64,000 nucleotides of DNA from Chryseobacterium defluvii (GTDB lineage: Bacteria; Bacteroidota; Bacteroidia; Flavobacteriales; Weeksellaceae). Shown piece by piece: positions 1 to 64,000 of this stretch. Both the position numbers and the translations under genes were made by a program. The DNA lies in the NCBI RefSeq assembly GCF_003634775.1, contig NZ_RBXB01000004.1, positions 62,001 through 126,000 on the forward strand, given 5' to 3'. Below the pieces are notes generated by a model. That model did no database searches and was not told where the DNA came from. It saw only the letters and a program-made list of their open reading frames with translations. The stretch's first letter is position 1; every line of letters begins with the position of its first letter.

Positions 1-14
1 CACTAAGCTCTATT

Positions 15-836
15 TTAATTATGCTTTTTCGTATTAAATGTATATCCAATCCCAAATACCAGTTCACAAAAGGCAAAATCCTGAGTTGCTTTATCAACTT
101 TTACATTTTCCAGGGTTGTTCTCACACTTGGTAAATTGATATACCCGTATTTTAAATCAGCCTTTGCAACAAAATGGTTCCATAATACCACGTTGATGCC
201 AGTTCTTGCATCCAGGCCAAATCCCGCCAAATGGAAATGATCACTTTCTTCTTTTCCCATTAATGTGGCATCGGTTTTAGGTATTAAAACCCCTGCTCCC
301 AATCCATAGGTCCAAAATACATCAAATTTATTTTTATTAAGAATCTGTTTGTATTTCTGAACACCAAGATTAAGATAATTTAAACCGTTGGTATGCTCAT
401 ATTTCAAAAATTTTGCATCTGAAAGATCAACTTTTCCATTATTTACCATGGCTGCATATTTCGGATCATTGATATACCCTTCAAATTCAACAGTCTGGTC
501 CTGATCCATTACATATTTCATGTGATCCAACCCCAAAGTAATTCCTACATTATCTTTTACAAAATAGGTAATATGATAATTTACCTGCGGAATAAAAATT
601 TCTGTAGGATCGATATAATGGCTGAAATTTTTTATAGAGGACGGCCTGTCATGTGCAGACACATTTTTCAGGGTAAAGTTATAATCCTGACCATAAAAAT
701 GGATGTCAGAATCAGAGAACCAACCCCTGTTCCATCCCCAAAATATCATTACTGAACCTTTTTTGAACGCTTCTCTTTGAGCTTTCACGCTCATAGTCAC
801 TGTTAGCAATAACAGCAACAATAATCTATTTTTCAA
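15..836 (-). CDS. Predicted outer-membrane beta-barrel protein
   Basis: 273 aa. The N-terminus is a signal peptide (Leu-rich core, cleavage after VKAQ near residue 19). The mature part alternates polar and hydrophobic residues and ends in an aromatic strand (FGIGYTFN), as in flavobacterial outer-membrane barrels. No catalytic motif is visible. It lies 24 bp after nuoF on the same strand, where nuoG would normally be expected, so it may be co-transcribed with the nuo genes. A role in respiration is not implied by the sequence. Function unknown. Confidence 0.7.
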   Translation of the reverse strand: MKNRLLLLLLLTVTMSVKAQREAFKKGSVMIFWGWNRGWFSDSDIHFYGQDYNFTLKNVSAHDRPSSIKNFSHYIDPTEIFIPQVNYHITYFVKDNVGITLGLDHMKYVMDQDQTVEFEGYINDPKYAAMVNNGKVDLSDAKFLKYEHTNGLNYLNLGVQKYKQILNKNKFDVFWTYGLGAGVLIPKTDATLMGKEESDHFHLAGFGLDARTGINVVLWNHFVAKADLKYGYINLPSVRTTLENVKVDKATQDFAFCELVFGIGYTFNTKKHN

Positions 837-860
837 TTGTTTTTTCTTTGTATTTAGGAA

Positions 861-2213
861 TTAAACTGAAGGTGCCGGAATAGGATCTGCATAATGGGCC
901 AGTCCATAGTTTTGTGTTAAACACAATTCCGGATTTTTCACATGCCATTCAAATTCATCCCTAAAATGACGGATTGCTGCTGCTACAGGCCAAGCTGCGG
1001 CATCACCTAATGGGCAAATGGTATTTCCTTCGATTTTTCTCTGGATATCCCAAAGAAGATCGATATCTTCCATTTTTCCCTGTCCGTTCTCTATCTTCTT
1101 TAAAATCTTGTACATCCACCCTGTCCCTTCACGACAAGGAGTACATTGCCCACAACTTTCATGATTATAAAATCTGGCTAAAGTCATAGTATGCTCTACG
1201 ATACATTGATCCTCATCTAAAACAATGAATCCTCCCGAACCCATCATCGTTCCGGTAGCAAATCCACCATCCGCCAATGATTCATAATTCATGTATCTAG
1301 GTTCTCCGTTTACGGTTTTTAACAATAGATTAGCAGGAACAATCGGTACTGAGCTTCCTCCAGGAATACAAGCCTTTAGCTTCTTTCCATTCGGAATACC
1401 TCCACAATATTCATCAGAATAAATGAATTCTTCAACGGTAATCGTCATATCGATTTCATATACTCCGGGTTTATTAATGTTTCCGCATGCGGAAATCAAT
1501 TTTGTTCCTGTAGATCTTCCTACTCCGATTTTAGCATATTCAGCTCCCGTAATATCAATAATGGGAACTACTGCCGCAATAGATTCAACGTTATTTACTA
1601 CTGTTGGTCTTTCCCAAAGTCCTTTTACAGCCGGGAATGGTGGTTTTAATCTTGGATTTCCTCTTTTTCCTTCAAGGGATTCAAGCAATGCGGTTTCTTC
1701 CCCACAGATATAAGCTCCACCTCCTCTCTGAACATAGATTTCGCAATCAAAACCGGTTCCTAAAATATTTTTACCTAAGAATCCTGCTGCTTTTGCTTCT
1801 TCAATAGCTTCTTCCAAAATATCAGGAATCCACGAATACTCTCCACGGATATAGATATAAGAAACGTTTGATCCTAAACAATAAGAAGAGATCAACATTC
1901 CTTCGATCAATAAATGAGGAAGGAATTCCATTAAATATCTGTCTTTGAAAGTTCCCGGTTCAGATTCGTCAGCATTCACCACCAAGTGTCTTGGAACACC
2001 CTCTGGTTTTGCCAGGAAGCTCCATTTCATCCCTGTCGGGAATCCTGCTCCACCACGTCCCCGAAGTCCTGAAGCTTTTACTTCTTCAAGAATTTCGTCA
2101 GGAGTCATCTTCAAGGCTTTTTCTGCAGCTGTGTAACCTCCCTGTTTACGGTATGTTTCAAAATAGCGGATGCCTTCTATATGTGCGTCTTTAAGTAAAA
2201 GTTTTTTACTCAT
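861..2213 (-). CDS. nuoF: NADH-quinone oxidoreductase subunit F
   Basis: 450 aa, usual family length. This is the peripheral-arm subunit of complex I that oxidises NADH and holds FMN and one [4Fe-4S] cluster. Visible motifs are the nucleotide/FMN glycine-rich loop GRGGAGFPTG near residues 52-61, GAYICGEETALLESLEG near 166, and the cluster ligands in CGQCTPCREGT near 354 plus a later Cys in NTICPLGDA. It follows nuoE by 12 bp in the nuoA-F run. Assignment is secure. Confidence 0.98.
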   Translation of the reverse strand: MSKKLLLKDAHIEGIRYFETYRKQGGYTAAEKALKMTPDEILEEVKASGLRGRGGAGFPTGMKWSFLAKPEGVPRHLVVNADESEPGTFKDRYLMEFLPHLLIEGMLISSYCLGSNVSYIYIRGEYSWIPDILEEAIEEAKAAGFLGKNILGTGFDCEIYVQRGGGAYICGEETALLESLEGKRGNPRLKPPFPAVKGLWERPTVVNNVESIAAVVPIIDITGAEYAKIGVGRSTGTKLISACGNINKPGVYEIDMTITVEEFIYSDEYCGGIPNGKKLKACIPGGSSVPIVPANLLLKTVNGEPRYMNYESLADGGFATGTMMGSGGFIVLDEDQCIVEHTMTLARFYNHESCGQCTPCREGTGWMYKILKKIENGQGKMEDIDLLWDIQRKIEGNTICPLGDAAAWPVAAAIRHFRDEFEWHVKNPELCLTQNYGLAHYADPIPAPSV

Positions 2214-2225
2214 TGTATATTTTAA

Positions 2226-2735
2226 TTAATCCAAAGCAATTTGCCCCTGTCTGCAAAGATCAAGGATTTCATCTACTTTTTCTATCGTTAAATTTTCGTG
2301 ATAAAATTTCCCCAACTGCATCATCGGAGCATACCCACATGCGCCAAGACATTCAGCAGGTTTTAAGGTAAACATGCCATCTTCGGTAGTTTCTCCGTCC
2401 TTAATGTTCAGTTTGGTTCTGATGTGGTTTAAGATTTTCTCACTTCCACATACCATACAAGGTCCTGTTCTACATACCTCTAAAACATATTTCCCAACAG
2501 GTTTCATATTGAACATCGTATAGAAAGTGGCTACTTCATATACTTCAATGGGTTGTATGCTTAACAATTCAGCAACATAATCCATCACAGGAACATCTAA
2601 CCAGCCTCCAAATTCTTTCTGTGCCAAATGCAGTACAGGAAGTAATGCCGATTTTTGTCTCCCTTCAGGATATCTTGCGATAATTTTATGTACCTGTTCT
2701 AAACTTTCCGGTTTAAAAGCTATTGTTTCGCTCAT
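2226..2735 (-). CDS. nuoE: NADH-quinone oxidoreductase subunit E
   Basis: 169 aa thioredoxin-like [2Fe-2S] subunit that works with NuoF at the NADH end of complex I. The four cluster cysteines are visible in the pattern CRTGPCMVCG and CLGACGYAPM. The N-terminal helical part contains the family phrase GRQKSALLPVLHLAQ. It lies directly upstream of nuoF and is separated from nuoD by a 94 bp low-complexity spacer. Assignment is secure. Confidence 0.98.
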   Translation of the reverse strand: MSETIAFKPESLEQVHKIIARYPEGRQKSALLPVLHLAQKEFGGWLDVPVMDYVAELLSIQPIEVYEVATFYTMFNMKPVGKYVLEVCRTGPCMVCGSEKILNHIRTKLNIKDGETTEDGMFTLKPAECLGACGYAPMMQLGKFYHENLTIEKVDEILDLCRQGQIALD

Positions 2736-2829
2736 TTTTGAAATTTTAGATTTTAGATTTTAGATTTTAGATGAATCTTGCAGTCTAAAAATCAATTTAT
2801 AATTTATAATTCAAAATTTATAATCCAAA
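2736..2829. repeat. Low-complexity nuoD-nuoE spacer
   Basis: The spacer contains a tandem run of the phrase TTTAGAT (three to four copies) followed by near-copies of AATTTATAATT. No ORF or hairpin terminator is evident. Comparable but different phrases fill the nuoC-nuoD spacer (TTTAGGCTC-like, 4054-4127) and the nuoA-nuoB spacer (TTTAA/TTAAATC-like, 5189-5282). Confidence 0.6.
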
Positions 2830-4053
2830 TTATGCGTCTAATTCTCCCGCAATTACATTCAGGCTACACATCGTTACGATCGCATCTGAAATTACAGAAC
2901 CTGTAATCATTTCCGGATACGCCTGATAATAGATAAAGCATGGTCTTCTAAAGTGAAGTCTGTACGGGCTTCTTCCTCCGTCACTTACCAAATAGAAACC
3001 TAATTCTCCGTTTCCTCCTTCCACAGCATGGTAAACTTCTCCTTTCGGTACATCTGTTTCTCCCATTACGATTTTGAAATGGTAAATTAATGCTTCCATT
3101 TTCTGATAGACATCTGCCTTTTCAGGAAGGTAAAAATCAGGAACATCTGCGTGGAAGTCCCCTTCAGGAAGGTTTTCGTATGCTTGTTTAATGATTTTGA
3201 TTGATTCCCAGATTTCCTGCTGACGAACCATGAAACGGTCGTAAGTATCTCCTGAAGTTCCTACAGGAATAATGAAGTCGAAATCCTGGTATGAAGAATA
3301 AGGTTCTGCAACTCTTACATCATAATCTACCCCTGTTGCACGTAAGTTCGGACCTGTGAAACCATAGCTTAAAGCTCTTTCCGCGGAAATAGTTCCGGCC
3401 CCTATGGTTCTGTCCATGAAAATTCTGTTTCTTTCTAACAGGTTACAGAATTCCTGGAATCTTGGTGGGAAAGTTTTTAAGAAATCTTTGATCAGTTCGT
3501 GGAACTTGGGAGTAAAGTCTCTTTCAAATCCACCGATTCTTCCCATATTGGTTGTCATTCTGGCTCCGCAGATCTGCTCATACATGTCATAAATACGCTC
3601 TCTTTCGATGAACATATAGGTAAGACCTGTAATTGCTCCGGAATCCATTCCTGTTACACCGTTACAAATTAAGTGATCCCCAATCCTTGCTAATTCCATC
3701 AGGATGACACGCATATAATCTACACGCTTAGGAACTTCCACTCCAATCAGCTTTTCTACAGTCATATGCCAACCTAAATTATTGATTGGCGCAGAACAAT
3801 AGTTCATACGGTCGGTAAGAGTGGTAATCTGGGTGTAATTTCTTCTTTCAGAAATTTTTTCAAATGCCCTGTGGATATATCCTACGGTTTGCTCGGCGTG
3901 AAGAATTCTCTCTCCGTCCATCGTTAAGACATTCTGGAAAATCCCGTGAGTAGCAGGGTGAGTAGGTCCTAAATTGAGGGTGTATAATTGCCCGTCAATT
4001 TGTTCTTTACTTTCGTATTGGTTAAGTATATTAGATAATGAGTTATCTTTCAT
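2830..4053 (-). CDS. nuoD: NADH-quinone oxidoreductase subunit D
   Basis: 407 aa, the 49-kDa subunit related to NiFe-hydrogenase large subunits, which helps form the quinone site at the base of the peripheral arm. Family phrases visible are NLGPTHPATHG near residue 29, GYIHRAFEK, DRMNYCSAP, RIGDHL and the C-terminal GGRSPYRLHFRRPCF. It is a separate gene and not fused to nuoC as in E. coli. Assignment is secure. Confidence 0.98.
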   Translation of the reverse strand: MKDNSLSNILNQYESKEQIDGQLYTLNLGPTHPATHGIFQNVLTMDGERILHAEQTVGYIHRAFEKISERRNYTQITTLTDRMNYCSAPINNLGWHMTVEKLIGVEVPKRVDYMRVILMELARIGDHLICNGVTGMDSGAITGLTYMFIERERIYDMYEQICGARMTTNMGRIGGFERDFTPKFHELIKDFLKTFPPRFQEFCNLLERNRIFMDRTIGAGTISAERALSYGFTGPNLRATGVDYDVRVAEPYSSYQDFDFIIPVGTSGDTYDRFMVRQQEIWESIKIIKQAYENLPEGDFHADVPDFYLPEKADVYQKMEALIYHFKIVMGETDVPKGEVYHAVEGGNGELGFYLVSDGGRSPYRLHFRRPCFIYYQAYPEMITGSVISDAIVTMCSLNVIAGELDA

Positions 4054-4127
4054 AATTTAAATGCTTTAGGCTCTAGGCTTTAGGCTTTAAGCGTATTGCT
4101 TATAACTTTAAGCTTATTGCATTATTT

Positions 4128-4622
4128 TTATCTTCCGAACATACTATCGTCCTTATCGGTTCTGGTACCGTCTTCCAGGCGATATTCCTTCAACATTGGG
4201 TGATATCCAAGATCTTCCATATTTAAAATAGGTCTCAGATCCGGATGTCCCTTGAATTTAATTCCGTAGAAATCATAGGTCTCTCTTTCCATCCAGTTAG
4301 CGCCTGCATATAGATCGACAAGAGAATCTATTTCCGTATTTTCTCTGGTCATAAAAGCTTTCAGACGGATTCTGAAGTTAGTCATCATATTATGTAAATG
4401 ATAAATAACACCTATTTCTTTCTCCGGGTATTCAGGATAATGGATTCCACAAACATCTGTAAGGAAATTGATTTCCAAAGACGAATCTTTCAGATAATGA
4501 ATTACTTTTTTGATATCATCTTTTTTAATTTCCACGGTTAACATCCCATAAGGTTCTGAACTGGAAATTACAGATTCCGGAAATTCTCTTGTGATTGCTT
4601 CTAATACAAATTCGTTTGTCAT
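4128..4622 (-). CDS. nuoC: NADH-quinone oxidoreductase subunit C
   Basis: 164 aa, the 30-kDa subunit. The C-terminal signature ERETYDFYGIKFKGHPDLRP is plain, followed by EDLGYHPMLKEY. It begins 5 bp after the nuoB stop, consistent with tight co-expression. NuoC and NuoD are separate polypeptides here. Assignment is secure. Confidence 0.97.
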   Translation of the reverse strand: MTNEFVLEAITREFPESVISSSEPYGMLTVEIKKDDIKKVIHYLKDSSLEINFLTDVCGIHYPEYPEKEIGVIYHLHNMMTNFRIRLKAFMTRENTEIDSLVDLYAGANWMERETYDFYGIKFKGHPDLRPILNMEDLGYHPMLKEYRLEDGTRTDKDDSMFGR

Positions 4623-4627
4623 TTCCG

Positions 4628-5188
4628 TTAGTTGCTTATATTGTAAGAATCTAATAATTTTTGATATTCAGGCATGTCTCTTCTTCTGATGCTTTCACTT
4701 TCGGCAAGAGCCTGAACCTGCATTACTCCTTCAATGATCTGCTCCGGTCTTGGAGGACATCCGGGAACGTATACGTCAACCGGAATAATTTTATCAATTC
4801 CCTGTAATACAGAATATGAATCAAAAATACCACCGCTGGAAGCACAAGCTCCTACTGCAACCACCCATTTCGGCTCAGCCATCTGGGTGTACACTTCTTT
4901 TAGGACAGGTCCTAATTTCTTTGATATAGTTCCGCAAACCATCAACATATCGGCTTGTCTTGGTGAGAAAGAGTTTCTTTCCATCCCAAATCTTGAAGCA
5001 TCATATGTCGGGTTCAGGGTAGCCATAAACTCGATACCACAACAAGAGGTTGCGAATGGCAACGGCCAAAGAGAAAATTTTCTGGCCATTCCGATTACAC
5101 TGCTCAGTTTCGTTGCGAAAAATCCTTCTCCTTCATATCCTTCGGGAGCAGGTGCATCTGTTCTTATTACTGGTTTTTTATCTGACAT
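4628..5188 (-). CDS. nuoB: NADH-quinone oxidoreductase subunit B
   Basis: 186 aa PSST subunit carrying the terminal [4Fe-4S] cluster N2, which passes electrons to quinone. The tandem cysteines and partners are visible in FATSCCGIEFMA, VGACASSGG and YVPGCPPRPE. Length is normal. It sits between nuoA and nuoC. Assignment is secure. Confidence 0.98.
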   Translation of the reverse strand: MSDKKPVIRTDAPAPEGYEGEGFFATKLSSVIGMARKFSLWPLPFATSCCGIEFMATLNPTYDASRFGMERNSFSPRQADMLMVCGTISKKLGPVLKEVYTQMAEPKWVVAVGACASSGGIFDSYSVLQGIDKIIPVDVYVPGCPPRPEQIIEGVMQVQALAESESIRRRDMPEYQKLLDSYNISN

Positions 5189-5282
5189 CTTGTTTTATAA
5201 AATTTAAAGATTGAAGTATTTAAAAATTTAAAATCATACTAATTTTTTAATCATTAAATCTTTAATCTTTTAATGTTAAGGT

Positions 5283-5654
5283 TTATTTATCCCAATCCAA
5301 TGCGCCACGTTTCCAAACGTAAAAGAATGCCACAAAGAAAATGGCTACGAATGTAAGCACCGCAAGGAATCCTTCAAATCCGAATTCTCTGAAGTTTACC
5401 GCATATGGATAAAAAAATACGATTTCAATATCGAATAGTACAAACAATACAGCCGTTAGGAAATATTTAATGGAAAACGGCGTTCTTGCATTTCCTTCCA
5501 CAGCAACTCCACATTCCCAGCTCTGGTTTTTTACAGAATTTCCTTTTTTCTGGCGTGGACCTAAAAAATGTGCTCCAAGCAATGAAACGGCTACAAAAGC
5601 AACAGCAACACCTGCTTGTATAAGAATTGGAATATAACTTTCAGGTAAATTCAT
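5283..5654 (-). CDS. nuoA: NADH-quinone oxidoreductase subunit A
   Basis: 123 aa membrane subunit with three predicted transmembrane helices (about residues 9-29, 64-85 and 93-114). The family phrases QSWECGVAVEGNA and FDIEIVFFYPYA are present. It is the first gene of the nuo run. An exact -7 box lies just upstream at 5678-5685 on the same strand. Assignment is secure. Confidence 0.97.
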   Translation of the reverse strand: MNLPESYIPILIQAGVAVAFVAVSLLGAHFLGPRQKKGNSVKNQSWECGVAVEGNARTPFSIKYFLTAVLFVLFDIEIVFFYPYAVNFREFGFEGFLAVLTFVAIFFVAFFYVWKRGALDWDK

Positions 5655-5677
5655 TTTTGCATTATTATCTCAATTTG

Positions 5678-5685
5678 CAAATTTA
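5678..5685 (-). promoter_or_regulatory. -7 promoter box for nuoA
   Basis: On the minus strand this reads TAAATTTG, an exact match to the Bacteroidota -7 consensus TAnnTTTG. It lies 23 bp upstream of the nuoA start codon. The -33 TTG element was not placed with confidence. Confidence 0.55.
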
Positions 5686-5769
5686 GCGAATAAACAAGAA
5701 AGCATAAAATTTATCAGCTTAAAAGTAGGATCAAAATAAGAAAAACAGGTAATTTAGAATTAATAAAAA

Positions 5770-6810
5770 TTAGCTATTGATAATTATCTTTTTGGTGTAG
5801 GTTTTTCCTGTTTTTGTGCTTAATGTTAATACATAGATTCCTTTTGATATTCCTGAAACATCTAATCTTTCCATTTGATTCTGATTGGAAAAATCTTTTA
5901 TCAGCCTGCCTGAATTATCAAACAGCCGTATAGAGATGATTTCACGTCTATCTATATTGGTATGACAGATAATAGTATTTTTTACGGGATTAATTACATT
6001 AAAATAGATACCGGATGTATCGGTTTCCCGAACAGCTAAAGGAGTTGGTGTGCATGCAGCTTCAGTGGAAGTGAGGTCATATATTGCTGCGGCACCATTA
6101 ATTTTGTGGGCATATGTGTTAATGGCAGGTCCTATTTGTTTATTGATCATATCCAGCTCAGATAACTCGGAAGTTGCAAATAAAGTACGTATAACATACA
6201 CTTTGGAATGAGTCCCATAATTGATGGAGAATGCGGCGTAGATATTTGAAGATCCCAAAGTCATAAACGGACAGCTTTGTGAAGGATTCGCCATATTGAT
6301 TTCAAGGATCCCCGTTAGCGTACATATAAAAAGTCTTCCTTCGTAAAAAAAGAGATCACCGGCGCTAACTTGACCCGAAGGGAGATTGCCCATGTCTGTA
6401 AAAATGCCGGAGCTGATATCATACCTGTATAATTTGTTTGGAGATCCTGTTCCATACAAGTATTTCCCGGAATCAGAAATTAGTGAGGTGATTGAAGCGT
6501 TTGTTACCGTGAAATCTCCAAGAAAATCACAAGTGGAATTGGAACTGTTTTTTCTGTATAGCCTTCCTGTACTGGTTACGTAATAAATATTGTTTGAACC
6601 GTCAATGGCAATATCTGTGTATGTTTCAGGGTAAGTACCCATTGTAGGCGGACAGAATGGTTCGTCTATCTGGCTGGGGTTTGAAACATCAAGTTTGTAT
6701 ACTTTATTTGTATTATTATCAATAATAGAGTTTACATAAAATTGCTGTGAACATAATTTTATTGAAATAAGAAAAACTCCGAAAAAAATATTCTTTAATA
6801 GTAGGTTCAT
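5770..6810 (-). CDS. Secreted protein with T9SS C-terminal sorting domain
   Basis: 346 aa. The signal peptide ends around LCSQ. The middle part repeats short beta units with aromatic/Gly pairs (NNIYYVTSTGRLYR, GKYLYGTGSPNKLYRYD), suggesting a beta-propeller-like fold. The last ~75 residues match the type A T9SS sorting domain: NPVKNTI, RLFDNSGRLIKDF, LDVSGISKGIYVLTL and a Lys-rich end. Exported through the outer membrane by T9SS and probably surface-attached or released. Substrate unknown. Confidence 0.8.
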   Translation of the reverse strand: MNLLLKNIFFGVFLISIKLCSQQFYVNSIIDNNTNKVYKLDVSNPSQIDEPFCPPTMGTYPETYTDIAIDGSNNIYYVTSTGRLYRKNSSNSTCDFLGDFTVTNASITSLISDSGKYLYGTGSPNKLYRYDISSGIFTDMGNLPSGQVSAGDLFFYEGRLFICTLTGILEINMANPSQSCPFMTLGSSNIYAAFSINYGTHSKVYVIRTLFATSELSELDMINKQIGPAINTYAHKINGAAAIYDLTSTEAACTPTPLAVRETDTSGIYFNVINPVKNTIICHTNIDRREIISIRLFDNSGRLIKDFSNQNQMERLDVSGISKGIYVLTLSTKTGKTYTKKIIINS

Positions 6811-6874
6811 GGCGAAAAAATATTAATTTATTATAAAAATAGGGAATAAATTAATAACTCTTCGTAATCCTTTG

Positions 6875-7051
6875 CTATTTTCTCATTTTTTTAAGTAAAG
6901 AATAGGCCATAAAAGAAATGTACGCAAAAAGTATACTTGTATACATAATGTTAATCACAGTATTGGTTCTGTCATCTTTTATTTGAAAAAAAAGGTTGTA
7001 AACAATAAATCCTGCGATTAAAATACCGAAAATGATCAGTTGTGATTTCAT
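6875..7051 (-). CDS. Small membrane protein, 58 aa
   Basis: An uninterrupted 58-codon frame starting MKSQLIIFGILIAGF and ending LLKKMRK. Two hydrophobic segments (about 5-23 and 36-52) are separated by a charged turn QIKDDRTN, typical of a small two-helix inner-membrane protein. It lies alone between the T9SS cargo and GNAT genes, in an otherwise 290 bp gap. No family recognised. Codon use and composition look coding, but this is inference. Confidence 0.55.
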   Translation of the reverse strand: MKSQLIIFGILIAGFIVYNLFFQIKDDRTNTVINIMYTSILFAYISFMAYSLLKKMRK

Positions 7052-7099
7052 GAGGTAAACTTACGAATATGTCTCTGAACTTTTGGTGAGAAAAATCAT

Positions 7100-8224
7100 T
7101 TACACGTCTAAAGAATAAGTTCTTCTTCTTTTGTGATTTACAGGATTATAGTCCTGCCACAACAGCTGAATATTTTTGTTTTCTTCCAGCTCAGGATTGG
7201 TTTCTAAATATTTCACGCCTTTCTTCCTGAAAATTTTCCAGATTTCTTTAAAAATAATGGAAGTAACCCCCCTTCTCTGATATTCGGGGTGAATGCCGAT
7301 TAAATAGAAATTGGCGCGGTCGTTTTTCTTTCCGGCCTGTAAAAAATGCCACCAACCGAAAGGAAGCAGTTTTCCTTTTGATTTTTGCAATGCTTTGGAA
7401 TAAGAAGGCATTGTGATAGCAAACGAGATCAGATTGTTATTGGCATCGGCTATGCAAACGATAAAATCTTTATCAATAAGTTTAAAATACTTTTCCTTGT
7501 ATGTTTTACGCTGTTCCTCTGAAATAGGAGTGTAGGTTGAAAGGTGTTTATACGTTTCATCCAGTAAATCAAACATAGGATCTACATACTGTATGATTTC
7601 TTCTTTTGAATTGAATTTTAGAACCTTAAGTTGGTACTTTTGGGAGATCAGCTCATTGAATTTATGGATTTTTTCCGGTAAAACCTCAGGAAACATCAAT
7701 TCAAATTCCACCCATTCTTTTTCCTTGATAAGTCCTAAATTTTCAAGGTGTCTTGGGTAATATTCGTGATTATAGATCCCGATCATGGTTGCCAATTTGT
7801 CAAAACCTAATGTCAGCATTCCGGCTTTATCCAGATTGGTAAAGCCCATGGGGCCTTCGATTTTATGAATATCTTTCTCCTTGGCGTAATCTATGGCTTT
7901 TTGAATCAGGGCTTGCGAAACTTCAGGGTCATCAATAAAGTCGATCCATCCGAACCGTACTTTTCGGATACCTAATTCTTTTTCTTCCTTATGGTTGATA
8001 ATGACAGCAATTCTTCCTACCAGTTTTTGATCTTTAAAAGCGAGATATTGTTTTGATTCAGAGTATTGTAATGCGGGGTTTTCACTGGGACTCCATATGT
8101 TGATTTCATCATTGATAAAGGATGGAACATAATAAGGATTCCCTTTATAAAGATCCATTGGAAACTTCACAAATTGTTTTAATTCGTCACGTGTTTTTAC
8201 TTCAACTACTGAAACTTTCGACAT
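7100..8224 (-). CDS. GNAT-fold N-acetyltransferase-like protein
   Basis: 374 aa. The C-terminal half has the GNAT acetyl-CoA motif area (NFYLIGIHPEYQRRGVTSIIFKE, where the Q/RxxG/A loop is QRRGVT). The N-terminal half looks like a second, divergent GNAT-type domain (YLAFKDQKLVGRIAVIIN). Such ~370 aa double-domain proteins are common and uncharacterised in Flavobacteriia. The substrate cannot be read from the sequence. A -7 box TATATTTG is on the minus strand at 8250-8257. Confidence 0.75.
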   Translation of the reverse strand: MSKVSVVEVKTRDELKQFVKFPMDLYKGNPYYVPSFINDEINIWSPSENPALQYSESKQYLAFKDQKLVGRIAVIINHKEEKELGIRKVRFGWIDFIDDPEVSQALIQKAIDYAKEKDIHKIEGPMGFTNLDKAGMLTLGFDKLATMIGIYNHEYYPRHLENLGLIKEKEWVEFELMFPEVLPEKIHKFNELISQKYQLKVLKFNSKEEIIQYVDPMFDLLDETYKHLSTYTPISEEQRKTYKEKYFKLIDKDFIVCIADANNNLISFAITMPSYSKALQKSKGKLLPFGWWHFLQAGKKNDRANFYLIGIHPEYQRRGVTSIIFKEIWKIFRKKGVKYLETNPELEENKNIQLLWQDYNPVNHKRRRTYSLDV

Positions 8225-8324
8225 AGCTTTCTAAGAGGTAATTAGAGAACAAATATAAATAATAATATGTAATACTTTGGCACAGTTTTTACATCTTAAA
8301 AGATTAAAAGTATTTAAATAAAAA

Positions 8325-9035
8325 ATGACAGGCTATTATATTATTATTGGGATTTCGATGCTGGTGAGCTGGTTTGTTTCGTCCAGATTGAAATCTAAAT
8401 TTGAACATTATTCTAAGGTACATCTCCGAAACGGGCTTTCAGGAAAGGAAGTAGCGGAAAAAATGTTGAGAGATAATGGAATCACAGACGTTCAGGTGAT
8501 TTCTGTTCCGGGGCAATTGACAGACCACTATAACCCTGTAGATAAGACCGTAAACCTTTCGGAAGGTGTTTATATGCAGAGGAATGCCGCGGCTGCAGCT
8601 GTAGCTGCCCACGAATGTGGACATGCCGTACAACATGCTGTAGGATACTCTATGCTTCAATTGCGTTCAAAACTGGTTCCGATTGTTAATATAAGTTCTA
8701 ATCTGATGCAGTTTATTCTTATCGCAGGGATCGGTATTATGGCCGCTACGAGAACTATTGATGATCCAAACGGAAATACAACGGTTCTGGCTATTGGAGT
8801 GGCTATGTTTGCATTCACTACCATTTTTGCTTTTGTAACACTCCCTGTAGAATATGACGCAAGCAACAGGGCGATGAAATGGCTGAAAGATACAGGAACC
8901 GTAACTTCAGAAGAATTTGTAGGAGTTCAGGATAGCCTGAAATGGGCTGCAAGGACGTATGTTGTAGCTGCTATAGGATCTTTGGCACAACTTCTTTACT
9001 GGGCATCTTTATTGATGGGAGGAAGAAGAGATTAA
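8325..9035 (+). CDS. YugP-type membrane zinc metallopeptidase
   Basis: 236 aa. Membrane segments occur at the N-terminus, around residues 125-160 and at the C-terminus. The zinc-protease motif HECGHAVQH (HExxH) is near residues 91-99, preceded by the family phrase GVYMQRNAAAAAVAAHE. The downstream PVEYDASNRAMKWL supplies the expected Glu/Asp-rich segment. It belongs to the conserved YugP/DUF1751-like neutral zinc metallopeptidase family. Natural substrates are unknown. A strong terminator follows. Confidence 0.9.
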   Translation: MTGYYIIIGISMLVSWFVSSRLKSKFEHYSKVHLRNGLSGKEVAEKMLRDNGITDVQVISVPGQLTDHYNPVDKTVNLSEGVYMQRNAAAAAVAAHECGHAVQHAVGYSMLQLRSKLVPIVNISSNLMQFILIAGIGIMAATRTIDDPNGNTTVLAIGVAMFAFTTIFAFVTLPVEYDASNRAMKWLKDTGTVTSEEFVGVQDSLKWAARTYVVAAIGSLAQLLYWASLLMGGRRD

Positions 9036-9058
9036 TATTCACATTCAAAAAAAAATAT

Positions 9059-9092
9059 AGCATCTCAGACAATTGGTCTGAGATGCTTTTTT
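9059..9092 (+). terminator. Rho-independent terminator
   Basis: Perfect 12 bp stem AGCATCTCAGAC / GTCTGAGATGCT with a 5-nt loop, followed by six T residues. It sits 24 bp after the metallopeptidase stop codon. Confidence 0.93.
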
Positions 9093-9093
9093 A

Positions 9094-9122
9094 TTGTGCT
9101 ATTATTTAATTTGATATTTTTG
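9094..9122 (+). promoter_or_regulatory. Promoter (TTG / TATTTTTG)
   Basis: TTG at 9094-9096 and an exact -7 box TATTTTTG at 9115-9122, with 18 bp between them. It lies 23 bp ahead of the next start codon at 9146. Confidence 0.6.
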
Positions 9123-9145
9123 ATAAATATTATCCCAAGATTTTA

Positions 9146-10270
9146 ATGTACAAGAGAAACATATTGGCTTCAGAAAAACAACAAGTGACCTATTTAATTA
9201 AAGCAGTTGCTTTTTTTTGGTTGATCACTAAAATATGGAGTTATAAAACCTGGATTACGGACAGGATGTACCCGGTCATTCCGCCATTAGAGTTTTTACA
9301 ATATATTCCCGGTTTTTTACACGAATTCTTATTTGGGTTTTCTCTTTTGGCTTTACTGATGGTCTTGTTTCTTAAAACCAGTCGGTGGCTTCTTATTTCT
9401 CTGTTTTTATCAGAATTAGTAAGCTGTTCACTAGATACTGTAAGGTGGCAACCTTGGGAATATATGTATATGTGTATTCTTTTAGTCACCATCATCAATT
9501 TTCATAAACCTAAAAGCATTGTATTGTTGATGCACATGTTTTTGGTATCGGTCTATCTTTTCAGTGGTTTGCATAAGCTCAATCGTAGTTTTCTTTCTTT
9601 GGCGTGGATGAATATGATCCTTATCGATTTTTTAGGACTGTCAATGGACATTATCCTGAAGTATAAACTCTTTTTCGTTGGATTGATAATTCCTATAGTT
9701 GAGTTGTTTTTAGCTATTTTACTTTTACTGTCAAAATCAAAAAAGAAAATAAGCTATCTATTAATAATTACCCATCTGGTTATTTTAATTGTCATTGGTC
9801 CTTTTGGATTGCAGCATAATTCTGTAGTTTGGTTCTGGAATTTAACTATGATATTTATTTTGCTAATCATTTATGCTAAACCTATTGAACCTGTTACTAA
9901 AAACTTTTGTGCTTTAAATTTCTACTGGCTTATACTTTGGTTTGTACTGCCAATTTTGAGTTTTTTTGGAAGCTGGTATCAATATTTTTCCTTCAATCTG
10001 TATTCTGGGAAAGGAGATCAAATGTATATCTGTTTTTCTGAAAAAGAAGAGGAATTAAAGCCTTATTTTGAACCTGAAACCAATATAGTTTGTAAAGGAG
10101 GGAAATGTATCAATTTACAAAACTGGGCTTTAAGTGAAATTAAATCTGTACCCTTGCCTGAAAATGAAATATATACAAAGATTGCCGCTTACATGAAACA
10201 AAAATATGCCCATACTAAATTGAAAATAATACTGTATAATCCACAGACACAGAAAAGAGTGGGGTTGTAG
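9146..10270 (+). CDS. Multi-pass integral membrane protein (HTTM/DoxX-like)
   Basis: 374 aa with about eight hydrophobic helices in the first 270 residues, then a soluble C-terminal tail of about 90 residues containing a Cys pair (VCKGGKC). The helix pattern and phrases such as SGLHKLNRSFLSLAWMNMILIDFLG recall HTTM (vitamin K-dependent carboxylase-like membrane) proteins, but I see no decisive motif. Its own promoter and terminator-separated context suggest a monocistronic gene. Function unknown. Confidence 0.7.
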   Translation: MYKRNILASEKQQVTYLIKAVAFFWLITKIWSYKTWITDRMYPVIPPLEFLQYIPGFLHEFLFGFSLLALLMVLFLKTSRWLLISLFLSELVSCSLDTVRWQPWEYMYMCILLVTIINFHKPKSIVLLMHMFLVSVYLFSGLHKLNRSFLSLAWMNMILIDFLGLSMDIILKYKLFFVGLIIPIVELFLAILLLLSKSKKKISYLLIITHLVILIVIGPFGLQHNSVVWFWNLTMIFILLIIYAKPIEPVTKNFCALNFYWLILWFVLPILSFFGSWYQYFSFNLYSGKGDQMYICFSEKEEELKPYFEPETNIVCKGGKCINLQNWALSEIKSVPLPENEIYTKIAAYMKQKYAHTKLKIILYNPQTQKRVGL

Positions 10271-10277
10271 CAGATTG

Positions 10278-10892
10278 TTAATCTAAAAATTTACATTCCA
10301 CAAATTGTAATTGCGTTAAAGATTCCAGAATATCATCTTTATGTTTTGTTTTTACTTTGGCCACAATAACAGCTCTTTCCTGTGAATCGAAGGTGACTAT
10401 TTTAGCATCAAATTTCGAAAGCAGGGTAAAGATGGTATTCTGCTGATTAAAGTTGAATTGAATTTCCATCTCAACTTCCAATTCTCTGGCGATGATATGG
10501 GCTACTTCCAAAGTCATTTTTGCAGATTCTTTGTAAGCTTTTACCAATCCTGAAACCCCCAGTTTCGTTCCTCCATAATATCGAACTACAATGACGATGA
10601 CATTGGTGATATCATGGGCTAAAAGTTGATTGTAAATGGGTAAACCAGCGCTCCCGGAGGGTTCTCCATCATCATTGGCACGGTAATTTTCACCATTTAA
10701 ACCGATTCTGAAAGCGTAGCAATGATGGGTTGCTTTCGGATGTTCTGTTCGTATTTTTTCTAAAGCATTTTTCAGTTCTTCTTCATTGCTTACAGGATAG
10801 GCAAATCCTATGAATTTGCTGCCTTTTTCTTTTAATAAGATATTTTCTATAGGCTTTTCTATGGTTTTGTATTCGAACATCATTGATTTCAT
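10278..10892 (-). CDS. YigZ/IMPACT family protein
   Basis: 204 aa. The N-terminal UPF0029 (IMPACT) domain shows KGSKFIGFAYPV, ATHHCYAFRIG, NDDGEPSGSAGLPIY and VRYYGGTKLGVSGLVKAY, all hallmark phrases. The C-terminal ~65 residues form the EF-G domain IV-like DUF1949 part. The family is linked to translation control in eukaryotes, while the bacterial role is unclear. The start may be the internal Met at residue 4 or 5. Confidence 0.92.
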   Translation of the reverse strand: MKSMMFEYKTIEKPIENILLKEKGSKFIGFAYPVSNEEELKNALEKIRTEHPKATHHCYAFRIGLNGENYRANDDGEPSGSAGLPIYNQLLAHDITNVIVIVVRYYGGTKLGVSGLVKAYKESAKMTLEVAHIIARELEVEMEIQFNFNQQNTIFTLLSKFDAKIVTFDSQERAVIVAKVKTKHKDDILESLTQLQFVECKFLD

Positions 10893-10973
10893 GCTTTAAC
10901 TCTGTAAAAGTAATTAAATATACTTTTATAAAAAAAATCCTCAAGATTGAGGATTAACAGGTTTAATTTTGAA

Positions 10974-11180
10974 TTAGTCAGGGCAACCATTAATTAAAAG
11001 TGGATTAGGGTCATAGCAGCAATTTAATGACACGCAAACTACCCATCCTGAAGGGCATTCCTGTGATGAATTCCAAGGTGGTGTATTCTGGCTTGACCAT
11101 GAGCATAAAATTTTAGCATTTCGGTCACCCCCATTGATTTTTGATTGCTCTTTTCTTGAAAGTTTTTTTAGATTTTTCAT
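10974..11180 (-). CDS. Double-glycine-leader (bacteriocin-like) peptide
   Basis: 68 aa from the internal Met. The leader MKNLKKLSRKEQSKINGG ends in a double-glycine cleavage site, matching the GG leaders processed by C39-peptidase ABC exporters. The 50-aa mature part has six Cys (C, C, C, CC, C) and many Pro/Asn/Trp, suggesting a small disulfide-rich secreted peptide. A longer in-frame start at 11246 would bury the leader and is rejected. No transporter or immunity gene is adjacent. Such orphan leaders are common in Chryseobacterium. Activity unknown. Confidence 0.75.
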   Translation of the reverse strand: MKNLKKLSRKEQSKINGGDRNAKILCSWSSQNTPPWNSSQECPSGWVVCVSLNCCYDPNPLLINGCPD

Positions 11181-11286
11181 AGTAATAGGATTTAAATAGT
11201 AATCATTATTCGAACCTAAATTACTTATTTTATTTAAATCAAACAATAGAGAATTTGTTTATTGATAATTTTTATTTGAAAAATAG

Positions 11287-12309
11287 TTAATGAACGTATT
11301 TTTTAATGGTATTATCTCTTAAAGTCAAGATCTCATTGGGAATATGACTGAATTCAGGGGCTTTTGTTCCGCGTTCCAGTTTCAAATTTTCATTTTTAAT
11401 AACGATGGCTTCATCCCAAAGATTGGCGTTGATGAATTGTTGCAGGGTAAAACGGCCTCCTTCAATAATAACAGACTGTATCTGTTCTTTATATAATGCA
11501 TCCATTAAATCGGGTAAGAAGTTTTCTTTTCCAATTTTTACAAACCGGATGTTGTCTGCAGTTTCTTCTTTATGGGTATTGAAAACGATAGTACGGGATT
11601 CCTTATTATAGATTTTGAAATCTTGTGGAACCTTTAAATCAAAATCAATTAAAATTCTCACAGGGTTTATTCCTTCCACATTTCTCACCGTTAAGCTTGG
11701 GTTATCATTGAGAGCAGTTTGTGTTCCAACCAATATAGCATGTTCATCGGCTCTTAATTGATGCACGAATTGATTAACAAGGGTATTTGAAACCGGAGTT
11801 GGCTTAAAATCTTTGTCCAAAAATCCGTCACCGGATTCTGCCCATTTCAAAATAACGTAGGGTCTTTTCTTTTCGTGGTACGTAAAAAATCTTTTATTCA
11901 GTTCAATGCATTCTTTTTCCAAAACTCCGGAAATGACTTCAATTCCGGCATCCTGAATGATCTTTTTCCCTTTTCCGTTTACTTTATCATGGGAATCCAT
12001 TGCTCCGATAACTACCTTTTTAAAGCCAAGTTCCTTGATTTTTAATGCACAAGGAGGTGTTTTCCCATAATGGGCACAAGGTTCTAAAGAAACATAGATG
12101 GTGGAGTCGGGAAGAAGTTCTTTATTCTCAACAGAATTTATGGCATTGATTTCAGCGTGGTTCTCTCCTGCCTTATGGTGATAGCCTTCTCCGATTATTC
12201 TATTCCCATGAACAATCACACTTCCCACCAAAGGGTTGGGGTAGGTTCTGCCCAATGCTTTTCGGGCCAGCTCAATACATCTTTTTATATATAGTTCGTC
12301 CTGCATCAT
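11287..12309 (-). CDS. ribD: Bifunctional riboflavin deaminase/reductase
   Basis: 340 aa. The N-terminal cytidine-deaminase-like domain carries the zinc ligands HAEINAI and PCAHYGKTPPC. The C-terminal reductase domain begins near residue 146 (RPYVILKWAESGDGFL) and includes ADEHAILVGTQTALNDNPSLTVR and IIEGG. It performs the second and third steps of riboflavin synthesis. Both active centres look complete. Confidence 0.96.
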   Translation of the reverse strand: MMQDELYIKRCIELARKALGRTYPNPLVGSVIVHGNRIIGEGYHHKAGENHAEINAINSVENKELLPDSTIYVSLEPCAHYGKTPPCALKIKELGFKKVVIGAMDSHDKVNGKGKKIIQDAGIEVISGVLEKECIELNKRFFTYHEKKRPYVILKWAESGDGFLDKDFKPTPVSNTLVNQFVHQLRADEHAILVGTQTALNDNPSLTVRNVEGINPVRILIDFDLKVPQDFKIYNKESRTIVFNTHKEETADNIRFVKIGKENFLPDLMDALYKEQIQSVIIEGGRFTLQQFINANLWDEAIVIKNENLKLERGTKAPEFSHIPNEILTLRDNTIKKYVH

Positions 12310-12312
12310 ATG

Positions 12313-12350
12313 AAAAAAGCGAAGACAAATTGCTTTGCTTCGCCTTTTTG
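12313..12350 (-). terminator. Terminator between XRE gene and ribD
   Basis: Stem GCGAAG / CTTCGC (12319-12324 with 12338-12343) flanked by A and T runs. Read on the minus strand it ends in six T residues just before ribD. The symmetric flanks make it potentially bidirectional. Confidence 0.6.
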
Positions 12351-12371
12351 TATTTTAAGTTTACCTTTAAA

Positions 12372-12758
12372 TTATTTTGTTTTTTCTTTAATGGTTTTTA
12401 GCTCTTCTTTGAGGCTTTTATTTTCTTCCTTCAGCAGATTGATGTAATCCTGCAGATTTTCCAATATAGAATTTGGAATGTTGTAAGAATTACTATAGAG
12501 AAGGCTATAATGGCTTGAATTTTCGCCTGTAGAATGATTCTCATTATTAATAACAATTTTGCTGTCTTCTTCTTCATAGATATCTTCCAGTGAAACATCT
12601 AAGAATTTGGCTATTTTTTCCCATTCTTCTCTTATAATCTTCACATCGCCACTCTCTTTTCTGCTATAGTTAGACACATCTGTTGCGATGATATCTGCAA
12701 TCTGTTGTTGAGTATACCCCTTCTTTTTTCTTATGGCGCGAAGTTTTTCTTTTTGCAT
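12372..12758 (-). CDS. XRE-family transcriptional regulator
   Basis: 128 aa. Residues 1-60 form a classic XRE helix-turn-helix (LRAIRKKKGYTQQQIADIIATDVSNYSRKE). Residues 95-128 are a Leu/Lys/Glu heptad region (LQDYINLLKEENKSLKEEL), predicted to dimerise as a coiled coil. It is a compact regulator with no sensor domain, common in Chryseobacterium. Target unknown. The next gene in the same direction is ribD, behind a terminator. Confidence 0.85.
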   Translation of the reverse strand: MQKEKLRAIRKKKGYTQQQIADIIATDVSNYSRKESGDVKIIREEWEKIAKFLDVSLEDIYEEEDSKIVINNENHSTGENSSHYSLLYSNSYNIPNSILENLQDYINLLKEENKSLKEELKTIKEKTK

Positions 12759-12792
12759 ATTGGTTTTTTTTACAAAAATGTGAATTTAGTTT

Positions 12793-14601
12793 TTAACTGT
12801 CTCCTGAAATAATATTGTGGAGATTTTGTTTTAAGGTTTCCAAATGGGCCTTCTTGTCATCAATAGTATTGAAAGTATCCATTAAAAGAGGATTTTCTCT
12901 TGACGGATTGTTGAAGAACGATAAATTGTTTTCCAGCTTTACGATTTCAGCTTCTAGATCAGAAATCTGGCTTTTGATTTTTCTGGCTTTATCGGTAAGC
13001 TGGTTTTCAGATAGCCCTTCTTCTTTAAGCTCAAGCTCATTGATCTTGTTTAATTTCAGCTTTTCTCTCAACGTTTTGTTGAACTCTGAATTGATAGAGA
13101 TTTTATCCCTCGGAACTTTTCCTATATTGTTCCATGCTGTTTTTATCGCTTCAATTCTTTCAATGCTTCCTTCTTCATTGGTCACTGTTTTCAGTTCATC
13201 AAGAAGCTCTTTTTTATGCTTGTAATTTTCTTTCCAGTTATCCGTAGAAGCATTGCTTTTTTCTCTGTAGTTATTGAAAAATGCGTTACAGGCATCACGG
13301 AACTCATCCCAGATCTTATTGGTCATGCTTTTAGGAACGTGACCGATTTTTTTCCAGTCGTCCTGAAGCTTTTTGAATAAAGGAACTGCGATGTCCCAAT
13401 CTTCATTGTTCACATTGTCTTTGGCGGTCTGGATCAATTTTAATTTTTCCTCCAGATTAGCTTGCTGAGAACCTTTTAAAGATTTGTAGTAGCTGTTTTT
13501 ATTGGTATTGAAACCTCTTAAGGTTGTTTTGAAATCATTCCAGTTTTGGTTCGATAATTTTCTTGGAACACTTCCGGTTTTTAAAAACTCGGAGCGAAGG
13601 TCTTCCACTTTTTTGATAGCGTTTTGCCAATAATTATGGTTAGGAGTTTCAGAAGGTTCAGAGAGTTTTTTGATCTCCTCAATAATCTGGTTTTTCTTTT
13701 CAAGATTATTATTTTGTTCCGATTCAATAGCTGCAGAAAGCTCTGATTTCCTTTCATGGATTTTATTGGAGATTTCTTTGAATTCTTCCCAGGTCTTTTC
13801 ACGGAATTCTTCAGCTACAGGCTCTGCTTCTTCTTTCCAAAGTTTATGAAGATATTGTAATTCGTTTAATGCTTTTTGAATTACAGGCTCGTTTTCCAAT
13901 TCTTTAGCACGGGCGATGATGTGCTGTCTTTTTTCAAGATTATGACTGTATTCCTGCTCTAAAAATTCTTTATTCAGATCCAGCATCTGATAAAACTGGT
14001 TCAGGTGATGGAAGTAATTGTTATTAAGGATCTTGAATTCCGATTTGGCTACCTGTCCGGCATTAGCCCAGTCTTCTTTGATCTCACGGATCGATTTGAA
14101 CAGGTTGGTACCCGGTTCTGAATTGGTATAAAGGTTTTTAAGCCTTTCAATGATACTTTGGCGGTGATCCAGGTTTTTCTTTTGTTCTTCTTCCTGCTTC
14201 TTTTGAAAATTGTCCTGCTTTTCTCTGAAGATATTTACCAGCGCTGAAAACCTTGCTTGTAAAGGATGTTCATAACTGAAATTTTCAGGAGCGTTTCCTG
14301 CTTCTTCAAACTCATGTTTTTTATCTTCCACTTCATCATGGATGTAATGACTTGCTTTTTCTTTTAAAAGATTGAATGTTTTGAAATTTTCACCAGCATT
14401 GGGAGCGTTGATGATTTTTTCCATTTCTTTTAAAGCATCAGATAAAGAAATGTCCGTATGCACTTGCTCTTCCATATGTTCTGCATCATCTTCATGCAGA
14501 TTTTCATCATGAGAAGCGGTGTTTTCCGATGTTTCTTCTTGCGGTACTTCGTTAGAATTCTTCTTTTCTTCGTTTTCAGAAAGATTGTTTTCTGTAATCA
14601 T
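12793..14601 (-). CDS. DUF349 repeat protein
   Basis: 602 aa, highly charged. The N-terminal ~60 residues are an acidic Glu/His/Asn-rich tail. Several DUF349 repeats follow, each ending in a phrase such as LWKEEAEPVAEEFREKTWEEFKE, DDWKKIGHVPKSMTNKIWDEFRDACN and TAWNNIGKVPRD. The C-terminus is a coiled coil (KIKSQISDLEAEIVKLENNL). No signal peptide, so cytoplasmic. Widespread in Bacteroidota and of unknown function. Confidence 0.88.
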   Translation of the reverse strand: MITENNLSENEEKKNSNEVPQEETSENTASHDENLHEDDAEHMEEQVHTDISLSDALKEMEKIINAPNAGENFKTFNLLKEKASHYIHDEVEDKKHEFEEAGNAPENFSYEHPLQARFSALVNIFREKQDNFQKKQEEEQKKNLDHRQSIIERLKNLYTNSEPGTNLFKSIREIKEDWANAGQVAKSEFKILNNNYFHHLNQFYQMLDLNKEFLEQEYSHNLEKRQHIIARAKELENEPVIQKALNELQYLHKLWKEEAEPVAEEFREKTWEEFKEISNKIHERKSELSAAIESEQNNNLEKKNQIIEEIKKLSEPSETPNHNYWQNAIKKVEDLRSEFLKTGSVPRKLSNQNWNDFKTTLRGFNTNKNSYYKSLKGSQQANLEEKLKLIQTAKDNVNNEDWDIAVPLFKKLQDDWKKIGHVPKSMTNKIWDEFRDACNAFFNNYREKSNASTDNWKENYKHKKELLDELKTVTNEEGSIERIEAIKTAWNNIGKVPRDKISINSEFNKTLREKLKLNKINELELKEEGLSENQLTDKARKIKSQISDLEAEIVKLENNLSFFNNPSRENPLLMDTFNTIDDKKAHLETLKQNLHNIISGDS

Positions 14602-14666
14602 AGCAAATCTTTTATGAGTGGGCGTGTTATCTTGCAGCTAAAAGCCAATTAATGCACTAATTTATG

Positions 14667-15404
14667 TTATTTTTTTTGAAAATTCCAAATTTCCCAAGCT
14701 TTTTCTGCTTGCTGTTCAAGCATATAGTAACCGTTCACAGTTTTTGCTCCTTTTCCGGATGCATTAATGATGAATTGCGTATAGCTGGGGTTGTAGATTA
14801 AATCTATTACCAAGTGTTTGTCAGACAGCCCTTCAAAAGGGAATTTCAGGCAATCATCCACATTAGGAAAAGTACCTACAGGCGTACATTGTACAATAAT
14901 AGGATGCTTTTGTACTGTTGCGGCATCCAAGTTTTCAAAATTAATTTCTGAATTTCTTGCAACCGTTTGGGAAGGAATTCCGTTTTTATCCATAATATAT
15001 TGTACTGCTTTTGCAGCCCCGCCGTTTCCAAGGATTAAAGCGGATGTATGGTGGTTTTTTTTATGGAGCAGCAATGTCTTTTCAAATCCGAAGGCATCCG
15101 TATTGTATCCGGTTTTTTTGCCTTCCTGGATAACGACACAGTTTACGGCACCTATCTTTTCCGCTTCATCGCTTAACTCATCCAGATAATCAATTATTTT
15201 TTCTTTATAGGGAATGGTGACATTAAATCCTAACAGTTGCGGATCAGAAAAGAGACCTTCCACTTCATTGATCTCTTTTAAATCAAAAATATCATAGGAA
15301 ATATCTTTCAGCATAAGCTTCTGAAATTTGTCCCGGAAAAATTTTTTAGAAAAAGAATAAGAAATGTTTCTTCCTATTAAGCCTAGTTTTTTATTGGAAT
15401 CCAT
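14667..15404 (-). CDS. aroE: Shikimate dehydrogenase
   Basis: 245 aa, short for the family but normal for Bacteroidota. Motifs are GLIGRNISYSFSKKFF (substrate site SxS), FNVTIPYKEKII with the catalytic Lys, GAVNCVV, GNGGAAKAV (NADP loop) and YNPSYTQF near the end. It catalyses 3-dehydroshikimate to shikimate in aromatic amino acid synthesis. A terminator just upstream separates it from the endonuclease gene. Confidence 0.95.
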   Translation of the reverse strand: MDSNKKLGLIGRNISYSFSKKFFRDKFQKLMLKDISYDIFDLKEINEVEGLFSDPQLLGFNVTIPYKEKIIDYLDELSDEAEKIGAVNCVVIQEGKKTGYNTDAFGFEKTLLLHKKNHHTSALILGNGGAAKAVQYIMDKNGIPSQTVARNSEINFENLDAATVQKHPIIVQCTPVGTFPNVDDCLKFPFEGLSDKHLVIDLIYNPSYTQFIINASGKGAKTVNGYYMLEQQAEKAWEIWNFQKK

Positions 15405-15420
15405 AGATCAAAAATAAAAA

Positions 15421-15443
15421 AAAGACCGAAGAAATCGGTCTTT
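15421..15443 (-). terminator. Terminator downstream of endonuclease gene
   Basis: Perfect 9 bp stem AAAGACCGA / TCGGTCTTT with a 5-nt loop. On the minus strand it is followed by a T-rich run (15409-15420). Confidence 0.88.
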
Positions 15444-15461
15444 AGATTGATGTTTTTTCTA

Positions 15462-17306
15462 TTATTCTACTATAAATTTTGTAGCGGTTTTATCTGTTTT
15501 AAGAATGTAATTTCCTTTTGTGATATTTCTGAGGATAATTTTGTTGGAATTCTTGAAAGGATTTACCATCACCTGAATTAATGCTCCTGACAGGTCATAA
15601 ATTTCTGCTCGGGATATTGTACTAATATCCTTTCCTTTTACAAACAATTCATTATTTGTTACAGGGTTTGGATAAATACTGAATTGAGGAGCTTTTTCAG
15701 TTTCATGAGTGCCTAATACAGAATTTGGATTGATGATTCCTAAATTATCACACGTATTTTGAGGGAAAGAATTCCATTGAGAAAGAGAAAACGTTGTAGA
15801 AGGATTACTTACGTTTCTTCTTAAAGTAACATCGGCTGCAAAATTAGCTGTTCCTCCGTTAAACGTACCTACAATATCAATAAGAACTCCATTTTTAAAT
15901 AAACCGACAGGATCATTACCGTTAAAGTCTAGCGGAGATCCTCCTAAGCTTAAATTACTGGTGAATGTACAAGTAAAAGCAGCTCCAGAATTGGTGATTA
16001 CAAAAGCGGCTCCGGGTTGAAGAGTTCCGGATAATACTGTTTCATTTAGCCATGCCCCGCTTCCGTTAGCCTGCTTTTTAATGGAATAATTACTAAGGTC
16101 TATAAGGTCTGGGGTAGCATTGGATAATTCAATAGCTTTATTATTTGACGAACCTTCTACATATTCGGAAATATATAATTCATTGGAAGAACCCGTTGAT
16201 GGAGTGTTATTGGTAGTGAAGCTAAGCGGAGCAGAGGTAGGGGACACATTTCCTGCAGCATCTGTAGCTACCACGGTAACCTGATAAGTTGTATTTGGAT
16301 TTAAGCCAATGATATTGATGGAATTAGTTCCGGAACTTCCGTAAAGAACCCCATTGATATAAACGTTGTATCCTGTAACGGCTATGTTATCCGTAGAGGC
16401 AGTCCATGTTATGGTAGCAGAACCTCCTGTGATATTGGACGCTGCCAGATTAAGCGGAGTAGTGGGTGGAGTGGTATCCGGAGTTGTGTTTACATATCCC
16501 CACACATCATGCACCCATTCCGGATGATCAATATATGGGTTTCTGTTCCCTTGGAATGCATAAGCGTTATTATTTCTGTCAATTTCTCTTTGAGAAACAG
16601 GATCTGCATCATGCCAGGCTAAAAGAATTTCCAATTCCCATTGTGTTAAACTTCTTGTTGTTGTTCCGTCCAGCATGTTACCGCTCGTAAAGCCGGGAAC
16701 CTGGTTTTGATATCTGGTTACGAAATAAAAAATCATTCTGGCAATATCACCTTTGAACGCGTTGATCGGCTCAAAGGCCGTCCCGGAATAACCAGGTGTT
16801 GTATTAGGGCCTAATTTAGAGCCGTTTTGAGAAGTCCATGTAGGGTTGGTGACAACTCCGTAAGGATAATCACTTCGCATTCCATTCACTTTTCCATCGG
16901 TAGGTGGAATGAAATGAATATCGTTTTTCATCGGACTTGCCGAATTAAAGAGACTTTGCGGAACAGTATGCTCTCTGTTGTAGCAAGCTCCTTCTGCAGA
17001 ATAATTACCGCATTGGTCTGAGATAATAGTATATTCATAAGGATCGGCTCCGGCAGGATTTTCAGAGTACATATCCAATACTTTCCCATTATTTTCATAA
17101 TAATAGTCACGGTCTGTGGTCTGATATCCAATCCAGAGCCCGTTATATCCCTGGTCACTATGACCGGCCGTAATAATCTCGTTAAGCTTTGTTTTTAATG
17201 CGTAACCCGTTAATCCTGTAGTGCCGTTATAATAACCTGCAGGGATTTGTGCATGGGTATTAATGCATACGAAGCATATCAAAAAAGAAAATAAAATTCG
17301 TTTCAT
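15462..17306 (-). CDS. Secreted endonuclease I with FN3, lamin-tail and T9SS domains
   Basis: 614 aa. Order: signal peptide (to ~19, THAQ); endonuclease I/EndA domain to ~270 with the His-centred core REHTVPQSLF, DIHFIPPTDGKVNGMRSDYP and ERERE-like FQGNRNPYIDHPEW; fibronectin III ~280-365 (LNLAASNITGGSATITWTAS); lamin-tail domain ~375-510 (LYISEYVEGSSNNKAIEL); T9SS type A sorting domain ~540-614 (FSIYPNPVTNNELFV to the end). Likely a surface-exposed or released nuclease that scavenges DNA/RNA. Bounded by a terminator. Confidence 0.93.
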   Translation of the reverse strand: MKRILFSFLICFVCINTHAQIPAGYYNGTTGLTGYALKTKLNEIITAGHSDQGYNGLWIGYQTTDRDYYYENNGKVLDMYSENPAGADPYEYTIISDQCGNYSAEGACYNREHTVPQSLFNSASPMKNDIHFIPPTDGKVNGMRSDYPYGVVTNPTWTSQNGSKLGPNTTPGYSGTAFEPINAFKGDIARMIFYFVTRYQNQVPGFTSGNMLDGTTTRSLTQWELEILLAWHDADPVSQREIDRNNNAYAFQGNRNPYIDHPEWVHDVWGYVNTTPDTTPPTTPLNLAASNITGGSATITWTASTDNIAVTGYNVYINGVLYGSSGTNSINIIGLNPNTTYQVTVVATDAAGNVSPTSAPLSFTTNNTPSTGSSNELYISEYVEGSSNNKAIELSNATPDLIDLSNYSIKKQANGSGAWLNETVLSGTLQPGAAFVITNSGAAFTCTFTSNLSLGGSPLDFNGNDPVGLFKNGVLIDIVGTFNGGTANFAADVTLRRNVSNPSTTFSLSQWNSFPQNTCDNLGIINPNSVLGTHETEKAPQFSIYPNPVTNNELFVKGKDISTISRAEIYDLSGALIQVMVNPFKNSNKIILRNITKGNYILKTDKTATKFIVE

Positions 17307-17354
17307 TTGTAAAAATTGGGCGGTAAAGGTACAAAAAAATGAATACTTAATGTA

Positions 17355-18560
17355 TTAATTTTTAGTAATATACTCTTTACTGATCTTTGAAAAGAACCAG
17401 GAAATGGTAAACCCAAATGTGGCAGCGGTTAGTGCGACGATAAGATAATTTTGACCCACTATTTTTACAGGGAAAGGCAGCGTTTCATTGGCTCTGAAGA
17501 ATTCTGTATAAAGTTGGAAATAGCATAATGCCGTTCCTAAAATTAAGCCGGTAATAATTCCTGAAACAACAATCAGAATGCCGGTGTAGAAATAGGTTTT
17601 TCTCAGATGGCTAAGCGGGAAGCCTAATGAAATCAGGGATCTTGCCTGCTCTTTTTTATCAAGCTGCAAAATGATGATTGCCCCTGCCAAATTGAAGGTG
17701 GTAATAAAAATTACCAAAGCAAAGATCAGATAGATAAAAAGCTTTTCTGTATTGATCATTTTCCAGAAAGCTGCATTTTCTTCCTCCTTGGTTTTAATCT
17801 CGATATTTTTGCCGAAAGAGGAAAGTAATTTTGCTTTTACAATATCTGTATTTTCAGCATTTTTTAACTTGATGACAATCTGATAGGCTGATTTTTTAGG
17901 CAGATCCAAAAGCTCTTCAGCCAGTTCAATGGGAGAAATGATATAATTGTTTAATTGGTCTTTCCCGGGAAAAACTCCCGTTACAAGTATATCTTTTTTG
18001 TTATAGATGTCTTCTTCTTTGCTGATAATGCCGGTTCCGGGCTTAGGCATGAAAACAGTTGCATAGTTCCCTGAAGAAGCAACGGGTAAAGACAGTCTGT
18101 TGTCCAGCGAATTCTCCATTAAGACTTCGTTCGAATATTCAAAGCTGGGATATGTTCCGTAGAAAACATCCTTGTGGATGGGATTTACTTTTATATAAGC
18201 CGAATCTACACCCCTCAGATAAGCAATGTCACCTTTTCCGTTATAGCTGATGTATATTTTTTCTTCAATGACACGGGAAAAACTGCTGACTTCAGGATTG
18301 CTTTTTAAGGCCTCGCTTATTTTGTCAAGGTTTTTGATGGTTTTACCGGTGCTGCTTTTTATCGTAAGATCAGCATGAAGATTGGAAATAAGTTCTTTGT
18401 TGAGCTCTTCCAGCCCGGAAAAAACAGAAATGATTACGAACATAGCAGCCACAGCCACAGTCATAGCCCCTACGGCCAGCCACGTAATAAACGTAACCGC
18501 AGTGCTGCCTTTTTTTGCCAAAAGGTATCGTGATGCTATGTAAAATGCAATGTTCTTCAA
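17355..18560 (-). CDS. ABC transporter permease, LolC/LolE-FtsX type
   Basis: 401 aa. One N-terminal membrane helix (TFITWLAVGAMTVAVAAMFVIISVFSGLE near 22-52), a long periplasmic MacB-like core, then three C-terminal helices (about 275-390), the FtsX layout. The phrase FSGLEELNKELISNLHADLTI and the position beside rbfA are typical of the Bacteroidota LolCE-like permease. Probably drives lipoprotein or lipid release from the inner membrane with an ATPase encoded elsewhere. The start is 2 bp after the rbfA stop. Confidence 0.85.
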   Translation of the reverse strand: MKNIAFYIASRYLLAKKGSTAVTFITWLAVGAMTVAVAAMFVIISVFSGLEELNKELISNLHADLTIKSSTGKTIKNLDKISEALKSNPEVSSFSRVIEEKIYISYNGKGDIAYLRGVDSAYIKVNPIHKDVFYGTYPSFEYSNEVLMENSLDNRLSLPVASSGNYATVFMPKPGTGIISKEEDIYNKKDILVTGVFPGKDQLNNYIISPIELAEELLDLPKKSAYQIVIKLKNAENTDIVKAKLLSSFGKNIEIKTKEEENAAFWKMINTEKLFIYLIFALVIFITTFNLAGAIIILQLDKKEQARSLISLGFPLSHLRKTYFYTGILIVVSGIITGLILGTALCYFQLYTEFFRANETLPFPVKIVGQNYLIVALTAATFGFTISWFFSKISKEYITKN

Positions 18561-18562
18561 AA

Positions 18563-18922
18563 TTATAACACAGGATTGTCGCCTTCGCCTCTTAATTCTT
18601 TTTCAAGTTTTTCAACGTCATCAAGAGAAGTATCCAGGTAAAAGTTAAGCTGAGGAATTACACGTACCTGTTTCGCCATTTTCTGACCGATAAAATTTCT
18701 GTATTGAGGTTTGTTCTCCTCAATTTCTTTCATAATGGCAGAACGGAATTCCTGCGGGAATATGCTTAAATAAATTTTAGCAATACCCAGATCTGCAGTT
18801 ACTTTTACGTCTGAAACTGTTACTAAAATGCCTTGTTTGCTGTCTGCAGCCTGTTTTCGGAAAAGTTCTGCGAAATCTTCCTGTATAATTTGTGCTACTT
18901 TTCTTTGTCTGTTGCTCTCCAT
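18563..18922 (-). CDS. rbfA: 30S ribosome-binding factor A
   Basis: 119 aa KH-fold protein required for late 16S rRNA/30S maturation. Family phrases are RQRKVAQIIQEDFAELFRK, DVKVTADLGIAKIYLSIF and RVIPQLNFYLDTSLDD. An exact minus-strand -7 box (TAAATTTG, 18931-18938) ends only 8 bp before the start codon, implying an almost leaderless mRNA. The permease gene follows 2 bp downstream. Confidence 0.95.
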   Translation of the reverse strand: MESNRQRKVAQIIQEDFAELFRKQAADSKQGILVTVSDVKVTADLGIAKIYLSIFPQEFRSAIMKEIEENKPQYRNFIGQKMAKQVRVIPQLNFYLDTSLDDVEKLEKELRGEGDNPVL

Positions 18923-18930
18923 AAGTTATG

Positions 18931-18947
18931 CAAATTTAGTACTTTTG
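18931..18947. promoter_or_regulatory. Back-to-back -7 boxes for rbfA and the epimerase gene
   Basis: Minus-strand TAAATTTG at 18931-18938 and plus-strand TACTTTTG at 18940-18947 are both exact TAnnTTTG matches, separated by one base. The two divergent promoters must therefore overlap physically. Confidence 0.6.
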
Positions 18948-19010
18948 TTTGAATTGATGCGTTGAAGTTTCGTTCTCCGTATGAAATTTATGATTTAATT
19001 ATATTATACT

Positions 19011-19409
19011 ATGAAGTTAGAGCATATTGGTATTGCCGTAAAATCTTTAGGCGTTTCTGATGAACTTTTTGAAAAATTACTGGGAAAAAAATCGTACAAA
19101 AAAGAAAGTGTGGAAAGAGAAGGAGTAGTAACCTCTTTCTACGAAACCGGAGAAAGTAAAGTGGAACTTTTGGAGGCCAGTAATCCTGAAAGCCCGATCT
19201 CAAAATTTATTGATAAGAAGGGAGAAGGCATCCATCATTTGGCCTTTGGCGTTGAAAATATAACGAAAGAGGTTGAAAGGCTTAAAAAAGAAGGATTTCA
19301 GTTTATTTCCGAAGAGCCTAAAGAAGGTGCTGATAATAAATTAGTTGTCTTCCTGCATCCGAAATTCACCAACGGTGTACTGGTAGAACTTTGTCAAGAA
19401 AAGGGATAA
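19011..19409 (+). CDS. mce: Methylmalonyl-CoA epimerase
   Basis: 132 aa VOC-fold enzyme. Metal ligands fall in KLEHIGIAVKSL (His), GEGIHHLAFGVEN (His) and VLVELCQ (Glu). It interconverts (R)- and (S)-methylmalonyl-CoA, linking the methylmalonyl-CoA mutase step to propionate metabolism. Length is normal. A single tRNA gene follows 61 bp downstream. Confidence 0.93.
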   Translation: MKLEHIGIAVKSLGVSDELFEKLLGKKSYKKESVEREGVVTSFYETGESKVELLEASNPESPISKFIDKKGEGIHHLAFGVENITKEVERLKKEGFQFISEEPKEGADNKLVVFLHPKFTNGVLVELCQEKG

Positions 19410-19470
19410 AAAATTTTGTAGTGAAAGAAATTTTGCTATTTTTGCAGTCACAAAATTTACCCAATTTTGA

Positions 19471-19544
19471 GGCCCTATAACTCAGTTGGTTAGAGTAGCT
19501 GACTCATAATCAGCAAGTCCTTGGTTCGAGCCCAAGTGGGGCCA
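19471..19544 (+). tRNA. tRNA-Met or tRNA-Ile2 (CAT)
   Basis: 74 nt canonical cloverleaf. Acceptor GGCCCTA / TGGGGCC, D stem CTC/GAG, anticodon stem GCTGA / TCAGC with loop CTCATAA (anticodon CAT at 19505-19507), T-loop TTCGAGC. CCA is not encoded. Elongator Met and lysidine-modified Ile2 cannot be told apart by eye. A terminator follows directly. Confidence 0.93.
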
Positions 19545-19550
19545 CAATAA

Positions 19551-19590
19551 AAAACCGTAATACTTTATATTAAAGTTTTACGGTTTTTTT
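19551..19590 (+). terminator. Terminator after tRNA
   Basis: Stem AAAACCGTAA / TTACGGTTTT with an inner ACTTTA / TAAAGT stem, followed by a T run. Confidence 0.9.
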
Positions 19591-19640
19591 TATTGCTGGT
19601 AAATAAAAGTTGTCCGATTATGATAATACTGTTTAATTAA

Positions 19641-20333
19641 ATGAGCTTATCCTTAAAAGCTCTATTTTTGAGTATGAGTAAGACAAATTTATTTGAAAAC
19701 TACATTCCTTTATTTTCTGAGAAATGGAAAGATAAATACAGCTCAGTGTTAGCTGAAGAACACCTTCAAAATATCGAAAAAAATATTCTGAAATTCAAAA
19801 ATGGAACTTTAGATTGGGATCTTCCATATTTTAATGAAGAAATACCAGTAAACAGAGAGGATGGTTTTACTACTTTTATCAAGATTCTTGAAAGCTCTGA
19901 TCCTAATGAAAGAATAGTTCAACAACTTGAAAATATTTCTTTTGAACATTGGCTGAATATCATGGGACAAAGAATAACCCCGGCCAGCGTCCGTGATGAA
20001 ACGGCAATTCCGCCTCTGAAAAATACTTTAATTGAAAGTTGTACAAAACTTTTCAATGATGAAATGACCATCGCCCAGAGAGCTTGGGAAAAGCATGTGG
20101 GAAGAATGGATGATCCTTTTTGGGGTGAAGTAAAAGGTAACAACCGGCAGAAGCAGGAAAAGGTAATGGAAAGAATCAACTATATTATTGATCATAAAAC
20201 CTGGTGGAATGTTTTCTTTCATTATAAGCACGAACTGGTCTTTGAGATAAGAGAGAAAGAAGGTCATGGAATCCGCTGGAGCCATGGTGGCACACAACTT
20301 ATAGGTTTTCTTGAGACCTTTATCAATGAATAA
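19641..20333 (+). CDS. Hypothetical protein
   Basis: 230 aa, soluble, rich in Trp/Glu/Lys, no signal peptide or membrane segment. I do not recognise the family. The tail RWSHGGTQLIGFLETFINE and the phrase HWLNIMGQRITPASVRDE are the most distinctive parts. An alternative start at 19674 (MSKTNLFENYIP) is attractive because a -7-like TATTTTTG lies immediately before it, which would make that mRNA leaderless. It is read with tatD downstream (62 bp gap). Confidence 0.7.
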   Translation: MSLSLKALFLSMSKTNLFENYIPLFSEKWKDKYSSVLAEEHLQNIEKNILKFKNGTLDWDLPYFNEEIPVNREDGFTTFIKILESSDPNERIVQQLENISFEHWLNIMGQRITPASVRDETAIPPLKNTLIESCTKLFNDEMTIAQRAWEKHVGRMDDPFWGEVKGNNRQKQEKVMERINYIIDHKTWWNVFFHYKHELVFEIREKEGHGIRWSHGGTQLIGFLETFINE

Positions 20334-20395
20334 ATCTCTTCTGCGTAAATAGATTACGTATAGAGTTATAAACTTTGCCAATTAAATTTAAAAAA

Positions 20396-21181
20396 ATGAA
20401 TAACTACATTGATATTGGCATTAATCTGACCAATAAGCAGTTCTACAATGAACAAGACGAAATTATCAACAGAGCTCTGGATAACGGAGTAGAGCAAATG
20501 ATCCTCACCGGAACGAGTGTAAGAGGAAGTAAAGAATCAGCCGAAATAGCTGAAGATTACCCTGGAATTCTATTTTCAACCGCAGGAATTCATCCTCATG
20601 ATGCAAAATCTTTCAACGATCAAAGGATCAACGAGCTCAGAAAACTCTTAAAATACTCCCATGTAGTTTCCATAGGAGAGTGCGGGTTGGATTTTGACCG
20701 GGATTTTTCACCAAGGCCTGTTCAGGAAAAATGTTACCGTGCCCACCTTGAGTTGGCAATTGAAGTCAATAAACCTCTCTTCCTTCATGAAAGAGCTGCG
20801 TTTACAAGATTTAATGAAATCACAGATGAATATCTTCCCTCACTTCCTGAAGCAGTCGTTCATTGCTTCACAGGGACTTTAGAAGAAGCGAAAATTTACC
20901 TTGACAAAGGATTCTACTTGGGATTTACGGGAGCCATCAGTGATGAAAAGAGATTTAAGCATTTAGAAGACGTCATCAAATATGTTCCTCTTGGCAGGAT
21001 GATGATTGAAACCGATGCTCCTTTTATGTTACCTAAAAATATGCCCCGGATTCAAAACAGGCGCAATGAACCTTCATTTTTACCGTATGTGGCCCAAACC
21101 ATCGCTCACTTAAAGAAAATCAGCATTTCTGAAGTAGCAGATGAAACAACACGGGTCGCCGGAAAATTTTTCAGATTATAA
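20396..21181 (+). CDS. tatD: TatD-family metal-dependent hydrolase
   Basis: 261 aa from the internal Met (MNNYIDIGINLTN), chosen because homologues begin there. Metal and active-site motifs are DIGINLTN, GIHPHDAK, SIGECGLDFDR, LFLHERAA, VVHCFTGT and IETDAPFM. A TIM-barrel 3'-5' DNA/RNA exonuclease-type hydrolase. Ends in a terminator shared with the convergent deoD gene. Confidence 0.93.
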   Translation: MNNYIDIGINLTNKQFYNEQDEIINRALDNGVEQMILTGTSVRGSKESAEIAEDYPGILFSTAGIHPHDAKSFNDQRINELRKLLKYSHVVSIGECGLDFDRDFSPRPVQEKCYRAHLELAIEVNKPLFLHERAAFTRFNEITDEYLPSLPEAVVHCFTGTLEEAKIYLDKGFYLGFTGAISDEKRFKHLEDVIKYVPLGRMMIETDAPFMLPKNMPRIQNRRNEPSFLPYVAQTIAHLKKISISEVADETTRVAGKFFRL

Positions 21182-21218
21182 AAAAGAGCTCTACTGATTT
21201 AGTAAAGCTCTTTTTTTA
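21181..21218. terminator. Bidirectional terminator between tatD and deoD
   Basis: AAAAAGAGCT / AGCTCTTTTT stem with an inner TACT / AGTA pair and T runs on both strands, located between convergent genes. Confidence 0.9.
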
Positions 21219-21241
21219 TAGTTACATAAAAGGGATATTGC

Positions 21242-21958
21242 TTAAATGCTCTTCCATGCCGATTCCAAAGCCAGCTCGATCATAGGTTTCAAAGCCTTTT
21301 CCCTGTCGTCAGCAGAAATGTTCTCATGGGTAGGAATAATATCAGATACGGTAAGAATTGTCGCTGCATTTTTTCCTAAATGTTTTGCGTTGGCAAACAA
21401 ACCAAAAGCCTCCATCTCTACGGCTAAACAATTATACTTTGTTGCAATAGCCGGGATATTCGGGTCTTTTCTGTAAAAAATATCACTACTGTGAATATTG
21501 GTTGCCTTGGCTTGTAAAGACATTTCCTTGGCAGTTTCATTGATGATATTGAAAATATTTCCTTGCGGTGCAATGATCTCCTCCTCAATTCCCCAGGCAT
21601 ATTTTGCATACGTGCTTTCACTCGCTGCATTTTCTACGATCAATACATCAAAAAGATTTAAATCCGTAGTATAAGCACCACAGGTCCCAATTCTGATGAT
21701 CGTCTCTACATCATATTCCGTAAATAACTCATACGAATAGATACCGATACTCGGAAAGCCCATTCCACTGGCTCCAACAGTAATTTCTTTACCCTTATAC
21801 ATACCGGTATAATAAAACATTCCCCTGGTTTTGCTTACCAATTTTGCATTTTCTAAAAAATTCTCGGCAATGTATTGTGCACGAAGCGGATCTCCCGGCT
21901 GCAACACAACTTTAGCAATTTCTCCTTTTTTTGCACTGATGTGAATACTCATAATCAT
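21242..21958 (-). CDS. deoD: Purine-nucleoside phosphorylase, DeoD type
   Basis: 238 aa. Motifs are HISAKKGEIAKVVLQPGDPLRAQYIA, GMGFPSIGIYSYEL, RIGTCGAY (phosphate site) and AVEMEAFGLF. Cleaves purine nucleosides by phosphate in salvage. The start could be two codons later (MSIHIS). An exact minus-strand -7 box TATATTTG is at 21971-21978, giving a very short leader. Confidence 0.95.
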   Translation of the reverse strand: MIMSIHISAKKGEIAKVVLQPGDPLRAQYIAENFLENAKLVSKTRGMFYYTGMYKGKEITVGASGMGFPSIGIYSYELFTEYDVETIIRIGTCGAYTTDLNLFDVLIVENAASESTYAKYAWGIEEEIIAPQGNIFNIINETAKEMSLQAKATNIHSSDIFYRKDPNIPAIATKYNCLAVEMEAFGLFANAKHLGKNAATILTVSDIIPTHENISADDREKALKPMIELALESAWKSI

Positions 21959-22042
21959 TTTTTAACATCACAAATATATCAACTTTAAAGGAAAAAATAA
22001 GTTGGGAATAGAGCATCATAAGCACTGAAAAATAAAAAAGAT

Positions 22043-22050
22043 TATCTTTG
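22043..22050 (+). promoter_or_regulatory. -7 box before a 45-aa ORF
   Basis: Exact TATCTTTG, 13 bp before the ATG at 22064. No clear -33 TTG at normal spacing. Confidence 0.5.
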
Positions 22051-22063
22051 CGACATAAAATTT

Positions 22064-22201
22064 ATGAAACTACAAAGAGCACATATCAATGTAAATCTAT
22101 GCAAAAGCCCTTCAATAGAAGGATTGTTTGGATATGATGAGATGATATGGAACGAGGCGAAATGTGCTTACTTTGAAAAATTATTTACTGTAAACCTGTA
22201 A
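22064..22201 (+). CDS. Small ORF, 45 aa, own promoter and terminator
   Basis: Frame beginning MKLQRAHINVNLC and ending FEKLFTVNL, 45 aa with two Cys. It sits between an exact -7 box and a strong terminator, so a ~200 nt transcript with this single ORF is predicted. No family recognised. It could equally be the incidental ORF of a small RNA. It is the first element upstream of the RNA island. Confidence 0.45.
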   Translation: MKLQRAHINVNLCKSPSIEGLFGYDEMIWNEAKCAYFEKLFTVNL

Positions 22202-22220
22202 AAATTAATCAAAATATAAC

Positions 22221-22251
22221 AAAAAACGCCTCGATTTTCGGGGCGTTTTTT
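22221..22251 (+). terminator. Terminator after the 45-aa ORF
   Basis: 8 bp stem ACGCCTCG / CGGGGCGT (one G-T pair), loop ATTTT, flanked by A5 and T6. Confidence 0.9.
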
Positions 22252-22500
22252 GTGTTTTAGGGAAGAAATTATTTAGAATGAAAAAAAATAACCATAAAAG
22301 TGAAAATTTTTTAATTAGCAATGAAACTTTAATACGATAAAATAGAGTGATAAGCAACCCGATGAGAGACAGTCATTTAGGTAAAAACAATATCTGCAAA
22401 ACATTGCGGACAGGAATTTCTTATTTTAAAAATTGACAACAACTGCTTGATTTTCAGTGTTTTGCAATTTAAATTTATTTGTGAGTTTAAAAAATTCATA
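22252..22500. other. Gap upstream of the tRNA-array promoter
   Basis: About 250 bp, AT-rich, with no convincing ORF. A weak resemblance to the island operator (CTGCAAAACATTGCGGA near 22396) is noted, but it is not a clean inverted repeat. Confidence 0.4.
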
Positions 22501-22509
22501 TTTACTTTG
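22478..22509 (+). promoter_or_regulatory. Putative promoter of the tRNA array
   Basis: TTTG at 22478-22481, a 20 bp spacer, then TTACTTTG at 22502-22509, followed by CA. The -7 segment TTTACTTTGCA is the same 11-mer as in the TROVE-gene promoter at 27400-27410. Confidence 0.55.
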
Positions 22510-22580
22510 CAACCGAAAATTAAAAGGAACAACATTTTCACTCATCAAAAAATAACTTGATTAAAAACAAGAAAAATAAA

Positions 22581-22697
22581 ATGAAACAATTACACAACAT
22601 ATTCAATCCTTATTCAAGATTACACGGGCAGGAACCGATGGAGCTTGTATGTATTCTTGATAGTGAATTTGTGGATAAAAGGTGCTTATATACGTAG
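22581..22697 (+). CDS. Leader peptide ORF of the tRNA array, 38 aa
   Basis: Starts MKQLHNIFNPYSRLHG and ends EFVDKRCLYT, 38 aa. Its last codons (K-R-C-L) contain the 5' strand AGGTGCT of an antiterminator helix. A ribosome translating to the stop at 22695-22697 would mask it and allow the terminator at 22730-22758 to form. This arrangement, not the peptide sequence, is the evidence that it is a regulatory leader ORF. I do not recognise the peptide. Confidence 0.5.
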   Translation: MKQLHNIFNPYSRLHGQEPMELVCILDSEFVDKRCLYT

Positions 22698-22758
22698 GTT
22701 TCTCATGACCTGATACGTTAAAATAGTATAGCACCTCCTGAAAAGAGGTGCTTTTTTT
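22680..22758 (+). promoter_or_regulatory. Transcription attenuator (antiterminator/terminator)
   Basis: AGGTGCT (22680-22686) can pair with AGCACCT (22730-22736). The same AGCACCTC strand (22730-22737) can instead pair with GAGGTGCT (22745-22752), followed by seven T residues. The two helices are mutually exclusive. Between the strands lies a 12-nt identity (GACCTGATACGT) to the anticodon region of the tRNA-Ile(GAT) encoded just downstream. Confidence 0.65.
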
Positions 22759-22760
22759 AT

Positions 22761-22833
22761 GGTTTCTCTAGCTTATTTGGTAAAGCGTCGGTTTGTGGCA
22801 CCGAAGAACAGGGTTCGATTCCCGGAGATACCC
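22761..22833 (+). tRNA. tRNA-His (GTG)
   Basis: Acceptor GGTTTCT / AGATACC with one T-T mismatch. D stem GCTT/AAGC. Anticodon stem TCGGT / ACCGA with loop TTGTGGC. T arm has one A-G mismatch. The discriminator is C, as expected for His, but the base before position 1 is T, not the usual G-1. Slightly degenerate, so function is uncertain. Confidence 0.75.
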
Positions 22834-22842
22834 CAATTATAA

Positions 22843-22916
22843 AATCCCATAGCTCAATTGGTTGGAGCGTCGACCTGATACGTCGAAGGTTGAAGGTTCG
22901 AATCCTTCTGGGATTA
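22843..22916 (+). tRNA. tRNA-Ile (GAT)
   Basis: Perfect acceptor AATCCCA / TGGGATT, D stem GCTC/GAGC, anticodon stem TCGAC / GTCGA with loop CTGATAC (GAT), T arm GAAGG / CCTTC with TTCGAAT loop. Discriminator A, and an encoded CCA at 22917-22919, unlike most of the array. Confidence 0.92.
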
Positions 22917-23002
22917 CCAATAAAAGTGAATGATCAATGGTTGATTTTTAAAAAATTGACAAGTAAAGCGGATTGACAGTTGACCATTTACATTTTAAAA
23001 AC

Positions 23003-23076
23003 AATCTCATAGCTCAAATGGTTAGAGCACCGGTCTTTTAAACCGGGGAGTAGAGGTTCGAATCCTCTCGGGATCA
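23003..23076 (+). tRNA. tRNA-Lys (TTT)
   Basis: Anticodon stem CCGGT / ACCGG, loop CTTTTAA (TTT). D stem GCTC/GAGC, T arm AGAGG / CCTCT. The acceptor AATCTCA / CGGGATC has two A-C mismatches (positions 1-72 and 7-66), so the gene is somewhat degenerate. No encoded CCA. Confidence 0.8.
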
Positions 23077-23082
23077 CAAAAA

Positions 23083-23167
23083 GGAGAGCAGGCAAATATT
23101 GGTTTGTTGCGGCTTACTGCTAATGAGTTCTACAACAGTAGTGAAGGTTCGATTCCTTTGCTCTCCG
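23083..23167 (+). tRNA. tRNA-Ser (GCT)
   Basis: 85 nt class II tRNA. Perfect acceptor GGAGAGC / GCTCTCC, anticodon stem GCTTA / TGAGT with loop CTGCTAA (GCT), a variable arm CTAC-AACA-GTAG, and T arm GAAGG / CCTTT. Discriminator G, as in Ser tRNAs. Confidence 0.85.
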
Positions 23168-23173
23168 CAAAAA

Positions 23174-23244
23174 GGTCTATTGAGGTAATGGCAACCTGCC
23201 CGATTGTCTCTCGGGCACCGCGAGTTCGATTCTCGCATAGACCG
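23174..23244 (+). tRNA. tRNA-Asp (GTC)
   Basis: 71 nt. Perfect acceptor GGTCTAT / ATAGACC, D stem AGGT/ACCT, anticodon stem CCCGA / TCGGG with loop TTGTCTC (GTC), T arm GCGAG / CTCGC. Discriminator G, as in Asp tRNAs. Confidence 0.9.
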
Positions 23245-23248
23245 CAAA

Positions 23249-23306
23249 GGTTCACGGAAAATTTCGGCTCCGACTGTCTCTCGGAAAAGAAATTGGAACT
23301 GAACCT
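23249..23306 (+). tRNA. Truncated tRNA-Asp-like element
   Basis: 58 nt. The ends GGTTCA / TGAACC pair. The centre is an Asp-type anticodon arm TCCGA-CTGTCTC-TCGGA (GTC), close to that of the preceding tRNA-Asp. No T arm or TTCGA loop can be found. Either a relic or an armless tRNA mimic. Confidence 0.4.
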
Positions 23307-23312
23307 CAAAAA

Positions 23313-23384
23313 CTGGAAAGATAACGGTGGTTGTTTACCCGCCTTGGACGCGGGAGGTCATAGGTTCGAATCCTATTTTCCAGA
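23313..23384 (+). tRNA. tRNA-Pro (TGG)
   Basis: Perfect acceptor CTGGAAA / TTTCCAG, anticodon stem CCCGC / GCGGG with loop CTTGGAC (TGG), T arm ATAGG / CCTAT. The D arm is reduced (TAAC-GGTG-GTTG, 4-nt loop). Discriminator A. Confidence 0.85.
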
Positions 23385-23392
23385 CAAAATTT

Positions 23393-23465
23393 GCTCCATT
23401 CGTCTAATGGTTCAGGACGCCTGCCTTTCGAGCAGTAAATGAGGGTTCGATTCCCTTATGGAGTA
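23393..23465 (+). tRNA. tRNA-Glu (TTC)
   Basis: Acceptor GCTCCAT / ATGGAGT, D stem GTCT/GGAC, anticodon arm CCTGC-CTTTCGA-GCAGT (one C-T mismatch), anticodon TTC, T arm GAGGG / CCCTT. Confidence 0.87.
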
Positions 23466-23470
23466 CAAAA

Positions 23471-23544
23471 GATTTCGTAGCTCAAATGGCTAGAGTATCG
23501 GTTTCATACGCCGCAGGTTGAAGGTTCGAATCCTTCCGAAATTA
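23471..23544 (+). tRNA. tRNA-Met-like (CAT)
   Basis: Acceptor GATTTCG / CGAAATT, D stem GCTC/GAGT, anticodon arm TCGGT-TTCATAC-GCCGC (one T-C mismatch), anticodon CAT, T arm GAAGG / CCTTC. Elongator Met or Ile2 identity is undecided. Confidence 0.82.
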
Positions 23545-23548
23545 CAAT

Positions 23549-23620
23549 GATTTTGTAGCTCAATGGCAGAGCAACGGCCTGTTAAGCCGAAGGTTGAAAG
23601 TTCGAATCTTTCCGAAATCG
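23549..23620 (+). tRNA. tRNA-Asn (GTT)
   Basis: Acceptor GATTTTG / CGAAATC, D stem GCTC/GAGC with a short loop, anticodon loop CTGTTAA (GTT) on a CGGC/GCCG stem, T arm GAAAG / CTTTC. Discriminator G, as in Asn tRNAs. Confidence 0.87.
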
Positions 23621-23648
23621 CAAATAACTGAATAGTAATTGTTTCAAA

Positions 23649-23722
23649 GGAGAAAGTGAAAGTTTGTCAAGCGCAGAAGCTCTTTACATCAAAAATACAA
23701 ACAGACAAGCTTTTCTTGCTCC
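23649..23722 (+). ncRNA. Conserved long stem-loop, copy 1
   Basis: Arms GGAG...AAAGTTTGTC and GACAAGCTTTT...CTCC form an ~18 bp imperfect stem. The loop opens with the constant AAGCGCAGAAGCTCTTTA. It ends 9 bp before the tRNA-Cys-like gene. It shares GTTTGTC-RRGCGCAGAAG-N-TCTT with copies at 23882 and 24198. Confidence 0.65.
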
Positions 23723-23730
23723 AAAATGAT

Positions 23731-23816
23731 GGTTCGCCGAAGTGGAAGAGTCGGGACGGTCTGCAAAACCGTTGCAAAGCTGAGTGGGTTTTGAAATGTG
23801 AAACATTCGCGAATTC
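23731..23816 (+). tRNA. tRNA-Cys-like (GCA), abnormal T arm
   Basis: Acceptor GGTTCGC / GCGAATT (two G-T pairs), D stem CCGA/TCGG, anticodon stem ACGGT / ACCGT with loop CTGCAAA (GCA). The variable and T-arm part lacks TTCGA. Instead a GTTT / GAAAC helix with loop TGAAATGT can form. The discriminator would be C where Cys tRNAs normally have T. Probably degenerate or repurposed. Confidence 0.55.
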
Positions 23817-23881
23817 AAATAAAAAACAATGGTTATGAGCAATCCCATAACCATCTCTAGTAACAAAATGAGATAAGTTCA

Positions 23882-23958
23882 GAAGAAAAATTAAAGTTTG
23901 TCGGGCGCAGAAGTTCTTATATCAAACAAAAAATACAGACAGGCTTTAAATTTTCTTC
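23882..23958 (+). ncRNA. Conserved long stem-loop, copy 2
   Basis: The best-paired copy. GAAGAAAAATTAAAGTTTGTC (23882-23902) faces its reverse complement at 23938-23958 with a single true mismatch plus G-T pairs, about 21 bp. The loop opens with GGGCGCAGAAGTTCTT. The tRNA-Tyr gene starts 46 bp downstream. Confidence 0.72.
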
Positions 23959-24003
23959 AAAGTAAATCAGAGAATTACTTATTACTTATTATTCATTTAA
24001 AAA

Positions 24004-24087
24004 GGAAGTGCGCCGGAGCTGGAGAGCCGGGGCAGACTGTAAATCTGCTGCTTTATTGCTGAGTAGGTTCGAATCCTACCACTTCCA
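24004..24087 (+). tRNA. tRNA-Tyr (GTA)
   Basis: Class II. Perfect acceptor GGAAGTG / CACTTCC, D stem CCGG/CCGG, anticodon stem GCAGA / TCTGC with loop CTGTAAA (GTA), long variable region, T arm GTAGG / CCTAC. Discriminator A with encoded CCA at 24088-24090. Confidence 0.92.
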
Positions 24088-24092
24088 CCATG

Positions 24093-24163
24093 CAACTGAT
24101 AATGTAATGGCAGCATGCAGGAAATATACTCTTGTTGTTCAGGTTCGACTCCTGGTCAGTTGA
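24093..24163 (+). tRNA. tRNA-like, anticodon uncertain (TAT?)
   Basis: Perfect acceptor CAACTGA / TCAGTTG, D stem ATGT/GCAT, T arm with TTCGACT loop. The anticodon arm is best drawn as CAGGA-AATATAC-TCTTG, which gives TAT but puts A at the normally invariant U33. Decoding function is therefore doubtful. Confidence 0.6.
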
Positions 24164-24197
24164 TTTTTTAATAACACAAGTCAAAATAAAATAAAAA

Positions 24198-24276
24198 GGA
24201 GAAGGGATGGTTTGTCAAGCGCAGAAGATCTTTACAAATATTACTAACAGGCATATTTTTATAAACAGGCTTTCTC
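24198..24276 (+). ncRNA. Conserved long stem-loop, copy 3
   Basis: GGAGAAGG...GGTTTGTC with the constant AAGCGCAGAAGATCTTTA in the loop. The distal arm ACAGGCTTTCTC pairs less perfectly than in copies 1 and 2. A second ACAGGC occurs inside the loop at 24246. Tied to the family by the 18-nt conserved core. Confidence 0.55.
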
Positions 24277-24364
24277 TAACCTTATCATGAATAATGAGTA
24301 ATAGGCAATACGCAAGTATTTCAATTTTAATATTACTAATCTATTACTCATTACTCAAAAAAAT

Positions 24365-24438
24365 GCAGGAATGGCGGAACTGGCAGACGCACTTGATTTA
24401 GGCTCAAGGTATTGGGGGTTCAAATCCCTCTTCCTGTA
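24365..24438 (+). tRNA. tRNA-Leu (TAG) with short variable region
   Basis: Acceptor GCAGGAA / TTCCTGT, Leu-type D arm GCGG-AACTGGCAG-ACGC, anticodon stem CTTGA / TCAAG with loop TTTAGGC (TAG), T arm GGGGG / CCCTC. Only five bases (GTATT) separate the anticodon and T stems, whereas bacterial Leu tRNAs have a long variable arm. Confidence 0.85.
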
Positions 24439-24444
24439 CAAAAC

Positions 24445-24518
24445 ACCTCTCTATTCCAACTGGCAGAGAAAACGGTCTTAAACTCCGTATAGTCCCGGTT
24501 CGAATCCGGGGAGAGGTA
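24445..24518 (+). tRNA. tRNA-Leu-like (TAA) with short variable region
   Basis: Perfect acceptor ACCTCTC / GAGAGGT, anticodon arm ACGGT-CTTAAAC-TCCGT (one T-T mismatch), anticodon TAA, T arm CCCGG / CCGGG. The D arm is weak. The variable region is class I size. Confidence 0.75.
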
Positions 24519-24524
24519 CAAAAA

Positions 24525-24597
24525 GGATCAGTGGTGTACAAGGTGTGCATGTTTGTCTGAAAAACAAAAGGGAGCCGTTCGATTCGTTTCTGATCCA
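24525..24597 (+). tRNA. tRNA-Gln-like (CTG), degenerate
   Basis: Perfect acceptor GGATCAG / CTGATCC. Anticodon arm TGTTT-GTCTGAA-AAACA (CTG). The D stem is only TGTA/TGCA, and the T stem AGCCG / CGTTT is mismatched although the TTCGATT loop is kept. Confidence 0.6.
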
Positions 24598-24607
24598 CAA
24601 AAAATAA

Positions 24608-24680
24608 TGATTCGTAGTGTAATGGGTCAGCACACAAGACTTTGACTCTTGTAGTTTAGGTTCGAGTCCTAATGAATCAA
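24608..24680 (+). tRNA. tRNA-Gln (TTG)
   Basis: Acceptor TGATTCG / TGAATCA, with T at position 1 as common in Gln tRNAs. D stem GTGT/GCAC, anticodon stem CAAGA / TCTTG with loop CTTTGAC (TTG), T arm TTAGG / CCTAA. Confidence 0.87.
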
Positions 24681-24687
24681 CAAAAAT

Positions 24688-24758
24688 ACTCTGATAGTAT
24701 AAAGGTAGCACGTCAGTCTCCAAAACTGATGGTATAGGTTCGAATCCTGTTCGGAGTG
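24688..24758 (+). tRNA. tRNA-Trp (CCA)
   Basis: Acceptor ACTCTGA / TCGGAGT, anticodon stem TCAGT / ACTGA with loop CTCCAAA (CCA), T arm ATAGG / CCTGT. Discriminator G as in bacterial Trp tRNAs. The D stem has one mismatch. Last tRNA of the array. Confidence 0.85.
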
Positions 24759-24844
24759 CAAAAAGAGAAATAACAATTTACTATTCAATTATCAGCGATC
24801 ATTTATCAATTATAAAAAATATGTAGAATTTAAAATGTAAAACA

Positions 24845-25330
24845 ATGGAAACGCAACAAGAAACATGGCAAAACTTACATGGAAAATTATTCCATCAACC
24901 TATCACACAGCTGGTAGAAGAAGCCATCATCCGCGAACAAGCCAATGGACACCGACTGAAAGTTTGTGTGGGTTCAGACTCACACGTATATGGTGATGCT
25001 ATTAATTACGCTACTGCAGTAGTATTTATTCGTGAGGGAAAAGGAGCGTTTACCTTTATCAGAAAAGAAAGAGAGATACAAAGTATCAGTATCAAAGAAC
25101 GAATGCTGAATGAAGTCAACAAATCTGTAGAAATTGCTTATGCCATCTGTTCTATTCTTGACATGTATGGCGTGGAAATGGAGGTGCACGCAGACATCAA
25201 TACCGATCCGGAATTCAAATCAAACTCAGCATTGAAAGATGCCATGGGATATATTCTGGGAATGGGATATGTGTTCAAGGCTAAACCTTATGCTTTCGCA
25301 AGTTCCAATTGTGCAGATATGGTGGTTTAA
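24845..25330 (+). CDS. DUF458 (YkuK) RNase H-like protein
   Basis: 161 aa. The RNase H-like core is visible: VCVGSDSHVYGDAINYATAVVF with Asp at ~43, a second acidic site EMEVHADINTDP near 117-124, and a late Asp. This matches the DUF458/YkuK family, predicted RNase H-fold nucleases of unknown substrate. It begins 86 bp after the last tRNA with no terminator between, so tRNAs and mRNA may share a transcript. An RNA-processing role is inferred from fold and context. Confidence 0.85.
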   Translation: METQQETWQNLHGKLFHQPITQLVEEAIIREQANGHRLKVCVGSDSHVYGDAINYATAVVFIREGKGAFTFIRKEREIQSISIKERMLNEVNKSVEIAYAICSILDMYGVEMEVHADINTDPEFKSNSALKDAMGYILGMGYVFKAKPYAFASSNCADMVV

Positions 25331-25367
25331 TCCTTTTAAATAAATAACAATCTTAAAATAAAAAATT

Positions 25368-25688
25368 ATGAGACGAGAAGTATTACAAAGATTCCTTACG
25401 AATACCGATGAAACCGGAAGATTCATTGTAAAATCTTCCGTCACAGGAATTACCTATTTCGTAGAACCTCTATACAAAGGAAAAACTGCATCTTGGGGAG
25501 ACATTAATCCCGCCACAAAGCAGTTGGAAGGAAATTACGGAAGTAAAAACACCGGAGCTGTCAAAGAAAGAGAATCCCTGTTAACAGAAGAAAACGGATT
25601 TATGAATGTCGGTTACTTCAAAGGAAGTCCTTTCGGGGAAATTGACAGACGTGATAAGGAGCATGAAGAAAGAATGAACTTGAATTAA
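25368..25688 (+). CDS. Hypothetical protein of the RNA island
   Basis: 106 aa, charged, no signal peptide. Phrases such as DETGRFIVKSSVTGITYFVEPL and GDINPATKQLEGNYGSKNTGAVKERESLLT recall small beta-rich proteins. I do not recognise the family. The tail is Asp/Arg/Glu-rich. It is 37 bp after the DUF458 gene and 10 bp before the receiver-like gene, so almost certainly in the same operon. Confidence 0.75.
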   Translation: MRREVLQRFLTNTDETGRFIVKSSVTGITYFVEPLYKGKTASWGDINPATKQLEGNYGSKNTGAVKERESLLTEENGFMNVGYFKGSPFGEIDRRDKEHEERMNLN

Positions 25689-25698
25689 ATAATAAACA

Positions 25699-26070
25699 AT
25701 GGAAATGACAAAAAGATTATTGTTTTTAGATGATGTAAGATATCCTATTGAGGTATATCATTACACAAAACAGGATATTTTTCTCAGAAAAGACTGGCAT
25801 ATTGTTCGGAATTATGATCAATTCGTTAACAGGATCTTAGAAAAAGGGATTCCTGAAATAATTTCTTTTGATCATGACCTTGCAGATGAACATTATCTGA
25901 AACAGGATTCTAATGAGTATATTGAAAAAACGGGCTACGATTGTGCGAAATGGCTGGTAGAATATTGTTTGGATCATCAAACAGAATTACCGCAATTCTA
26001 TTGTCATTCCATGAATCCTATAGGAAAAGAGAACATTCTTCATCTTCTAAAAAATTTTAAAAAATTGTAA
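25699..26070 (+). CDS. Cyclic-phosphate-processing receiver-like protein
   Basis: 123 aa. The pattern LLFLDDVRYPIEV, EIISFDHDLADEHY, KTGYDCAKWLVEYC and FYCHSMNPIGKENI matches the cPRec family, a receiver-fold domain predicted by comparative genomics to act on cyclic phosphate RNA ends and found near RNA-repair genes. Paired Asp residues at the N-terminus and the His in HSMNP are the likely active residues. The genomic setting (tRNAs, TROVE) fits that prediction. Biochemical activity is not shown by sequence. Confidence 0.82.
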   Translation: MEMTKRLLFLDDVRYPIEVYHYTKQDIFLRKDWHIVRNYDQFVNRILEKGIPEIISFDHDLADEHYLKQDSNEYIEKTGYDCAKWLVEYCLDHQTELPQFYCHSMNPIGKENILHLLKNFKKL

Positions 26071-26100
26071 TCAATAGGAAACAATTAAAATATCAAAACA

Positions 26101-26664
26101 ATGAAACCCAATATATTTTTTACGGCGGACCATCATTTTGGCCACGCCAATATTATAAAATTTTCAGAGAGGCCCTTCGAGTCTCCGGAACACATGAATG
26201 AAGAGCTCATTAAAAGATGGAATGAGAAAATAAAGGAAAATGATATCGTTTATCACTTGGGAGATGTCAGTTTAGGGAAACCGGATTTTACCAAAGAAGT
26301 CCTGGATCAGCTGAACGGCAAAATCCACCTGATAAAAGGCAATCATGAATATTCCGCCCTTCGTGTTCCGGGTCGGTTCGAATGGATAAAAGATTACGAT
26401 GAAATATACATCGAAGACGAAGAGGCAAAAACCGGAAAACAGAAGATTACACTTTTGCATTACTCCATGCGCACCTGGAACGGTTCACATCGTGGAACAT
26501 GGCAATTATATGGCCATTCACACGGAACTTTACCTGATGATGAGATGAGCTTAAGTCTTGATGTAGGAGTAGATTGTCATAATTTCTATCCCATCTCTTA
26601 CGAAGAAGTGAAGGAATTAATGAAGAAAAAGAGATGGGAGCCGCCTTTTGCTCCCAGAAATTAA
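26101..26664 (+). CDS. Calcineurin-like metallophosphoesterase
   Basis: 187 aa. Metal-binding motifs appear in order: FTADHHFGHANII (DxH), YHLGDVSLG (GD), IKGNHEYS (GNHE), LLHYSMRTW and LYGHSHGTL (GHxH). This small class of single-domain phosphoesterases includes 2',3'-cyclic phosphodiesterases. Last gene of the tRNA/RNA-enzyme run, followed by a terminator. A role in trimming RNA ends is inferred from context. Confidence 0.9.
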   Translation: MKPNIFFTADHHFGHANIIKFSERPFESPEHMNEELIKRWNEKIKENDIVYHLGDVSLGKPDFTKEVLDQLNGKIHLIKGNHEYSALRVPGRFEWIKDYDEIYIEDEEAKTGKQKITLLHYSMRTWNGSHRGTWQLYGHSHGTLPDDEMSLSLDVGVDCHNFYPISYEEVKELMKKKRWEPPFAPRN

Positions 26665-26680
26665 ATTTTTTACGATGAAA

Positions 26681-26703
26681 AGCTCCCTTGATGGGAGTTT
26701 TTT
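26681..26703 (+). terminator. Terminator ending the tRNA/enzyme operon
   Basis: Stem CTCCC / GGGAG extended by G-T and A-T pairs, loop TTGAT, followed by six T residues. Confidence 0.8.
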
Positions 26704-26759
26704 ATTTGTTTTTGCTAATCATGGGTGTCAAAATTGAGACTGGTCCTTAAAACTTTTAT

Positions 26760-27212
26760 CTAGTTCTTTGTTTTAAGAACCCATTCTTCATAAGATATTA
26801 CACCGAGCTCAGGCTTTCCTTCACCCTCCAGAATTGAAATGAATTCCAGTTGATTCCCGTCCGGATCTTTAAAGTAAATGGCTAAAGCAGGCATCCAGGC
26901 AAAAACCATCGGCTTTTCAATACCGTCTTTCAGAAAATTATAAGGTTTTAAATTCCGGTTTTTCAGAAAATCTACAGAGTATTGCAGAATATCATTTTCA
27001 TCTGCGGAAAAAGCAAAATGTCTTGGCTGCAGATTCTCTTTCTGTTCCCATAATCCAAGCATAGCTTGCTTTTCTTTTCCGATCCATAAAAAAGCAATCG
27101 GGCGTGTCTCGTCCCTGTGGGCGAGCTTCAATCCTAATATTTCTGTATAAAATGCAATAGCACTTTCCAAATCGCTTACCTGAATATGAGTTTCATATAA
27201 TCCTGTGATCAT
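26760..27212 (-). CDS. VOC-family (glyoxalase/bleomycin-resistance-like) protein
   Basis: 150 aa. Two beta-alpha-beta-beta-beta units, starting LYETHIQVSDLESAIAFYTEILGLKLAHRD with a metal-type His, and a second half with IYFKDPDGNQLEFISI supplying the Glu. Substrate is not inferable. It is transcribed against the island genes and sits between the enzyme operon and TROVE. Confidence 0.85.
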   Translation of the reverse strand: MITGLYETHIQVSDLESAIAFYTEILGLKLAHRDETRPIAFLWIGKEKQAMLGLWEQKENLQPRHFAFSADENDILQYSVDFLKNRNLKPYNFLKDGIEKPMVFAWMPALAIYFKDPDGNQLEFISILEGEGKPELGVISYEEWVLKTKN

Positions 27213-27370
27213 GATCTTACTTTTAATACAAAGCTAGAAAACGGATTATCAAAAATGAAAAAACTCCCATTTCTTTAATGAAAATAAAAGATAGACACTT
27301 TATATCTCATCTTAACTCCCTTTTTAACAGGAAATTACTAAAAAATTATTTTTTTTTTAATTAAAATTTT

Positions 27371-27408
27371 ACTACGCAAATACACTGCGTAATTCTATTT
27401 TTACTTTG
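27371..27408 (+). promoter_or_regulatory. Operator and -7 box of the TROVE gene
   Basis: Inverted repeat TACGCA-N7-TGCGTA inside ACTACGCAAATACACTGCGT, followed by a -7 box TTACTTTG at 27401-27408. The same inverted repeat at the same distance (38 bp from the A of ACTACG to the last G of the box) precedes the Y RNA array at 29202-29239. Confidence 0.7.
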
Positions 27409-27419
27409 CATCAGAAATC

Positions 27420-27433
27420 AGAGAGGAGGTGAT
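27420..27433 (+). promoter_or_regulatory. Extended anti-SD complement in the TROVE leader
   Basis: AGAGAGGAGGTGAT can pair over 14 nt (one G-T) with the 16S 3' tail AUCACCUCCUUUCU. It lies 36 bp before the TROVE ATG, too far for a normal SD, and abuts a 13-codon uORF. Unusual in a phylum that rarely uses SD sites. Confidence 0.5.
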
Positions 27434-27473
27434 GATCTTCCGTTTGTTTAACATTAAAAACAGTAACTCATGA
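27432..27473 (+). CDS. 13-aa uORF coupled to TROVE
   Basis: Peptide MIFRLFNIKNSNS. Its TGA overlaps the TROVE start as ATGA, the usual layout of translational coupling. Its ATG is partly inside the SD-like sequence, leaving almost no spacing, so initiation there is doubtful. Listed because of the exact overlap. Confidence 0.3.
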   Translation: MIFRLFNIKNSNS

Positions 27474-28987
27474 AATTTAATTTTTTAAGAAAAGAGAAAA
27501 ATGTAGTGGCGAACTACGAAGGTGCAAAAGCGTTTACAATGACGCCTGCTGAAGAATTGTATAGTGCTGTTGTTACAACAGGATTATCAAACACAACTTA
27601 TGAAAAAGGAAATGACAGACTGCAAAGAATCCAGTCTCTGATTAAGAAAAATGATCCTGAATTCGTAGCCAAGCTGGCTGTATACGCAAGAAACGATATG
27701 TATCTGCGTTCCATTCCTTTGGTTTTGGCAACCGAATTGGCAAAACAAACTTCAGGTACCGACCTGGTAAGCAAAACTATTGATGGTGTTGTTAAAAGAG
27801 CCGATGAAATTACGGAATTATTAGCTTACTATCAATTGGCGAACGAAAGAACGGAAACCAAAAAGTTGAATAAGCTTTCAAAGCAGATTCAGAAAGGTCT
27901 GGTAAAGTCATTCAATAAGTTTGATGAATACCAGTTTGCCAAATACAACAGAAAAGCTGAAGTTACGCTGAAAGACGCTTTGTTTCTGGTACACCCGAAA
28001 GCAAAAGATGAAGATCAGCAAGCTATTTTCAATAAGATCGTAAATGATACGTTGGATACCCCTTATACATGGGAAGTTGAACTTTCAGTTCTGGGTCAGA
28101 CAAAATTTGCTGATGAAGCAGAAAGAAAATCAGCTTTCAAAAACAAATGGGAAGAACTGATTTTTAGTAATAAGCTTGGTTATATGGCTACTTTACGTAA
28201 CCTTAGAAATATTCTGGAAGCGGAAGTTTCTTCTGAAGCCATGGAAAAAGTATGCAGATACTTATCGGATGAAAAAGCGGTTAAAAGCTCAAAACAATTG
28301 CCATTCAGATTTTTGGCTGCGTATAGAGAATTGAAAACAATCCATTCAAAATACCTGTCATCAGTATTAGAAGCATTGGAAAATGCGGTAATGGTGAGTG
28401 CTCAGAACATTAAAGGTTTCGGTTTCGATACTTCGGTGGTAATTGCAGCTGACGTATCCGGTTCTATGCAACAGCCGGTTTCTGCGAAAAGTAAAGTTTT
28501 ACTATACGATATCGGTTTGTTGATGTCGATGATCTTGCAGTCACAATGTAAAAATGTGGTTACAGGTATCTTTGGTGACACCTGGAAGAGAGTTCCGATG
28601 CCTAAAAATGGTATTTTAAGAAACGTCAATGAATTCTATAAGCGTGAAGGTGAAGTAGGGTATTCCACCAACGGTTATCTGGTAATCGAAGATCTGATCA
28701 GAAAAAGAGAAAAAGCTGATAAAATTATGATCTTCACCGATACCCAACTGTGGAACAGCAGCGGAACCCGTAATTCTTTTGAAGATTCATGGAACCGTTA
28801 CAAAGCCATTGCGCCCAACGCGAAATTGTATATTTTTGATTTGGCAGGTTATGGCAGACAACCTTTAGATATCAAACAAAATGATGTATATCTGATTGCT
28901 GGCTGGTCCGACAAAATCTTCGATGTACTGAATGCTTTGGAAGACAGAAAATCTGCCGTAGCAATGATTAAAAAAGTAGTGCTGTAA
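27470..28987 (+). CDS. TROVE-VWA RNA-binding protein (Ro60/Rsr orthologue)
   Basis: 505 aa. The N-terminal ~300 residues are the TROVE HEAT-repeat ring (LQRIQSLIKKNDPEFVAKLAVYARNDMYLRSIPLVLATELAK near 60-100). The C-terminal von Willebrand A domain has the MIDAS motif DVSGSMQQP near residue 328 and a later FTDTQLWN. Ro proteins bind Y RNAs and misfolded structured RNAs and, with exonucleases, act in RNA quality control. Two Y-like RNAs lie immediately downstream on the same transcript and seven more after a second copy of its operator. Likely named rsr, but not certain. Confidence 0.95.
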   Translation: MKFNFLRKEKNVVANYEGAKAFTMTPAEELYSAVVTTGLSNTTYEKGNDRLQRIQSLIKKNDPEFVAKLAVYARNDMYLRSIPLVLATELAKQTSGTDLVSKTIDGVVKRADEITELLAYYQLANERTETKKLNKLSKQIQKGLVKSFNKFDEYQFAKYNRKAEVTLKDALFLVHPKAKDEDQQAIFNKIVNDTLDTPYTWEVELSVLGQTKFADEAERKSAFKNKWEELIFSNKLGYMATLRNLRNILEAEVSSEAMEKVCRYLSDEKAVKSSKQLPFRFLAAYRELKTIHSKYLSSVLEALENAVMVSAQNIKGFGFDTSVVIAADVSGSMQQPVSAKSKVLLYDIGLLMSMILQSQCKNVVTGIFGDTWKRVPMPKNGILRNVNEFYKREGEVGYSTNGYLVIEDLIRKREKADKIMIFTDTQLWNSSGTRNSFEDSWNRYKAIAPNAKLYIFDLAGYGRQPLDIKQNDVYLIAGWSDKIFDVLNALEDRKSAVAMIKKVVL

Positions 28988-29038
28988 AAGGCACTGCTTT
29001 TAAATAAAAACTAATAACCATTAACTATAAACTGGCAT

Positions 29039-29110
29039 AACCGATGCCGTAAGAAAAGAAATCCTTCGACTTCGAATTGAAAATGAGTCTTTTCGCTGTA
29101 TCGCTCGGTT
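29039..29110 (+). ncRNA. Y RNA-like module 0a
   Basis: Outer stem AACCGA / TCGGTT, then constant TGCCGTAAG, inner stem AAAAGA / TCTTTT, and the loop element CCTTCG. It is a minimal module with no large insert. It starts 52 bp after the TROVE stop codon on the same strand. Confidence 0.65.
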
Positions 29111-29116
29111 TATATA

Positions 29117-29195
29117 ACCAATGTCGTAAATAAGAGTTCCATCGTCAAACTTTCACTTTGAAAAAACTCTTATTGACTGTTACTTGGTTTTTTTT
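29117..29195 (+). ncRNA. Y RNA-like module 0b with terminator
   Basis: Outer stem ACCAA / TTGGT, constant TGTCGTA, perfect 10 bp inner stem AATAAGAGTT / AACTCTTATT, and loop element CCATCG. The outer stem runs into TTTTTTTT (29188-29195), so the module doubles as the terminator of the TROVE transcript. Confidence 0.72.
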
Positions 29196-29201
29196 AATAT
29201 T

Positions 29202-29239
29202 ACTACGTAAAAACAGTGCGTAGTTACAATATAAATTTG
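29202..29239 (+). promoter_or_regulatory. Operator and promoter of the Y RNA array
   Basis: Inverted repeat CTACGTA-N7-TGCGTAG (one internal mismatch) followed by an exact -7 box TAAATTTG at 29232-29239. Base-for-base the same spacing as the TROVE operator at 27371-27408. Start of transcription is expected near 29246. Confidence 0.75.
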
Positions 29240-29272
29240 TAATCAGAAAAACACTAACCATTATATATAAAT

Positions 29273-29414
29273 ATCAAGTGTCGTTTTAGAATCATACTTC
29301 GATTGGTTAATCATTGGGTCGCAGGTTCGATTCCTGCCTTTTCCCTCGAAAAGGAGAAGTAGCTCAGCAGGTAGAGCAAATGGAAAGATAAGATTCTATG
29401 ATTATTACCTTGAT
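29273..29414 (+). ncRNA. Y RNA-like module 1 with permuted tRNA mimic
   Basis: Outer stem ATCAAG / CTTGAT, constant TGTCGT, inner stem AGAATC / GATTCT, ACTTCG. The insert is a tRNA in permuted order: T arm GCAGG-TTCGATT-CCTGC, acceptor 3' strand CTTTTCC, an 8-nt linker, acceptor 5' strand GGAGAAG, TA, D arm GCTC-AGCAGGTA-GAGC. No anticodon arm. The Ro-type stem takes its place. Confidence 0.82.
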
Positions 29415-29423
29415 TTAAAAAAT

Positions 29424-29545
29424 AAAGAGTGCCGTAGAGAAGGCTTACTTCGATAGGAAATTAGATGTAAATCTAAAAAATGTGTATTTTCCCGAATAAC
29501 AGTAAGGAATGGATACATGTCTGTCTTTTCGCCTTTTGCCTCTTT
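29424..29545 (+). ncRNA. Y RNA-like module 2
   Basis: Outer stem AAAGAG / CTCTTT, constant TGCCGTAGA, inner stem AAGGC / GCCTT, ACTTCG. The insert has a perfect TTAGAT-GTAA-ATCTAA hairpin and an ATGTGTAT / ATACAT pairing. No T-arm or D-arm signature is found, so what it mimics, if anything, is unknown. Confidence 0.7.
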
Positions 29546-29565
29546 TCAAAGAAACTATCAATACA

Positions 29566-29694
29566 ATCAGGTGCCGTAGTACAGAAATACTTCGTTCCAG
29601 ACCGGCAATACAGGTTCGATTCCTGTTTGTTGAAAAACAATCGTCTAAATGGAAGGACTCCGGAGAAAAGGTTCTGTGTGAAAATTGCCCTGAT
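29566..29694 (+). ncRNA. Y RNA-like module 3 with permuted tRNA mimic
   Basis: Outer stem ATCAGG / CCTGAT, constant TGCCGTAGT, inner stem ACAGAA / TTCTGT, ACTTCG. Insert: CCGG clamp, T arm ACAGG-TTCGATT-CCTGT, short acceptor TTGTT / AACAA closed by a small loop, then a Glu-type D arm GTCT-AAATGGAA-GGAC and the second CCGG. Confidence 0.78.
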
Positions 29695-29700
29695 GTTGAT

Positions 29701-29804
29701 AAAAGAGTGCCGTAGAGAAAACTTACTTCGGTTCATTTGGTTCGACTCCAGAAATAAACCTGAAAAGGTTTGTACAATTAGTTTTCTCGTTTTTTGCCTC
29801 TTTA
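29701..29804 (+). ncRNA. Y RNA-like module 4 with T-arm minihelix
   Basis: Outer stem AAAGAG / CTCTTT, constant TGCCGTAGA, perfect 9 bp inner stem GAGAAAACT / AGTTTTCTC, ACTTCG. Insert: T arm TTTGG-TTCGACT-CCAGA stacked on an acceptor-like AAACC / GGTTT helix. No D arm. Confidence 0.77.
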
Positions 29805-29819
29805 ATTTTAAAAGCTTTA

Positions 29820-30045
29820 GCAAATAAGTGTCGTAGAGAAAAGTTCCTTCGTACTAACGGTCCTAAGGTAGCGTAATTCGGGCGACCGAACGAGTGAAGT
29901 TGGGTTGAAAGCCAACCGGGTAAAAGTTTTCATAAGAAAATGCAAGTCTCTTGAAGATGTAGAATTACCGGTTCACTGCCCATTATCGGTAAGAACGACG
30001 CTTTTGAAAAAAAAGCAAACTTTTTTCGCCTGTTTCCTTATTTGC
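29820..30045 (+). ncRNA. Y RNA-like module 5 with 23S rRNA-like insert
   Basis: Perfect 9 bp outer stem GCAAATAAG / CTTATTTGC, constant TGTCGTAGA, inner stem GAGAAAAGTT / AACTTTTTTC, CCTTCG. The ~150 nt insert starts with TAACGGTCCTAAGGTAGCG (29855-29873), identical to the universally conserved 23S rRNA helix 69-71 segment. Later it has TGAAGATG...TTACC, resembling the domain IV/V junction in the same order. It also holds hairpins GTTGG/CCAAC and TTACCG/CGGTAA. Confidence 0.8.
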
Positions 30046-30055
30046 ATTAAAAAAT

Positions 30056-30196
30056 AAACAAGTGCCGTAGAATAGTGTTACTTCGCTCATCACGACGGGG
30101 TCGCGGGTTCGAGTCCCGCCTCTTCCACACTAAAACAGGAAGAGTAGCTCAGATGGTTAGAGCACGACATTACGCTTTTTGATAATTGCCTTGTTT
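30056..30196 (+). ncRNA. Y RNA-like module 6 with permuted tRNA mimic
   Basis: Outer stem AAACAAG / CTTGTTT, constant TGCCGTAGA, inner stem AGTGT / ACGCT, ACTTCG. Insert is the clearest permuted tRNA: T arm GCGGG-TTCGAGT-CCCGC, acceptor 3' strand CTCTTCC, linker ACACTAAAACA, acceptor 5' strand GGAAGAG (perfect 7 bp), TA, D arm GCTC-AGATGGTTA-GAGC. Confidence 0.85.
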
Positions 30197-30202
30197 AAAA
30201 AA

Positions 30203-30349
30203 TTAAAAGTGTCGTAAAGAAAAGTTTCATCGTTCGTCACTATTGGGGAGGAATAACGAAGTCGGTAACGCCGGCAAGGTTAACCGGTTCGATTCCGGCG
30301 TTGACAGCGCCCCGCTTAAAGATCTTTTCTTGCCTATTACCTTTTTTAA
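30203..30349 (+). ncRNA. Y RNA-like module 7
   Basis: Outer stem TTAAAAG / CTTTTTTAA, constant TGTCGTAAA, perfect 8 bp inner stem AAGAAAAG / CTTTTCTT, TCATCG. The insert forms GGGG / CCCC and an 8 bp AACGCCGG / CCGGCGTT helix with an inner AACCGGTTCGATT loop. It contains GAAGTCG, TAAC, AAGG and TAACCG in the order seen near the 16S 3' end, a weaker resemblance. Confidence 0.72.
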
Positions 30350-30383
30350 AACTCTGATAAAATTATTTTATCAGAGTTTTTTT
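30348..30383 (+). terminator. Terminator of the Y RNA array
   Basis: 15 bp perfect stem AAAACTCTGATAAAA / TTTTATCAGAGTTTT, 3-nt loop, T run. Confidence 0.95.
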
Positions 30384-30393
30384 ATCTGGAAAT

Positions 30394-30418
30394 AAAAAAC
30401 CGGTAAATTATTTACCGG
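30394..30418 (-). terminator. Terminator of the HTH gene pair
   Basis: CCGGTAAA / TTTACCGG with a 3-nt loop. On the minus strand it is followed by a six-T run. Confidence 0.85.
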
Positions 30419-30423
30419 CTATG

Positions 30424-30756
30424 CTATATACTTTGAATTTCTTCTTCAAACATTCTCCTCCATTTGGTGATGGTAGTTCTGCTTATCTTGTATTTTTTAG
30501 ACATATAACTTGTGGAAAAACCATGTTTGTCCTGGTAATGTAAAAGCTTAAGTATGGTTTGTTTATCATAGGTTCTGAGCTTCTGATTGTTTTGCTGCTT
30601 TTCTTTAGACTGCTTGAAAATTTTTTCATTAAGCTTCAGCACATCTTCAGTCGTATTAAGTTTGCTAAGCAATCTTTTGATACTTGGATCTTTTAATTTC
30701 TCAGGATGTTCTTTTTTAAGAATATCATGAAAAATTTTTTTATAATTAGGACGCAT
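30424..30756 (-). CDS. Small helix-turn-helix protein
   Basis: 110 aa, very basic. The C-terminal third is a Psq/transposase-type HTH (KQTILKLLHYQDKHGFSTSYMSKKYKISRTTITKWRRMF). No catalytic domain, so it is not a complete transposase. It follows the 143-aa HTH gene by 14 bp and probably works with it. Its position beside the Y RNA array makes it a candidate regulator of the shared operator, by proximity only. Confidence 0.72.
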   Translation of the reverse strand: MRPNYKKIFHDILKKEHPEKLKDPSIKRLLSKLNTTEDVLKLNEKIFKQSKEKQQNNQKLRTYDKQTILKLLHYQDKHGFSTSYMSKKYKISRTTITKWRRMFEEEIQSI

Positions 30757-30770
30757 TAGATGTTTGTGTG

Positions 30771-31202
30771 TTATTTATTGTTATTCCTTATTTTCTGTAA
30801 CCAGCGGTGCAAAGTACTTTTAGGAATAGAATATTCCTGTATGATTTCATTGTGGGTCATCTCGCCGGAAAGGATTTTACCGATGATAAAGTCCTTAATC
30901 TCCTGAGTATAGATATTTTTTCTGAAATAAGGAATCTTATCAGATTTTGGAGTGTCGTTTTTATTTACCGCTGCCGGAGGAGCATATAAGATAAGATGTG
31001 AGCTGTACAGCCTGAAAAAATCATATTCCAGTAACTTGCTCCATCTTAATAGTAAATCGGTATCTATTGATTTGCTGTGGTAAACCTTTTCAATAAACTC
31101 TTCATCCCTGTTAAGAAAATTACAGATTCTCTCCATTGTAATTTCCTTTTCCTCCACTCTTTCTTTAATAAAGTGACCTATATGTATATCTTTATATAAC
31201 AT
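30771..31202 (-). CDS. HTH protein (orphan transposase-like regulator)
   Basis: 143 aa. Residues 1-60 (LYKDIHIGHFIKERVEEKEITMERICNFLNRDEEFIEKVY) look like an XRE-type HTH. Residues 100-140 form a second HTH (YTQEIKDFIIGKILSGEMTHNEIIQEYSIPKSTLHRWLQKI). Proteins of this type recur in Chryseobacterium genomes and are often labelled transposase, but no DDE domain is present. First gene of a two-gene unit. Confidence 0.72.
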   Translation of the reverse strand: MLYKDIHIGHFIKERVEEKEITMERICNFLNRDEEFIEKVYHSKSIDTDLLLRWSKLLEYDFFRLYSSHLILYAPPAAVNKNDTPKSDKIPYFRKNIYTQEIKDFIIGKILSGEMTHNEIIQEYSIPKSTLHRWLQKIRNNNK

Positions 31203-31768
31203 TTAACGATTAAATATTTTTGATTAACAGTGAAAAAATAAATAGGGATTATAATTACTCAGACTAGGTGAAAATGTGCCATATCATACCCATGTGTTAT
31301 ACATTATTTAGCTATAATCATCATACACATACTTCTTATTGTATTCTCTCAACTTCATTCCAATTTTCATCCTATAGAGAGGAATAACACCCCTATTAAA
31401 GCTTTTTCATGCACATCCTTTTTAATTATTGATTATTATGGAAATTTTCTTAATTGTCTTGTAATTCTAGAAAATAATCAATGTGTTGTGTTCAAATATA
31501 AAAAAAATAGAAATTAAATAAAAAAAATAATTAAAAAAATAATGTTAAAAACTTCAATAATAAATCCATAAAAGGTGATATAATGAGGGTGTTTTCTATT
31601 ATTCAGGGGAAAAAATTAAACGAATACGATGTTAAAGTATTCTTAATAAAAAGAACAAAAAATTAAAAACTTAATAGCAATCAAGTTATATATAAATGAT
31701 GTAAAAGCGACAATTCCCTCCAACAAATAAATGGAATAATAGTAATTGCAGAAGTAATTTGAAGTGAA
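31203..31768. other. AT-rich intergenic region
   Basis: About 570 bp between the HTH pair and the SulP gene. Very AT-rich, with A-tracts near 31500-31560. I see no ORF with coding character and no tRNA or terminator-grade hairpin. It may hold the HTH-pair promoter (minus strand). Confidence 0.5.
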
Positions 31769-31776
31769 TACCTTTG
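31746..31776 (+). promoter_or_regulatory. SulP promoter (near-leaderless)
   Basis: TTG at 31746-31748, a 20 bp spacer, and exact TACCTTTG at 31769-31776. The ATG at 31784 is only 8 bp beyond the box, so the predicted mRNA has essentially no leader. Confidence 0.7.
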
Positions 31777-31783
31777 CCACTCT

Positions 31784-33313
31784 ATGAATACCTATTTATT
31801 TGATTTTTCAAAAAAAATAAATTATAAAAACGAATTACTGGCAGGGTTTACAGTAGCCATGACCATGATTCCGGAGTCCCTGTCTTTTGCTATTCTGGCT
31901 GGTCTTTCACCACTGACAGGTTTGTATGCTGCTTTTATGATGGGACTGGTTACCGCAATATTGGGTGGGCGTCCCGGCATGGTTTCCGGCGGAGCCGGAG
32001 CTACCATCGTAGTTTTGATAGCATTGATACAGTCTCATGGCGTGCAATATCTTTTGGCAACGGTAATTCTTGCCGGGGTTTTCCAAATGACAGTTGGGGT
32101 ATGTAAACTCGGAAAATTTGTAAGATTAATTCCTCAACCGGTAATGTATGGTTTCCTCAACGGATTGGCGGTGATTATTTTCATGGCCCAGATTGAACAA
32201 TTTAAAATAACGGATAATGGCGCTTCCCGATGGATCCAAGGAACTAATTTATATATAATGGGAGGTTTAACTGCTCTCACCATTGCCATTGTTTACTTTT
32301 TTCCAAAGATCACGAAGGCCGTTCCTGCGTCATTAGTAGCTATTGTATTGGTCTTTGCTGTTGTTTTCGGATTTAATATACATACTAAAACGGTAGCGGA
32401 TATAGCACATATCAGTGGAAAGCTTCCGGCTTTTCAGATTCCTCAGATTCCCTTCTCTTTGGAAACACTAAAGATTATTTTTCCCTATGCTCTGGTAATG
32501 GCCGGCGTAGGCTTAATAGAATCTCTGCTTACTTTATCCATGGTAGATGAAATTACAGGGACTAAGGGAAGTGCTAATAAAGAATCAGTTGCGCAGGGAA
32601 TTGCCAATGTTACCAATGGTTTTTTCGGAGGAATGGGCGGGTGTGCAATGGTAGCCCAGACGCTGGTCAATCTTAATGCAGGCTCGAGGGCAAGGCTTTC
32701 AGGAATTATTGCTTCCATCACTATTTTGATTATTATTCTGGTAGGAGCCCCACTTATTGAAAAAATTCCGATGGCGGCTTTGGTAGGGGTGATGATGATG
32801 GTGGCAATCAGCACATTTCAATGGGTTTCCATCCGGATTGTCAATAAAATGCCTAAATCGGACATATTCGTTGGAGTTACCGTAGCGCTCATAACAATCG
32901 TTTTGCATAATCTTGCATTGGCTGTTTTGATTGGGGTCATCATTTCAGCACTGGTTTTTGCATGGGATAATGCCAAAAGGATCAGAGCCAGAAAATACAT
33001 GGATGAAAAAGGAATAAAGCATTACGAAATTTTCGGACCTTTATTTTTTGGTTCTGTAACAGCATTTGCTGATAAGTTTGATCCCGTGAATGATCCGGAT
33101 GAGGTAATTATAGACTTTAAAGAGAGCCGGATTGTGGATATGAGTGCTATTGATGCTTTAGATAAGCTGTCGAAGCGCTATGCTCAACAGAATAAAACGG
33201 CTCGTCTACGTCATTTAAGTGAAGACTGTAGGAAAATGCTTAAAAATGCCGAAGCAGTCATTGAAGTAAATATTGAAGAAGATCCTACTTATAAAGTAAT
33301 GCCCGAGAAATAA
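31784..33313 (+). CDS. SulP-family inorganic anion transporter
   Basis: 509 aa. Ten or more membrane helices from ~15 to 385. The SulP signature is in PESLSFAILAGLSPLTGLYAAFMMGLVTAILGGRPGMVSGGAGAT. A short cytoplasmic STAS domain follows (about 400-500; EVIIDFKESRIVDMSAIDALDKLSKRY). Could carry sulfate, bicarbonate or another anion. The substrate cannot be decided by eye. Ends at a terminator before the convergent EF-G gene. Confidence 0.92.
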   Translation: MNTYLFDFSKKINYKNELLAGFTVAMTMIPESLSFAILAGLSPLTGLYAAFMMGLVTAILGGRPGMVSGGAGATIVVLIALIQSHGVQYLLATVILAGVFQMTVGVCKLGKFVRLIPQPVMYGFLNGLAVIIFMAQIEQFKITDNGASRWIQGTNLYIMGGLTALTIAIVYFFPKITKAVPASLVAIVLVFAVVFGFNIHTKTVADIAHISGKLPAFQIPQIPFSLETLKIIFPYALVMAGVGLIESLLTLSMVDEITGTKGSANKESVAQGIANVTNGFFGGMGGCAMVAQTLVNLNAGSRARLSGIIASITILIIILVGAPLIEKIPMAALVGVMMMVAISTFQWVSIRIVNKMPKSDIFVGVTVALITIVLHNLALAVLIGVIISALVFAWDNAKRIRARKYMDEKGIKHYEIFGPLFFGSVTAFADKFDPVNDPDEVIIDFKESRIVDMSAIDALDKLSKRYAQQNKTARLRHLSEDCRKMLKNAEAVIEVNIEEDPTYKVMPEK

Positions 33314-33342
33314 AGAAAAAATTTTAAAGAAATGATAATAAC

Positions 33343-33381
33343 CAACAAGGACTGTAATTATTTTTACAGCCCTTGTTTTTT
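33343..33381 (+). terminator. Terminator after sulP
   Basis: ACAAGG / CCTTGT and CTGTAA / TTACAG in one stem with a single A-C mismatch, then a six-T run reaching the convergent gene's stop. Confidence 0.85.
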
Positions 33382-35446
33382 AGGTTACTAATGCATTGAT
33401 AACGAAATCAGGCACTAAGGCATAATGCGATAATTTCATGCTGATGGAAGCCCTGCCGCTTGTTAATGTTCTCAAATCGGAAATATATCCGAAAGTGGAA
33501 GCTAGAGGAACTTCTGCGGTGAAAATTTTTCTCCCTGATCTTTCATCAATGGAAGTGATGATTCCTCTTCTCTTATTGATGTCAGCGGTTATCACGCCAG
33601 TATATTCCTCGATACTTTGAATTTCGACCTGCATGATCGGTTCTAAAAATTTCGGCTTACATTCTTTGGCTGCTGCTCTGAAACCGTCTCTTGCCGCCAT
33701 TTCAAAATCATAAGCTGAAGAATCCTGAACATGAGTAGATCCGTCAAAAAGGGTGATCTTCATGCTCTCTAACGGATAGCCCTTCAATGGACCATTTTCC
33801 ATGGCTTCCCTGAACCCTTTTTCAATATAAGGAATAAATTCACCCGGAATCACACCTCCTTTAATCCGGTTAATGAATTCAAGCCCTGCATCATTATTTT
33901 CTTTCGGTCCTATTTCAAAAGTGATGTCGGCAAAATGTCCGCTTCCTCCACCTTGCTTTACCAGCTTTTCACGATGAATTCTGGTCTCCGTTAAAATTTC
34001 CTTATAAGAAACTTTAGGTTCTCCCTGATTAACTTCAATTCCATAATTCAGACGTATTTTTTCCAAAGTTACTTCGAGATGCAATTCACCTAAACCGCTC
34101 AATAAAGTTTCCCCGGTTTGAGAATCTCTTTCAACAACTAATGAAGGATCTTCTTCCTGAATTTTAGACAAAACCAAACCGAAAGATTTCTCATCCTGAT
34201 TGGTTTTGGGTTCAATGGAAACCCTGATAACCGGCGCAGGAATTGTGATGGATTCCAATAGCACAGGTTTTTCCACTGGACATAATGAATCTCCTGTTTT
34301 AGCATCTTTTATCCCCGTTAAAGCCACGATATCTCCGGCTTTTCCTTCATCAACGGATAAGGTCTTGTCAGACTGCATCTTCAGAATCCTCGAAACCCTG
34401 AAGCTTTCACAGGTTCTTACATTCAGAATGGTATCTCCGGATTGTATTCTTCCGGAATAGATTCTCAACATGGCCAGTTTACCCATATGCTTATCGATCA
34501 TTACCTTGAAAACCAGTCCTGAAAAAATCTCTTCTGCATTTCTTGCTATTTCAATATCTTCTTCAGTAACGGTATTCTTTCCTTGTATTAAAGGCAACTG
34601 ATCCGGTGAAGGCAGATAAGTGACAATAGCATCAAGCAAAGGCTGAACTCCTTTATTTTTAAAGGCAGATCCGCATAAAACAGGAACAACAGCCCTTGAG
34701 CGGCAATTTCTTTGGATGCTTTCAATAATCATTTCTTCTGAAATCTCATTTTGAGAATCGAGGAAAATGTCCAGGAAAATCTCATCAGATTCTGCAAGAG
34801 TTTCCATTAATTTTACTCTGTATTGCTCAGCTTCCATTTTATAATTTTCCGGAATTTCTTTTTCAGCAATGGTTTCACCGGTTTCATCTGTCCAGTATAA
34901 AGCTTTTTGTCTGATCAGATCAATCACTCCTTCAAAGTTATCTTCGGCCCCTATTGGGATTTGTAAAGCCAAAGGAACGGCATTCAATTTTGTCTGAATT
35001 TCCTTAACAACTGCAAAGAAATCTGCTCCGATCCTGTCCATTTTATTGATGAAGCAGATTTTTGAAATTCCGTGTTTCTCAGCTTGGAACCATACATTTT
35101 CTGTCTGTGGCTGTACTCCCGAAGAAGCACAAAATACTGCAACAACGCTGTCCAAAACCCTTAATGAACGTTCAACTTCTACCGCAAAATCAATGTGTCC
35201 GGGAGTATCAATAATATTGATATTACAGACATTCTGATCCTTTTTCCATTGAGTGGAGATAGCTGCGGAAGAAATGGTGATTCCACGGTTTTTTTCCTGG
35301 ATATCTTTATCCATAGTGGTATTTCCTTCGTCTACATTTCCGATCTTATGAATTAATCCGGTGTAGTAAAGCAATCTTTCCGTTAAAGTTGTTTTTCCTG
35401 CATCTACGTGTGCTATAATCCCTATATTTCGTGTGTTGTATTTCAT
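33380..35446 (-). CDS. Elongation factor G paralogue
   Basis: 688 aa, all five EF-G domains. GTPase motifs are intact: AHVDAGKTT (G1), NRGITI (G2), DTPGHIDF (G3), NKMDRIGADF (G4), SAFKNKG (G5). Domain IV begins near 480 (VSYKEILTE). It is not next to rpsL/rpsG, where the main fusA would be, so a second EF-G or a ribosome-protection-type factor is likely. The leader carries a 28-codon ORF and a terminator/antiterminator pair, typical of genes induced when ribosomes stall. Confidence 0.9.
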   Translation of the reverse strand: MKYNTRNIGIIAHVDAGKTTLTERLLYYTGLIHKIGNVDEGNTTMDKDIQEKNRGITISSAAISTQWKKDQNVCNINIIDTPGHIDFAVEVERSLRVLDSVVAVFCASSGVQPQTENVWFQAEKHGISKICFINKMDRIGADFFAVVKEIQTKLNAVPLALQIPIGAEDNFEGVIDLIRQKALYWTDETGETIAEKEIPENYKMEAEQYRVKLMETLAESDEIFLDIFLDSQNEISEEMIIESIQRNCRSRAVVPVLCGSAFKNKGVQPLLDAIVTYLPSPDQLPLIQGKNTVTEEDIEIARNAEEIFSGLVFKVMIDKHMGKLAMLRIYSGRIQSGDTILNVRTCESFRVSRILKMQSDKTLSVDEGKAGDIVALTGIKDAKTGDSLCPVEKPVLLESITIPAPVIRVSIEPKTNQDEKSFGLVLSKIQEEDPSLVVERDSQTGETLLSGLGELHLEVTLEKIRLNYGIEVNQGEPKVSYKEILTETRIHREKLVKQGGGSGHFADITFEIGPKENNDAGLEFINRIKGGVIPGEFIPYIEKGFREAMENGPLKGYPLESMKITLFDGSTHVQDSSAYDFEMAARDGFRAAAKECKPKFLEPIMQVEIQSIEEYTGVITADINKRRGIITSIDERSGRKIFTAEVPLASTFGYISDLRTLTSGRASISMKLSHYALVPDFVINALVT

Positions 35447-35519
35447 GTTTTTGTATTTAAATATTGATAATTTGGACTTCTGTATGAAGCCCTGATGTTA
35501 AAACCTGGAAATAGGGTAG

Positions 35520-35550
35520 CAAAAAAGACCTATCTGAACAGATAGGTCTT
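35520..35550 (-). terminator. Attenuator terminator ahead of the EF-G paralogue
   Basis: Perfect 11 bp stem AAGACCTATCT / AGATAGGTCTT with a 4-nt loop. On the minus strand it is followed by six T residues, 74 bp before the EF-G start. Its 3' half can instead pair with the end of the leader ORF (8 bp TATCTGAA / TTCAGATA, plus strand 35582-35589 and 35531-35538). Confidence 0.85.
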
Positions 35551-35578
35551 CCATATATTTTGTAAATAAAGATCTATG

Positions 35579-35665
35579 TTATTCAGATAAATAATTAGTG
35601 CTACCAAAGTACACCGCTCTGATAGGATTGCTTACTGTAATAATATTTATCATTTTTGTTGACAT
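35579..35665 (-). CDS. Leader peptide of the EF-G paralogue, 28 aa
   Basis: 28 aa on the minus strand: MSTKMINIITVSN then PIRAVYFGSTNYLSE. The stop lies 29 bp before the terminator. The last codons (Y-L-S-E) contain the strand that competes for the terminator's 3' arm, and the N-P-I codons hold a second partial match (CCTATC). Ribosome position on this ORF should therefore decide read-through. Peptide family not recognised. Confidence 0.6.
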   Translation of the reverse strand: MSTKMINIITVSNPIRAVYFGSTNYLSE

Positions 35666-35831
35666 TGTTGATTTTTAGTCGGTGCGAAATTAGAGATTTT
35701 TTTTTATTGTCAAAAATTTTTGGAATATTTCTGTGAATTTATATTTTTCAGAATTTAAATCAACGAATTGAGATGAATCATAAAATATCTTAAAACTGAG
35801 TATGATATTCATGCATTAATTTTAAAAATTC

Positions 35832-35839
35832 TATCTTTG
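35832..35839 (+). promoter_or_regulatory. -7 box of the Ter cluster
   Basis: Exact TATCTTTG about 90 bp before the first gene of the cluster. No good -33 TTG identified. Confidence 0.45.
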
Positions 35840-35930
35840 GAATCTATTGAATGATTCAATTAAAAACTAATGATAAAAAAATAAATCTTTTTCAAGAAAG
35901 AGCTAAATAAAACTTTTAACTTGTAACATT

Positions 35931-36596
35931 TTGAAAACAGATATCGACATTCACAACCACTGTCATTTTTCTTTTGACCTGTGGCTTACCTTAATCAAAT
36001 CTCATCCTGAATTTAAAGCAAAAAGAGTTGAGCTGTTCACCTCATTTTTCAACATTGATAAACCAACTGAAGAAATTACGAAGGTTGTAAAATATTATGA
36101 TGATTTGTGTAATACAATCAATGAAGTAATTGGCGGGAATATTGATACTTTTGAAATTTATTTATTGATTTTAAGTGCACTGAACATTAATGTAAAAGAG
36201 GTAAATAAAGAAAAATTAAACGAATTTTATCAGAAAAGCGAAGATCTTTTTCTGGAATACAGACCTATTGTGATTTTTGAAAATTTACATCAGTTTTTTG
36301 ACGAAATCAAAAATCAGGGAAAAACAATTAATATCTTAAGCAATACAGGATTTATCAAAGGCAAAACAATGAGGAAATTTCTGATGGGAGAAAATCTGGA
36401 TCAATATATTGATTTCCATATTTATTCGGATGAGATGAATTGCTCAAAACCCAATCCCCTTATTTTTCAGGAGGTTAAAAATAACATCAAAGAAAATCTT
36501 GCCATGAGCCAGGTTTTACATATCGGGGATAATCTGATTGCTGATTATCATGGCGCAAAGAACTTTGGTTTCAACGCACACTTACTTAAACACTAA
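35931..36596 (+). CDS. HAD-family hydrolase of the Ter cluster
   Basis: 221 aa. HAD motifs: FDLWLTL (I, Asp nucleophile), NILSNTGF (II), the Lys in SKPNPLIF (III), HIGDNLIADYHGAKNFG (IV). The only usable start is TTG at 35931, because an in-frame stop lies shortly upstream and the next ATG is past motif II. In Ter clusters, HAD and PRTase genes are predicted to make a nucleoside-like metabolite. The specific substrate is unknown. Confidence 0.85.
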   Translation: MKTDIDIHNHCHFSFDLWLTLIKSHPEFKAKRVELFTSFFNIDKPTEEITKVVKYYDDLCNTINEVIGGNIDTFEIYLLILSALNINVKEVNKEKLNEFYQKSEDLFLEYRPIVIFENLHQFFDEIKNQGKTINILSNTGFIKGKTMRKFLMGENLDQYIDFHIYSDEMNCSKPNPLIFQEVKNNIKENLAMSQVLHIGDNLIADYHGAKNFGFNAHLLKH

Positions 36597-36602
36597 ATCA
36601 AC

Positions 36603-37427
36603 ATGAATAGGAGATACAGCTTACACCACATTCATTCGGCGGATGAATTCACTTTTTCGCCTGCGGAATACAGCTATTTCAAATATGGCGATAAGTCGTA
36701 TGCGGAAAAATTTGCAAAAGAACTGTTTGACGGATTTATTTCTGAAAATGAAGACCTTTTACATACAAATAAAGAAATTGTAGTGTTGCCAAGTCCTTAT
36801 ATGGCGATTCCTACAGCTTCCAATTTTTTATGTTTCTATTTTAAAAAACAACTGGATTTCTATTTATTCCAAAAAGGAAAAAAAACCAGTATCTTATCAA
36901 AAATCAATCGTAATCATACTTATATTACAGATTATGGGAATCTTAATTTTGAGGATCGTAAAAATCTGATTGCCAATGACACCTATTATATTGATAAGGA
37001 TTTTTTAAGAGGAAAACTTTGTATTTTTATAGACGATATCAAAATTACAGGCAGCCATGAATTTACCGTTCATAAAATTCTTAACGAATATGATGTAAAA
37101 GCAGATTTTGTGTTTCTGTATTATGCTGAGCTTATGAATTTTGATATTGATCCTAAAATTGAGAATTTTTTCAATTACTATGCAGTGAAAAATATTGATC
37201 ATATTGCTGAAGTAATGGTAAGACCCAGTTTTCAGTTTAATACAAGGATCGTAAAATATATTTTAGGGTTAGAATCAAGTAAATTTGAATATCTTTCGTC
37301 TAAAGTAAAAAAGGAGCAGATGGATCATTTATTGGAATTGGCGATCAGTAATAATTATCATTTAATAAAAGAATACGAAAATAATATAAATACATTAACA
37401 CAAACAGAACTATACTATGGCTATTAA
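36603..37427 (+). CDS. Phosphoribosyltransferase-like protein of the Ter cluster
   Basis: 274 aa. The PRPP-binding loop LCIFIDDIKITGSHEFTV near 139-156 (two Asp followed by TG) marks a PRTase fold. The N-terminal part VLPSPYMAIPTASNFLCFYF fits the family. It overlaps the next gene, terD-like, by 11 bp. Comparative genomics of Ter systems predicts such PRTases act with the HAD enzyme in synthesis of a modified nucleotide. That remains inference here. Confidence 0.8.
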   Translation: MNRRYSLHHIHSADEFTFSPAEYSYFKYGDKSYAEKFAKELFDGFISENEDLLHTNKEIVVLPSPYMAIPTASNFLCFYFKKQLDFYLFQKGKKTSILSKINRNHTYITDYGNLNFEDRKNLIANDTYYIDKDFLRGKLCIFIDDIKITGSHEFTVHKILNEYDVKADFVFLYYAELMNFDIDPKIENFFNYYAVKNIDHIAEVMVRPSFQFNTRIVKYILGLESSKFEYLSSKVKKEQMDHLLELAISNNYHLIKEYENNINTLTQTELYYGY

Positions 37428-37971
37428 TTTACAGAAAGGACAAAGAGAAAATATAAATGCACCTAAATTTATAGTAGGTTTAGGATGGGATATCAATAAT
37501 ACTTCTACTGGAACTGCGTTCGATTTGGATGCATCCCTGTTTTTATTGGGGGAAAATAAAAAGTTGGTTTCGGATAGTCATTTTGTTTTTTATAATAATC
37601 TTGAGTCGCCGGATAAGGCTGTGATTCATTCAGGAGATAACTTAACAGGTGACGGAGCAGGAGATGACGAGCAAATTAAGATTGATCTTACTAAAATTGA
37701 TTCTGCAATAAAGGAAATCACCATTGTGGTGACAATTCATGATGCGGATGCCAGAAAACAAAATTTCGGACAGGTAAGAAACTCTTTCATCAGGATTTTT
37801 AATCCGGATACCAATGAAGAACTTTTAAAATATGAATTGGATGAGGATTTCTCTATCGAAACAGCTGTAGAATTTGGAAGAATCTACAACAGAAACGGGG
37901 AATGGAAATTTGAAGCTGTAGGAAGCGGACAAAGAGAAGGACTAGAGAAATTTGTAGAAATCTATCAATAA
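37417..37971 (+). CDS. TerD-family protein (1)
   Basis: 184 aa. Begins MAINLQKGQRENI, with Ca2+-site phrases FDLDASLFLLG, HSGDNLTGDGAGDDEQIKID and IHDADARKQNFGQV, and the terminal FGRIYNRNGEWKFEAVG. TerD proteins bind calcium and form the core of tellurite/stress resistance complexes at the inner membrane. A paralogue is at 40149. Confidence 0.93.
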   Translation: MAINLQKGQRENINAPKFIVGLGWDINNTSTGTAFDLDASLFLLGENKKLVSDSHFVFYNNLESPDKAVIHSGDNLTGDGAGDDEQIKIDLTKIDSAIKEITIVVTIHDADARKQNFGQVRNSFIRIFNPDTNEELLKYELDEDFSIETAVEFGRIYNRNGEWKFEAVGSGQREGLEKFVEIYQ

Positions 37972-37977
37972 TTAATC

Positions 37978-39138
37978 ATGGATAATCAACCCAATCAACC
38001 CATTGATCCACTTGGATCAATTGAACCTCTTAAAACATTTGAACCCGCTCAGCCAAGCCAGCCTGCTCAAGGTGCTGTTCCGGTTCTTGTAGACAGAGAC
38101 GGAAATGTAAACCTTACCCAGATCCAGGAAGAAGAGCGTCAGCGATATGAGGCTCTTGCTAATTCTATTGATGAAACCAATCCGGGATCCATTGTGAATT
38201 TTGGTTCGGATCTGCAGAAAACACTGGCTAACCAGAGCGACAGCTTCTTAGGAAATGTAAGACGATCAAACTCGGGAGAAGTTGGAGAACTGATCAATAA
38301 TTTATTGGTAGAGCTCAACTATGTTGATGTTGATGAATTGAATAACACCAATAAAGTAAAGGGATTTCTGAGCAGATTGCCATTCATGAAAAAAGTAATG
38401 ACACAGGTGGAAAATCTTTTTGCGAAATATGATAAGATCGTAAATAATATTGATCAGATTTCACATAAAGTAAACGCCGGGATTATTACTTCTTCTAAAG
38501 ATAATGCAGTTTTACAGACGATTTTCGACAGCAATATCAATTCCATCAAACAAATAGAAGATCTTGTGATTGCAGGAAATCTAAGAATGGAAAAAGCCGG
38601 GCAGGAACTTGCCGAAATGGAAGCCAATGCACAGAATTATGCCGATTATCAGATTGCTGATAAAAGGGATTTCATAGCAAGATTAGACAGAAGAATGGCA
38701 GATCTTAAAGTAGTTCGTCTGATCATGATGCAGTCTCTTCCGCAAATCAGGCTGGTGCAAAATAATAATGTTTCCATTGCTGAAAAAGCCCAAACGATTC
38801 TTACCACAACATTACCGGTTTGGAAAAATCAGCTTTCATTGGCAGTAGCCATGTACAGGCAACAGCAGAATATTGAAATTCAACAGAAAGTATCTTCCAC
38901 AACAGAAGAGATTTTAAGAAAGAATGCGGAACGTCTGGGACAGAACTCAAGAAATGTGGCAAAAGCTAATGAACAAACCATTGTATCTGCCGAAACATTG
39001 AGAGAAACAACCACTATGCTGATCAATACGTTGAATGAAGTGAAACAAATCCAGAAACAAGGTGCAGAAAATAGAAGAAAACTGGATCAGGACCTGCAAA
39101 CACTGGAACACGAATTAAAAGCAAATATCAGAGGTTAA
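37978..39138 (+). CDS. TelA/KlaA-family toxic anion resistance protein
   Basis: 386 aa, largely alpha-helical. A Pro/Gln-rich N-terminal tail (to ~35) is followed by a long coiled-coil body with family phrases SFLGNVRRSNSGEVGELINNLL and LRLVQNNN-like IRLVQNNNVSIAEKAQTILTTTLPVWKNQL. TelA is a cytoplasmic partner of TerD in tellurite and envelope-stress resistance. It starts 6 bp after the TerD gene. Confidence 0.92.
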   Translation: MDNQPNQPIDPLGSIEPLKTFEPAQPSQPAQGAVPVLVDRDGNVNLTQIQEEERQRYEALANSIDETNPGSIVNFGSDLQKTLANQSDSFLGNVRRSNSGEVGELINNLLVELNYVDVDELNNTNKVKGFLSRLPFMKKVMTQVENLFAKYDKIVNNIDQISHKVNAGIITSSKDNAVLQTIFDSNINSIKQIEDLVIAGNLRMEKAGQELAEMEANAQNYADYQIADKRDFIARLDRRMADLKVVRLIMMQSLPQIRLVQNNNVSIAEKAQTILTTTLPVWKNQLSLAVAMYRQQQNIEIQQKVSSTTEEILRKNAERLGQNSRNVAKANEQTIVSAETLRETTTMLINTLNEVKQIQKQGAENRRKLDQDLQTLEHELKANIRG

Positions 39139-39150
39139 TACAGTATACAA

Positions 39151-40095
39151 GTGAATGAAGAAGCTGTAAGCATAATGTCTCAAAGCAAAAGAAGATTAAC
39201 GAAGCTTAAACTTCTTTCGAATTTCTTTGAAAATGTTGATATAATATCGATTTATATTAAAACGGATATTATACATAAGTTATTTGAAGAAAACAAGACA
39301 TTGGATTATAATAAGCTGGAGCTTTTTCATCTGCAATATACAGACAGCCTTATAGAGTTGCTGAATAAGATTAAGAAGAAAAAAGAAACGGATCTATTGG
39401 CTGTCATCAATGAAATTAATGTCAATAACCAGTATATTTCCGCCTTTGAAGAAAAGAAAGTAGATAGTTTTGAAATTGACAGGAAAATGTATAGTGGTAC
39501 ATTTTCCCAGCATTTGAAGGCATTATATAAAGACCTTACGGAGGATAAATTTACCCTGAACTGGAATGATGTTCTATATTTTCAAAAAAAATATGCGGCA
39601 GAGTTTTACAGAACAGAAGCGGATGAAACAAAACTGAAATCTCACCCGGTTCCTTCTTATCAGTATCAGGATTATTCCATAGAAAGAAAGTTATTGGGTA
39701 AGCTCAATATACAGAATTTCAAAGTCCGTTTTGTATGTGGTTTCCGGATCGACAGGAATGAATATGAATTATTCAGAATATTTCAGTCTGACGAACATTT
39801 TATATTCAACGTTGAAGAGAAAAAACTGTATCTGATTGACGATGAATTGTCTTATCTCAATACTTCGGAAAATGAATCCAATCAGATCTCAATCATCAAT
39901 CAGCTGAAGAGAAAAAACGAAGAGCTGGAGGAAACTATCCACGAAAGGAAACGTACACTGCCCGATAAGGTTGATTCCGTTTTGAAGGACTATTTACGGA
40001 ATCTGGAGAATATTGATATCATGAACCAAATATTTGATGTGAATGAAGAAACAAATATTTTGCGTGCCATGCTTAATCTGAATATAAATAATTAA
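39151..40095 (+). CDS. Hypothetical protein of the Ter cluster
   Basis: 314 aa, acidic/basic mixed, no signal peptide, a C-terminal coiled coil (NQLKRKNEELEETIHERKRTLPDKV). The start is GTG, and an ATG at 39175 (MSQSKRRLTKL) is a plausible alternative. The family is not recognised. It lies between telA and the second terD on the same strand, so it probably belongs to the Ter complex. Confidence 0.75.
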   Translation: MNEEAVSIMSQSKRRLTKLKLLSNFFENVDIISIYIKTDIIHKLFEENKTLDYNKLELFHLQYTDSLIELLNKIKKKKETDLLAVINEINVNNQYISAFEEKKVDSFEIDRKMYSGTFSQHLKALYKDLTEDKFTLNWNDVLYFQKKYAAEFYRTEADETKLKSHPVPSYQYQDYSIERKLLGKLNIQNFKVRFVCGFRIDRNEYELFRIFQSDEHFIFNVEEKKLYLIDDELSYLNTSENESNQISIINQLKRKNEELEETIHERKRTLPDKVDSVLKDYLRNLENIDIMNQIFDVNEETNILRAMLNLNINN

Positions 40096-40148
40096 TGAAA
40101 AGCAAAACAAATTTTGCCTAAGAAAATAATAATAAAAACATAAAAAAA

Positions 40149-40757
40149 ATGGCTATTAATTTACAAAAAGGTCAAAGAATTAACCTGACAAAAGAAAACG
40201 GGACGGCTCTTACGCAGGCTTGTGTAGGAATAAACTGGGGGGCTATTGAAAAAAAGGGACTCTTTGGAACAAAAAGAGAAGCAGTGGATCTGGATGGAAG
40301 CTGTATTTTATATGATTCAAACAAAAATGCTACTGAAATAATTTATTTTGGAAACCTGAAATCTAAAAACGGATCTGTAAAACATAGCGGAGATGACTTA
40401 ACAGGAGATGTGAACGGGGATGACGGATTGGATAATGAAGTAATCACGGTAGACTTTAGCCAGCTTGAACCTAATGTAGAGCATGTGGCAATGGTTCTGA
40501 ACAGCTATAAAGGACAGGATTTCGGAACAATCCCTTTTGCTTCCATCCGTATTTATGAAGGTTCTCCAACCAATGTAAGGGAAGTTTTTGCAAAATATGA
40601 TATAGCGAATGATGCTTCTTTCAAAGGTCATGTTGCTATGGTAATGGGAGTGTTTTATAAGAGAAACGGAGAATGGAAATTCAACGCTATTGGAGATCCT
40701 ACTACGGATAAAAAATTGCAGGAAACCATTCAGACGGTTCAGCAAAAATATTTGTAA
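40149..40757 (+). CDS. TerD-family protein (2)
   Basis: 202 aa. Begins MAINLQKGQRINL, almost identical at the start to the first TerD. Calcium-site phrases VDLDGSCILYDSN and KHSGDDLTGDVNGDDGLDNEVI. Ends KRNGEWKFNAIGDPT. Slightly longer and more divergent than the first copy (resembles TerZ/TerE-type members). Probably a structural partner of TerC. Confidence 0.92.
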   Translation: MAINLQKGQRINLTKENGTALTQACVGINWGAIEKKGLFGTKREAVDLDGSCILYDSNKNATEIIYFGNLKSKNGSVKHSGDDLTGDVNGDDGLDNEVITVDFSQLEPNVEHVAMVLNSYKGQDFGTIPFASIRIYEGSPTNVREVFAKYDIANDASFKGHVAMVMGVFYKRNGEWKFNAIGDPTTDKKLQETIQTVQQKYL

Positions 40758-40842
40758 GAATTTATACAATCTAAAATAATGTAAAGTGGCAATATCTGTT
40801 ATTACAGCTATTGCTTTTGTAATATAAATAATAACTATTAAA

Positions 40843-41865
40843 GTGGAACAAAGTCAAAGTATCTTGGATCTGCATCCCGGTTTGGTGTGGGGATTTGCTA
40901 TAACGGTCGTCATTATGTTGCTCCTGGATTTAGGGGTTTTCAATAAAAAAAGTCATGAAGTATCTTCTAAAGAAGCCACGATCTGGTCTGTAGTATGGAT
41001 TTCATTGTCCATGGTATTTTCAGGAGTTGTTTATTGGGTGTTTAATCAGGCTGAAGGCCATGAGCTTGCCGTGGAGAAATTCACGCAGTATCAGGCTGCC
41101 TATTGGATAGAAAAAGCCCTTTCGGTAGATAATTTATTTGTATTTATTCTGGTTTTCGGGTTCTTTAAAGTTCCCAAACATCTTCACCATAAGGTTTTAT
41201 TCTGGGGAATCATCGGGGCACTGATATTCAGGGCTATCTTTATTTTTGCAGGAATCGGCTTGATTAATCTGACCTATCTGCCTGAGATGAATGTGTTTGG
41301 AGAGCCGGTAAAGATCAATATCGTAATGACCCTTTTCGGATTGTTTTTAGTGTATGCTGGAATCAAATCGTGGGGAGAAGGCCAGGATGATGATAATGAA
41401 GACTTTGGAGATACGCCGGGAGCTAAACTGATCAAAAGCTTCTGGAAAGTTTCCGATAATTATGATGGGGATAAATTTTTCACGGTCCAGAATGGGATCA
41501 AAATGGCAACCCCTCTTTTGGTAGTCGTAGGAGTTATCGAATTTACGGACGTTCTTTTTGCGGTAGATTCCATTCCGGCGATTTTTGCCATTTCAAATGA
41601 TCCTTTCATCCTTTATACCTCAAATATTTTTGCTATTCTGGGGCTTAGATCTCTATATTTCTTGCTGGCTAACTTTATTCATATGTTTAGCAAGTTGCCG
41701 TATGGTCTGGCTATTATCCTGGCTTTTATCGGGGTTAAAATGTTAATCGCCCCGTGGATTCATATTTCATCGCCAGTTTCGTTAGGAATCGTAGGTGGAG
41801 TATTGCTGATATCGGTTCTTTTATCGATCATGTTCCCTGAAAAAGTGACAGGAGATAAAGAGTAA
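40843..41865 (+). CDS. TerC-family integral membrane protein
   Basis: 340 aa, about nine helices. GTG start. Signatures are LLLDLGVFNKKSHEVSSKEA, EKALSVDNLFVFILVFGFF and VEFTDVLFAVDSIPAIFAI, with conserved membrane Asp/Glu. TerC proteins associate with TerD and TerB and, in the Alx/MeeF branch, export manganese. Last gene of the cluster, followed by a strong bidirectional terminator. Confidence 0.94.
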   Translation: MEQSQSILDLHPGLVWGFAITVVIMLLLDLGVFNKKSHEVSSKEATIWSVVWISLSMVFSGVVYWVFNQAEGHELAVEKFTQYQAAYWIEKALSVDNLFVFILVFGFFKVPKHLHHKVLFWGIIGALIFRAIFIFAGIGLINLTYLPEMNVFGEPVKINIVMTLFGLFLVYAGIKSWGEGQDDDNEDFGDTPGAKLIKSFWKVSDNYDGDKFFTVQNGIKMATPLLVVVGVIEFTDVLFAVDSIPAIFAISNDPFILYTSNIFAILGLRSLYFLLANFIHMFSKLPYGLAIILAFIGVKMLIAPWIHISSPVSLGIVGGVLLISVLLSIMFPEKVTGDKE

Positions 41866-41884
41866 CGGAAAATAAAATACAAAT

Positions 41885-41916
41885 AAAAAGGCTTTACATT
41901 TTTGTAAAGCCTTTTT
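41885..41916. terminator. Bidirectional terminator
   Basis: 14 bp perfect stem AAAAAGGCTTTACA / TGTAAAGCCTTTTT with a TTTT loop, between the convergent terC and catalase-like genes. Confidence 0.95.
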
Positions 41917-42919
41917 ATTTGTATTTCAAGAGTTTATTGATCTTTAACCTTGTTTGCATGGAGACTTTATAAGCTTCATCGCGGAGCTTCTGTATTTTGC
42001 CGACAGGTTGGAATAAAGATTTGCTTTCAAAAGGATTAAATGATAGCATTTCATTTTCACAGGCATTGGGATTGAGTAAGGAATTCTTTTCGATCTTGAT
42101 TTCTCCGACTTTAATGAAAGGCGAGTTTTTCCATTCAACATTCAGCCGGTTGATCGGCTGATCTTGTATGTTATAGCAAACCTGAATAAAAACTTCTGCA
42201 GTATAATTATGGGAGGCGAAATATCCGGTCATCGATTCTTTTATGCTCGTTCCTTTTCCAAAATCTTTATCTATGCCTACCGGTTTCAGCTTTATTTTAA
42301 TCATATTTTCTCCTAATCGATAAGCACCGACAGAGAAATAGCCAAAGGATAAAATAAAATCTTTCCTCTTACGGATGAATTGCAAAGTATTCTTCATAAA
42401 AGACAAGGTAAAGAAAGATGGGAGAGTTTTCAAACTCTGTATGATCAACGGCAACAGACTGCTCAGTTTTTTAGTCATCAATCTGTTGACGGATGTAAAT
42501 ATTTTCAAAAAAGTACTTACTGAATTTATTGGAAATAATGGGAAATTAACCAACGGATAATTGGCAAGCGTGCCTCCGGTTTCATCTTTAATTTTTACAG
42601 AAAAACCATATGCGGGAATATCTCTTTTATTCCTCTGAATTTTCAGGTGGGCATTAGAAAACCGTATGATAAGATCAAACTTTTCTTTGTCGAAGAAAGA
42701 TATTAATTCATCAGGGATATCTTTATTTACAATGAATTGTCCTTCAGCAACTGCATATGTTTTGGCGTGCGCATTTCTGGTGGCATAATGTACGTCGCTT
42801 AAAGAAGATGATTGTTCAACAAAATCCGCGATACTTTTTTTATTAATTTCAAGAAGCTTTCTCTCTTCATCTGTTAACTCATCAAAGGCTCTATTATATT
42901 TTAAAGCATGATCTGTCAT
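41915..42919 (-). CDS. Catalase-like heme-domain protein
   Basis: 334 aa, no signal peptide. Fragments of the catalase fold are visible: HAKTYAVAEGQFIV near 50, IIRFSNAHLKIQRNKRDIPAYGFSVKI near 84-110, and the C-terminal SFNPFESKSLFQPVGKIQKLRDEAY. The usual catalytic His-Asn set and proximal Tyr motif are not evident, so peroxide activity is uncertain. It resembles short catalase-related proteins in Bacteroidota. Confidence 0.6.
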   Translation of the reverse strand: MTDHALKYNRAFDELTDEERKLLEINKKSIADFVEQSSSLSDVHYATRNAHAKTYAVAEGQFIVNKDIPDELISFFDKEKFDLIIRFSNAHLKIQRNKRDIPAYGFSVKIKDETGGTLANYPLVNFPLFPINSVSTFLKIFTSVNRLMTKKLSSLLPLIIQSLKTLPSFFTLSFMKNTLQFIRKRKDFILSFGYFSVGAYRLGENMIKIKLKPVGIDKDFGKGTSIKESMTGYFASHNYTAEVFIQVCYNIQDQPINRLNVEWKNSPFIKVGEIKIEKNSLLNPNACENEMLSFNPFESKSLFQPVGKIQKLRDEAYKVSMQTRLKINKLLKYK

Positions 42920-43021
42920 ATATTTTTCAATTCAATTATAAAGCCAAATATAACTTTTGAATATTAATAGACAGTTAACTGTAGTTTATCGAAATTGTTA
43001 ACATAACGTGGTTCTAATGAA

Positions 43022-43029
43022 TACTTTTG
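43022..43029 (+). promoter_or_regulatory. -7 box of the DoxX-like gene
   Basis: Exact TACTTTTG, 21 bp before the ATG at 43051. It overlaps a possible TTG start at 43027, which argues against that longer start. Confidence 0.6.
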
Positions 43030-43050
43030 AATAATGAAATCTTATTATTT

Positions 43051-43446
43051 ATGGAGAATACAATTTTACTAAGGTTTTCATTGGCTTTCATATTGATTAT
43101 GCATAGTGTACCCTCTATCATAAGTGGTGATATCAACAGTTTTGGAAAAGATTACCTGGATGGTATAGGATTTTCTCCATGGGGGATTTATTTGGCCTGG
43201 ACAATCAAATTAATCCATCTTTTTTCAGTGATTCCTTTATTGGCAAATAGATTCTTAAAAGTTACGGCAATTGCCAATATCATGATTTTCATAGTCGGTA
43301 TTATATTGATACATGGTAAGGAGGGCTGGTTTGTAGTTGGCGGAGGCAGAAATGGTGTTGAGTTCAGTTTCCTTCTTATCATGTGTTTCCTGAGTATTGC
43401 ATTCCCGAAAGGGCCTCTTCATTTCAGAAAAAAGAATGTTTTGTAG
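43051..43446 (+). CDS. DoxX-like membrane protein
   Basis: 131 aa, four hydrophobic helices. Phrases FSLAFILIMHSVPSIISGDINSFGKDYLDGIGF and VGGGRNGVEFSFLLIMCFLSIAF fit small DoxX/DUF4870-like membrane proteins. The function of this subgroup is unknown. The ATG start is preferred over the upstream TTG because the promoter box overlaps the latter. Confidence 0.75.
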   Translation: MENTILLRFSLAFILIMHSVPSIISGDINSFGKDYLDGIGFSPWGIYLAWTIKLIHLFSVIPLLANRFLKVTAIANIMIFIVGIILIHGKEGWFVVGGGRNGVEFSFLLIMCFLSIAFPKGPLHFRKKNVL

Positions 43447-43501
43447 ATGATAACAGACTGTTAGTAGATTTTTAGGATATAACATTCTATGAATGAAGAA
43501 T

Positions 43502-43532
43502 TTTGCTCCATCATAATTGGAGCAATTTTTTT
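43502..43532 (+). terminator. Terminator after the DoxX-like gene
   Basis: TTGCTCCA / TGGAGCAA stem, 7-nt loop, followed by a T run. Confidence 0.85.
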
Positions 43533-43543
43533 AGCTTTATCCA

Positions 43544-44605
43544 ATGAATACCCATCAATTAAAACATCATATCTATTTTTGGATATTTTATTTCCTGTTA
43601 GAGATCCACGCAGAGTTTGCCTACCTTTTGGAAGCACTTAAGCAATTGTCTCTCTCAAAACCGGTGATATTTTATTACTCGGTATTATCTGAGTTTTGTT
43701 TTTTGTTCTCGGAGATCCCATGTTTTTATCTTTTTCTGGCTATTGCCGATGGGAAATTCTCCATATTTAATTCGGTATGGAAAAAAATTGCGGCAACAAT
43801 ACTCGTTATTATTGTAGGAATCATATTATTCAGGCTGATTTGTCACGATTTTGTTTATCCTGTTATTTATGGAATTGAAGAAGATATTTCCAGATTTTCC
43901 CAATTCGGAATTTTCAATGCGGTGATGAATATTATTTTTGCCATTGCTCTTGGATTTGGTTTTGAGAAATCCAGACAGCAAATAGAGCTTCAAAAACACC
44001 TTAATGATATTAAAACTGAAAAATACCATAATGAAATTAAATTTCTAAAAGCCCAGATCAACCCGCATTTTCTTTTCAATACACTTAATAATATTTATGG
44101 GCTTTCCTTGAAAAAAGCAGATGAAACACCGGATATTATTCTGAAACTCTCTAAAATGATGCGGTTTAATATCTATGAATCCACTCATAATATCCCCATA
44201 TCAAAGGATATTGATAATATGAAAGATTTTCTGGATATTCAAAAATTGAGATATAGAAATCTTGATCTGAGATGTACAGAAGAAATTGACAATCCTTCTC
44301 AGGAAATTTCCCCTCTTATTTTATTACAGTTTATAGAAAATGCTTTTAAACATGGTGCATCAGAAAGCTTACAAGGAGCATATATTTATATTGATATAAA
44401 GCTTAAAAACGGAACCTTGCTATTTACCGTTGAAAACTCCAAAGAAACCCATATAAAAGAAACCACCAAAATAGGAATGACCAATATAAAAAGGCAATTG
44501 GAGATTTTATATCCGGATCATTCATTGATCATTGATAACCGGAATGAAAAATATTCAGTCGTTTTGAAAATACACTTTACTCATGGAACTACAGAAAAAA
44601 TATAA
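43544..44605 (+). CDS. LytS-type sensor histidine kinase
   Basis: 353 aa. About four membrane helices in the first 145 residues, a coiled linker, then the His_kinase domain with the phospho-His in AQINPHFLFNTLNN near 170-183 and the N-box LLQFIENAFKHG near 265. No large sensory domain, so the signal is probably membrane-sensed. Overlaps its response regulator by 23 bp, giving translational coupling. Confidence 0.92.
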   Translation: MNTHQLKHHIYFWIFYFLLEIHAEFAYLLEALKQLSLSKPVIFYYSVLSEFCFLFSEIPCFYLFLAIADGKFSIFNSVWKKIAATILVIIVGIILFRLICHDFVYPVIYGIEEDISRFSQFGIFNAVMNIIFAIALGFGFEKSRQQIELQKHLNDIKTEKYHNEIKFLKAQINPHFLFNTLNNIYGLSLKKADETPDIILKLSKMMRFNIYESTHNIPISKDIDNMKDFLDIQKLRYRNLDLRCTEEIDNPSQEISPLILLQFIENAFKHGASESLQGAYIYIDIKLKNGTLLFTVENSKETHIKETTKIGMTNIKRQLEILYPDHSLIIDNRNEKYSVVLKIHFTHGTTEKI

Positions 44606-45287
44606 TTGTCTTATTGTAGAAGACGAGCCCATTGCAGCAGAAATTATTGAGAATTATATCCTACGGAATGATGATTTCAGGATCATAGGAAAATGTTCGG
44701 ATGCAGTTCATGCTGCCAATTTATTATCATTCAATAAACCTGATCTTCTGTTTTTGGATATGAATCTTCCCGTGATAAAAGGTTTTGACTTTTTAAAAAA
44801 ATTAAATGATCCACCATTTACCATTGTCACTACAGCCTATCAGGAATATGCATTGGAAGGTTATGATTTTGATATTGTGGATTATTTGATGAAACCCGTT
44901 TCTTATGAACGCTTCCAGACAGCACTTAATAAATTCAGACACTTGGCGAAAGCTGAAGAAGCATTGTTGGAAGCAACTCACAGTGACTATATTTTTCTTA
45001 CCATCAGAAAAAAACAGTTTAAAATTTACCTTGAGGATATATATTATATTGAAAGCTTTCGGGAATATATTACTGTACACACAAAGAAAGAATCCATCAC
45101 GGTAAAAATGCCGATCAGCAAAATGGAAAATATGTTGAGTCCCTCCGGATTTATACGCATTCATAAATCCTATATTGTTTCCTTAAAAAAAATTGAAGGC
45201 TTTTCTGCGGCGGAAATAATAATCAATAATAAAAAACTGCCAATAGGAAGAACCTATAAAAACATCATAAAGGAAATTAAAATCTAA
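44583..45287 (+). CDS. LytTR-family response regulator
   Basis: 234 aa. Receiver domain with acidic pocket VEDEP near 10-14, phospho-Asp in LLFLDMNLP near 59 and Lys in LMKPVS near 103. The C-terminal LytTR DNA-binding domain (about 135-234) has YIESFREYITVHTKKESITV and FIRIHKSYIVSLKKI. Pairs with the preceding kinase. Target genes are not evident from the sequence. Confidence 0.94.
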   Translation: MELQKKYNCLIVEDEPIAAEIIENYILRNDDFRIIGKCSDAVHAANLLSFNKPDLLFLDMNLPVIKGFDFLKKLNDPPFTIVTTAYQEYALEGYDFDIVDYLMKPVSYERFQTALNKFRHLAKAEEALLEATHSDYIFLTIRKKQFKIYLEDIYYIESFREYITVHTKKESITVKMPISKMENMLSPSGFIRIHKSYIVSLKKIEGFSAAEIIINNKKLPIGRTYKNIIKEIKI

Positions 45288-45302
45288 ATGTATTTTTAAG
45301 CT

Positions 45303-45310
45303 TATCTTTG
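45303..45310 (+). promoter_or_regulatory. -7 box of the FKBP gene
   Basis: Exact TATCTTTG, 15 bp ahead of the ATG at 45326. Confidence 0.55.
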
Positions 45311-45325
45311 TAAAAATATTTAACA

Positions 45326-45760
45326 ATGGGAGTATCAGATTTGTTAGCCAAACGTAAAAAAGAACAGGCCGAAAAAAACCTTAATGAAGGAAAAGCCTAT
45401 ATGGAAGAATATGGCAAAAGAGAAAGCGTGGTACAGCTGCCAAGCGGTTTGCAATATGAAATAATTACTGAAGGAGACGGTCCAAAACCCGGTCCAAAAT
45501 CCACTGTAAAATGCCACTATCACGGAACAACCATTGCCGGAAAAATTTTCGATAGCTCTGTAAAAAAAGGCACACCTGCATCTTTTCCTTTAAACAGAGT
45601 GATCGAAGGATGGACGGAAGCTCTTCAACTTATGCCTGTTGGAAGTAAGTGGAGACTTATTATTCCTCCGCATTTAGCCTATGGAGATCAGCAAATCAGC
45701 AAAGAAATCGGGCCCAACAGTACTCTGGTTTTTGAAGTGGAATTATTAGATATAAAATAA
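45326..45760 (+). CDS. FKBP-type peptidyl-prolyl isomerase
   Basis: 144 aa. A short helical N-terminal segment (Lys/Glu-rich) precedes the FKBP domain: LPSGLQYEIITEGDGPKPG, VKCHYHGTTIAGKIFDSS, VIEGWTEALQLMPVGSKWRLIIP and AYGDQQISKEIGPNSTLVFEVELL. No signal peptide, so cytoplasmic. Catalyses proline isomerisation in protein folding. Own promoter and terminator. Confidence 0.94.
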   Translation: MGVSDLLAKRKKEQAEKNLNEGKAYMEEYGKRESVVQLPSGLQYEIITEGDGPKPGPKSTVKCHYHGTTIAGKIFDSSVKKGTPASFPLNRVIEGWTEALQLMPVGSKWRLIIPPHLAYGDQQISKEIGPNSTLVFEVELLDIK

Positions 45761-45782
45761 GAATTGCCTTAAATATAGCTTA

Positions 45783-45813
45783 AAAACTGGCCTGAACTCA
45801 GGCCAGTTTTTTT
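45783..45813 (+). terminator. Terminator after FKBP
   Basis: AAAACTGGCCTGA / TCAGGCCAGTTTT near-perfect stem, then a T run. Confidence 0.93.
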
Positions 45814-45899
45814 ATTTGTACTATATTAGTATAATGAATTGACAAAGCTTTTGCTTTTATGATGATTTATGATCATCCATGTAAACAAAATCAGATTGA

Positions 45900-46850
45900 A
45901 TGAAAAAGTTATTTTACTTTGTTGCTATCTTAAGTCTGCTTACTTCATGTGTTTCCAAAAAGAATCAGACCATCAGACAGAATATTCTTACCCTGAAAGA
46001 CAGTTATTGCAAAGCTCCGTTTAAATATAATTACACCAATAAAATACCTTCATATAATTCAGATTCCATCCTGGCTGCCAACACAGAGCTTAGAGGGTTG
46101 TTCTCAGATCAAAGTATTCTGATCTTGAATGCACTGGATACCCTTGATGAAGTTCATAAAATCATCGAGCTTAAAAAAGACTCTTCCATTGCCTCCCAGG
46201 TAAAAGTCTTACAGCTTAAAGGTAAAATCAACAGCAAAATTACCATTGCCCTAACGGAACTGGATGCCGTAGCCGCTGAATTTGACTGTGAAGGGGAGAG
46301 GGTAGCGCAAATTGGGAATTATGTGGATAATCTTAATGACTCCAGGAATAATAAACTGATCTTATATTCCATTGTTGCCGGAGCTGCGGCTTCCATTGCC
46401 GGGGGAATAGTAAAAGATGAGGGCTGGAGCAGTGCCATAGACATCAGTGGTGGAGCTTTGGGAGCCGGCTTTGGATTAGCGACTTTGAATCCTAAAGGTA
46501 AAAAAGTAGAATTTATTCATCAAAGAAACCTTTTAAGAGATATCTGGCGCGAAAAACTCGAATCTCCTAACTTCCCGCCTTTTATATGGTATATGTACAC
46601 CGAAAAGAAATTCTCCAACAAAGAATCACATTCTATCATTCAAAATATGAGAGAAAGATGGCTTCATTATCAGTTTGATGATAATAAGCTAAAAGCAGAT
46701 CAGTCTGTTATTTTCAGTGATGGAGGCTTTTACAGGGCTGATGATCTCCATAACCGTGCTGCCATGCTCAACCAGATGCAGTCTGCTACAAGAACTATTA
46801 ATCAGAATATCAATTATTTACTATTGGATTTGGACAGATTGATATTATAA
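45900..46850 (+). CDS. Predicted lipoprotein
   Basis: 316 aa. Lipoprotein signal peptide with lipobox LLTSC (Cys near 17). The middle has a Gly/Ala-rich hydrophobic stretch (LYSIVAGAAASIAGGIVK near 160-178, then GGALGAGFGLATL), which may form a membrane-associated hairpin. The rest is helical. I do not recognise the family. Predicted to be anchored in the outer or inner membrane facing the periplasm. Confidence 0.75.
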   Translation: MKKLFYFVAILSLLTSCVSKKNQTIRQNILTLKDSYCKAPFKYNYTNKIPSYNSDSILAANTELRGLFSDQSILILNALDTLDEVHKIIELKKDSSIASQVKVLQLKGKINSKITIALTELDAVAAEFDCEGERVAQIGNYVDNLNDSRNNKLILYSIVAGAAASIAGGIVKDEGWSSAIDISGGALGAGFGLATLNPKGKKVEFIHQRNLLRDIWREKLESPNFPPFIWYMYTEKKFSNKESHSIIQNMRERWLHYQFDDNKLKADQSVIFSDGGFYRADDLHNRAAMLNQMQSATRTINQNINYLLLDLDRLIL

Positions 46851-46862
46851 TAAAAAATTAAT

Positions 46863-46881
46863 TGTAATAAAATTTGTTACA
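46863..46881. promoter_or_regulatory. Operator 1 of the Rrf2 regulon
   Basis: TGTAA-N9-TTACA inverted repeat (TGTAATAAAATTTGTTACA). A flanked 25-nt version recurs in inverted orientation at 47343-47367. Confidence 0.65.
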
Positions 46882-46916
46882 TTTAAAAATTTGTTGTACC
46901 TTGTCCGGTAATTACA

Positions 46917-47327
46917 ATGAACAATACAAGATTTGCCACGGCAATACATATTATGACACTATTGGAAAAAAGCCCTCAGGAATGGTTAACTTCTGAGTGG
47001 ATTGCAGGTAGTATCAATATAAATCCGGCGATTGTACGTAAAGAGATGAGTGTTTTGAGGGAAGCGGGCCTGATTATAAGCAGACAGGGAAAAGAAGGCG
47101 GGAGTATGCTTGCAAAAAATCCGGAATCCATCAGTATTTCAGACATTTATTCGGCTGTAAAGAATACTGAGGTTTTAGGAAAAAAAAATCAGAACCCGAA
47201 TCCGGCTTGTAGTGTTGGGAAAGAAATCAATGACCATTTAAATACTTTATTTGACGAAACCGATAAATTGGTTGTCAGTTTTTTAGGGAATAAGTCATTG
47301 AAGGAATTCAGCGATCAGTTTGAGTAA
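46917..47327 (+). CDS. Rrf2-family transcriptional regulator
   Basis: 136 aa. Winged-HTH of the Rrf2 type (FATAIHIMTLLEK, SEWIAGSININPAIVRKEMSVLREAGLIISRQGKEGG). Only one Cys (PACSVGK near 99) remains in the loop where cluster-binding members have three, so it is probably not an Fe-S sensor. It lies between two copies of an inverted repeat and likely represses itself and the oxidoreductase downstream. Confidence 0.9.
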   Translation: MNNTRFATAIHIMTLLEKSPQEWLTSEWIAGSININPAIVRKEMSVLREAGLIISRQGKEGGSMLAKNPESISISDIYSAVKNTEVLGKKNQNPNPACSVGKEINDHLNTLFDETDKLVVSFLGNKSLKEFSDQFE

Positions 47328-47344
47328 ATTTTTTTAACCATAAA

Positions 47345-47363
47345 TGTAACAAAAATTATTACA
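47345..47363. promoter_or_regulatory. Operator 2 of the Rrf2 regulon
   Basis: TGTAA-N9-TTACA (TGTAACAAAAATTATTACA), 19 bp before the oxidoreductase start. Near-identical to operator 1 read on the other strand. Confidence 0.65.
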
Positions 47364-47381
47364 ATTAAAAAATAAAAGAAT

Positions 47382-48035
47382 ATGAAAAAAGTAGCAGTAA
47401 TTGGTGCGACAGGATTTGTAGGTTCGCATGTTGTAAAAGAATTAGAAAACAGAGGCTATGAAGTGCAGGCTATTGTAAGAGATGCATCCAAAGTTCAACA
47501 GAACGAAAAAGTAACCGCGAAAAGCATAGATATTAATAATGTAGAGGAGCTTGCGGAAGGCCTAAAAGGAAATGATGCTGTGATCAGTACCTTTAATGCA
47601 GGATGGACGAATCCGAATCTTTACCAGGATTTTCTTACAGGATCTGAAAATATTGAAAAAGCAGTAGAGAAGTCAGGAGTAAAAAGATTGATCGTAGTAG
47701 GTGGTGCAGGAAGTCTTTATACACCGGATCATATCCAGATTGTAGACACGCCGGATTTCCCTGAAGCATACAAACCGGGAGCAACAGCAGCAAGGGATTA
47801 TTTAAACAAAATCAAAGAAAACCAGACATTAGACTGGACGTTTTTCAGCCCGGCCATAGAAATGAATCAGGCCAACGTAGGAACAAGAACAGGAAATTAC
47901 AGAACTTCTCTGGAGACTCCGGTACTTGATGAAAACGGAAGAAGCATTCTTTCTGTAGAAGATGTTGCCGTTGTTTTAGTAGATGAATTGGAACAGAATA
48001 ACCACATCCGCGAACGTTTTACCGCAGCTTATTAA
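47382..48035 (+). CDS. NAD(P)-binding (NmrA/SDR-like) oxidoreductase
   Basis: 217 aa atypical SDR. Rossmann loop VAVIGATGFVGSHVVKELENRG at the N-terminus, GNDAVISTFNAG, and VVGGAGSLYT with no classic YxxxK. Similar proteins are annotated as NAD(P)H-binding or YwnB-like and are often controlled by Rrf2/HxlR regulators in redox or electrophile stress. Substrate unknown. Followed 25 bp later by the MBL gene. Confidence 0.88.
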   Translation: MKKVAVIGATGFVGSHVVKELENRGYEVQAIVRDASKVQQNEKVTAKSIDINNVEELAEGLKGNDAVISTFNAGWTNPNLYQDFLTGSENIEKAVEKSGVKRLIVVGGAGSLYTPDHIQIVDTPDFPEAYKPGATAARDYLNKIKENQTLDWTFFSPAIEMNQANVGTRTGNYRTSLETPVLDENGRSILSVEDVAVVLVDELEQNNHIRERFTAAY

Positions 48036-48060
48036 TAAAACATTAAATCAGAATAACTTA

Positions 48061-49239
48061 ATGATGCTTAAAAAGAAATTATTCTCACTTTTATGGTTGC
48101 TCGGTTTTACAAGCGCTTTGTTGGCAGGCAACTTAAAAATCAAAGTTTATAATCCGGGAACAAAAGCCATTTTCCCTATTACTTCAACAATTATTTATGG
48201 TGATAAAGATGCCATATTAATTGATGCTCAATTCCAGAAACAATATGCAGAAGAGTTGGTTAAAGAAATAAAAGCAACCGGAAAGAATCTAACGACTGTT
48301 TTTATTTCTCACAGCGACCCGGATTTCTATTTTGGGCTTGGCGTAATCAAAAAAGCATTTCCAAAAGCAAAAATTATTTCGACAGCTCAGACTGCTTATT
48401 TGATCTCAGCATCAAAAGATCATAAACTGGCTGTTTGGAAGCCCCGGCTGAAAGAAGATGCCCCTTCGGAAATCATCATTCCTGAAGCAGTGAACACCAT
48501 TCCTGATCTGGAAGGAAATGCAATAGAAATCAAACAGAACCCTGAAGATCCTGCTCATAGTTTCCTTTGGATTCCTTCCATTAAAACAATCGTAGGTGGT
48601 ATTTCTGTTTCCACAGATTCTCATCTTTGGATGGCAGATACACAAAATGAAAGAGCTATAGGTCAATGGATCGGTCAGATCAATGATATGAAAGCATTAC
48701 AGCCTAAGCAGGTAGTTCCTTCACACTTTGTAAAGCCGTCAATTTCCCCAAGCTCTTTAGATTTTGTTAAAGATTATCTGGAAAACTATAAAAAGGCAGT
48801 GACAGAAAATAAATCATCAGAGGATGCCATAAAGTTCATGGTGAGCAAATATCCAAATCTTCCCGGGAAAGACGAATTGGGAATGGGCATAAAAGTGTTT
48901 TTTGGGGAAATGAAATGGGATTTGAAATCTCCTTATCCTGCGATTGGACGAAAAGTGGAGGCTGATTTAGGAGGAATGAAGTTTATCATTGATTTTAAAG
49001 ATAATAAAACAATGACTTTTGTAGGCACAGAAGGAGCTTTAAAAGGAGCTACAGACACTGTTGAATACACTGCTGTAGAAGTAGCCAAAAATGTATTTAT
49101 GGTCTATTGGCACGAATCCAAAAGAGGAGATAATGTTACTCATGTTCAGGATTATAACACTCATGTAGTCTACTCCAATATTGCCGGAACCGACGGTTCA
49201 TTCCTTCACTTTAAGGGAACATTGAATTTTATAAAATAA
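48061..49239 (+). CDS. Exported metallo-beta-lactamase-fold protein
   Basis: 392 aa from the ATG before MLKKKLFSLLWLLGFTSALLAG, which is a signal peptide. An earlier in-frame start at 47983 lies inside the previous gene and is rejected. MBL-fold signs: IYGDKDAILIDAQF and FISHSDPDFYFGLGVIKKAFP, later DPAHSFLWIP. The usual HxHxDH is altered to HSDPDF, so metal binding may be incomplete. The C-terminal ~120 residues resemble MoaF-like lipocalin folds (MTFVGTEGALKGATDTVEYT). Probably in the Rrf2 regulon. Confidence 0.8.
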   Translation: MMLKKKLFSLLWLLGFTSALLAGNLKIKVYNPGTKAIFPITSTIIYGDKDAILIDAQFQKQYAEELVKEIKATGKNLTTVFISHSDPDFYFGLGVIKKAFPKAKIISTAQTAYLISASKDHKLAVWKPRLKEDAPSEIIIPEAVNTIPDLEGNAIEIKQNPEDPAHSFLWIPSIKTIVGGISVSTDSHLWMADTQNERAIGQWIGQINDMKALQPKQVVPSHFVKPSISPSSLDFVKDYLENYKKAVTENKSSEDAIKFMVSKYPNLPGKDELGMGIKVFFGEMKWDLKSPYPAIGRKVEADLGGMKFIIDFKDNKTMTFVGTEGALKGATDTVEYTAVEVAKNVFMVYWHESKRGDNVTHVQDYNTHVVYSNIAGTDGSFLHFKGTLNFIK

Positions 49240-49251
49240 CAGGAGTAATCA

Positions 49252-49290
49252 AAAATTTCGGCGGCTGTCAAAGACAGCCGCCGAAATTTT
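49252..49290. terminator. Bidirectional terminator
   Basis: 18 bp perfect stem around GGCGGCTGTC / GACAGCCGCC with a 3-nt loop and A/T runs on both sides, between convergent genes. Confidence 0.97.
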
Positions 49291-49294
49291 TATT

Positions 49295-50323
49295 TTATAG
49301 ATTCATAAACAACTTCGGATTCACCGGAGTATTGTTTTTATGTACTTCATAATGAAGATGAGGTCCTGTAGAACGTCCGGAATTTCCGGATTTGGCAATT
49401 ACCTGACCCACTTTTACCTTATCATTGGCTTTTACAACAAGTTGGGATAAATGTCCGTAAAGAGTGGCAAGACCATTTCCATGAGAAACGATCACACAGT
49501 TTCCGTAACCACCTTTCTGCCCGGAGAAAATGACAGTTCCTGCAGCAGCAGCTCTTACATCGGAGCCAAAGGCAACTGCAATATCCAACCCTTTGTGAAA
49601 CTGCATCTGGTCAGCTTCAGCAGGAGGATTATTCCCTTCAACAGGAGCTTTGGAACCTGTAGCAGTAGCAACAGATTTCGTAGAACCGGAAGTAGGAGCA
49701 GGAGCAGTATTACTTGCTTTTAGAGTTACCATTACTTTTACTTCTCTTTTATTTCCATAGCTGTCTGTAAGTTCAATCGTTTTTTCAACCGGCTCGGCTT
49801 TTACTTCAGGTTTTGATACCGAAGCAACAGCAGGAGCAGCCTTTGATCCAGATGAAGGAGTTTTTACAGAAGCAAAAACTCTTTTAAACGGGATAGGATT
49901 TTTTCTGATACCGAAATTAGAGGAAATATACCCGTCAGTAGGCATTCCCAAAGGAACCTGCATCAGTTTATTTTGTAAGTCCATTAAATATTGGCTGTAT
50001 CGGTTGGCTTGTTTCGCCAGGTAAACAGAATTTGAAATACTGTCTTTACTTAGTACCATCAGCTTTTCATTAGAGATGCTTTTTGATTTCAGGAACGAAT
50101 TCAGCTGTGCTACGGTCTGATCTACCAATGTGAGATCCGTTTTCATTTTTAAGTAATCTACACTGTCTCTTTCAGTGTTTATTTTTACAAGGTTCACTTC
50201 ATACATTTTGTCATCTCTTTCAGAAAACAGTTTAGCAATGAAAATACCTTGCGCAAAAACTACTAGTAAAAGACCTCCCAGAAGGATATTTACGTTCTTT
50301 TTGCTGCCTAGAAATTTCTTCAT
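49295..50323 (-). CDS. M23-family metallopeptidase (LytM type)
   Basis: 342 aa. One N-terminal membrane helix (VNILLGGLLLVVFAQGIFIAKLF), a coiled coil (~35-110), an Ala/Pro/Ser-rich linker (~155-230), and a C-terminal LytM domain with HKGLDIAVAFGSDVRAA, SHGNGLATLYGHLSQL and the zinc motif HLHYEVH. Usually cuts peptidoglycan crosslinks or acts as a regulator such as EnvC. The catalytic His residues appear complete. Confidence 0.92.
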   Translation of the reverse strand: MKKFLGSKKNVNILLGGLLLVVFAQGIFIAKLFSERDDKMYEVNLVKINTERDSVDYLKMKTDLTLVDQTVAQLNSFLKSKSISNEKLMVLSKDSISNSVYLAKQANRYSQYLMDLQNKLMQVPLGMPTDGYISSNFGIRKNPIPFKRVFASVKTPSSGSKAAPAVASVSKPEVKAEPVEKTIELTDSYGNKREVKVMVTLKASNTAPAPTSGSTKSVATATGSKAPVEGNNPPAEADQMQFHKGLDIAVAFGSDVRAAAAGTVIFSGQKGGYGNCVIVSHGNGLATLYGHLSQLVVKANDKVKVGQVIAKSGNSGRSTGPHLHYEVHKNNTPVNPKLFMNL

Positions 50324-50525
50324 ATTTCTTCTCTTAGTATTAAAATAACAGTTTTTTAAGCTTGCAAATTTAATTAAAAATAGGTTTTGAGGGTTATTTT
50401 TAATAAAAATTTAGTTATTTCTGTATTTAACGCTTAATTAAATATTTAATTGTGTTGAAGTGTTAATTTTTCCAAAAATTGGATTTTATCATCCTTGTAA
50501 AAGCCTTCCTAAATCTTTGTTTTAA

Positions 50526-50533
50526 TATATTTG
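50526..50533 (+). promoter_or_regulatory. -7 box of gpsA
   Basis: Exact TATATTTG, 17 bp before the ATG at 50551. It supports that start over an upstream in-frame ATG at 50479. Confidence 0.6.
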
Positions 50534-50550
50534 CAGTTCACATTTCAATT

Positions 50551-51591
50551 ATGGCGAAAAAGAAAACAATTTCAGAACCTTCAGGCACGAAAAAAAATAA
50601 AAAAGAACTTTCCGTTGGGGTAGTGGGAAGCGGAAGCTTTGCGACTGCTATCGTGAAAATGCTTGTTGAAAACTGTAAAATAGTGCATTGGTGTGTAAGA
50701 AGTGAATTTGTGAAAGGAGCCATTGAACTTCGTGGTCATAATCCTACTTATCTTACGGCAGCCACTTTCAATCCTAAAATGTTGAAACTGACAACGGACA
50801 TCAATGAACTTGTTTCTGCGTGTGATATTGTAGTTCTGGCAACTCCGTCTATTTACCTGTCGGATACTCTGGATAAAATGAATTGTGAATACAAGGACAA
50901 GATTTTTGTTTCTGCCATTAAAGGGATTATTCCCAAGGTAAATGATGTTGTAGCCCATTATCTTAGAGATGAATTTCAGATCGGTTTTAGGAATCAGGCT
51001 GTAATTGCAGGCCCATGCCATGCCGAAGAAGTCGCAATGGAAAGACTCTCTTACCTTACCATTGCAACCGTGGAAGATGAAACTTCCGAGAAACTGGAAA
51101 GTATTTTCAACTCGGATTTTATTAAAGTACATTCCAGCAAAGATATTTTGGGGAATGAATACAGTGCGATTCTTAAAAACATATTTGCCATCGGAGCAGG
51201 GATTGCCAGTGGGTTAGGATATGGAGATAATTTTACTGCGGTTTTCGTTTCCAATGCCATCCGTGAGATGGAAACATTCCTGGAAGCTATTTACGAGGCA
51301 CCAAGAGATGTGAATGAAAGCGCTTATTTGGGAGACCTTTTGGTAACCGCCTATTCATTATTCTCAAGAAACAGAAACTTAGGAAATCTCATCGGAAAAG
51401 GATATACGGTAAAATCCGCAATCCAGTCGATGAACATGGTGGCAGAAGGATATTATGCTGCAGATTCCATCTATAAGACAGCCAGACAAAAAGGTCTTAA
51501 ACTGCCAATCGTAGAGACCATTTACGGAATTCTTTATGAGGGGAAAAATGCTGAAAAACAGTTTAAAAAGCTGACCACAAAACTGAATTAA
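50551..51591 (+). CDS. gpsA: NAD(P)H-dependent glycerol-3-phosphate dehydrogenase
   Basis: 346 aa from MAKKKTISEPSG. Motifs: VGVVGSGSFATAIVKML (nucleotide loop), VVLATPSIYL, SAIKGIIP, AGPCHAEEVAMERL, and catalytic Lys in ILKNIFAIGAGIASGLGYGDN. Reduces dihydroxyacetone phosphate to sn-glycerol-3-phosphate for phospholipid synthesis. A 10-residue basic N-terminal extension is normal for flavobacterial members. Confidence 0.93.
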   Translation: MAKKKTISEPSGTKKNKKELSVGVVGSGSFATAIVKMLVENCKIVHWCVRSEFVKGAIELRGHNPTYLTAATFNPKMLKLTTDINELVSACDIVVLATPSIYLSDTLDKMNCEYKDKIFVSAIKGIIPKVNDVVAHYLRDEFQIGFRNQAVIAGPCHAEEVAMERLSYLTIATVEDETSEKLESIFNSDFIKVHSSKDILGNEYSAILKNIFAIGAGIASGLGYGDNFTAVFVSNAIREMETFLEAIYEAPRDVNESAYLGDLLVTAYSLFSRNRNLGNLIGKGYTVKSAIQSMNMVAEGYYAADSIYKTARQKGLKLPIVETIYGILYEGKNAEKQFKKLTTKLN

Positions 51592-51610
51592 ATAATATAA
51601 TAAAAATAAA

Positions 51611-51642
51611 AAAACACCAGTGGATTTCACTGGTGTTTTTTT
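51611..51642 (+). terminator. Terminator after gpsA
   Basis: CACCAGTG / CACTGGTG stem, 5-nt loop, A and T runs. Confidence 0.92.
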
Positions 51643-51734
51643 ATTGCTTTTTGGAAAAAATTAACGTGTTAAAAACGTTAAACCCATCTCCGGGTTTAAA
51701 AACTTTTCCCGAAATTCGTAATAAAATTAAGTTT

Positions 51735-53240
51735 ATGCCACATTCACTTATAAGCAGAACACCGAAACCTGCATATGATGTCGTACTGATAGGAGGCGGA
51801 ATTATGAGCGCCACTTTAGCCACCTTACTCCATGAATTAGATCCCAGTCTTGAGATTGCCATTTTCGAACGGTTGGGAAGGTTTGCCAAAGAAAGTACAG
51901 CCGCATGGAATAATGCAGGAACCGGGCATTCCGCTTTTTGTGAGCTTAATTATACCCCGGAAAAACCGGACGGAACCATTGATATTTCCAAAGCCGAAAG
52001 TATTGCAGAACAGTTTGAAATCTCCAAACAGTTCTGGGCGTATTTAGTGACCAAAGGTTATGTGCAGGATCCCAAAGACTTTATTAATTCCTGTCCGCAT
52101 ATGAGTCTGGTATTTGGTGAAAGAGATGCAGAGTATCTGAGAAAACGCCATGAAAAAATGACCCAATCTGTCCTGTTCTCGGGAATGGAATTTTCTACAG
52201 ATCATGATAAACTGAAGGAATGGATTCCTTTGGTCATGAGCAAAAGGAATAAATCTGAAGTAATGGCGGCCACAAAAATGGATATGGGAACGGACGTGAA
52301 TTTCGGAACATTGACTAGAAAAATGGGAAGACATTTGCTTGAAGATTCTAATGTGGAAGTTTTTCTCTATCATGAAGTAAAAGATATTGATCCCCGTGAG
52401 AACGGAAAATGGGAAATGAAAGTGAAAGACAGAATCCACAATCATAAGCAGGAAGTTGTAGCAGACTTTGTCTTCATTGGAGCAGGAGGATATGCATTGC
52501 CACTATTAGATAGTTCAGATATTAAAGAAAGTGAAGGATACGGAGGTTTCCCGGTTTCAGGACAATGGCTGGTGACCCATAATCAGGAATTGGTAGAGAA
52601 GCATCATGCGAAAGTGTATACTCAGGCAACCGTAGATGCGCCACCTATGTCCGTTCCTCACCTGGATTTAAGAATTATTGATGGTAAAAAAGCACTTCTT
52701 TTTGGTCCGTTTGCAGGATTTTCAACCAAATTCCTGAAAGAGGGAAGTTATCTGGATTTGCCAGAAAGCATCAATACTACAAATATAAGATCCCTGTTTG
52801 GAGCCTGGTGGCATAATATTCCGTTAACCAAATATCTCATTCAGCAGGTAGCGATGAACAAGGCACAGCGAATACAGCATTTAAGAGAGTTTGTCAAAGA
52901 TGCCAAAGAAGAGGACTGGGAGCTGAAAGTAGCGGGACAACGGGTACAAATCATCAAAAAAGACGAAAAAGAAGGTGGGAAGCTTGAATTCGGGACTGAA
53001 GTAGTTGTTAATAAAAAGGGAACAATAGCTTCCTTATTAGGTGCTTCTCCGGGAGCCTCCACCGCAGTATACGCGATGTTGAATGTAATAGAAAAATGCT
53101 TTCCGGACAAACTCCAGGGAGAATGGAAAAATAAGCTTCAGGAAATGATCCCTTCCTACGGGCAGAAATTGGCAGGAAATCCTGAACTTACAGAAAAAGT
53201 GAGAAATTATACCAAAGAAAAACTGGAATTAGAATATTAA
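51735..53240 (+). CDS. mqo: Malate:quinone oxidoreductase
   Basis: 501 aa from MPHSLISRTPKP. A longer frame from 51633 runs back into the gpsA terminator and is rejected. FAD loop DVVLIGGGIMSATLATLLHEL, the family phrases RFAKESTAAWNNAGTGHSAFCELNYTP and FPVSGQWLV, and C-terminal GASPGASTAVYAMLN. Membrane-associated FAD enzyme that oxidises malate to oxaloacetate and passes electrons to quinone. Confidence 0.95.
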   Translation: MPHSLISRTPKPAYDVVLIGGGIMSATLATLLHELDPSLEIAIFERLGRFAKESTAAWNNAGTGHSAFCELNYTPEKPDGTIDISKAESIAEQFEISKQFWAYLVTKGYVQDPKDFINSCPHMSLVFGERDAEYLRKRHEKMTQSVLFSGMEFSTDHDKLKEWIPLVMSKRNKSEVMAATKMDMGTDVNFGTLTRKMGRHLLEDSNVEVFLYHEVKDIDPRENGKWEMKVKDRIHNHKQEVVADFVFIGAGGYALPLLDSSDIKESEGYGGFPVSGQWLVTHNQELVEKHHAKVYTQATVDAPPMSVPHLDLRIIDGKKALLFGPFAGFSTKFLKEGSYLDLPESINTTNIRSLFGAWWHNIPLTKYLIQQVAMNKAQRIQHLREFVKDAKEEDWELKVAGQRVQIIKKDEKEGGKLEFGTEVVVNKKGTIASLLGASPGASTAVYAMLNVIEKCFPDKLQGEWKNKLQEMIPSYGQKLAGNPELTEKVRNYTKEKLELEY

Positions 53241-53323
53241 CATCAGTAATTGGCAATGGATAATTAGCAATAATTTCAGACAATTTATATTATTCATTAC
53301 TGATTACTCATTACCATAAAATT

Positions 53324-53725
53324 GTGTCCGAGACCATTACAAAACCAATTATTGTAAAAGAAATTCTGGAATCCCTTCAGACTAAAGTAGAAGAAGAGAA
53401 ACAGGTTATTGTGCATTGCTGCTTCCCGGCTTCTCCTTTTCTGGGTAATCTGATCAGGATCTGGCATTCTACGTATCTTTTCGATAACCAGTCTGAACAC
53501 AGGAGTACGCTGATCCATGCGGAAAATATTTCCATATTTCCAGATTGGACTCCGGTTCCCTTTATGCGTGATTTTTGGTTTACTTTAATATTTTCAGGGC
53601 TACCGCGAGACTGTAAAACCTTTGATCTGAAAGAAGTGATTCCCGAAGAAGGTGGTTTCTTTGTAGAATCTATCAAAAGGAACTCTTCAGATATTTACAG
53701 AGTTAAAATTTCAGAAGCCTATTAA
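53324..53725 (+). CDS. Hypothetical protein
   Basis: 133 aa, GTG start, no signal peptide. Middle segment CCFPASPFLGNLIRIWHSTYLFD and DWTPVPFMRDFWFTLIFSGLPRDC are distinctive. The family is not recognised. Preceded by an 80 bp repetitive spacer of ATTACT/TTACTCATT phrases. Convincing coding composition and neighbours on the same strand. Confidence 0.7.
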   Translation: MSETITKPIIVKEILESLQTKVEEEKQVIVHCCFPASPFLGNLIRIWHSTYLFDNQSEHRSTLIHAENISIFPDWTPVPFMRDFWFTLIFSGLPRDCKTFDLKEVIPEEGGFFVESIKRNSSDIYRVKISEAY

Positions 53726-53764
53726 TTCACAAAGTAAAAATCTTAAAAAATAAAGTTAATCCTA

Positions 53765-54382
53765 ATGAAAAAATCCATAATCCTGTTCCTGATATTGCCA
53801 TTATTTGTTTTTGCTCAAAAAAACTCAAAAGAAATGGTGGAAATTAAAAAATTTCAGAAAACATTGAATGCAGAATACCTGAATCCTAAAGAAACACCTT
53901 TACGTGGGGAGAATTTAGCCAATTTTAAAAAGCATCCTTTTTTTCCGGTGGATATGAAATATCGAATTACTGCCCAAATTACCAAAACCGAAAATGCAAT
54001 ACCATTTGAAATTCCGACCTCTTCCGGAAAAACAAAGCTTTATATAGAATACGGAAGGGTCAACTTTAAATTGGATGGAAAATCTTATGCATTAACTTTA
54101 TATCAAAGCTTAGATCTCATCAAGCAGGAAAAATATAAAGATTATCTTTTCTTGCCTTTCCGTGATGAAACCAATGGAAAAGAAACATACGGCGGCGGAA
54201 AATACATGGATTTGAGAATTCCTAAAAAAGGAAATACCATTATATTGGATTTTAATCAATCGTATCAACCGTATTGCGCTTACAATGCCCATGACTACCA
54301 TTGCCCGATTGTACCTGAAGAAAATAAACTGCCCATAGAAATCCGTGCAGGAGTTATGTACGAAGATATTTATCATCATTAA
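53765..54382 (+). CDS. DUF1684 protein, exported
   Basis: 205 aa. Signal peptide to ~18 (PLFVFAQ). DUF1684 core: KKHPFFPVDMKYRI-like FKKHPFFPVDMKYRITA, YGRVNFKLDGKSYALTLYQS, FLPFRDETNGKETYGGGKYMDL and the Cys-containing DFNQSYQPYCAYNAHDYHCPIVPEEN. The family is widespread and uncharacterised. This Bacteroidota version is secreted to the periplasm. Confidence 0.9.
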   Translation: MKKSIILFLILPLFVFAQKNSKEMVEIKKFQKTLNAEYLNPKETPLRGENLANFKKHPFFPVDMKYRITAQITKTENAIPFEIPTSSGKTKLYIEYGRVNFKLDGKSYALTLYQSLDLIKQEKYKDYLFLPFRDETNGKETYGGGKYMDLRIPKKGNTIILDFNQSYQPYCAYNAHDYHCPIVPEENKLPIEIRAGVMYEDIYHH

Positions 54383-54388
54383 ATTAAA

Positions 54389-54862
54389 ATGGTACACTTA
54401 CAATTTTTCCAACCCGAAGACCTTTCAGGGATAAGCTACACTTTGGATGAAAACCAGTCCCAATTTACGGCAACAGCAGAAGAAGCGCTGCAACGGATCG
54501 AAGAAAGAGCCGACCATCTGGCGCATCCGGTAACCATTTTTTATGAGGGAAAACCAGCTGGATTTTTTGTGCTGGATTTTGGAAGCGATAAATTCGATCT
54601 TACAGATAATCCCAATTCGGTTTTAGTTCGTTCACTATCCATAAATCCGGATATGCAAGGGAAAGGTATTGGAAAATCTGCCATGCAGAACATGGATGAT
54701 TTTATCAGGCAGCATTTTGAAAACTGTGATGAAATAGTTTTGGCGGTCAATCAGAAAAATACCTTTGCCTACGAATTGTATCTGAAAACTGGATATCGCT
54801 ACGAAGGAAAAACCAGGATCGGAAGAAGTGGTCCTCAGTACCTTATGTACAAAAAACTTTAA
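54389..54862 (+). CDS. GNAT-family N-acetyltransferase
   Basis: 157 aa. Single GNAT domain with the acetyl-CoA loop LVRSLSINPDMQGKGIGKSAM near 85-105 and the later AVNQKNTFAYELYLKTGYRYEGKTRIG. Such enzymes acetylate small molecules or protein N-termini. The substrate is not predictable. It begins 6 bp after the DUF1684 gene. Confidence 0.9.
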   Translation: MVHLQFFQPEDLSGISYTLDENQSQFTATAEEALQRIEERADHLAHPVTIFYEGKPAGFFVLDFGSDKFDLTDNPNSVLVRSLSINPDMQGKGIGKSAMQNMDDFIRQHFENCDEIVLAVNQKNTFAYELYLKTGYRYEGKTRIGRSGPQYLMYKKL

Positions 54863-54907
54863 GAAAATTTTAATTCCGGATTTTCTGTTTGGCTTGATAC
54901 TTTCTGC

Positions 54908-54915
54908 TAACTTTG
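54908..54915 (+). promoter_or_regulatory. -7 box of the SDR gene
   Basis: Exact TAACTTTG, 20 bp before the ATG at 54936. Confidence 0.55.
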
Positions 54916-54935
54916 AGTAACATCAAATCAAAACT

Positions 54936-55745
54936 ATGGAAATATCACTTCGAAATCAGATCGCTATTGTTACCGGAGCTTCAAGCGGAATCGGCACCGG
55001 AATTGCCAAATCATTGGCTTCAGCAGGGGCAACTGTAATAGTAAATCACTCTTCGGAAAGATCCACAGATGACGCTAAAGCTGTGGTGAAAGAAATAACG
55101 GATGCAGGAGGAAAAGGAATTACCTATCAGTGTGATGTGTCTAAAGAAGATCAGGTCGTTAAAATGTTTCAGGATGTAGTAGCGGAATTTGGAACTGTTG
55201 ATATTTTAGTCAATAATGCAGGAATCCAAAAAGATGCAAAATTTACTGAAATGACCCTTGATCAATGGAACGCCGTGATTGGAGTCAATCTTACAGGACA
55301 ATTTCTTTGTGCAAGAGAAGCAATTAAAGAGTTTCTAAGACGGGGAATAGATCCTTCACGTTCCGTTGCCTGCGGAAAAATTATTCATATCAGTTCCGTA
55401 CATGAAGTCATTCCCTGGGCAGGACATGCCAATTACGCAGCAAGTAAGGGGGCAATCAGAATGCTGATGCAGACTTTAGCGCAGGAATATGGAGCAGATA
55501 AAATCCGTGTAAATTCCATTTGCCCGGGAGCCATTCAGACACCCATCAATACCAATGCGTGGAGTACACAGGAAGCGATGAATTCACTTCTTACACTCAT
55601 TCCTTACAACAGAATCGGGCAACCTCAGGATATAGGCAATCTGGCTGTATTTTTAGCAAGTGATGCTTCAGACTATATTACCGGAGCCAGTATTTTCATA
55701 GACGGTGGAATGACCACTTTTGAAAGCTTTTCCACAGGAGGATGA
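54936..55745 (+). CDS. Short-chain dehydrogenase, glucose 1-dehydrogenase-like
   Basis: 269 aa. Cofactor loop VTGASSGIGTGIAKSL, NNAG at ILVNNAGIQ, catalytic Ser in IIHISSVHEVIPWAGH and YAASKGAIRM (YxxxK). Sequence is closest in feel to bacterial glucose 1-dehydrogenases. With the neighbouring glycosidase a role in sugar use or trehalose-type metabolism is possible, but inferred only from adjacency. Confidence 0.88.
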   Translation: MEISLRNQIAIVTGASSGIGTGIAKSLASAGATVIVNHSSERSTDDAKAVVKEITDAGGKGITYQCDVSKEDQVVKMFQDVVAEFGTVDILVNNAGIQKDAKFTEMTLDQWNAVIGVNLTGQFLCAREAIKEFLRRGIDPSRSVACGKIIHISSVHEVIPWAGHANYAASKGAIRMLMQTLAQEYGADKIRVNSICPGAIQTPINTNAWSTQEAMNSLLTLIPYNRIGQPQDIGNLAVFLASDASDYITGASIFIDGGMTTFESFSTGG

Positions 55746-55858
55746 AAGAGTGAATAGTGAATGGTCAATTTTTAAACAACATTTACATTCACAATTCACT
55801 ATTGAACATTCACATCATTAACTCATCATTCATAACTTCTAACTCATAACTCAATAGC

Positions 55859-58537
55859 ATGACTGAAAAGCAAAGAATTCCTGATATTTCCTGGAAAAAA
55901 TGGGGTCCATATGTAAGCAACAGAGAATGGGGGCTTGTGCGTGAAGATTACAGTGCCAATGGTGATGCCTGGAATTACACTCATCATGATATGGCAGAAT
56001 CAAAAACATACAGATGGGGTGAAGAAGGCATTTGCGGGATCTGTGATGATCTTCAAAAGCTTGTTTTTTCAGTAGGTTTATGGAACAGGAAAGATAAAAT
56101 GGTGAAAGAACGTTTTTTTGGCCTCACCAACGATCAGGGAAATCATGGCGAAGATGTAAAAGAATATTTTTATTATCTGGATTCCACCCCTACCCATTCC
56201 TACATGAAAATGCTTTATAAATATCCTCAAAATGCTTTTCCTTATGATGATCTGTTAAAAACCAATAAGGAAAGAAACAAGGATAAACCGGAATATGAGT
56301 TGATTGATACCGGAATTTTCGATCAGAATGAATATTTTGACATCTTTATAGAGTATGCCAAAGAAAGTCAGGCAGATATTCTGGTAAGGCTTACTGTGAT
56401 CAATAAGTCAGAAAAAGAAGCGCCGTTGGTCATTTTGCCTACGGCTTGGTTCAGGAATACATGGAATTGGGGTTATGATGATTATAAACCGCAATTATGC
56501 TCTGAAGAAGCGAATTGCATTAGGATTGAGCATAAGGATCTTGAAATAAAAAATATATATGCAAGACAGTCTTTGAAAGTTCTGGTTTGCGACAATGAGA
56601 CCAATAGCGAAAAACTATACCAATCACCAAACAAATCGAAATATTGTAAAGACGGCATTAATGATTTTGTCATTCATGGAAATTCACAATCCGTTAATCC
56701 GAAAGATATCGGAACAAAAGCTTCTTTTTTTATTAATGAACATTTTAAGGCAAAAGAAACTAAAACTTTTGAGCTTAGAATCACAGATAAAGATTTACCC
56801 CAACCTTTTGAGAATTTTGATGAAATATTTACTCTGAGACAAAAAGAATCGGATGAATTTTATGCGGAAATCCAGAAAGGAATACAATCCGATGATGAAA
56901 AAATGGTTCAAAGGCAGGCTTTTGCCGGAATGCTCTGGAACAAAATGTTCTATCATTACAATGTGGAAAAATGGCTGAAAGGAGATCCAGCTGAAATAAA
57001 ACCTCCGAAATCCCGTGAAAGAATAAGAAATTACGAATGGAAACACCTTAATAACGAACATATCATTTCCATGCCGGATAAGTGGGAATATCCGTGGTAT
57101 GCAACCTGGGATCTGGCTTTTCATGCTATAAGTTTTTCTTTAATCGATCCGGATTTTGCCAAGCATCAGTTAAAACTCTTCCTCTTTGAATGGTATATGC
57201 ACCCAAACGGGCAGCTTCCGGCTTATGAATGGAATCTTAGCGATGTCAATCCTCCCGTTCACGCATGGGCAACTTTCCGGGTATTCAAAATTGATGAATA
57301 CTTAAAAGGAAAGCCAGATATTGAGTTTCTGGAAAGCGCATTTCAAAAACTGACGATGAACTTCACATGGTGGGTCAATAAAAAAGACAACAATGGGAAC
57401 AATATTTTTGAAGGTGGTTTTCTGGGACTGGATAATATCGGAGTTTTCGACAGAAATGCCGTGCTGCCCAATGGTGAACAACTTGAACAGTCGGATGGAA
57501 CGAGCTGGATGGCCATGTTTGCCCTGAATATGATGAGAATTGCATTGGAATTAGCCCAATATAATAATGTATATGAAGAAATGGCAACAAAGTTCTTTGA
57601 ACACTTCCTGTCTATTGCCAACTCATTGGATAATATGGGAGACGAAGATTTCAGCCTTTGGGATGAAGCCGATGAATTTTTCTATGATGCCCTTGCTTCC
57701 AGCGACTGCAGCCACATGTATTTAAGGTTAAGAACTATCGTAGGATTGATTCCTATGTTCGCAGTTGAGGTAATTGATGATGAAATGATTGAAAATCTCC
57801 CCAATTTTAAAAGCAGGATGAATTGGATATTGAAAAACAAACCGGAACTCGCAGCGCTGGTTTCTCATTGGGAAGTAAAAGGACAGAATTCAAAACATTT
57901 GCTTTCCCTTTTACGTGGCCATCGTTTAAAAAGATTATTATACAGAATGCTGAACCCGGAAGAATTTCTGAGTGATTATGGAGTTCGTGCATTGTCCAAG
58001 GAATATGAGCGGAATCCTTATCATTTGAATCTGAATGGAACGGATTACAGTGTAACATATACTCCTGCGGAAAGCGACAGCGATCTTTTCGGCGGAAACA
58101 GCAATTGGCGTGGTCCCATTTGGTTTCCCATCAATTTTTTAATTATTGAAAGCCTTCAGCGATTCTTCTTTTATTACAGTCCGGATTTCTTAGTTGAATA
58201 CCCTACAGGCAGCGGAAATTATTCCAATTTGGATCAGATCGCAGATGCTTTAAGCAAAAGATTATCCAAGATATTTTTAAAGGATGAGAGTGGAAGCCGC
58301 CCTGTAAACGGACAATATCCAAGATTCCAGACCGATCCTGATTTCAGAGATTATATCCTTTTCTATGAATATTTTCATGGAGATAACGGACGTGGAGTAG
58401 GTGCCTCTCATCAAACCGGATGGACAGGATTGATCGCTAAAATTTTACAACCCAGGTTTTCTAAAAAGGAAATGGCAGAATCTGAAACTGAAATGCCGGA
58501 TGAAACGAACAACGTTGAAGAGCAAAAAAGAAGATGA
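55859..58537 (+). CDS. MGH1-like glycoside hydrolase (GH63-related)
   Basis: 892 aa, no signal peptide. An (alpha/alpha)6-barrel domain in the C-terminal two thirds: KWEYPWYATWDLAFHAISFSLIDP, NGQLPAYEWNLSDVNPPVHAWA, the acidic site in ENEFLG-like GGFLGLDNIGVFDRN, and GASHQTGWTGLIAKILQP. Bacteroidota homologues are annotated glucosidase. The substrate may be a glucosyl- or mannosyl-compatible solute. Preceded by a 110 bp repetitive spacer. Confidence 0.85.
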   Translation: MTEKQRIPDISWKKWGPYVSNREWGLVREDYSANGDAWNYTHHDMAESKTYRWGEEGICGICDDLQKLVFSVGLWNRKDKMVKERFFGLTNDQGNHGEDVKEYFYYLDSTPTHSYMKMLYKYPQNAFPYDDLLKTNKERNKDKPEYELIDTGIFDQNEYFDIFIEYAKESQADILVRLTVINKSEKEAPLVILPTAWFRNTWNWGYDDYKPQLCSEEANCIRIEHKDLEIKNIYARQSLKVLVCDNETNSEKLYQSPNKSKYCKDGINDFVIHGNSQSVNPKDIGTKASFFINEHFKAKETKTFELRITDKDLPQPFENFDEIFTLRQKESDEFYAEIQKGIQSDDEKMVQRQAFAGMLWNKMFYHYNVEKWLKGDPAEIKPPKSRERIRNYEWKHLNNEHIISMPDKWEYPWYATWDLAFHAISFSLIDPDFAKHQLKLFLFEWYMHPNGQLPAYEWNLSDVNPPVHAWATFRVFKIDEYLKGKPDIEFLESAFQKLTMNFTWWVNKKDNNGNNIFEGGFLGLDNIGVFDRNAVLPNGEQLEQSDGTSWMAMFALNMMRIALELAQYNNVYEEMATKFFEHFLSIANSLDNMGDEDFSLWDEADEFFYDALASSDCSHMYLRLRTIVGLIPMFAVEVIDDEMIENLPNFKSRMNWILKNKPELAALVSHWEVKGQNSKHLLSLLRGHRLKRLLYRMLNPEEFLSDYGVRALSKEYERNPYHLNLNGTDYSVTYTPAESDSDLFGGNSNWRGPIWFPINFLIIESLQRFFFYYSPDFLVEYPTGSGNYSNLDQIADALSKRLSKIFLKDESGSRPVNGQYPRFQTDPDFRDYILFYEYFHGDNGRGVGASHQTGWTGLIAKILQPRFSKKEMAESETEMPDETNNVEEQKRR

Positions 58538-58548
58538 ATAAATCTTTT

Positions 58549-59235
58549 TTACTCAAAAATCTGCTGAATGACTTCTAAGGAATTCGGAATCCTAAAATCC
58601 GTAATATGATAATGATAGTATACCAGAAGACTATCCAGAAAATTTTTCCTGATTTGCGGATGGATTTTTATCTGATAAGGATATTCTGCTGAAATAATGC
58701 TTTTCCAGAGACCGGAAATTTCTTCAGTAAATAACTGATGCGTTAAATTTTGAGAAAAAATGCCTGTTTCCGGATCTAAATATTTTCCTTCATTAATCAA
58801 AGGAGCAACACCTTGAATATTTAAAATTTTGACAAGGAAAATTAAATGGGACTGGTAGTTATTTTGAATCAGTTCATCAATAAATTCATTAATGCTAACG
58901 AAAATCCTTGTATTTTTATTTTCGTGCCTCAAAATCTGATTCAATAAATCTGAAATGAAAAATACCACTGTATTGGCTCTGATATCCGTATATATATCAT
59001 TATTCCGGACAAGCTCAAACCCGGAGACAGATGCTATACTGTTTCCTTTAGCTGAATTGATGGAAAAATTAAGTTGATTTAAGGGCAAAAGCAAAGCTTT
59101 CTTTTTATTCCTTTTGGAGTACACTCCCTTCAGAAAATAACTCTGAAAGCCGTCCTCTTCCGTAAAACAATGCAAAACCGCATCATTTTCCCCGTATTTT
59201 ATCAGTGAAAGTAAAAATCCTTTTTGTGAGTTCAT
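58549..59235 (-). CDS. recO: DNA repair protein RecO
   Basis: 228 aa. N-terminal OB fold (KGFLLSLIKYGENDAVLHCFTEEDG, YFLKGVYSKRNKKKALLLPLNQL) and a helical C-terminus. No zinc-finger Cys set is visible, common in this phylum. Works with RecR/RecF to load RecA on SSB-coated DNA. Start overlaps the stop of porZ (TAATG). Confidence 0.9.
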   Translation of the reverse strand: MNSQKGFLLSLIKYGENDAVLHCFTEEDGFQSYFLKGVYSKRNKKKALLLPLNQLNFSINSAKGNSIASVSGFELVRNNDIYTDIRANTVVFFISDLLNQILRHENKNTRIFVSINEFIDELIQNNYQSHLIFLVKILNIQGVAPLINEGKYLDPETGIFSQNLTHQLFTEEISGLWKSIISAEYPYQIKIHPQIRKNFLDSLLVYYHYHITDFRIPNSLEVIQQIFE

Positions 59236-61502
59236 TAATTCACCACAGCTATTTTAGCGGTAGCTTTATCCGATCCGTCCTCATTGGTCATCAATACAAA
59301 ATAAATTCCCGAAGCTACTCTGGAGCCTCTTTGGTTATTGAGATCCCATTCGTAATAGCCACCTCTTGCTACTGCTGAATGTACTACATTTCCTGCCGCA
59401 TCCGTAATTCGGATATTCGTTTTTTCAGCTAAACCTTTGATGGTAACCTTACCTTTGAAATTGGAATATACCACTGGATTCGGATATACCAGTACATTCC
59501 CGAAGTTGGAGGTTACATCTGCTACATCCCCCTGATAAGTAACAATCCCGTCATAGGAAACAAAATAAACTTTTCCTGTTTTTCTGTCCACTTTTATATC
59601 CGTGATGCTATTCGTTGGAAGAGGAGAGTTTTCTTTGGTAAAATGCTTTATGGTTTGTTGTCCGTCAGAGGACAGATAATAAACGCCTCCACCATCTACG
59701 GAAACCCATTTATGATCTCCTGCATCTACTTCTATCTGTAAGATCTGGGAATCTCTGAAAAGTTCTTCACCAATACCGTTTTGTTCAATGACAATCGGCT
59801 TCACTTCAGCGTTAGGCTCTTTTATAGCTACCACCGCATTGGATAATATCCTCAATCCACTGTCGGTTCCAATCCAGGCATCACCAGCTTTATCAATAGC
59901 CACTGAAAGGGTTCCGTTAGAATTTCCTGCAAAGCCATTGGCTTGGCTTAAGGTATATATGCCGTCATCAGAAACATTAGTAGGTGTATTTTTGTAATCG
60001 TAAGCGAAAAAGGTACTGTTTCTTGGAAGCGGAGTCCAAAATAATTTTTCATAATACAATGGTTTTTGCACAGCACTACTGAAATTGGTATTCTTAACGA
60101 TAAACTTATCTGCTGTTTTATCATAAGCTGCCATTCCTGCAGTACCATTTTCCACAAATGAGATAGAAGCAAATAAATTGTTCTGATCATCATAGGTAAG
60201 TCCTACCGGCCGGAAGAAAAAAACACTTGGGGTCCCGAGATCATAATAGTTAACGAAATCAAAGTCTTTGGTAGAAGCATTATATTTCATTTTATGGATA
60301 CCATGCCCATCTGAAAAGGTGTAATTAGCAAAAAATACCTCACTGATGTCACTAGGGTTTGCGGTTACATCCAAGACATTGAATATTTTATTGGTGTTGA
60401 CAAAATACGAAGGATAAATCCATTGCATTCCGTCGAAATAGTAAAAGCCGGGATTTTTAGCATTAGCTAGTGGAGTATTGAATCTTGATTCTCTTCCGCC
60501 ACTTGAAACCAAAAGTTGGTTATTATCATATAAGCTGATTTTATATGAATAGTTGAAATAAGGGCCGTCCGGTTTGAAAATGGTGTTACTTTCATCTTTA
60601 ATGCCTGATAAAATAGTCCCTCCGTATACTTTTCCATTAATGGAAGTGGCAGTATTACACTCCTCACCGAAACTTACTGTTCCGCTTGCTGTTCCATTTG
60701 TATTGAAATTATAAACTCTGTTTTGGTCTGTTACAATAATGTTATTCGTAGTAACAACAACATCATGGATTTTGGTAAACGTTTGAGGTAATGGAGTAGA
60801 CGTTCCACTATTATACAGATAAGCAGTAGTAGGACTTGAAAATGTAAGAACGGATTCCGAGTCAACATGAGTAAATGTTCCGGCCATCTCCGTAGTCCAT
60901 GTCGAAAAAACGGGGAAGGTGGTATTCATTTCATGGCTCTTTAACCCTGTGTTGGTTGCAGAAAATACTTTATTACCAAGAATTGTGGCTTCATTACTTG
61001 CTTCGTATACTCCACCTGTCATAAAAAAAGCAGAATCTCCGAACTCTTTACTGTTTAAGTTGAAAATAGAAACGCCATAGCCTACCGATACGACAGCTTT
61101 ATCGCCTGTAATAGAGATATGATTGATTCTTTTACTGCCATTATACCCTGTTGCAATAGGAATATCCACAACATAGGTTATACCTTCCGGAGTGATGACG
61201 TCTAATGATCCGTTCTGATAACCCACAAGACCTATTTTGGTTTGAGGATTATAATCAAAAGCAGAGATTTTGACTTCATGTAAACCATTAGCTTTAGATA
61301 ATTTAGTAATCTCACCTGATGAGATTGTATAATAAAAGACTCCGTTTTCTGTAGCAGCAACAATTTTTCCGTTATCTTCTTTCATGGCGAGGACATTATT
61401 ATAGGAGAATAAGTCCGCCCATTTTTTTGAAGAGATAACCTGTGCGTTTGCCCATTGAAAAGAGGCTAAAATACCAAGGGAAATGATGGAGAATTTTTTC
61501 AT
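59235..61502 (-). CDS. porZ: PorZ-like T9SS component
   Basis: 755 aa. Signal peptide to ~20, two N-terminal beta-propeller-like domains (KWADLFSYNNVLAMKEDNGKIVAATENGVFYY), a two-component-regulator-type propeller tail, and a C-terminal T9SS-type domain (FGNVLVYPNPVVYSNFKGKVTIKGLA to the end). In Porphyromonas, PorZ is part of the attachment complex delivering A-LPS to T9SS cargo. recO-porZ adjacency is common in Flavobacteriia. Fits the T9SS cargo genes in the window. Confidence 0.85.
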   Translation of the reverse strand: MKKFSIISLGILASFQWANAQVISSKKWADLFSYNNVLAMKEDNGKIVAATENGVFYYTISSGEITKLSKANGLHEVKISAFDYNPQTKIGLVGYQNGSLDVITPEGITYVVDIPIATGYNGSKRINHISITGDKAVVSVGYGVSIFNLNSKEFGDSAFFMTGGVYEASNEATILGNKVFSATNTGLKSHEMNTTFPVFSTWTTEMAGTFTHVDSESVLTFSSPTTAYLYNSGTSTPLPQTFTKIHDVVVTTNNIIVTDQNRVYNFNTNGTASGTVSFGEECNTATSINGKVYGGTILSGIKDESNTIFKPDGPYFNYSYKISLYDNNQLLVSSGGRESRFNTPLANAKNPGFYYFDGMQWIYPSYFVNTNKIFNVLDVTANPSDISEVFFANYTFSDGHGIHKMKYNASTKDFDFVNYYDLGTPSVFFFRPVGLTYDDQNNLFASISFVENGTAGMAAYDKTADKFIVKNTNFSSAVQKPLYYEKLFWTPLPRNSTFFAYDYKNTPTNVSDDGIYTLSQANGFAGNSNGTLSVAIDKAGDAWIGTDSGLRILSNAVVAIKEPNAEVKPIVIEQNGIGEELFRDSQILQIEVDAGDHKWVSVDGGGVYYLSSDGQQTIKHFTKENSPLPTNSITDIKVDRKTGKVYFVSYDGIVTYQGDVADVTSNFGNVLVYPNPVVYSNFKGKVTIKGLAEKTNIRITDAAGNVVHSAVARGGYYEWDLNNQRGSRVASGIYFVLMTNEDGSDKATAKIAVVN

Positions 61503-61503
61503 A

Positions 61504-62454
61504 TTATACTGTTATGCTGCTATCTATTGCCTGGTTATTCCAGGAAATATGTTGTATATTTTTATTGGAGTCAAAATAAAAATCTATTCTGCCGAGAAGA
61601 AGCCCGGCCCAACCCACCTGGTTCACCAGAACATTCTTGCCTTGTCTGTTTTGGAAAGTTTGAGGCTCCGGTAAGAAGGTATGGGTATGCCCGCCCAAAA
61701 TCAGATCAATATTTTCTGTTTTTATGGCTAAGATTTTATCACTTACTTTATTGGGATCATCTTTGTAATCATACCCTATATGGGATAAGCAGATGACAAG
61801 ATCACATTTTTGATCTTTCTTTAAAAAATTGGAATAGTGTTGGGCAACTTCAACAGGATCTGAATAAACAGTTTCCTGATATTGTTTTTTCCCGACCAAT
61901 CCATCCAATTGTATTCCTACTCCGAAAATTCCAACCTTTATTCCGTTTTTGTTGAAAATTTTATAAGGAGATGTCTTTCCGTCCAAAATGGTATTTTTAA
62001 AATCATAATTGGAACAAATAAAAGGAAACCTGGCATTGGGCAATACTTTTAAAAACCCGTCCAGTCCATTATCGAAATCATGATTTCCCATAGTAGAGGC
62101 GTCATACTTCATCATAGACATTAACTTGAATTCAAGCTCGCCACCGAAAAAATTAAAATAAGGAGTCCCCTGGAAGATATCACCGGAATCAAGTAATAAA
62201 ATATTGTTTTCCTGGCTTCTGATCTGTTGAATAAGGCTTGCTCTTCTGGCAAAACCTCCCTGATTGGGATTTTTCGTATAGCTTTCGTCAAAAGGCTCTA
62301 TTCTGCTGTGCTGATCATTGGTATGCAGGATGGTAAGTTTATTTGCGGATACAAAATTATTAACCTTTACACCTTCTGCCATCACCATTCCCGGAGCTAA
62401 AGCTATTGCTAAAGTACCACTACCTACTGCCTTTAAAAAATGTTTTCTATCCAT
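61504..62454 (-). CDS. UshA-type metallophosphatase domain protein
   Basis: 316 aa. Tat/Sec-type N-terminus (RKHFLKAVGSGTLAIALAPGMVMA). Metallophosphatase motifs: ILHTNDQHSRIEPF, LLLDSGDIFQGTPYFN, TMGNHDFDNG, CLSHIGYDYK and LILGGHTHTFL. It carries only the catalytic half of a 5'-nucleotidase. The C-terminal half is the next gene upstream, overlapping by one base. Confidence 0.92.
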   Translation of the reverse strand: MDRKHFLKAVGSGTLAIALAPGMVMAEGVKVNNFVSANKLTILHTNDQHSRIEPFDESYTKNPNQGGFARRASLIQQIRSQENNILLLDSGDIFQGTPYFNFFGGELEFKLMSMMKYDASTMGNHDFDNGLDGFLKVLPNARFPFICSNYDFKNTILDGKTSPYKIFNKNGIKVGIFGVGIQLDGLVGKKQYQETVYSDPVEVAQHYSNFLKKDQKCDLVICLSHIGYDYKDDPNKVSDKILAIKTENIDLILGGHTHTFLPEPQTFQNRQGKNVLVNQVGWAGLLLGRIDFYFDSNKNIQHISWNNQAIDSSITV

Positions 62455-63209
62455 TATTTCTTACCGATAAAATTTAAACGAACATCCGTGTTGGGAATCA
62501 CCTCAGGATTTTTCTTAAAATAATCTATGAATAAATCCCTTAATTTAATTCCTGTGGGAATCATCTCGCCTTTGGCAAAGAATTTCATATTATCACCTCC
62601 CAAAGCCAGATAATCGGATGTGGCAATATAATAATCCTGGTTGGGATTTACGGCCTTTCCGTTAATTAAAGTTCTGGATAGCTGTCCGTTTTGGGTTTCA
62701 ATATATAAATGGGAAACAGGGTTATTAACCTGTGTTTTTGCATAATAATCAAAAAGTCCCTGCAGATCTGTTCCTTTCATTTTTACGATGATGACCTCAT
62801 TTTCGAAAGGCATGACTTCAAATATACTCTTGAGAAGAATATCTCCTTTCCCGATGGTAGTACGGATTCCTCCGATATTAATCAACGCGGCATCGACTTC
62901 TTTTTTCAAATTGCTTTTTGCCCATTCATTAGCACCATCAAAAGTATAATCTGCTAAAAGATTTCCCAGATTGCTGTTATCACCCTGTTTGGTAAGATCT
63001 ACACTGGTATGAGAGATTTTTTGGTTCATCTCCCTGTCCAATTTTTGTTTATAAGGTTCAATAACTTTTACAAATTCCTCATCATTTTTCAGCTCATTAT
63101 TAATAGAAATATTTTTTTGTGTCTGCACATTGGCAACCTGTAAAGAAGTAGTTTTACAAGCTATAAGTGAAACCAAAGCAATTCCTATTAATAAGAATTT
63201 ATTTTTCAT
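62454..63209 (-). CDS. 5'-nucleotidase C-terminal-domain lipoprotein
   Basis: 251 aa from MKNKFLLIGIALVSLIAC, a lipoprotein signal with lipobox LIAC. The upstream Met at 63230 lies in the -7 box and is rejected. The body is the substrate-binding domain of UshA-type nucleotidases: NLLADYTFDGANEWAKSN, INIGGIRTTIGKGDI, VMPFENEVIIVKMKGTDLQGLFDYY and ATSDYLALGGDNMKFF. Probably pairs with the metallophosphatase encoded just downstream. Confidence 0.9.
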   Translation of the reverse strand: MKNKFLLIGIALVSLIACKTTSLQVANVQTQKNISINNELKNDEEFVKVIEPYKQKLDREMNQKISHTSVDLTKQGDNSNLGNLLADYTFDGANEWAKSNLKKEVDAALINIGGIRTTIGKGDILLKSIFEVMPFENEVIIVKMKGTDLQGLFDYYAKTQVNNPVSHLYIETQNGQLSRTLINGKAVNPNQDYYIATSDYLALGGDNMKFFAKGEMIPTGIKLRDLFIDYFKKNPEVIPNTDVRLNFIGKK

Positions 63210-63227
63210 ATTTTCTTTTAGTATATG

Positions 63228-63235
63228 CAAATATA
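63228..63235 (-). promoter_or_regulatory. -7 box of the nucleotidase pair
   Basis: Minus-strand TATATTTG, exact, 18 bp before the start at 63209. Confidence 0.6.
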
Positions 63236-63290
63236 ATTATATGTATAATAAAACATTATTATTTATTACAAATTTCTTGGTCTAAATTAT

Positions 63291-63298
63291 TAAATTTG
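63291..63298 (+). promoter_or_regulatory. -7 box of dapA
   Basis: Exact TAAATTTG, 18 bp before the ATG at 63317. Confidence 0.6.
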
Positions 63299-63316
63299 GG
63301 GAAAATATTTCAAAAA

Positions 63317-64000
63317 ATGAGCATACTAAAAGGAGTAGGTGTAGCTTTGGTGACACCCTTTAATGAAGATTTATCCGTTGACTTCGAAAGTTTGACAAAG
63401 CTAGTGGAGTATAACATTGAGAACGGAACCAATTATCTGGTTGTTTTAGGAACTACAGCAGAGGCTGCAACGCTTTCTGATGAAGAAAAGAAACAGGTAG
63501 TGGATCATATCATTAAAGTGAATAATAAACGCCTGCCTTTAGTATTGGGAATTGGCGGTAACAATACTTTTGAAGTAAAAAAGCAAATCGAAGAAACAGA
63601 TCTTTCAGCTTTCGAGGCCGTACTATCTGTATCTCCTTATTATAATAAACCTAATCAGGAAGGGCTTTATCAGCATTATAAAGTACTGGCTTCTACAGGA
63701 AAGAACATTATTATTTATAATGTGCCTTCAAGAACGGGACAAAATATTGAGGCAGACACTACTTTGCGTCTGGCAAAAGAATTCCCTAATTTATTTCTGA
63801 TTAAAGAAGCAGCTCCTAATATTCTTCAGTATTTTGATATTCTGAGAAAGAAACCTGAAGGATTCTCTTTGGTATCTGGGGATGATGAATATACTTTACC
63901 TGTAACCCTTGCAGGGGGTGATGGGGTAATTTCGGTAATCGGGCAGGCTTATCCAAAAGAGTTTTCTACGATGGTACAGTTAGCTTTTGATGGTAAAGTA
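63317..64000 (+). CDS. dapA: 4-hydroxy-tetrahydrodipicolinate synthase (partial)
   Basis: 228 codons present, and the gene runs off the window end (normally ~290 aa). MSILKGVGVALVTPFNED, LGTTAEAATLSDEEK, SVSPYYNKPNQEGLYQHY, the Tyr in IIIYNVPSRTG and the Schiff-base Lys in LFLIKEAAPN are visible, then SGDDEYTLP. First step of lysine/diaminopimelate synthesis. No frameshift seen. Confidence 0.96.
   Translation, partial: MSILKGVGVALVTPFNEDLSVDFESLTKLVEYNIENGTNYLVVLGTTAEAATLSDEEKKQVVDHIIKVNNKRLPLVLGIGGNNTFEVKKQIEETDLSAFEAVLSVSPYYNKPNQEGLYQHYKVLASTGKNIIIYNVPSRTGQNIEADTTLRLAKEFPNLFLIKEAAPNILQYFDILRKKPEGFSLVSGDDEYTLPVTLAGGDGVISVIGQAYPKEFSTMVQLAFDGKV

Follow-up and report, generated by a model that had tools for sequence, protein, structure and literature searches.

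An ordered array of Y RNA-like modules with a constant stem and differing heads beside a Ro60 gene of Chryseobacterium defluvii

Directly 3' of a Ro60 (Rsr) gene in Chryseobacterium defluvii lies an array of nine RNA modules that, judged by sequence, covariation and comparison, combine a constant stem with differing heads: permuted tRNAs, a piece of 23S rRNA, and folds of their own. We consider it likely that this is a Ro60 RNP locus, an ordered set of Y RNAs co-regulated with a repair operon, in which Ro60 would bind the constant stem and the heads would bring enzymes. A sequence-only reading of this DNA had proposed a Y RNA array with covarying double stems. That remains the best reading, on the adjacency to Ro60, the covarying core, the matches of two modules to the YrlA family, and the co-occurrence of the last module with TROVE genes; the reading had missed the heads, their conserved order and a shared operator.

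The Ro60 locus and the shared stem core

The Ro60/Rsr gene occupies positions 27470 to 28987 of the 64-kb stretch of DNA analysed here (the window), on the forward strand, as are the modules, the two operator copies and the terminator-like hairpin of this locus described below. It encodes 505 amino acids with TROVE and vWA domains (Pfam PF05731, E 3.2e-30; vWA_Ro60 PF25045, E 3.2e-7) and a MIDAS-like DVSGSM spotted by eye. Matching structures in the PDB include the TROVE protein 9l5y (E 4.2e-28), Ro60 1yvp (E 3.6e-6) and RO60 9nen (E 2e-4). At gathering thresholds, Rfam reports only tRNAs in the 64-kb window. A divergent tRNA array is found upstream within the window, and an extra tRNA set adjoins the Ro locus here and in 7 of 80 relatives. 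The ORF lists of the window up to position 40000 hold no RtcB-like frame; the genome has two RtcB genes, both on other contigs.

All nine modules claimed by the sequence-only reading are found, with TGYCGT starts at 29045, 29122, 29279, 29430, 29572, 29708, 29829, 30063 and 30210. A strict scan, which requires a C before the 3' arm, recovers these nine and no others from the 64 kb; the opposite strand yields none. The array had been placed at 29039-30349; its start stands and its end moves to about 30346, followed by a terminator-like hairpin of the intrinsic type (30348-30380, from a terminator scan) that closes it. Looser scans of the window add two matches (34050 and 39837) or three unclassified ones, which we take as chance. 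Modules M3 to M9 are separated by gaps of 6-20 nt.

We draw the constant stem as an outer stem, a bulge, covarying G-C and Y-R pairs, and the GYCGU and C[UA]UCG elements. The outer stem has six of six Watson-Crick pairs in eight of the nine modules and five of six in M9, while arms swapped between modules give a mean of 3.4 of six (72 combinations); M4 and M6 have identical outer-stem letters. The proposed covariation of the outer stems is thus borne out, and it extends to the relatives. Across 81 loci, the stretches of at most 4.2 kb that follow Ro hold 512 sites with TG[CT]CGT and C[TA]TCG, and 88.5% of them have an outer stem scoring at least 6, compared to 23.8% of dinucleotide shuffles. 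In 453 stems selected by complementarity alone, without regard to the Y position, the Y of TGYCG faces its partner as C-G in 215 cases, T-A in 186, T-G in 28 and otherwise in 24, that is, a standard partner in 429/453 (shuffles 240/608). A C stands just 5' of the 3' arm in 423 of the 453 (shuffles 120/608). An inner helix scoring at least 7 is present in 77.7% of modules and in 13.8% of mismatched partners, a comparison in which the modules are related and the P value not independent. Covariation was judged throughout by shuffles and slides.

As in Y RNAs, the two ends of a module pair in a stem that includes a conserved bulged helix. In the window the Y-R pair is kept in eight of nine modules, and M7 breaks this one pair with a T:T. 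The core motif is G[CT]CGT[A/T], where the fifth base is T rather than the A of the Ro-binding consensus GNCGAAGN0-1G that the sequence-only reading gives for bacterial Y RNAs. Minimum-energy folds of M3 and partly of M7 do not reproduce the core as drawn. We discarded a pairing of CGUAG with CUUCG within the core, since CATCG variants bring no compensating change.

Heads of the nine modules

We grouped modules into classes as Louvain communities on BLAST scores, which are not curated families and leave 33 of 448 modules in groups of one or two. Members of class 0 were dropped by length for alignment (54 distinct members of 58, then 51 used), and alignment A1 consists of the window copy and 40 members sampled evenly.

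M1 (29039-29110) is short and Y-like, its head a small hairpin, and belongs to class 7, found in 24 loci. M2 (29116-29189) is also short and Y-like, and carries a T run after its outer stem. This run is a possible terminator of the Ro transcript; the terminator scan does not list it. In the clustering M2 received a wrong end, from a false 3' arm lying closer, and it is therefore unclassified in the order analysis.

M3 (29273-29414), with M8 the clearest of the heads, is a circularly permuted tRNA mimic, with a T-arm, an acceptor closed by a loop, and a D-arm. The window copy alone matches a doubled tRNA-Gly(gcc) across the tRNA ends (E 1.3e-7), the class profile matches tRNA at E 2.2e-13, and 13 of 19 predicted pairs in the class change on both sides. 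M8 (30055-30197) is a mimic of the same sort, with E 4.2e-7 for the window copy against the doubled tRNA-Gly(gcc), again crossing the tRNA ends, and E 2.1e-10 for the class profile against tRNA. Neither head has an anticodon loop: the Y stem stands in its place, and a loop links the acceptor strands. M5 (29566-29694) falls in class 4 (43 loci), in which the mimics are permuted tRNAs of another type; the class profile matches the island tRNA-Trp(cca) at E 2.7e-10, and 13 of 16 pairs change on both sides. The M5 window copy alone has a weak tRNA match on the T-arm side (E 0.074). It fits class 4 at E 3e-16, with a profile that includes this copy, and class 12 at E 4.3e-11; by its position between M4 and M6 it corresponds to class 12, though it clusters with class 4. 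M6 (29702-29803; class 2, 50 loci) has a T-arm-like hairpin and a second hairpin, without a D-arm, and we tentatively describe its head as a T-arm/acceptor minihelix. The class consensus fold contains only a 4-bp T-arm, the class profile matches tRNA weakly (E 0.05), and the window copy alone has no tRNA match.

M7 (29820-30045) is a large module carrying a segment of 23S rRNA. Positions 29855-29879 are identical to the genome's own 23S rRNA at 24 of 25 bases, the class profile matches the own rRNA operon over 31 nt (E 1e-6), and a relative in locus L004 has a 33-nt exact 23S match. The head has a mean column identity of 87% over 14 loci. M7 is not wholly a 23S copy, the match being limited to about 31 nt. 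A tmRNA reading across M7-M8 (17.3 bits, weak) was rejected because the match depends on the M8 T-arm.

M4 (29424-29545; class 9, 14 loci) has a GUGYA/URCAY stem seen by eye, and its class has no tRNA or rRNA match. A search of the own genome with its covariance model R2 finds only this copy below E 1, and the one further match is at chance level (E 2.8), so a copy of a cellular RNA is rejected. M9 (30204-30346) has its own conserved fold, with two stacked helices and a T-loop-like hairpin, and a pseudoknot of GUCA/UGAC and GGGG/CCCC is suggested by eye. In this fold 7 of 13 pairs change on both sides and 99.2% of cells are paired. None of 500 shuffles scores as high on four of five measures; on the fifth, further pair types, the fold is not above shuffles (296/500). 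The module itself is the only match of its covariance model R1 in the own genome at E up to 1, and M9 as a copy of a cellular RNA was set aside on this search.

Among known Y RNAs, the YrlA model (Rfam RF02553) matches M8 at 30096-30166 (39.3 bits, E 8.6e-7) and M3 at 29289-29407 (37.9 bits, E 2.2e-6), and has no match to the other seven modules at E up to 5. No module reaches the gathering score of 69 bits, and we therefore call M3 and M8 YrlA-like and not members. The YrlA-type head of T-arm, closed acceptor and D-arm is present in M3, M8 and the M5 class (weakly in the window M5), and partly in M6. It is absent from M4 and M7, M9 has only the T-loop-like hairpin, and the heads of M1 and M2 are too short. 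YrlA of Salmonella and others, as the available part of PMC8394870 describes it, shares with M3 and M8 a location near the Ro60 gene, a terminal stem, and the T-arm/closed acceptor/D-arm head. The present loci differ from YrlA in their ordered arrays of as many as 11 modules, in the heads of M4, M7 and M9, which do not resemble tRNA, and in the core GYCGU.

Relatives and a common palindromic operator

The sequence-only reading took nine modules to be exceptional, and within the genus they are not: 63 loci of the Chryseobacterium group have a median of 7 and a maximum of 11, and 13 Flavobacterium loci have 3-6 each. In 80 loci (1.04 Mb), 473 modules lie downstream of Ro on the plus strand, one lies upstream or inside Ro, and nine are on the minus strand. 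In loci that have both modules, M8 precedes M9 in 45/45, M3 precedes M8 in 38/38 and M9 in 36/36, M7 precedes M8 in 13/13, and M6 precedes M8 in 41/42. In 173 genomes of the genus, 109 of the 112 with a match to the M9 model also have TROVE, 3 have M9 only, 14 of the 123 with TROVE lack an M9-model match, and 47 have neither; the Fisher P is 5e-26, for syntenic loci in related genomes and hence for trials that are not independent. Among 296 genomes from the order, partly overlapping the genus set, all 18 with M9 are among the 25 with TROVE. Three of seven TROVE loci with short flanks carry two modules each, and four carry none. Ro relatives also occur in 97 phage records, and the seven viral Ro loci scanned have no module at the relaxed-scan threshold. 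A literature search of titles and abstract openings found neither for Chryseobacterium nor for Flavobacterium a description of a Y RNA array, which does not prove absence. The survey by Chen et al. 2014 (RNA) reportedly covered more than 250 species.

A palindrome, TACTACG...TGCGTA, occurs twice at the locus. Operator copy 1 (27370-27391) ends 78 bases before the Ro ATG and is followed by TACTTTG at 27402-27408. Copy 2 (29201-29222) lies between M2 and M3, and 3' of it, at 29232-29239, is TAAATTTG, which resembles the Bacteroidetes -7 element. At up to three mismatches the genome has three sites only, and a reversed-pattern control has none. The third site, with two mismatches, spans the bases from 49 to 27 ahead of the likely RtcB ATG and heads an unlinked RtcB-X-RlaP gene run (RlaP PF10127, E 4.6e-70). 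Every one of the 81 loci has an operator scoring at least 14/19 in the 300 bp that precede the Ro match, and in 79 the distance to the match is 81-102 bp (in L075, whose Ro match starts at residue 79, the distance is counted from there). In random 300-bp stretches of the same loci, 5.1% reach a score of 14, true copies included. Downstream of Ro there are 95 operator sites scoring at least 16, in 65 of the 81 loci; before a TGYCGT, 31 stand at 54-57 bases and 24 at 66-90 bases.

In the Flavobacterium locus L068, Ro is followed by three modules and then by an RtcB gene (PF01139, E 1.5e-83). With the common operator, this arrangement points to a regulatory unit common to Ro and RtcB, as expected of an RNA-repair regulon. 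In Salmonella, Ro, the Y RNAs and RtcB are regulated as a single unit, rsr-yrlBA-rtcBA, which responds to tRNA damage, according to the available part of PMC7790460. The L068 order of Ro, modules and RtcB is like it; unlike it, RtcB-X-RlaP is here unlinked, joined by the common palindromic operator alone. What we observe is the operator, common to Ro, the array and the RtcB-X-RlaP operon; from it we infer that the three would probably be switched on together, by RNA damage.

What the array may do

By analogy with characterized systems, Ro60 most likely binds the constant stem of each module, and each head would most likely bring a different RNA-acting enzyme to the Ro-bound RNA, as the Y RNA does with PNPase in other bacteria. 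Candidate partners would be a nuclease, a modification enzyme or a repair enzyme recognising a tRNA elbow, an acceptor or ribosomal RNA. The D. radiodurans Y RNA-Rsr-PNPase complex (RYPER), in the available parts of PMC8058203 and PMC8394870, likewise has Ro60 and an RNA joining a Ro-binding stem to an effector, a role that the modules may share. The same parts of these accounts mention no array, unlike what we find here. Several results tell against the preferred reading: YrlA scores under the family cut-off, a core that departs from GNCGAAG, the broken Y-R pair of M7, the minimum-energy folds of M3 and M7, the short extent of the 23S match, M4 and M9 heads that resemble no identified RNA, the TROVE genomes that lack an M9-model match, and the four short-flank loci where the scan shows no module. 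The same holds for the M5 and M6 window copies, which taken singly do not match tRNA significantly, although their class-level evidence stands.

A bolder version, somewhat short of an even chance in our judgment, sees a library of substrate mimics, ordered and shared across the genus, that Ro60 would bind. Its interchangeable heads would program one ring simultaneously for a number of RNA targets or partner enzymes, under an operator shared with RtcB/RlaP. They would comprise two permuted-tRNA kinds, perhaps a tRNA minihelix, the 23S segment, and two or more folds for which no model RNA is known.

The heads could instead be decoys: by mimicking what RNA-attacking enzymes (toxins, or RNases of phages or plasmids) act on, they would soak up these enzymes or inhibit them competitively, while RtcB/RlaP mend damaged RNA and Ro only stabilises the decoys. 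This we consider rather unlikely. It would suit heads that imitate differing RNA targets (tRNA in M3, M8 and the M5 class, and the 23S segment), an operator common to the array and the repair operon, and the extra tRNA set beside the locus in the window and 7/80 relatives. But the permuted tRNA heads have no anticodon loop, the commonest site at which tRNAs are cut. Order and letters are also well conserved between species, where rapid turnover would be expected of decoys caught up in an arms race. The available part of PMC7790460 cuts both ways: its authors raise a competitive-inhibitor idea for YrlA, yet it reports that no YrlA fragments were seen in Salmonella when tRNAs were cut.

Less probable again is that M3-M9 remain one unprocessed transcript holding up to seven Ro rings next to one another, with the array rather than the single module as the working unit. 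One operator before M3, one terminator-like hairpin after M9, the short gaps between modules and the conserved order are in keeping with it. Against it, other loci have operators at several points 3' of Ro, 55 of the 95 sites lying no more than 90 bases ahead of a TGYCGT, and therefore shorter units are probably transcribed too. That the modules have no Y RNA function and are relics, left in a mobile island by decaying tRNA genes and fragments of rRNA, is scarcely credible: the divergent tRNA array upstream and the likeness to tRNA and 23S rRNA would fit, but compensatory stem changes already contradict it, as do the conserved M7 head, the nearly fixed order and the conserved operator.

What bacterial Ro60 and its Y RNAs do has yet to be settled. 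For the preferred reading of a Ro60 RNP locus, a series of many heads on one stem makes the function of a head directly testable in one strain, with each head naming a candidate partner. If the substrate-mimic library is true, it would include a Y RNA imitating ribosomal RNA. The common operator ties Ro and the Y RNAs to RtcB/RlaP, and the palindrome offers a marker for the regulator and for the damage that induces it.

The Ro60 gene and its array of probable Y RNA modules

The Ro60 gene (27470-28987) encodes a 505-aa protein with TROVE and Ro60-vWA domains, whose solved-structure relatives are TROVE proteins and Ro60, and the closest named relatives found are from Chryseobacterium. The nine modules with outer and inner stems described in the sequence-only reading (M1 to M9, from 5' to 3') are all present. 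They begin 51 bases past the gene, on the same strand, and the array reaches 30346. Within its outer stem, each module has TGYCGT followed by an inner stem whose two strands enclose C[TA]TCG and then an insert. RC lies directly before the 3' arm of the outer stem in all window modules except M7, which has TC there.

The covariation claimed for the outer stems is borne out. In the window, these stems pair at 6/6 positions in 8/9 modules and at 5/6 in M9, versus a mean of 3.4/6 when arms are swapped between modules (72 combinations). For a larger set, we took 81 loci (80 relatives and the window) and scanned at most 4.2 kb past Ro in each. These stretches hold 512 motif sites, and 88.5% of them (453) have a stem score of at least 6, compared to 23.8% when the downstream part is dinucleotide-shuffled. 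Because the 453 stems were selected by complementarity alone, two inner positions provide an independent check. A C precedes the 3' arm in 423/453 stems, compared to 120/608 in shuffles. For the Y of TGYCG, 429/453 stems have a standard pair (C-G 215, T-A 186, T-G 28) and 24 another combination, compared to 240/608 standard pairs in shuffles. The inner helix is specific to its own module (77.7% vs 13.8% at score 7). Two observations count against the drawn structure: the window's M7 has T:T at the covarying pair, and in single-sequence minimum-energy folds the core is absent in M3 and partial in M7.

With a stricter scan, 80 loci yield 473 coding-strand modules downstream of Ro; the same 1.04 Mb has one module upstream of or inside Ro, and nine on the other strand. 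In the Chryseobacterium group, 63 loci extend 4.5 kb or more beyond Ro; they have a median of 7 modules, with a maximum of 11 (locus L006) and a minimum of 2. The 13 Flavobacterium loci have 3-6. Nine modules had been called exceptional. They are many beside the one or two Y RNAs of most reported bacteria, yet from the counts in the 63 loci nine is usual for Chryseobacterium. No modules are found at two loci (L029 and L035), whose sequence runs into the end of a contig shortly past Ro. Seven TROVE loci with short flanks have two modules each in three cases and none in four.

BLAST clustering of 448 modules results in recurrent classes, and their order is nearly fixed. M8 comes before M9 in 45/45 loci having both, and M3 is ahead of M8 in 38/38 and of M9 in 36/36. 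M6 is ahead of M8 in 41/42 loci, as is class 4, where the window's M5 clustered, in 33/33. The few exceptions are mainly class 4 relative to M1, M2 and M3; with respect to M3, it is wholly before in 25 loci, after in 1 and mixed in 1. The array has the appearance of RNA genes inherited as an ordered set.

Module heads

To compare the heads (the parts beyond the constant stem) with tRNAs, we wrote the genome's own tRNAs twice in a row, so that matches can cross tRNA ends. The M3 and M8 matches begin in the T-arm, continue along the 3' acceptor strand and over the tRNA ends, and go on through the 5' acceptor strand to the D-arm. Against tRNA-Gly(gcc), the class profiles reach E-values of 2.2e-13 (M3) and 2.1e-10 (M8), and the window copies alone 1.3e-7 and 4.2e-7. 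Because these matches run across tRNA ends, M3 and M8 are, judged from sequence, circularly permuted tRNAs. In their consensus folds, the T-arm has 5 bp, the loop-closed acceptor 6-7 bp and the D-arm 4 bp, and the Rfam YrlA family is in partial agreement. The class 4 profile has its best match not to a standard tRNA but to tRNA-Trp(cca) of the island's extra tRNA array (E 2.7e-10), it matches the island tRNA-Ile(tat) with E 2.1e-7, and its consensus fold is likewise permuted-tRNA-like. The window's M5 alone has a weak tRNA match (E 0.074) and fits classes 4 and 12. The M6 fold has a T-arm and a second acceptor-like hairpin, the latter in the single-sequence fold; since the class fold and the tRNA matches give weak support, and to just the T-arm, we call M6 a minihelix tentatively. 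In Flavobacterium, part of one module (L068, 7605-7673) is annotated by ARAGORN as tRNA-Glu, likely a mis-annotated tRNA-like head.

The M7 head includes a piece of 23S rRNA, presumably the H69-H71 region. The window copy matches 24/25 nt, the class profile has E 1e-6 over 31 nt, and the M7 of L004 has a 33-nt exact match. The remaining M7 head is well conserved (mean column identity 87% over 14 loci), and we found no match for it. M9 is present in 58 loci. Its predicted fold has both-side changes in 7/13 pairs with 99.2% of cells paired, compared to at most 46.9% in a slid-alignment control; relative to 500 shuffles, 4/5 measures are above all shuffles and the fifth (pair types) is not. A candidate M9 pseudoknot, GUCA/UGAC with GGGG/CCCC, also covaries by eye (GUCU/AGAC, GUUA/UAAC). 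M4 has no tRNA or rRNA match, and the M1 and M2 heads are short hairpins.

A shared operator and the genes around the array

Upstream of Ro, 78 bases separate the ATG from the end of a palindrome, TACTACGYAAAWACASTGCGTA; a second copy is between M2 and M3. Allowing up to 3 mismatches, the genome has one further site of this operator, and none for a reversed-pattern control. The third site (contig C2, 2 mismatches) starts 49 and ends 27 bases before the likely ATG of RtcB, and in both the RtcB and Ro promoters the palindrome is accompanied by TTACTTTGCATCA at an identical spacing. This repair operon includes, in order, RtcB (PF01139), a 584-aa protein with no family in Pfam (L153 4698-6449, minus strand), and RlaP, an "RNA repair pathway DNA polymerase beta family" protein (PF10127, E 4.6e-70). 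The second RtcB of the genome (L154 3571-6297) is beside a release-factor-like gene (RF-1 domain), and the same genome search finds no operator there.

All 81 loci have an operator site of score at least 14/19 upstream of Ro, at 81-102 bp in 79 of them; 5.1% of random 300-bp stretches hold a site of that score, true copies among them. Downstream of Ro, 65/81 loci have sites of score at least 16, 95 in all; across 1.1 Mb, the minus strand has none and the rest of the plus strand 23. Of those 95, 31 are at 54-57 and 24 at 66-90 bases before TGYCGT, and 20, in Chryseobacterium loci, precede the next module by 343-348 bases, a fixed spacing that suggests another transcribed element in between. A site precedes an RNase_T-family exonuclease in L001 and L015, and in the Flavobacterium locus L068 Ro and RtcB are separated by three modules. 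Given operator sites at Ro, at the modules and at the repair operon, Ro, the Y RNAs and the repair enzymes are, by sequence, a putative single regulon.

Extra operator sites occur 2.8-3.2 kb upstream of Ro (L002 2881, L007 2777, L009 3207, L017 3190, L020 2959), followed by TTACTTTGCAT. Another non-coding transcript is possible there, because the next plus-strand ORF of at least 80 aa in L002 begins about 830 bases away. L001 has an Rfam Flavo-1 RNA between Ro and the array (7598-7673, minus strand; 57.4 bits, gathering score 42). The window also has 16 tRNA genes that form a second and divergent set (22761-24759: His, Ile, Lys, Ser, Asp, Pro, Glu, Met, Asn, Tyr, Ile(tat), Leu, Leu, Phe, Gln, Trp). 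They adjoin RNase H-like, cyclic-phosphate-receiver and metallophosphoesterase genes, and are possibly spares for use when tRNAs are damaged under stress. In 7/80 relatives (L011, L012, L014, L040, L047, L062, L063), the available Ro flanks have runs of 4-11 tRNA calls, mostly upstream of Ro. PRTase ComF-like, TerD and TelA genes in a row (36603-39138, by Pfam), about 6 kb beyond the array, make up a stress cluster of the Ter type.

Co-occurrence with Ro and possible roles of the heads

Of 173 genomes from the genus, 123 have TROVE and 112 have a match to the M9 model, with both in 109, TROVE only in 14, neither in 47 and M9 only in 3; these last three are one weak match (E 7.1e-5) and two assemblies 73% and 87% complete. 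In 296 genomes drawn from the order, a sample that partly overlaps with the 173, TROVE is found in 25 (3/90 genera) and M9 in 18 (2 genera), all 18 within the 25. As M9 lies near Ro, this co-occurrence shows that the two are inherited and lost together, not that they are selected independently. A Ro60 relative (<60% identity) is also found in 97 phage records; among the 15 listed, 10 exceed 300 kb.

Already known are tRNA-like Y RNAs and Ro/Y/RtcB operons. A search of titles and abstract openings shows no such arrays, no 23S-derived head and no shared operator. PMC8394870 describes YrlA as a substrate of DusA and TruB and as a PNPase tether. The main rival to a recruiting role is that the heads act as decoys, an idea put forward for YrlA by the authors of PMC7790460; the missing anticodon loops and the slow change of the heads argue against decoy as the only role. 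The module spacing also allows M3-M9 to be one long RNA carrying seven Ro sites. The sequence comparisons show a conserved core, the heads, their order and the operator. In the recruiting model, which is the likeliest, Ro60 would bind the module core, the Y RNAs would be produced upon RNA damage and, by analogy with YrlA, each head may bring Ro RNPs to a different enzyme or RNA class.
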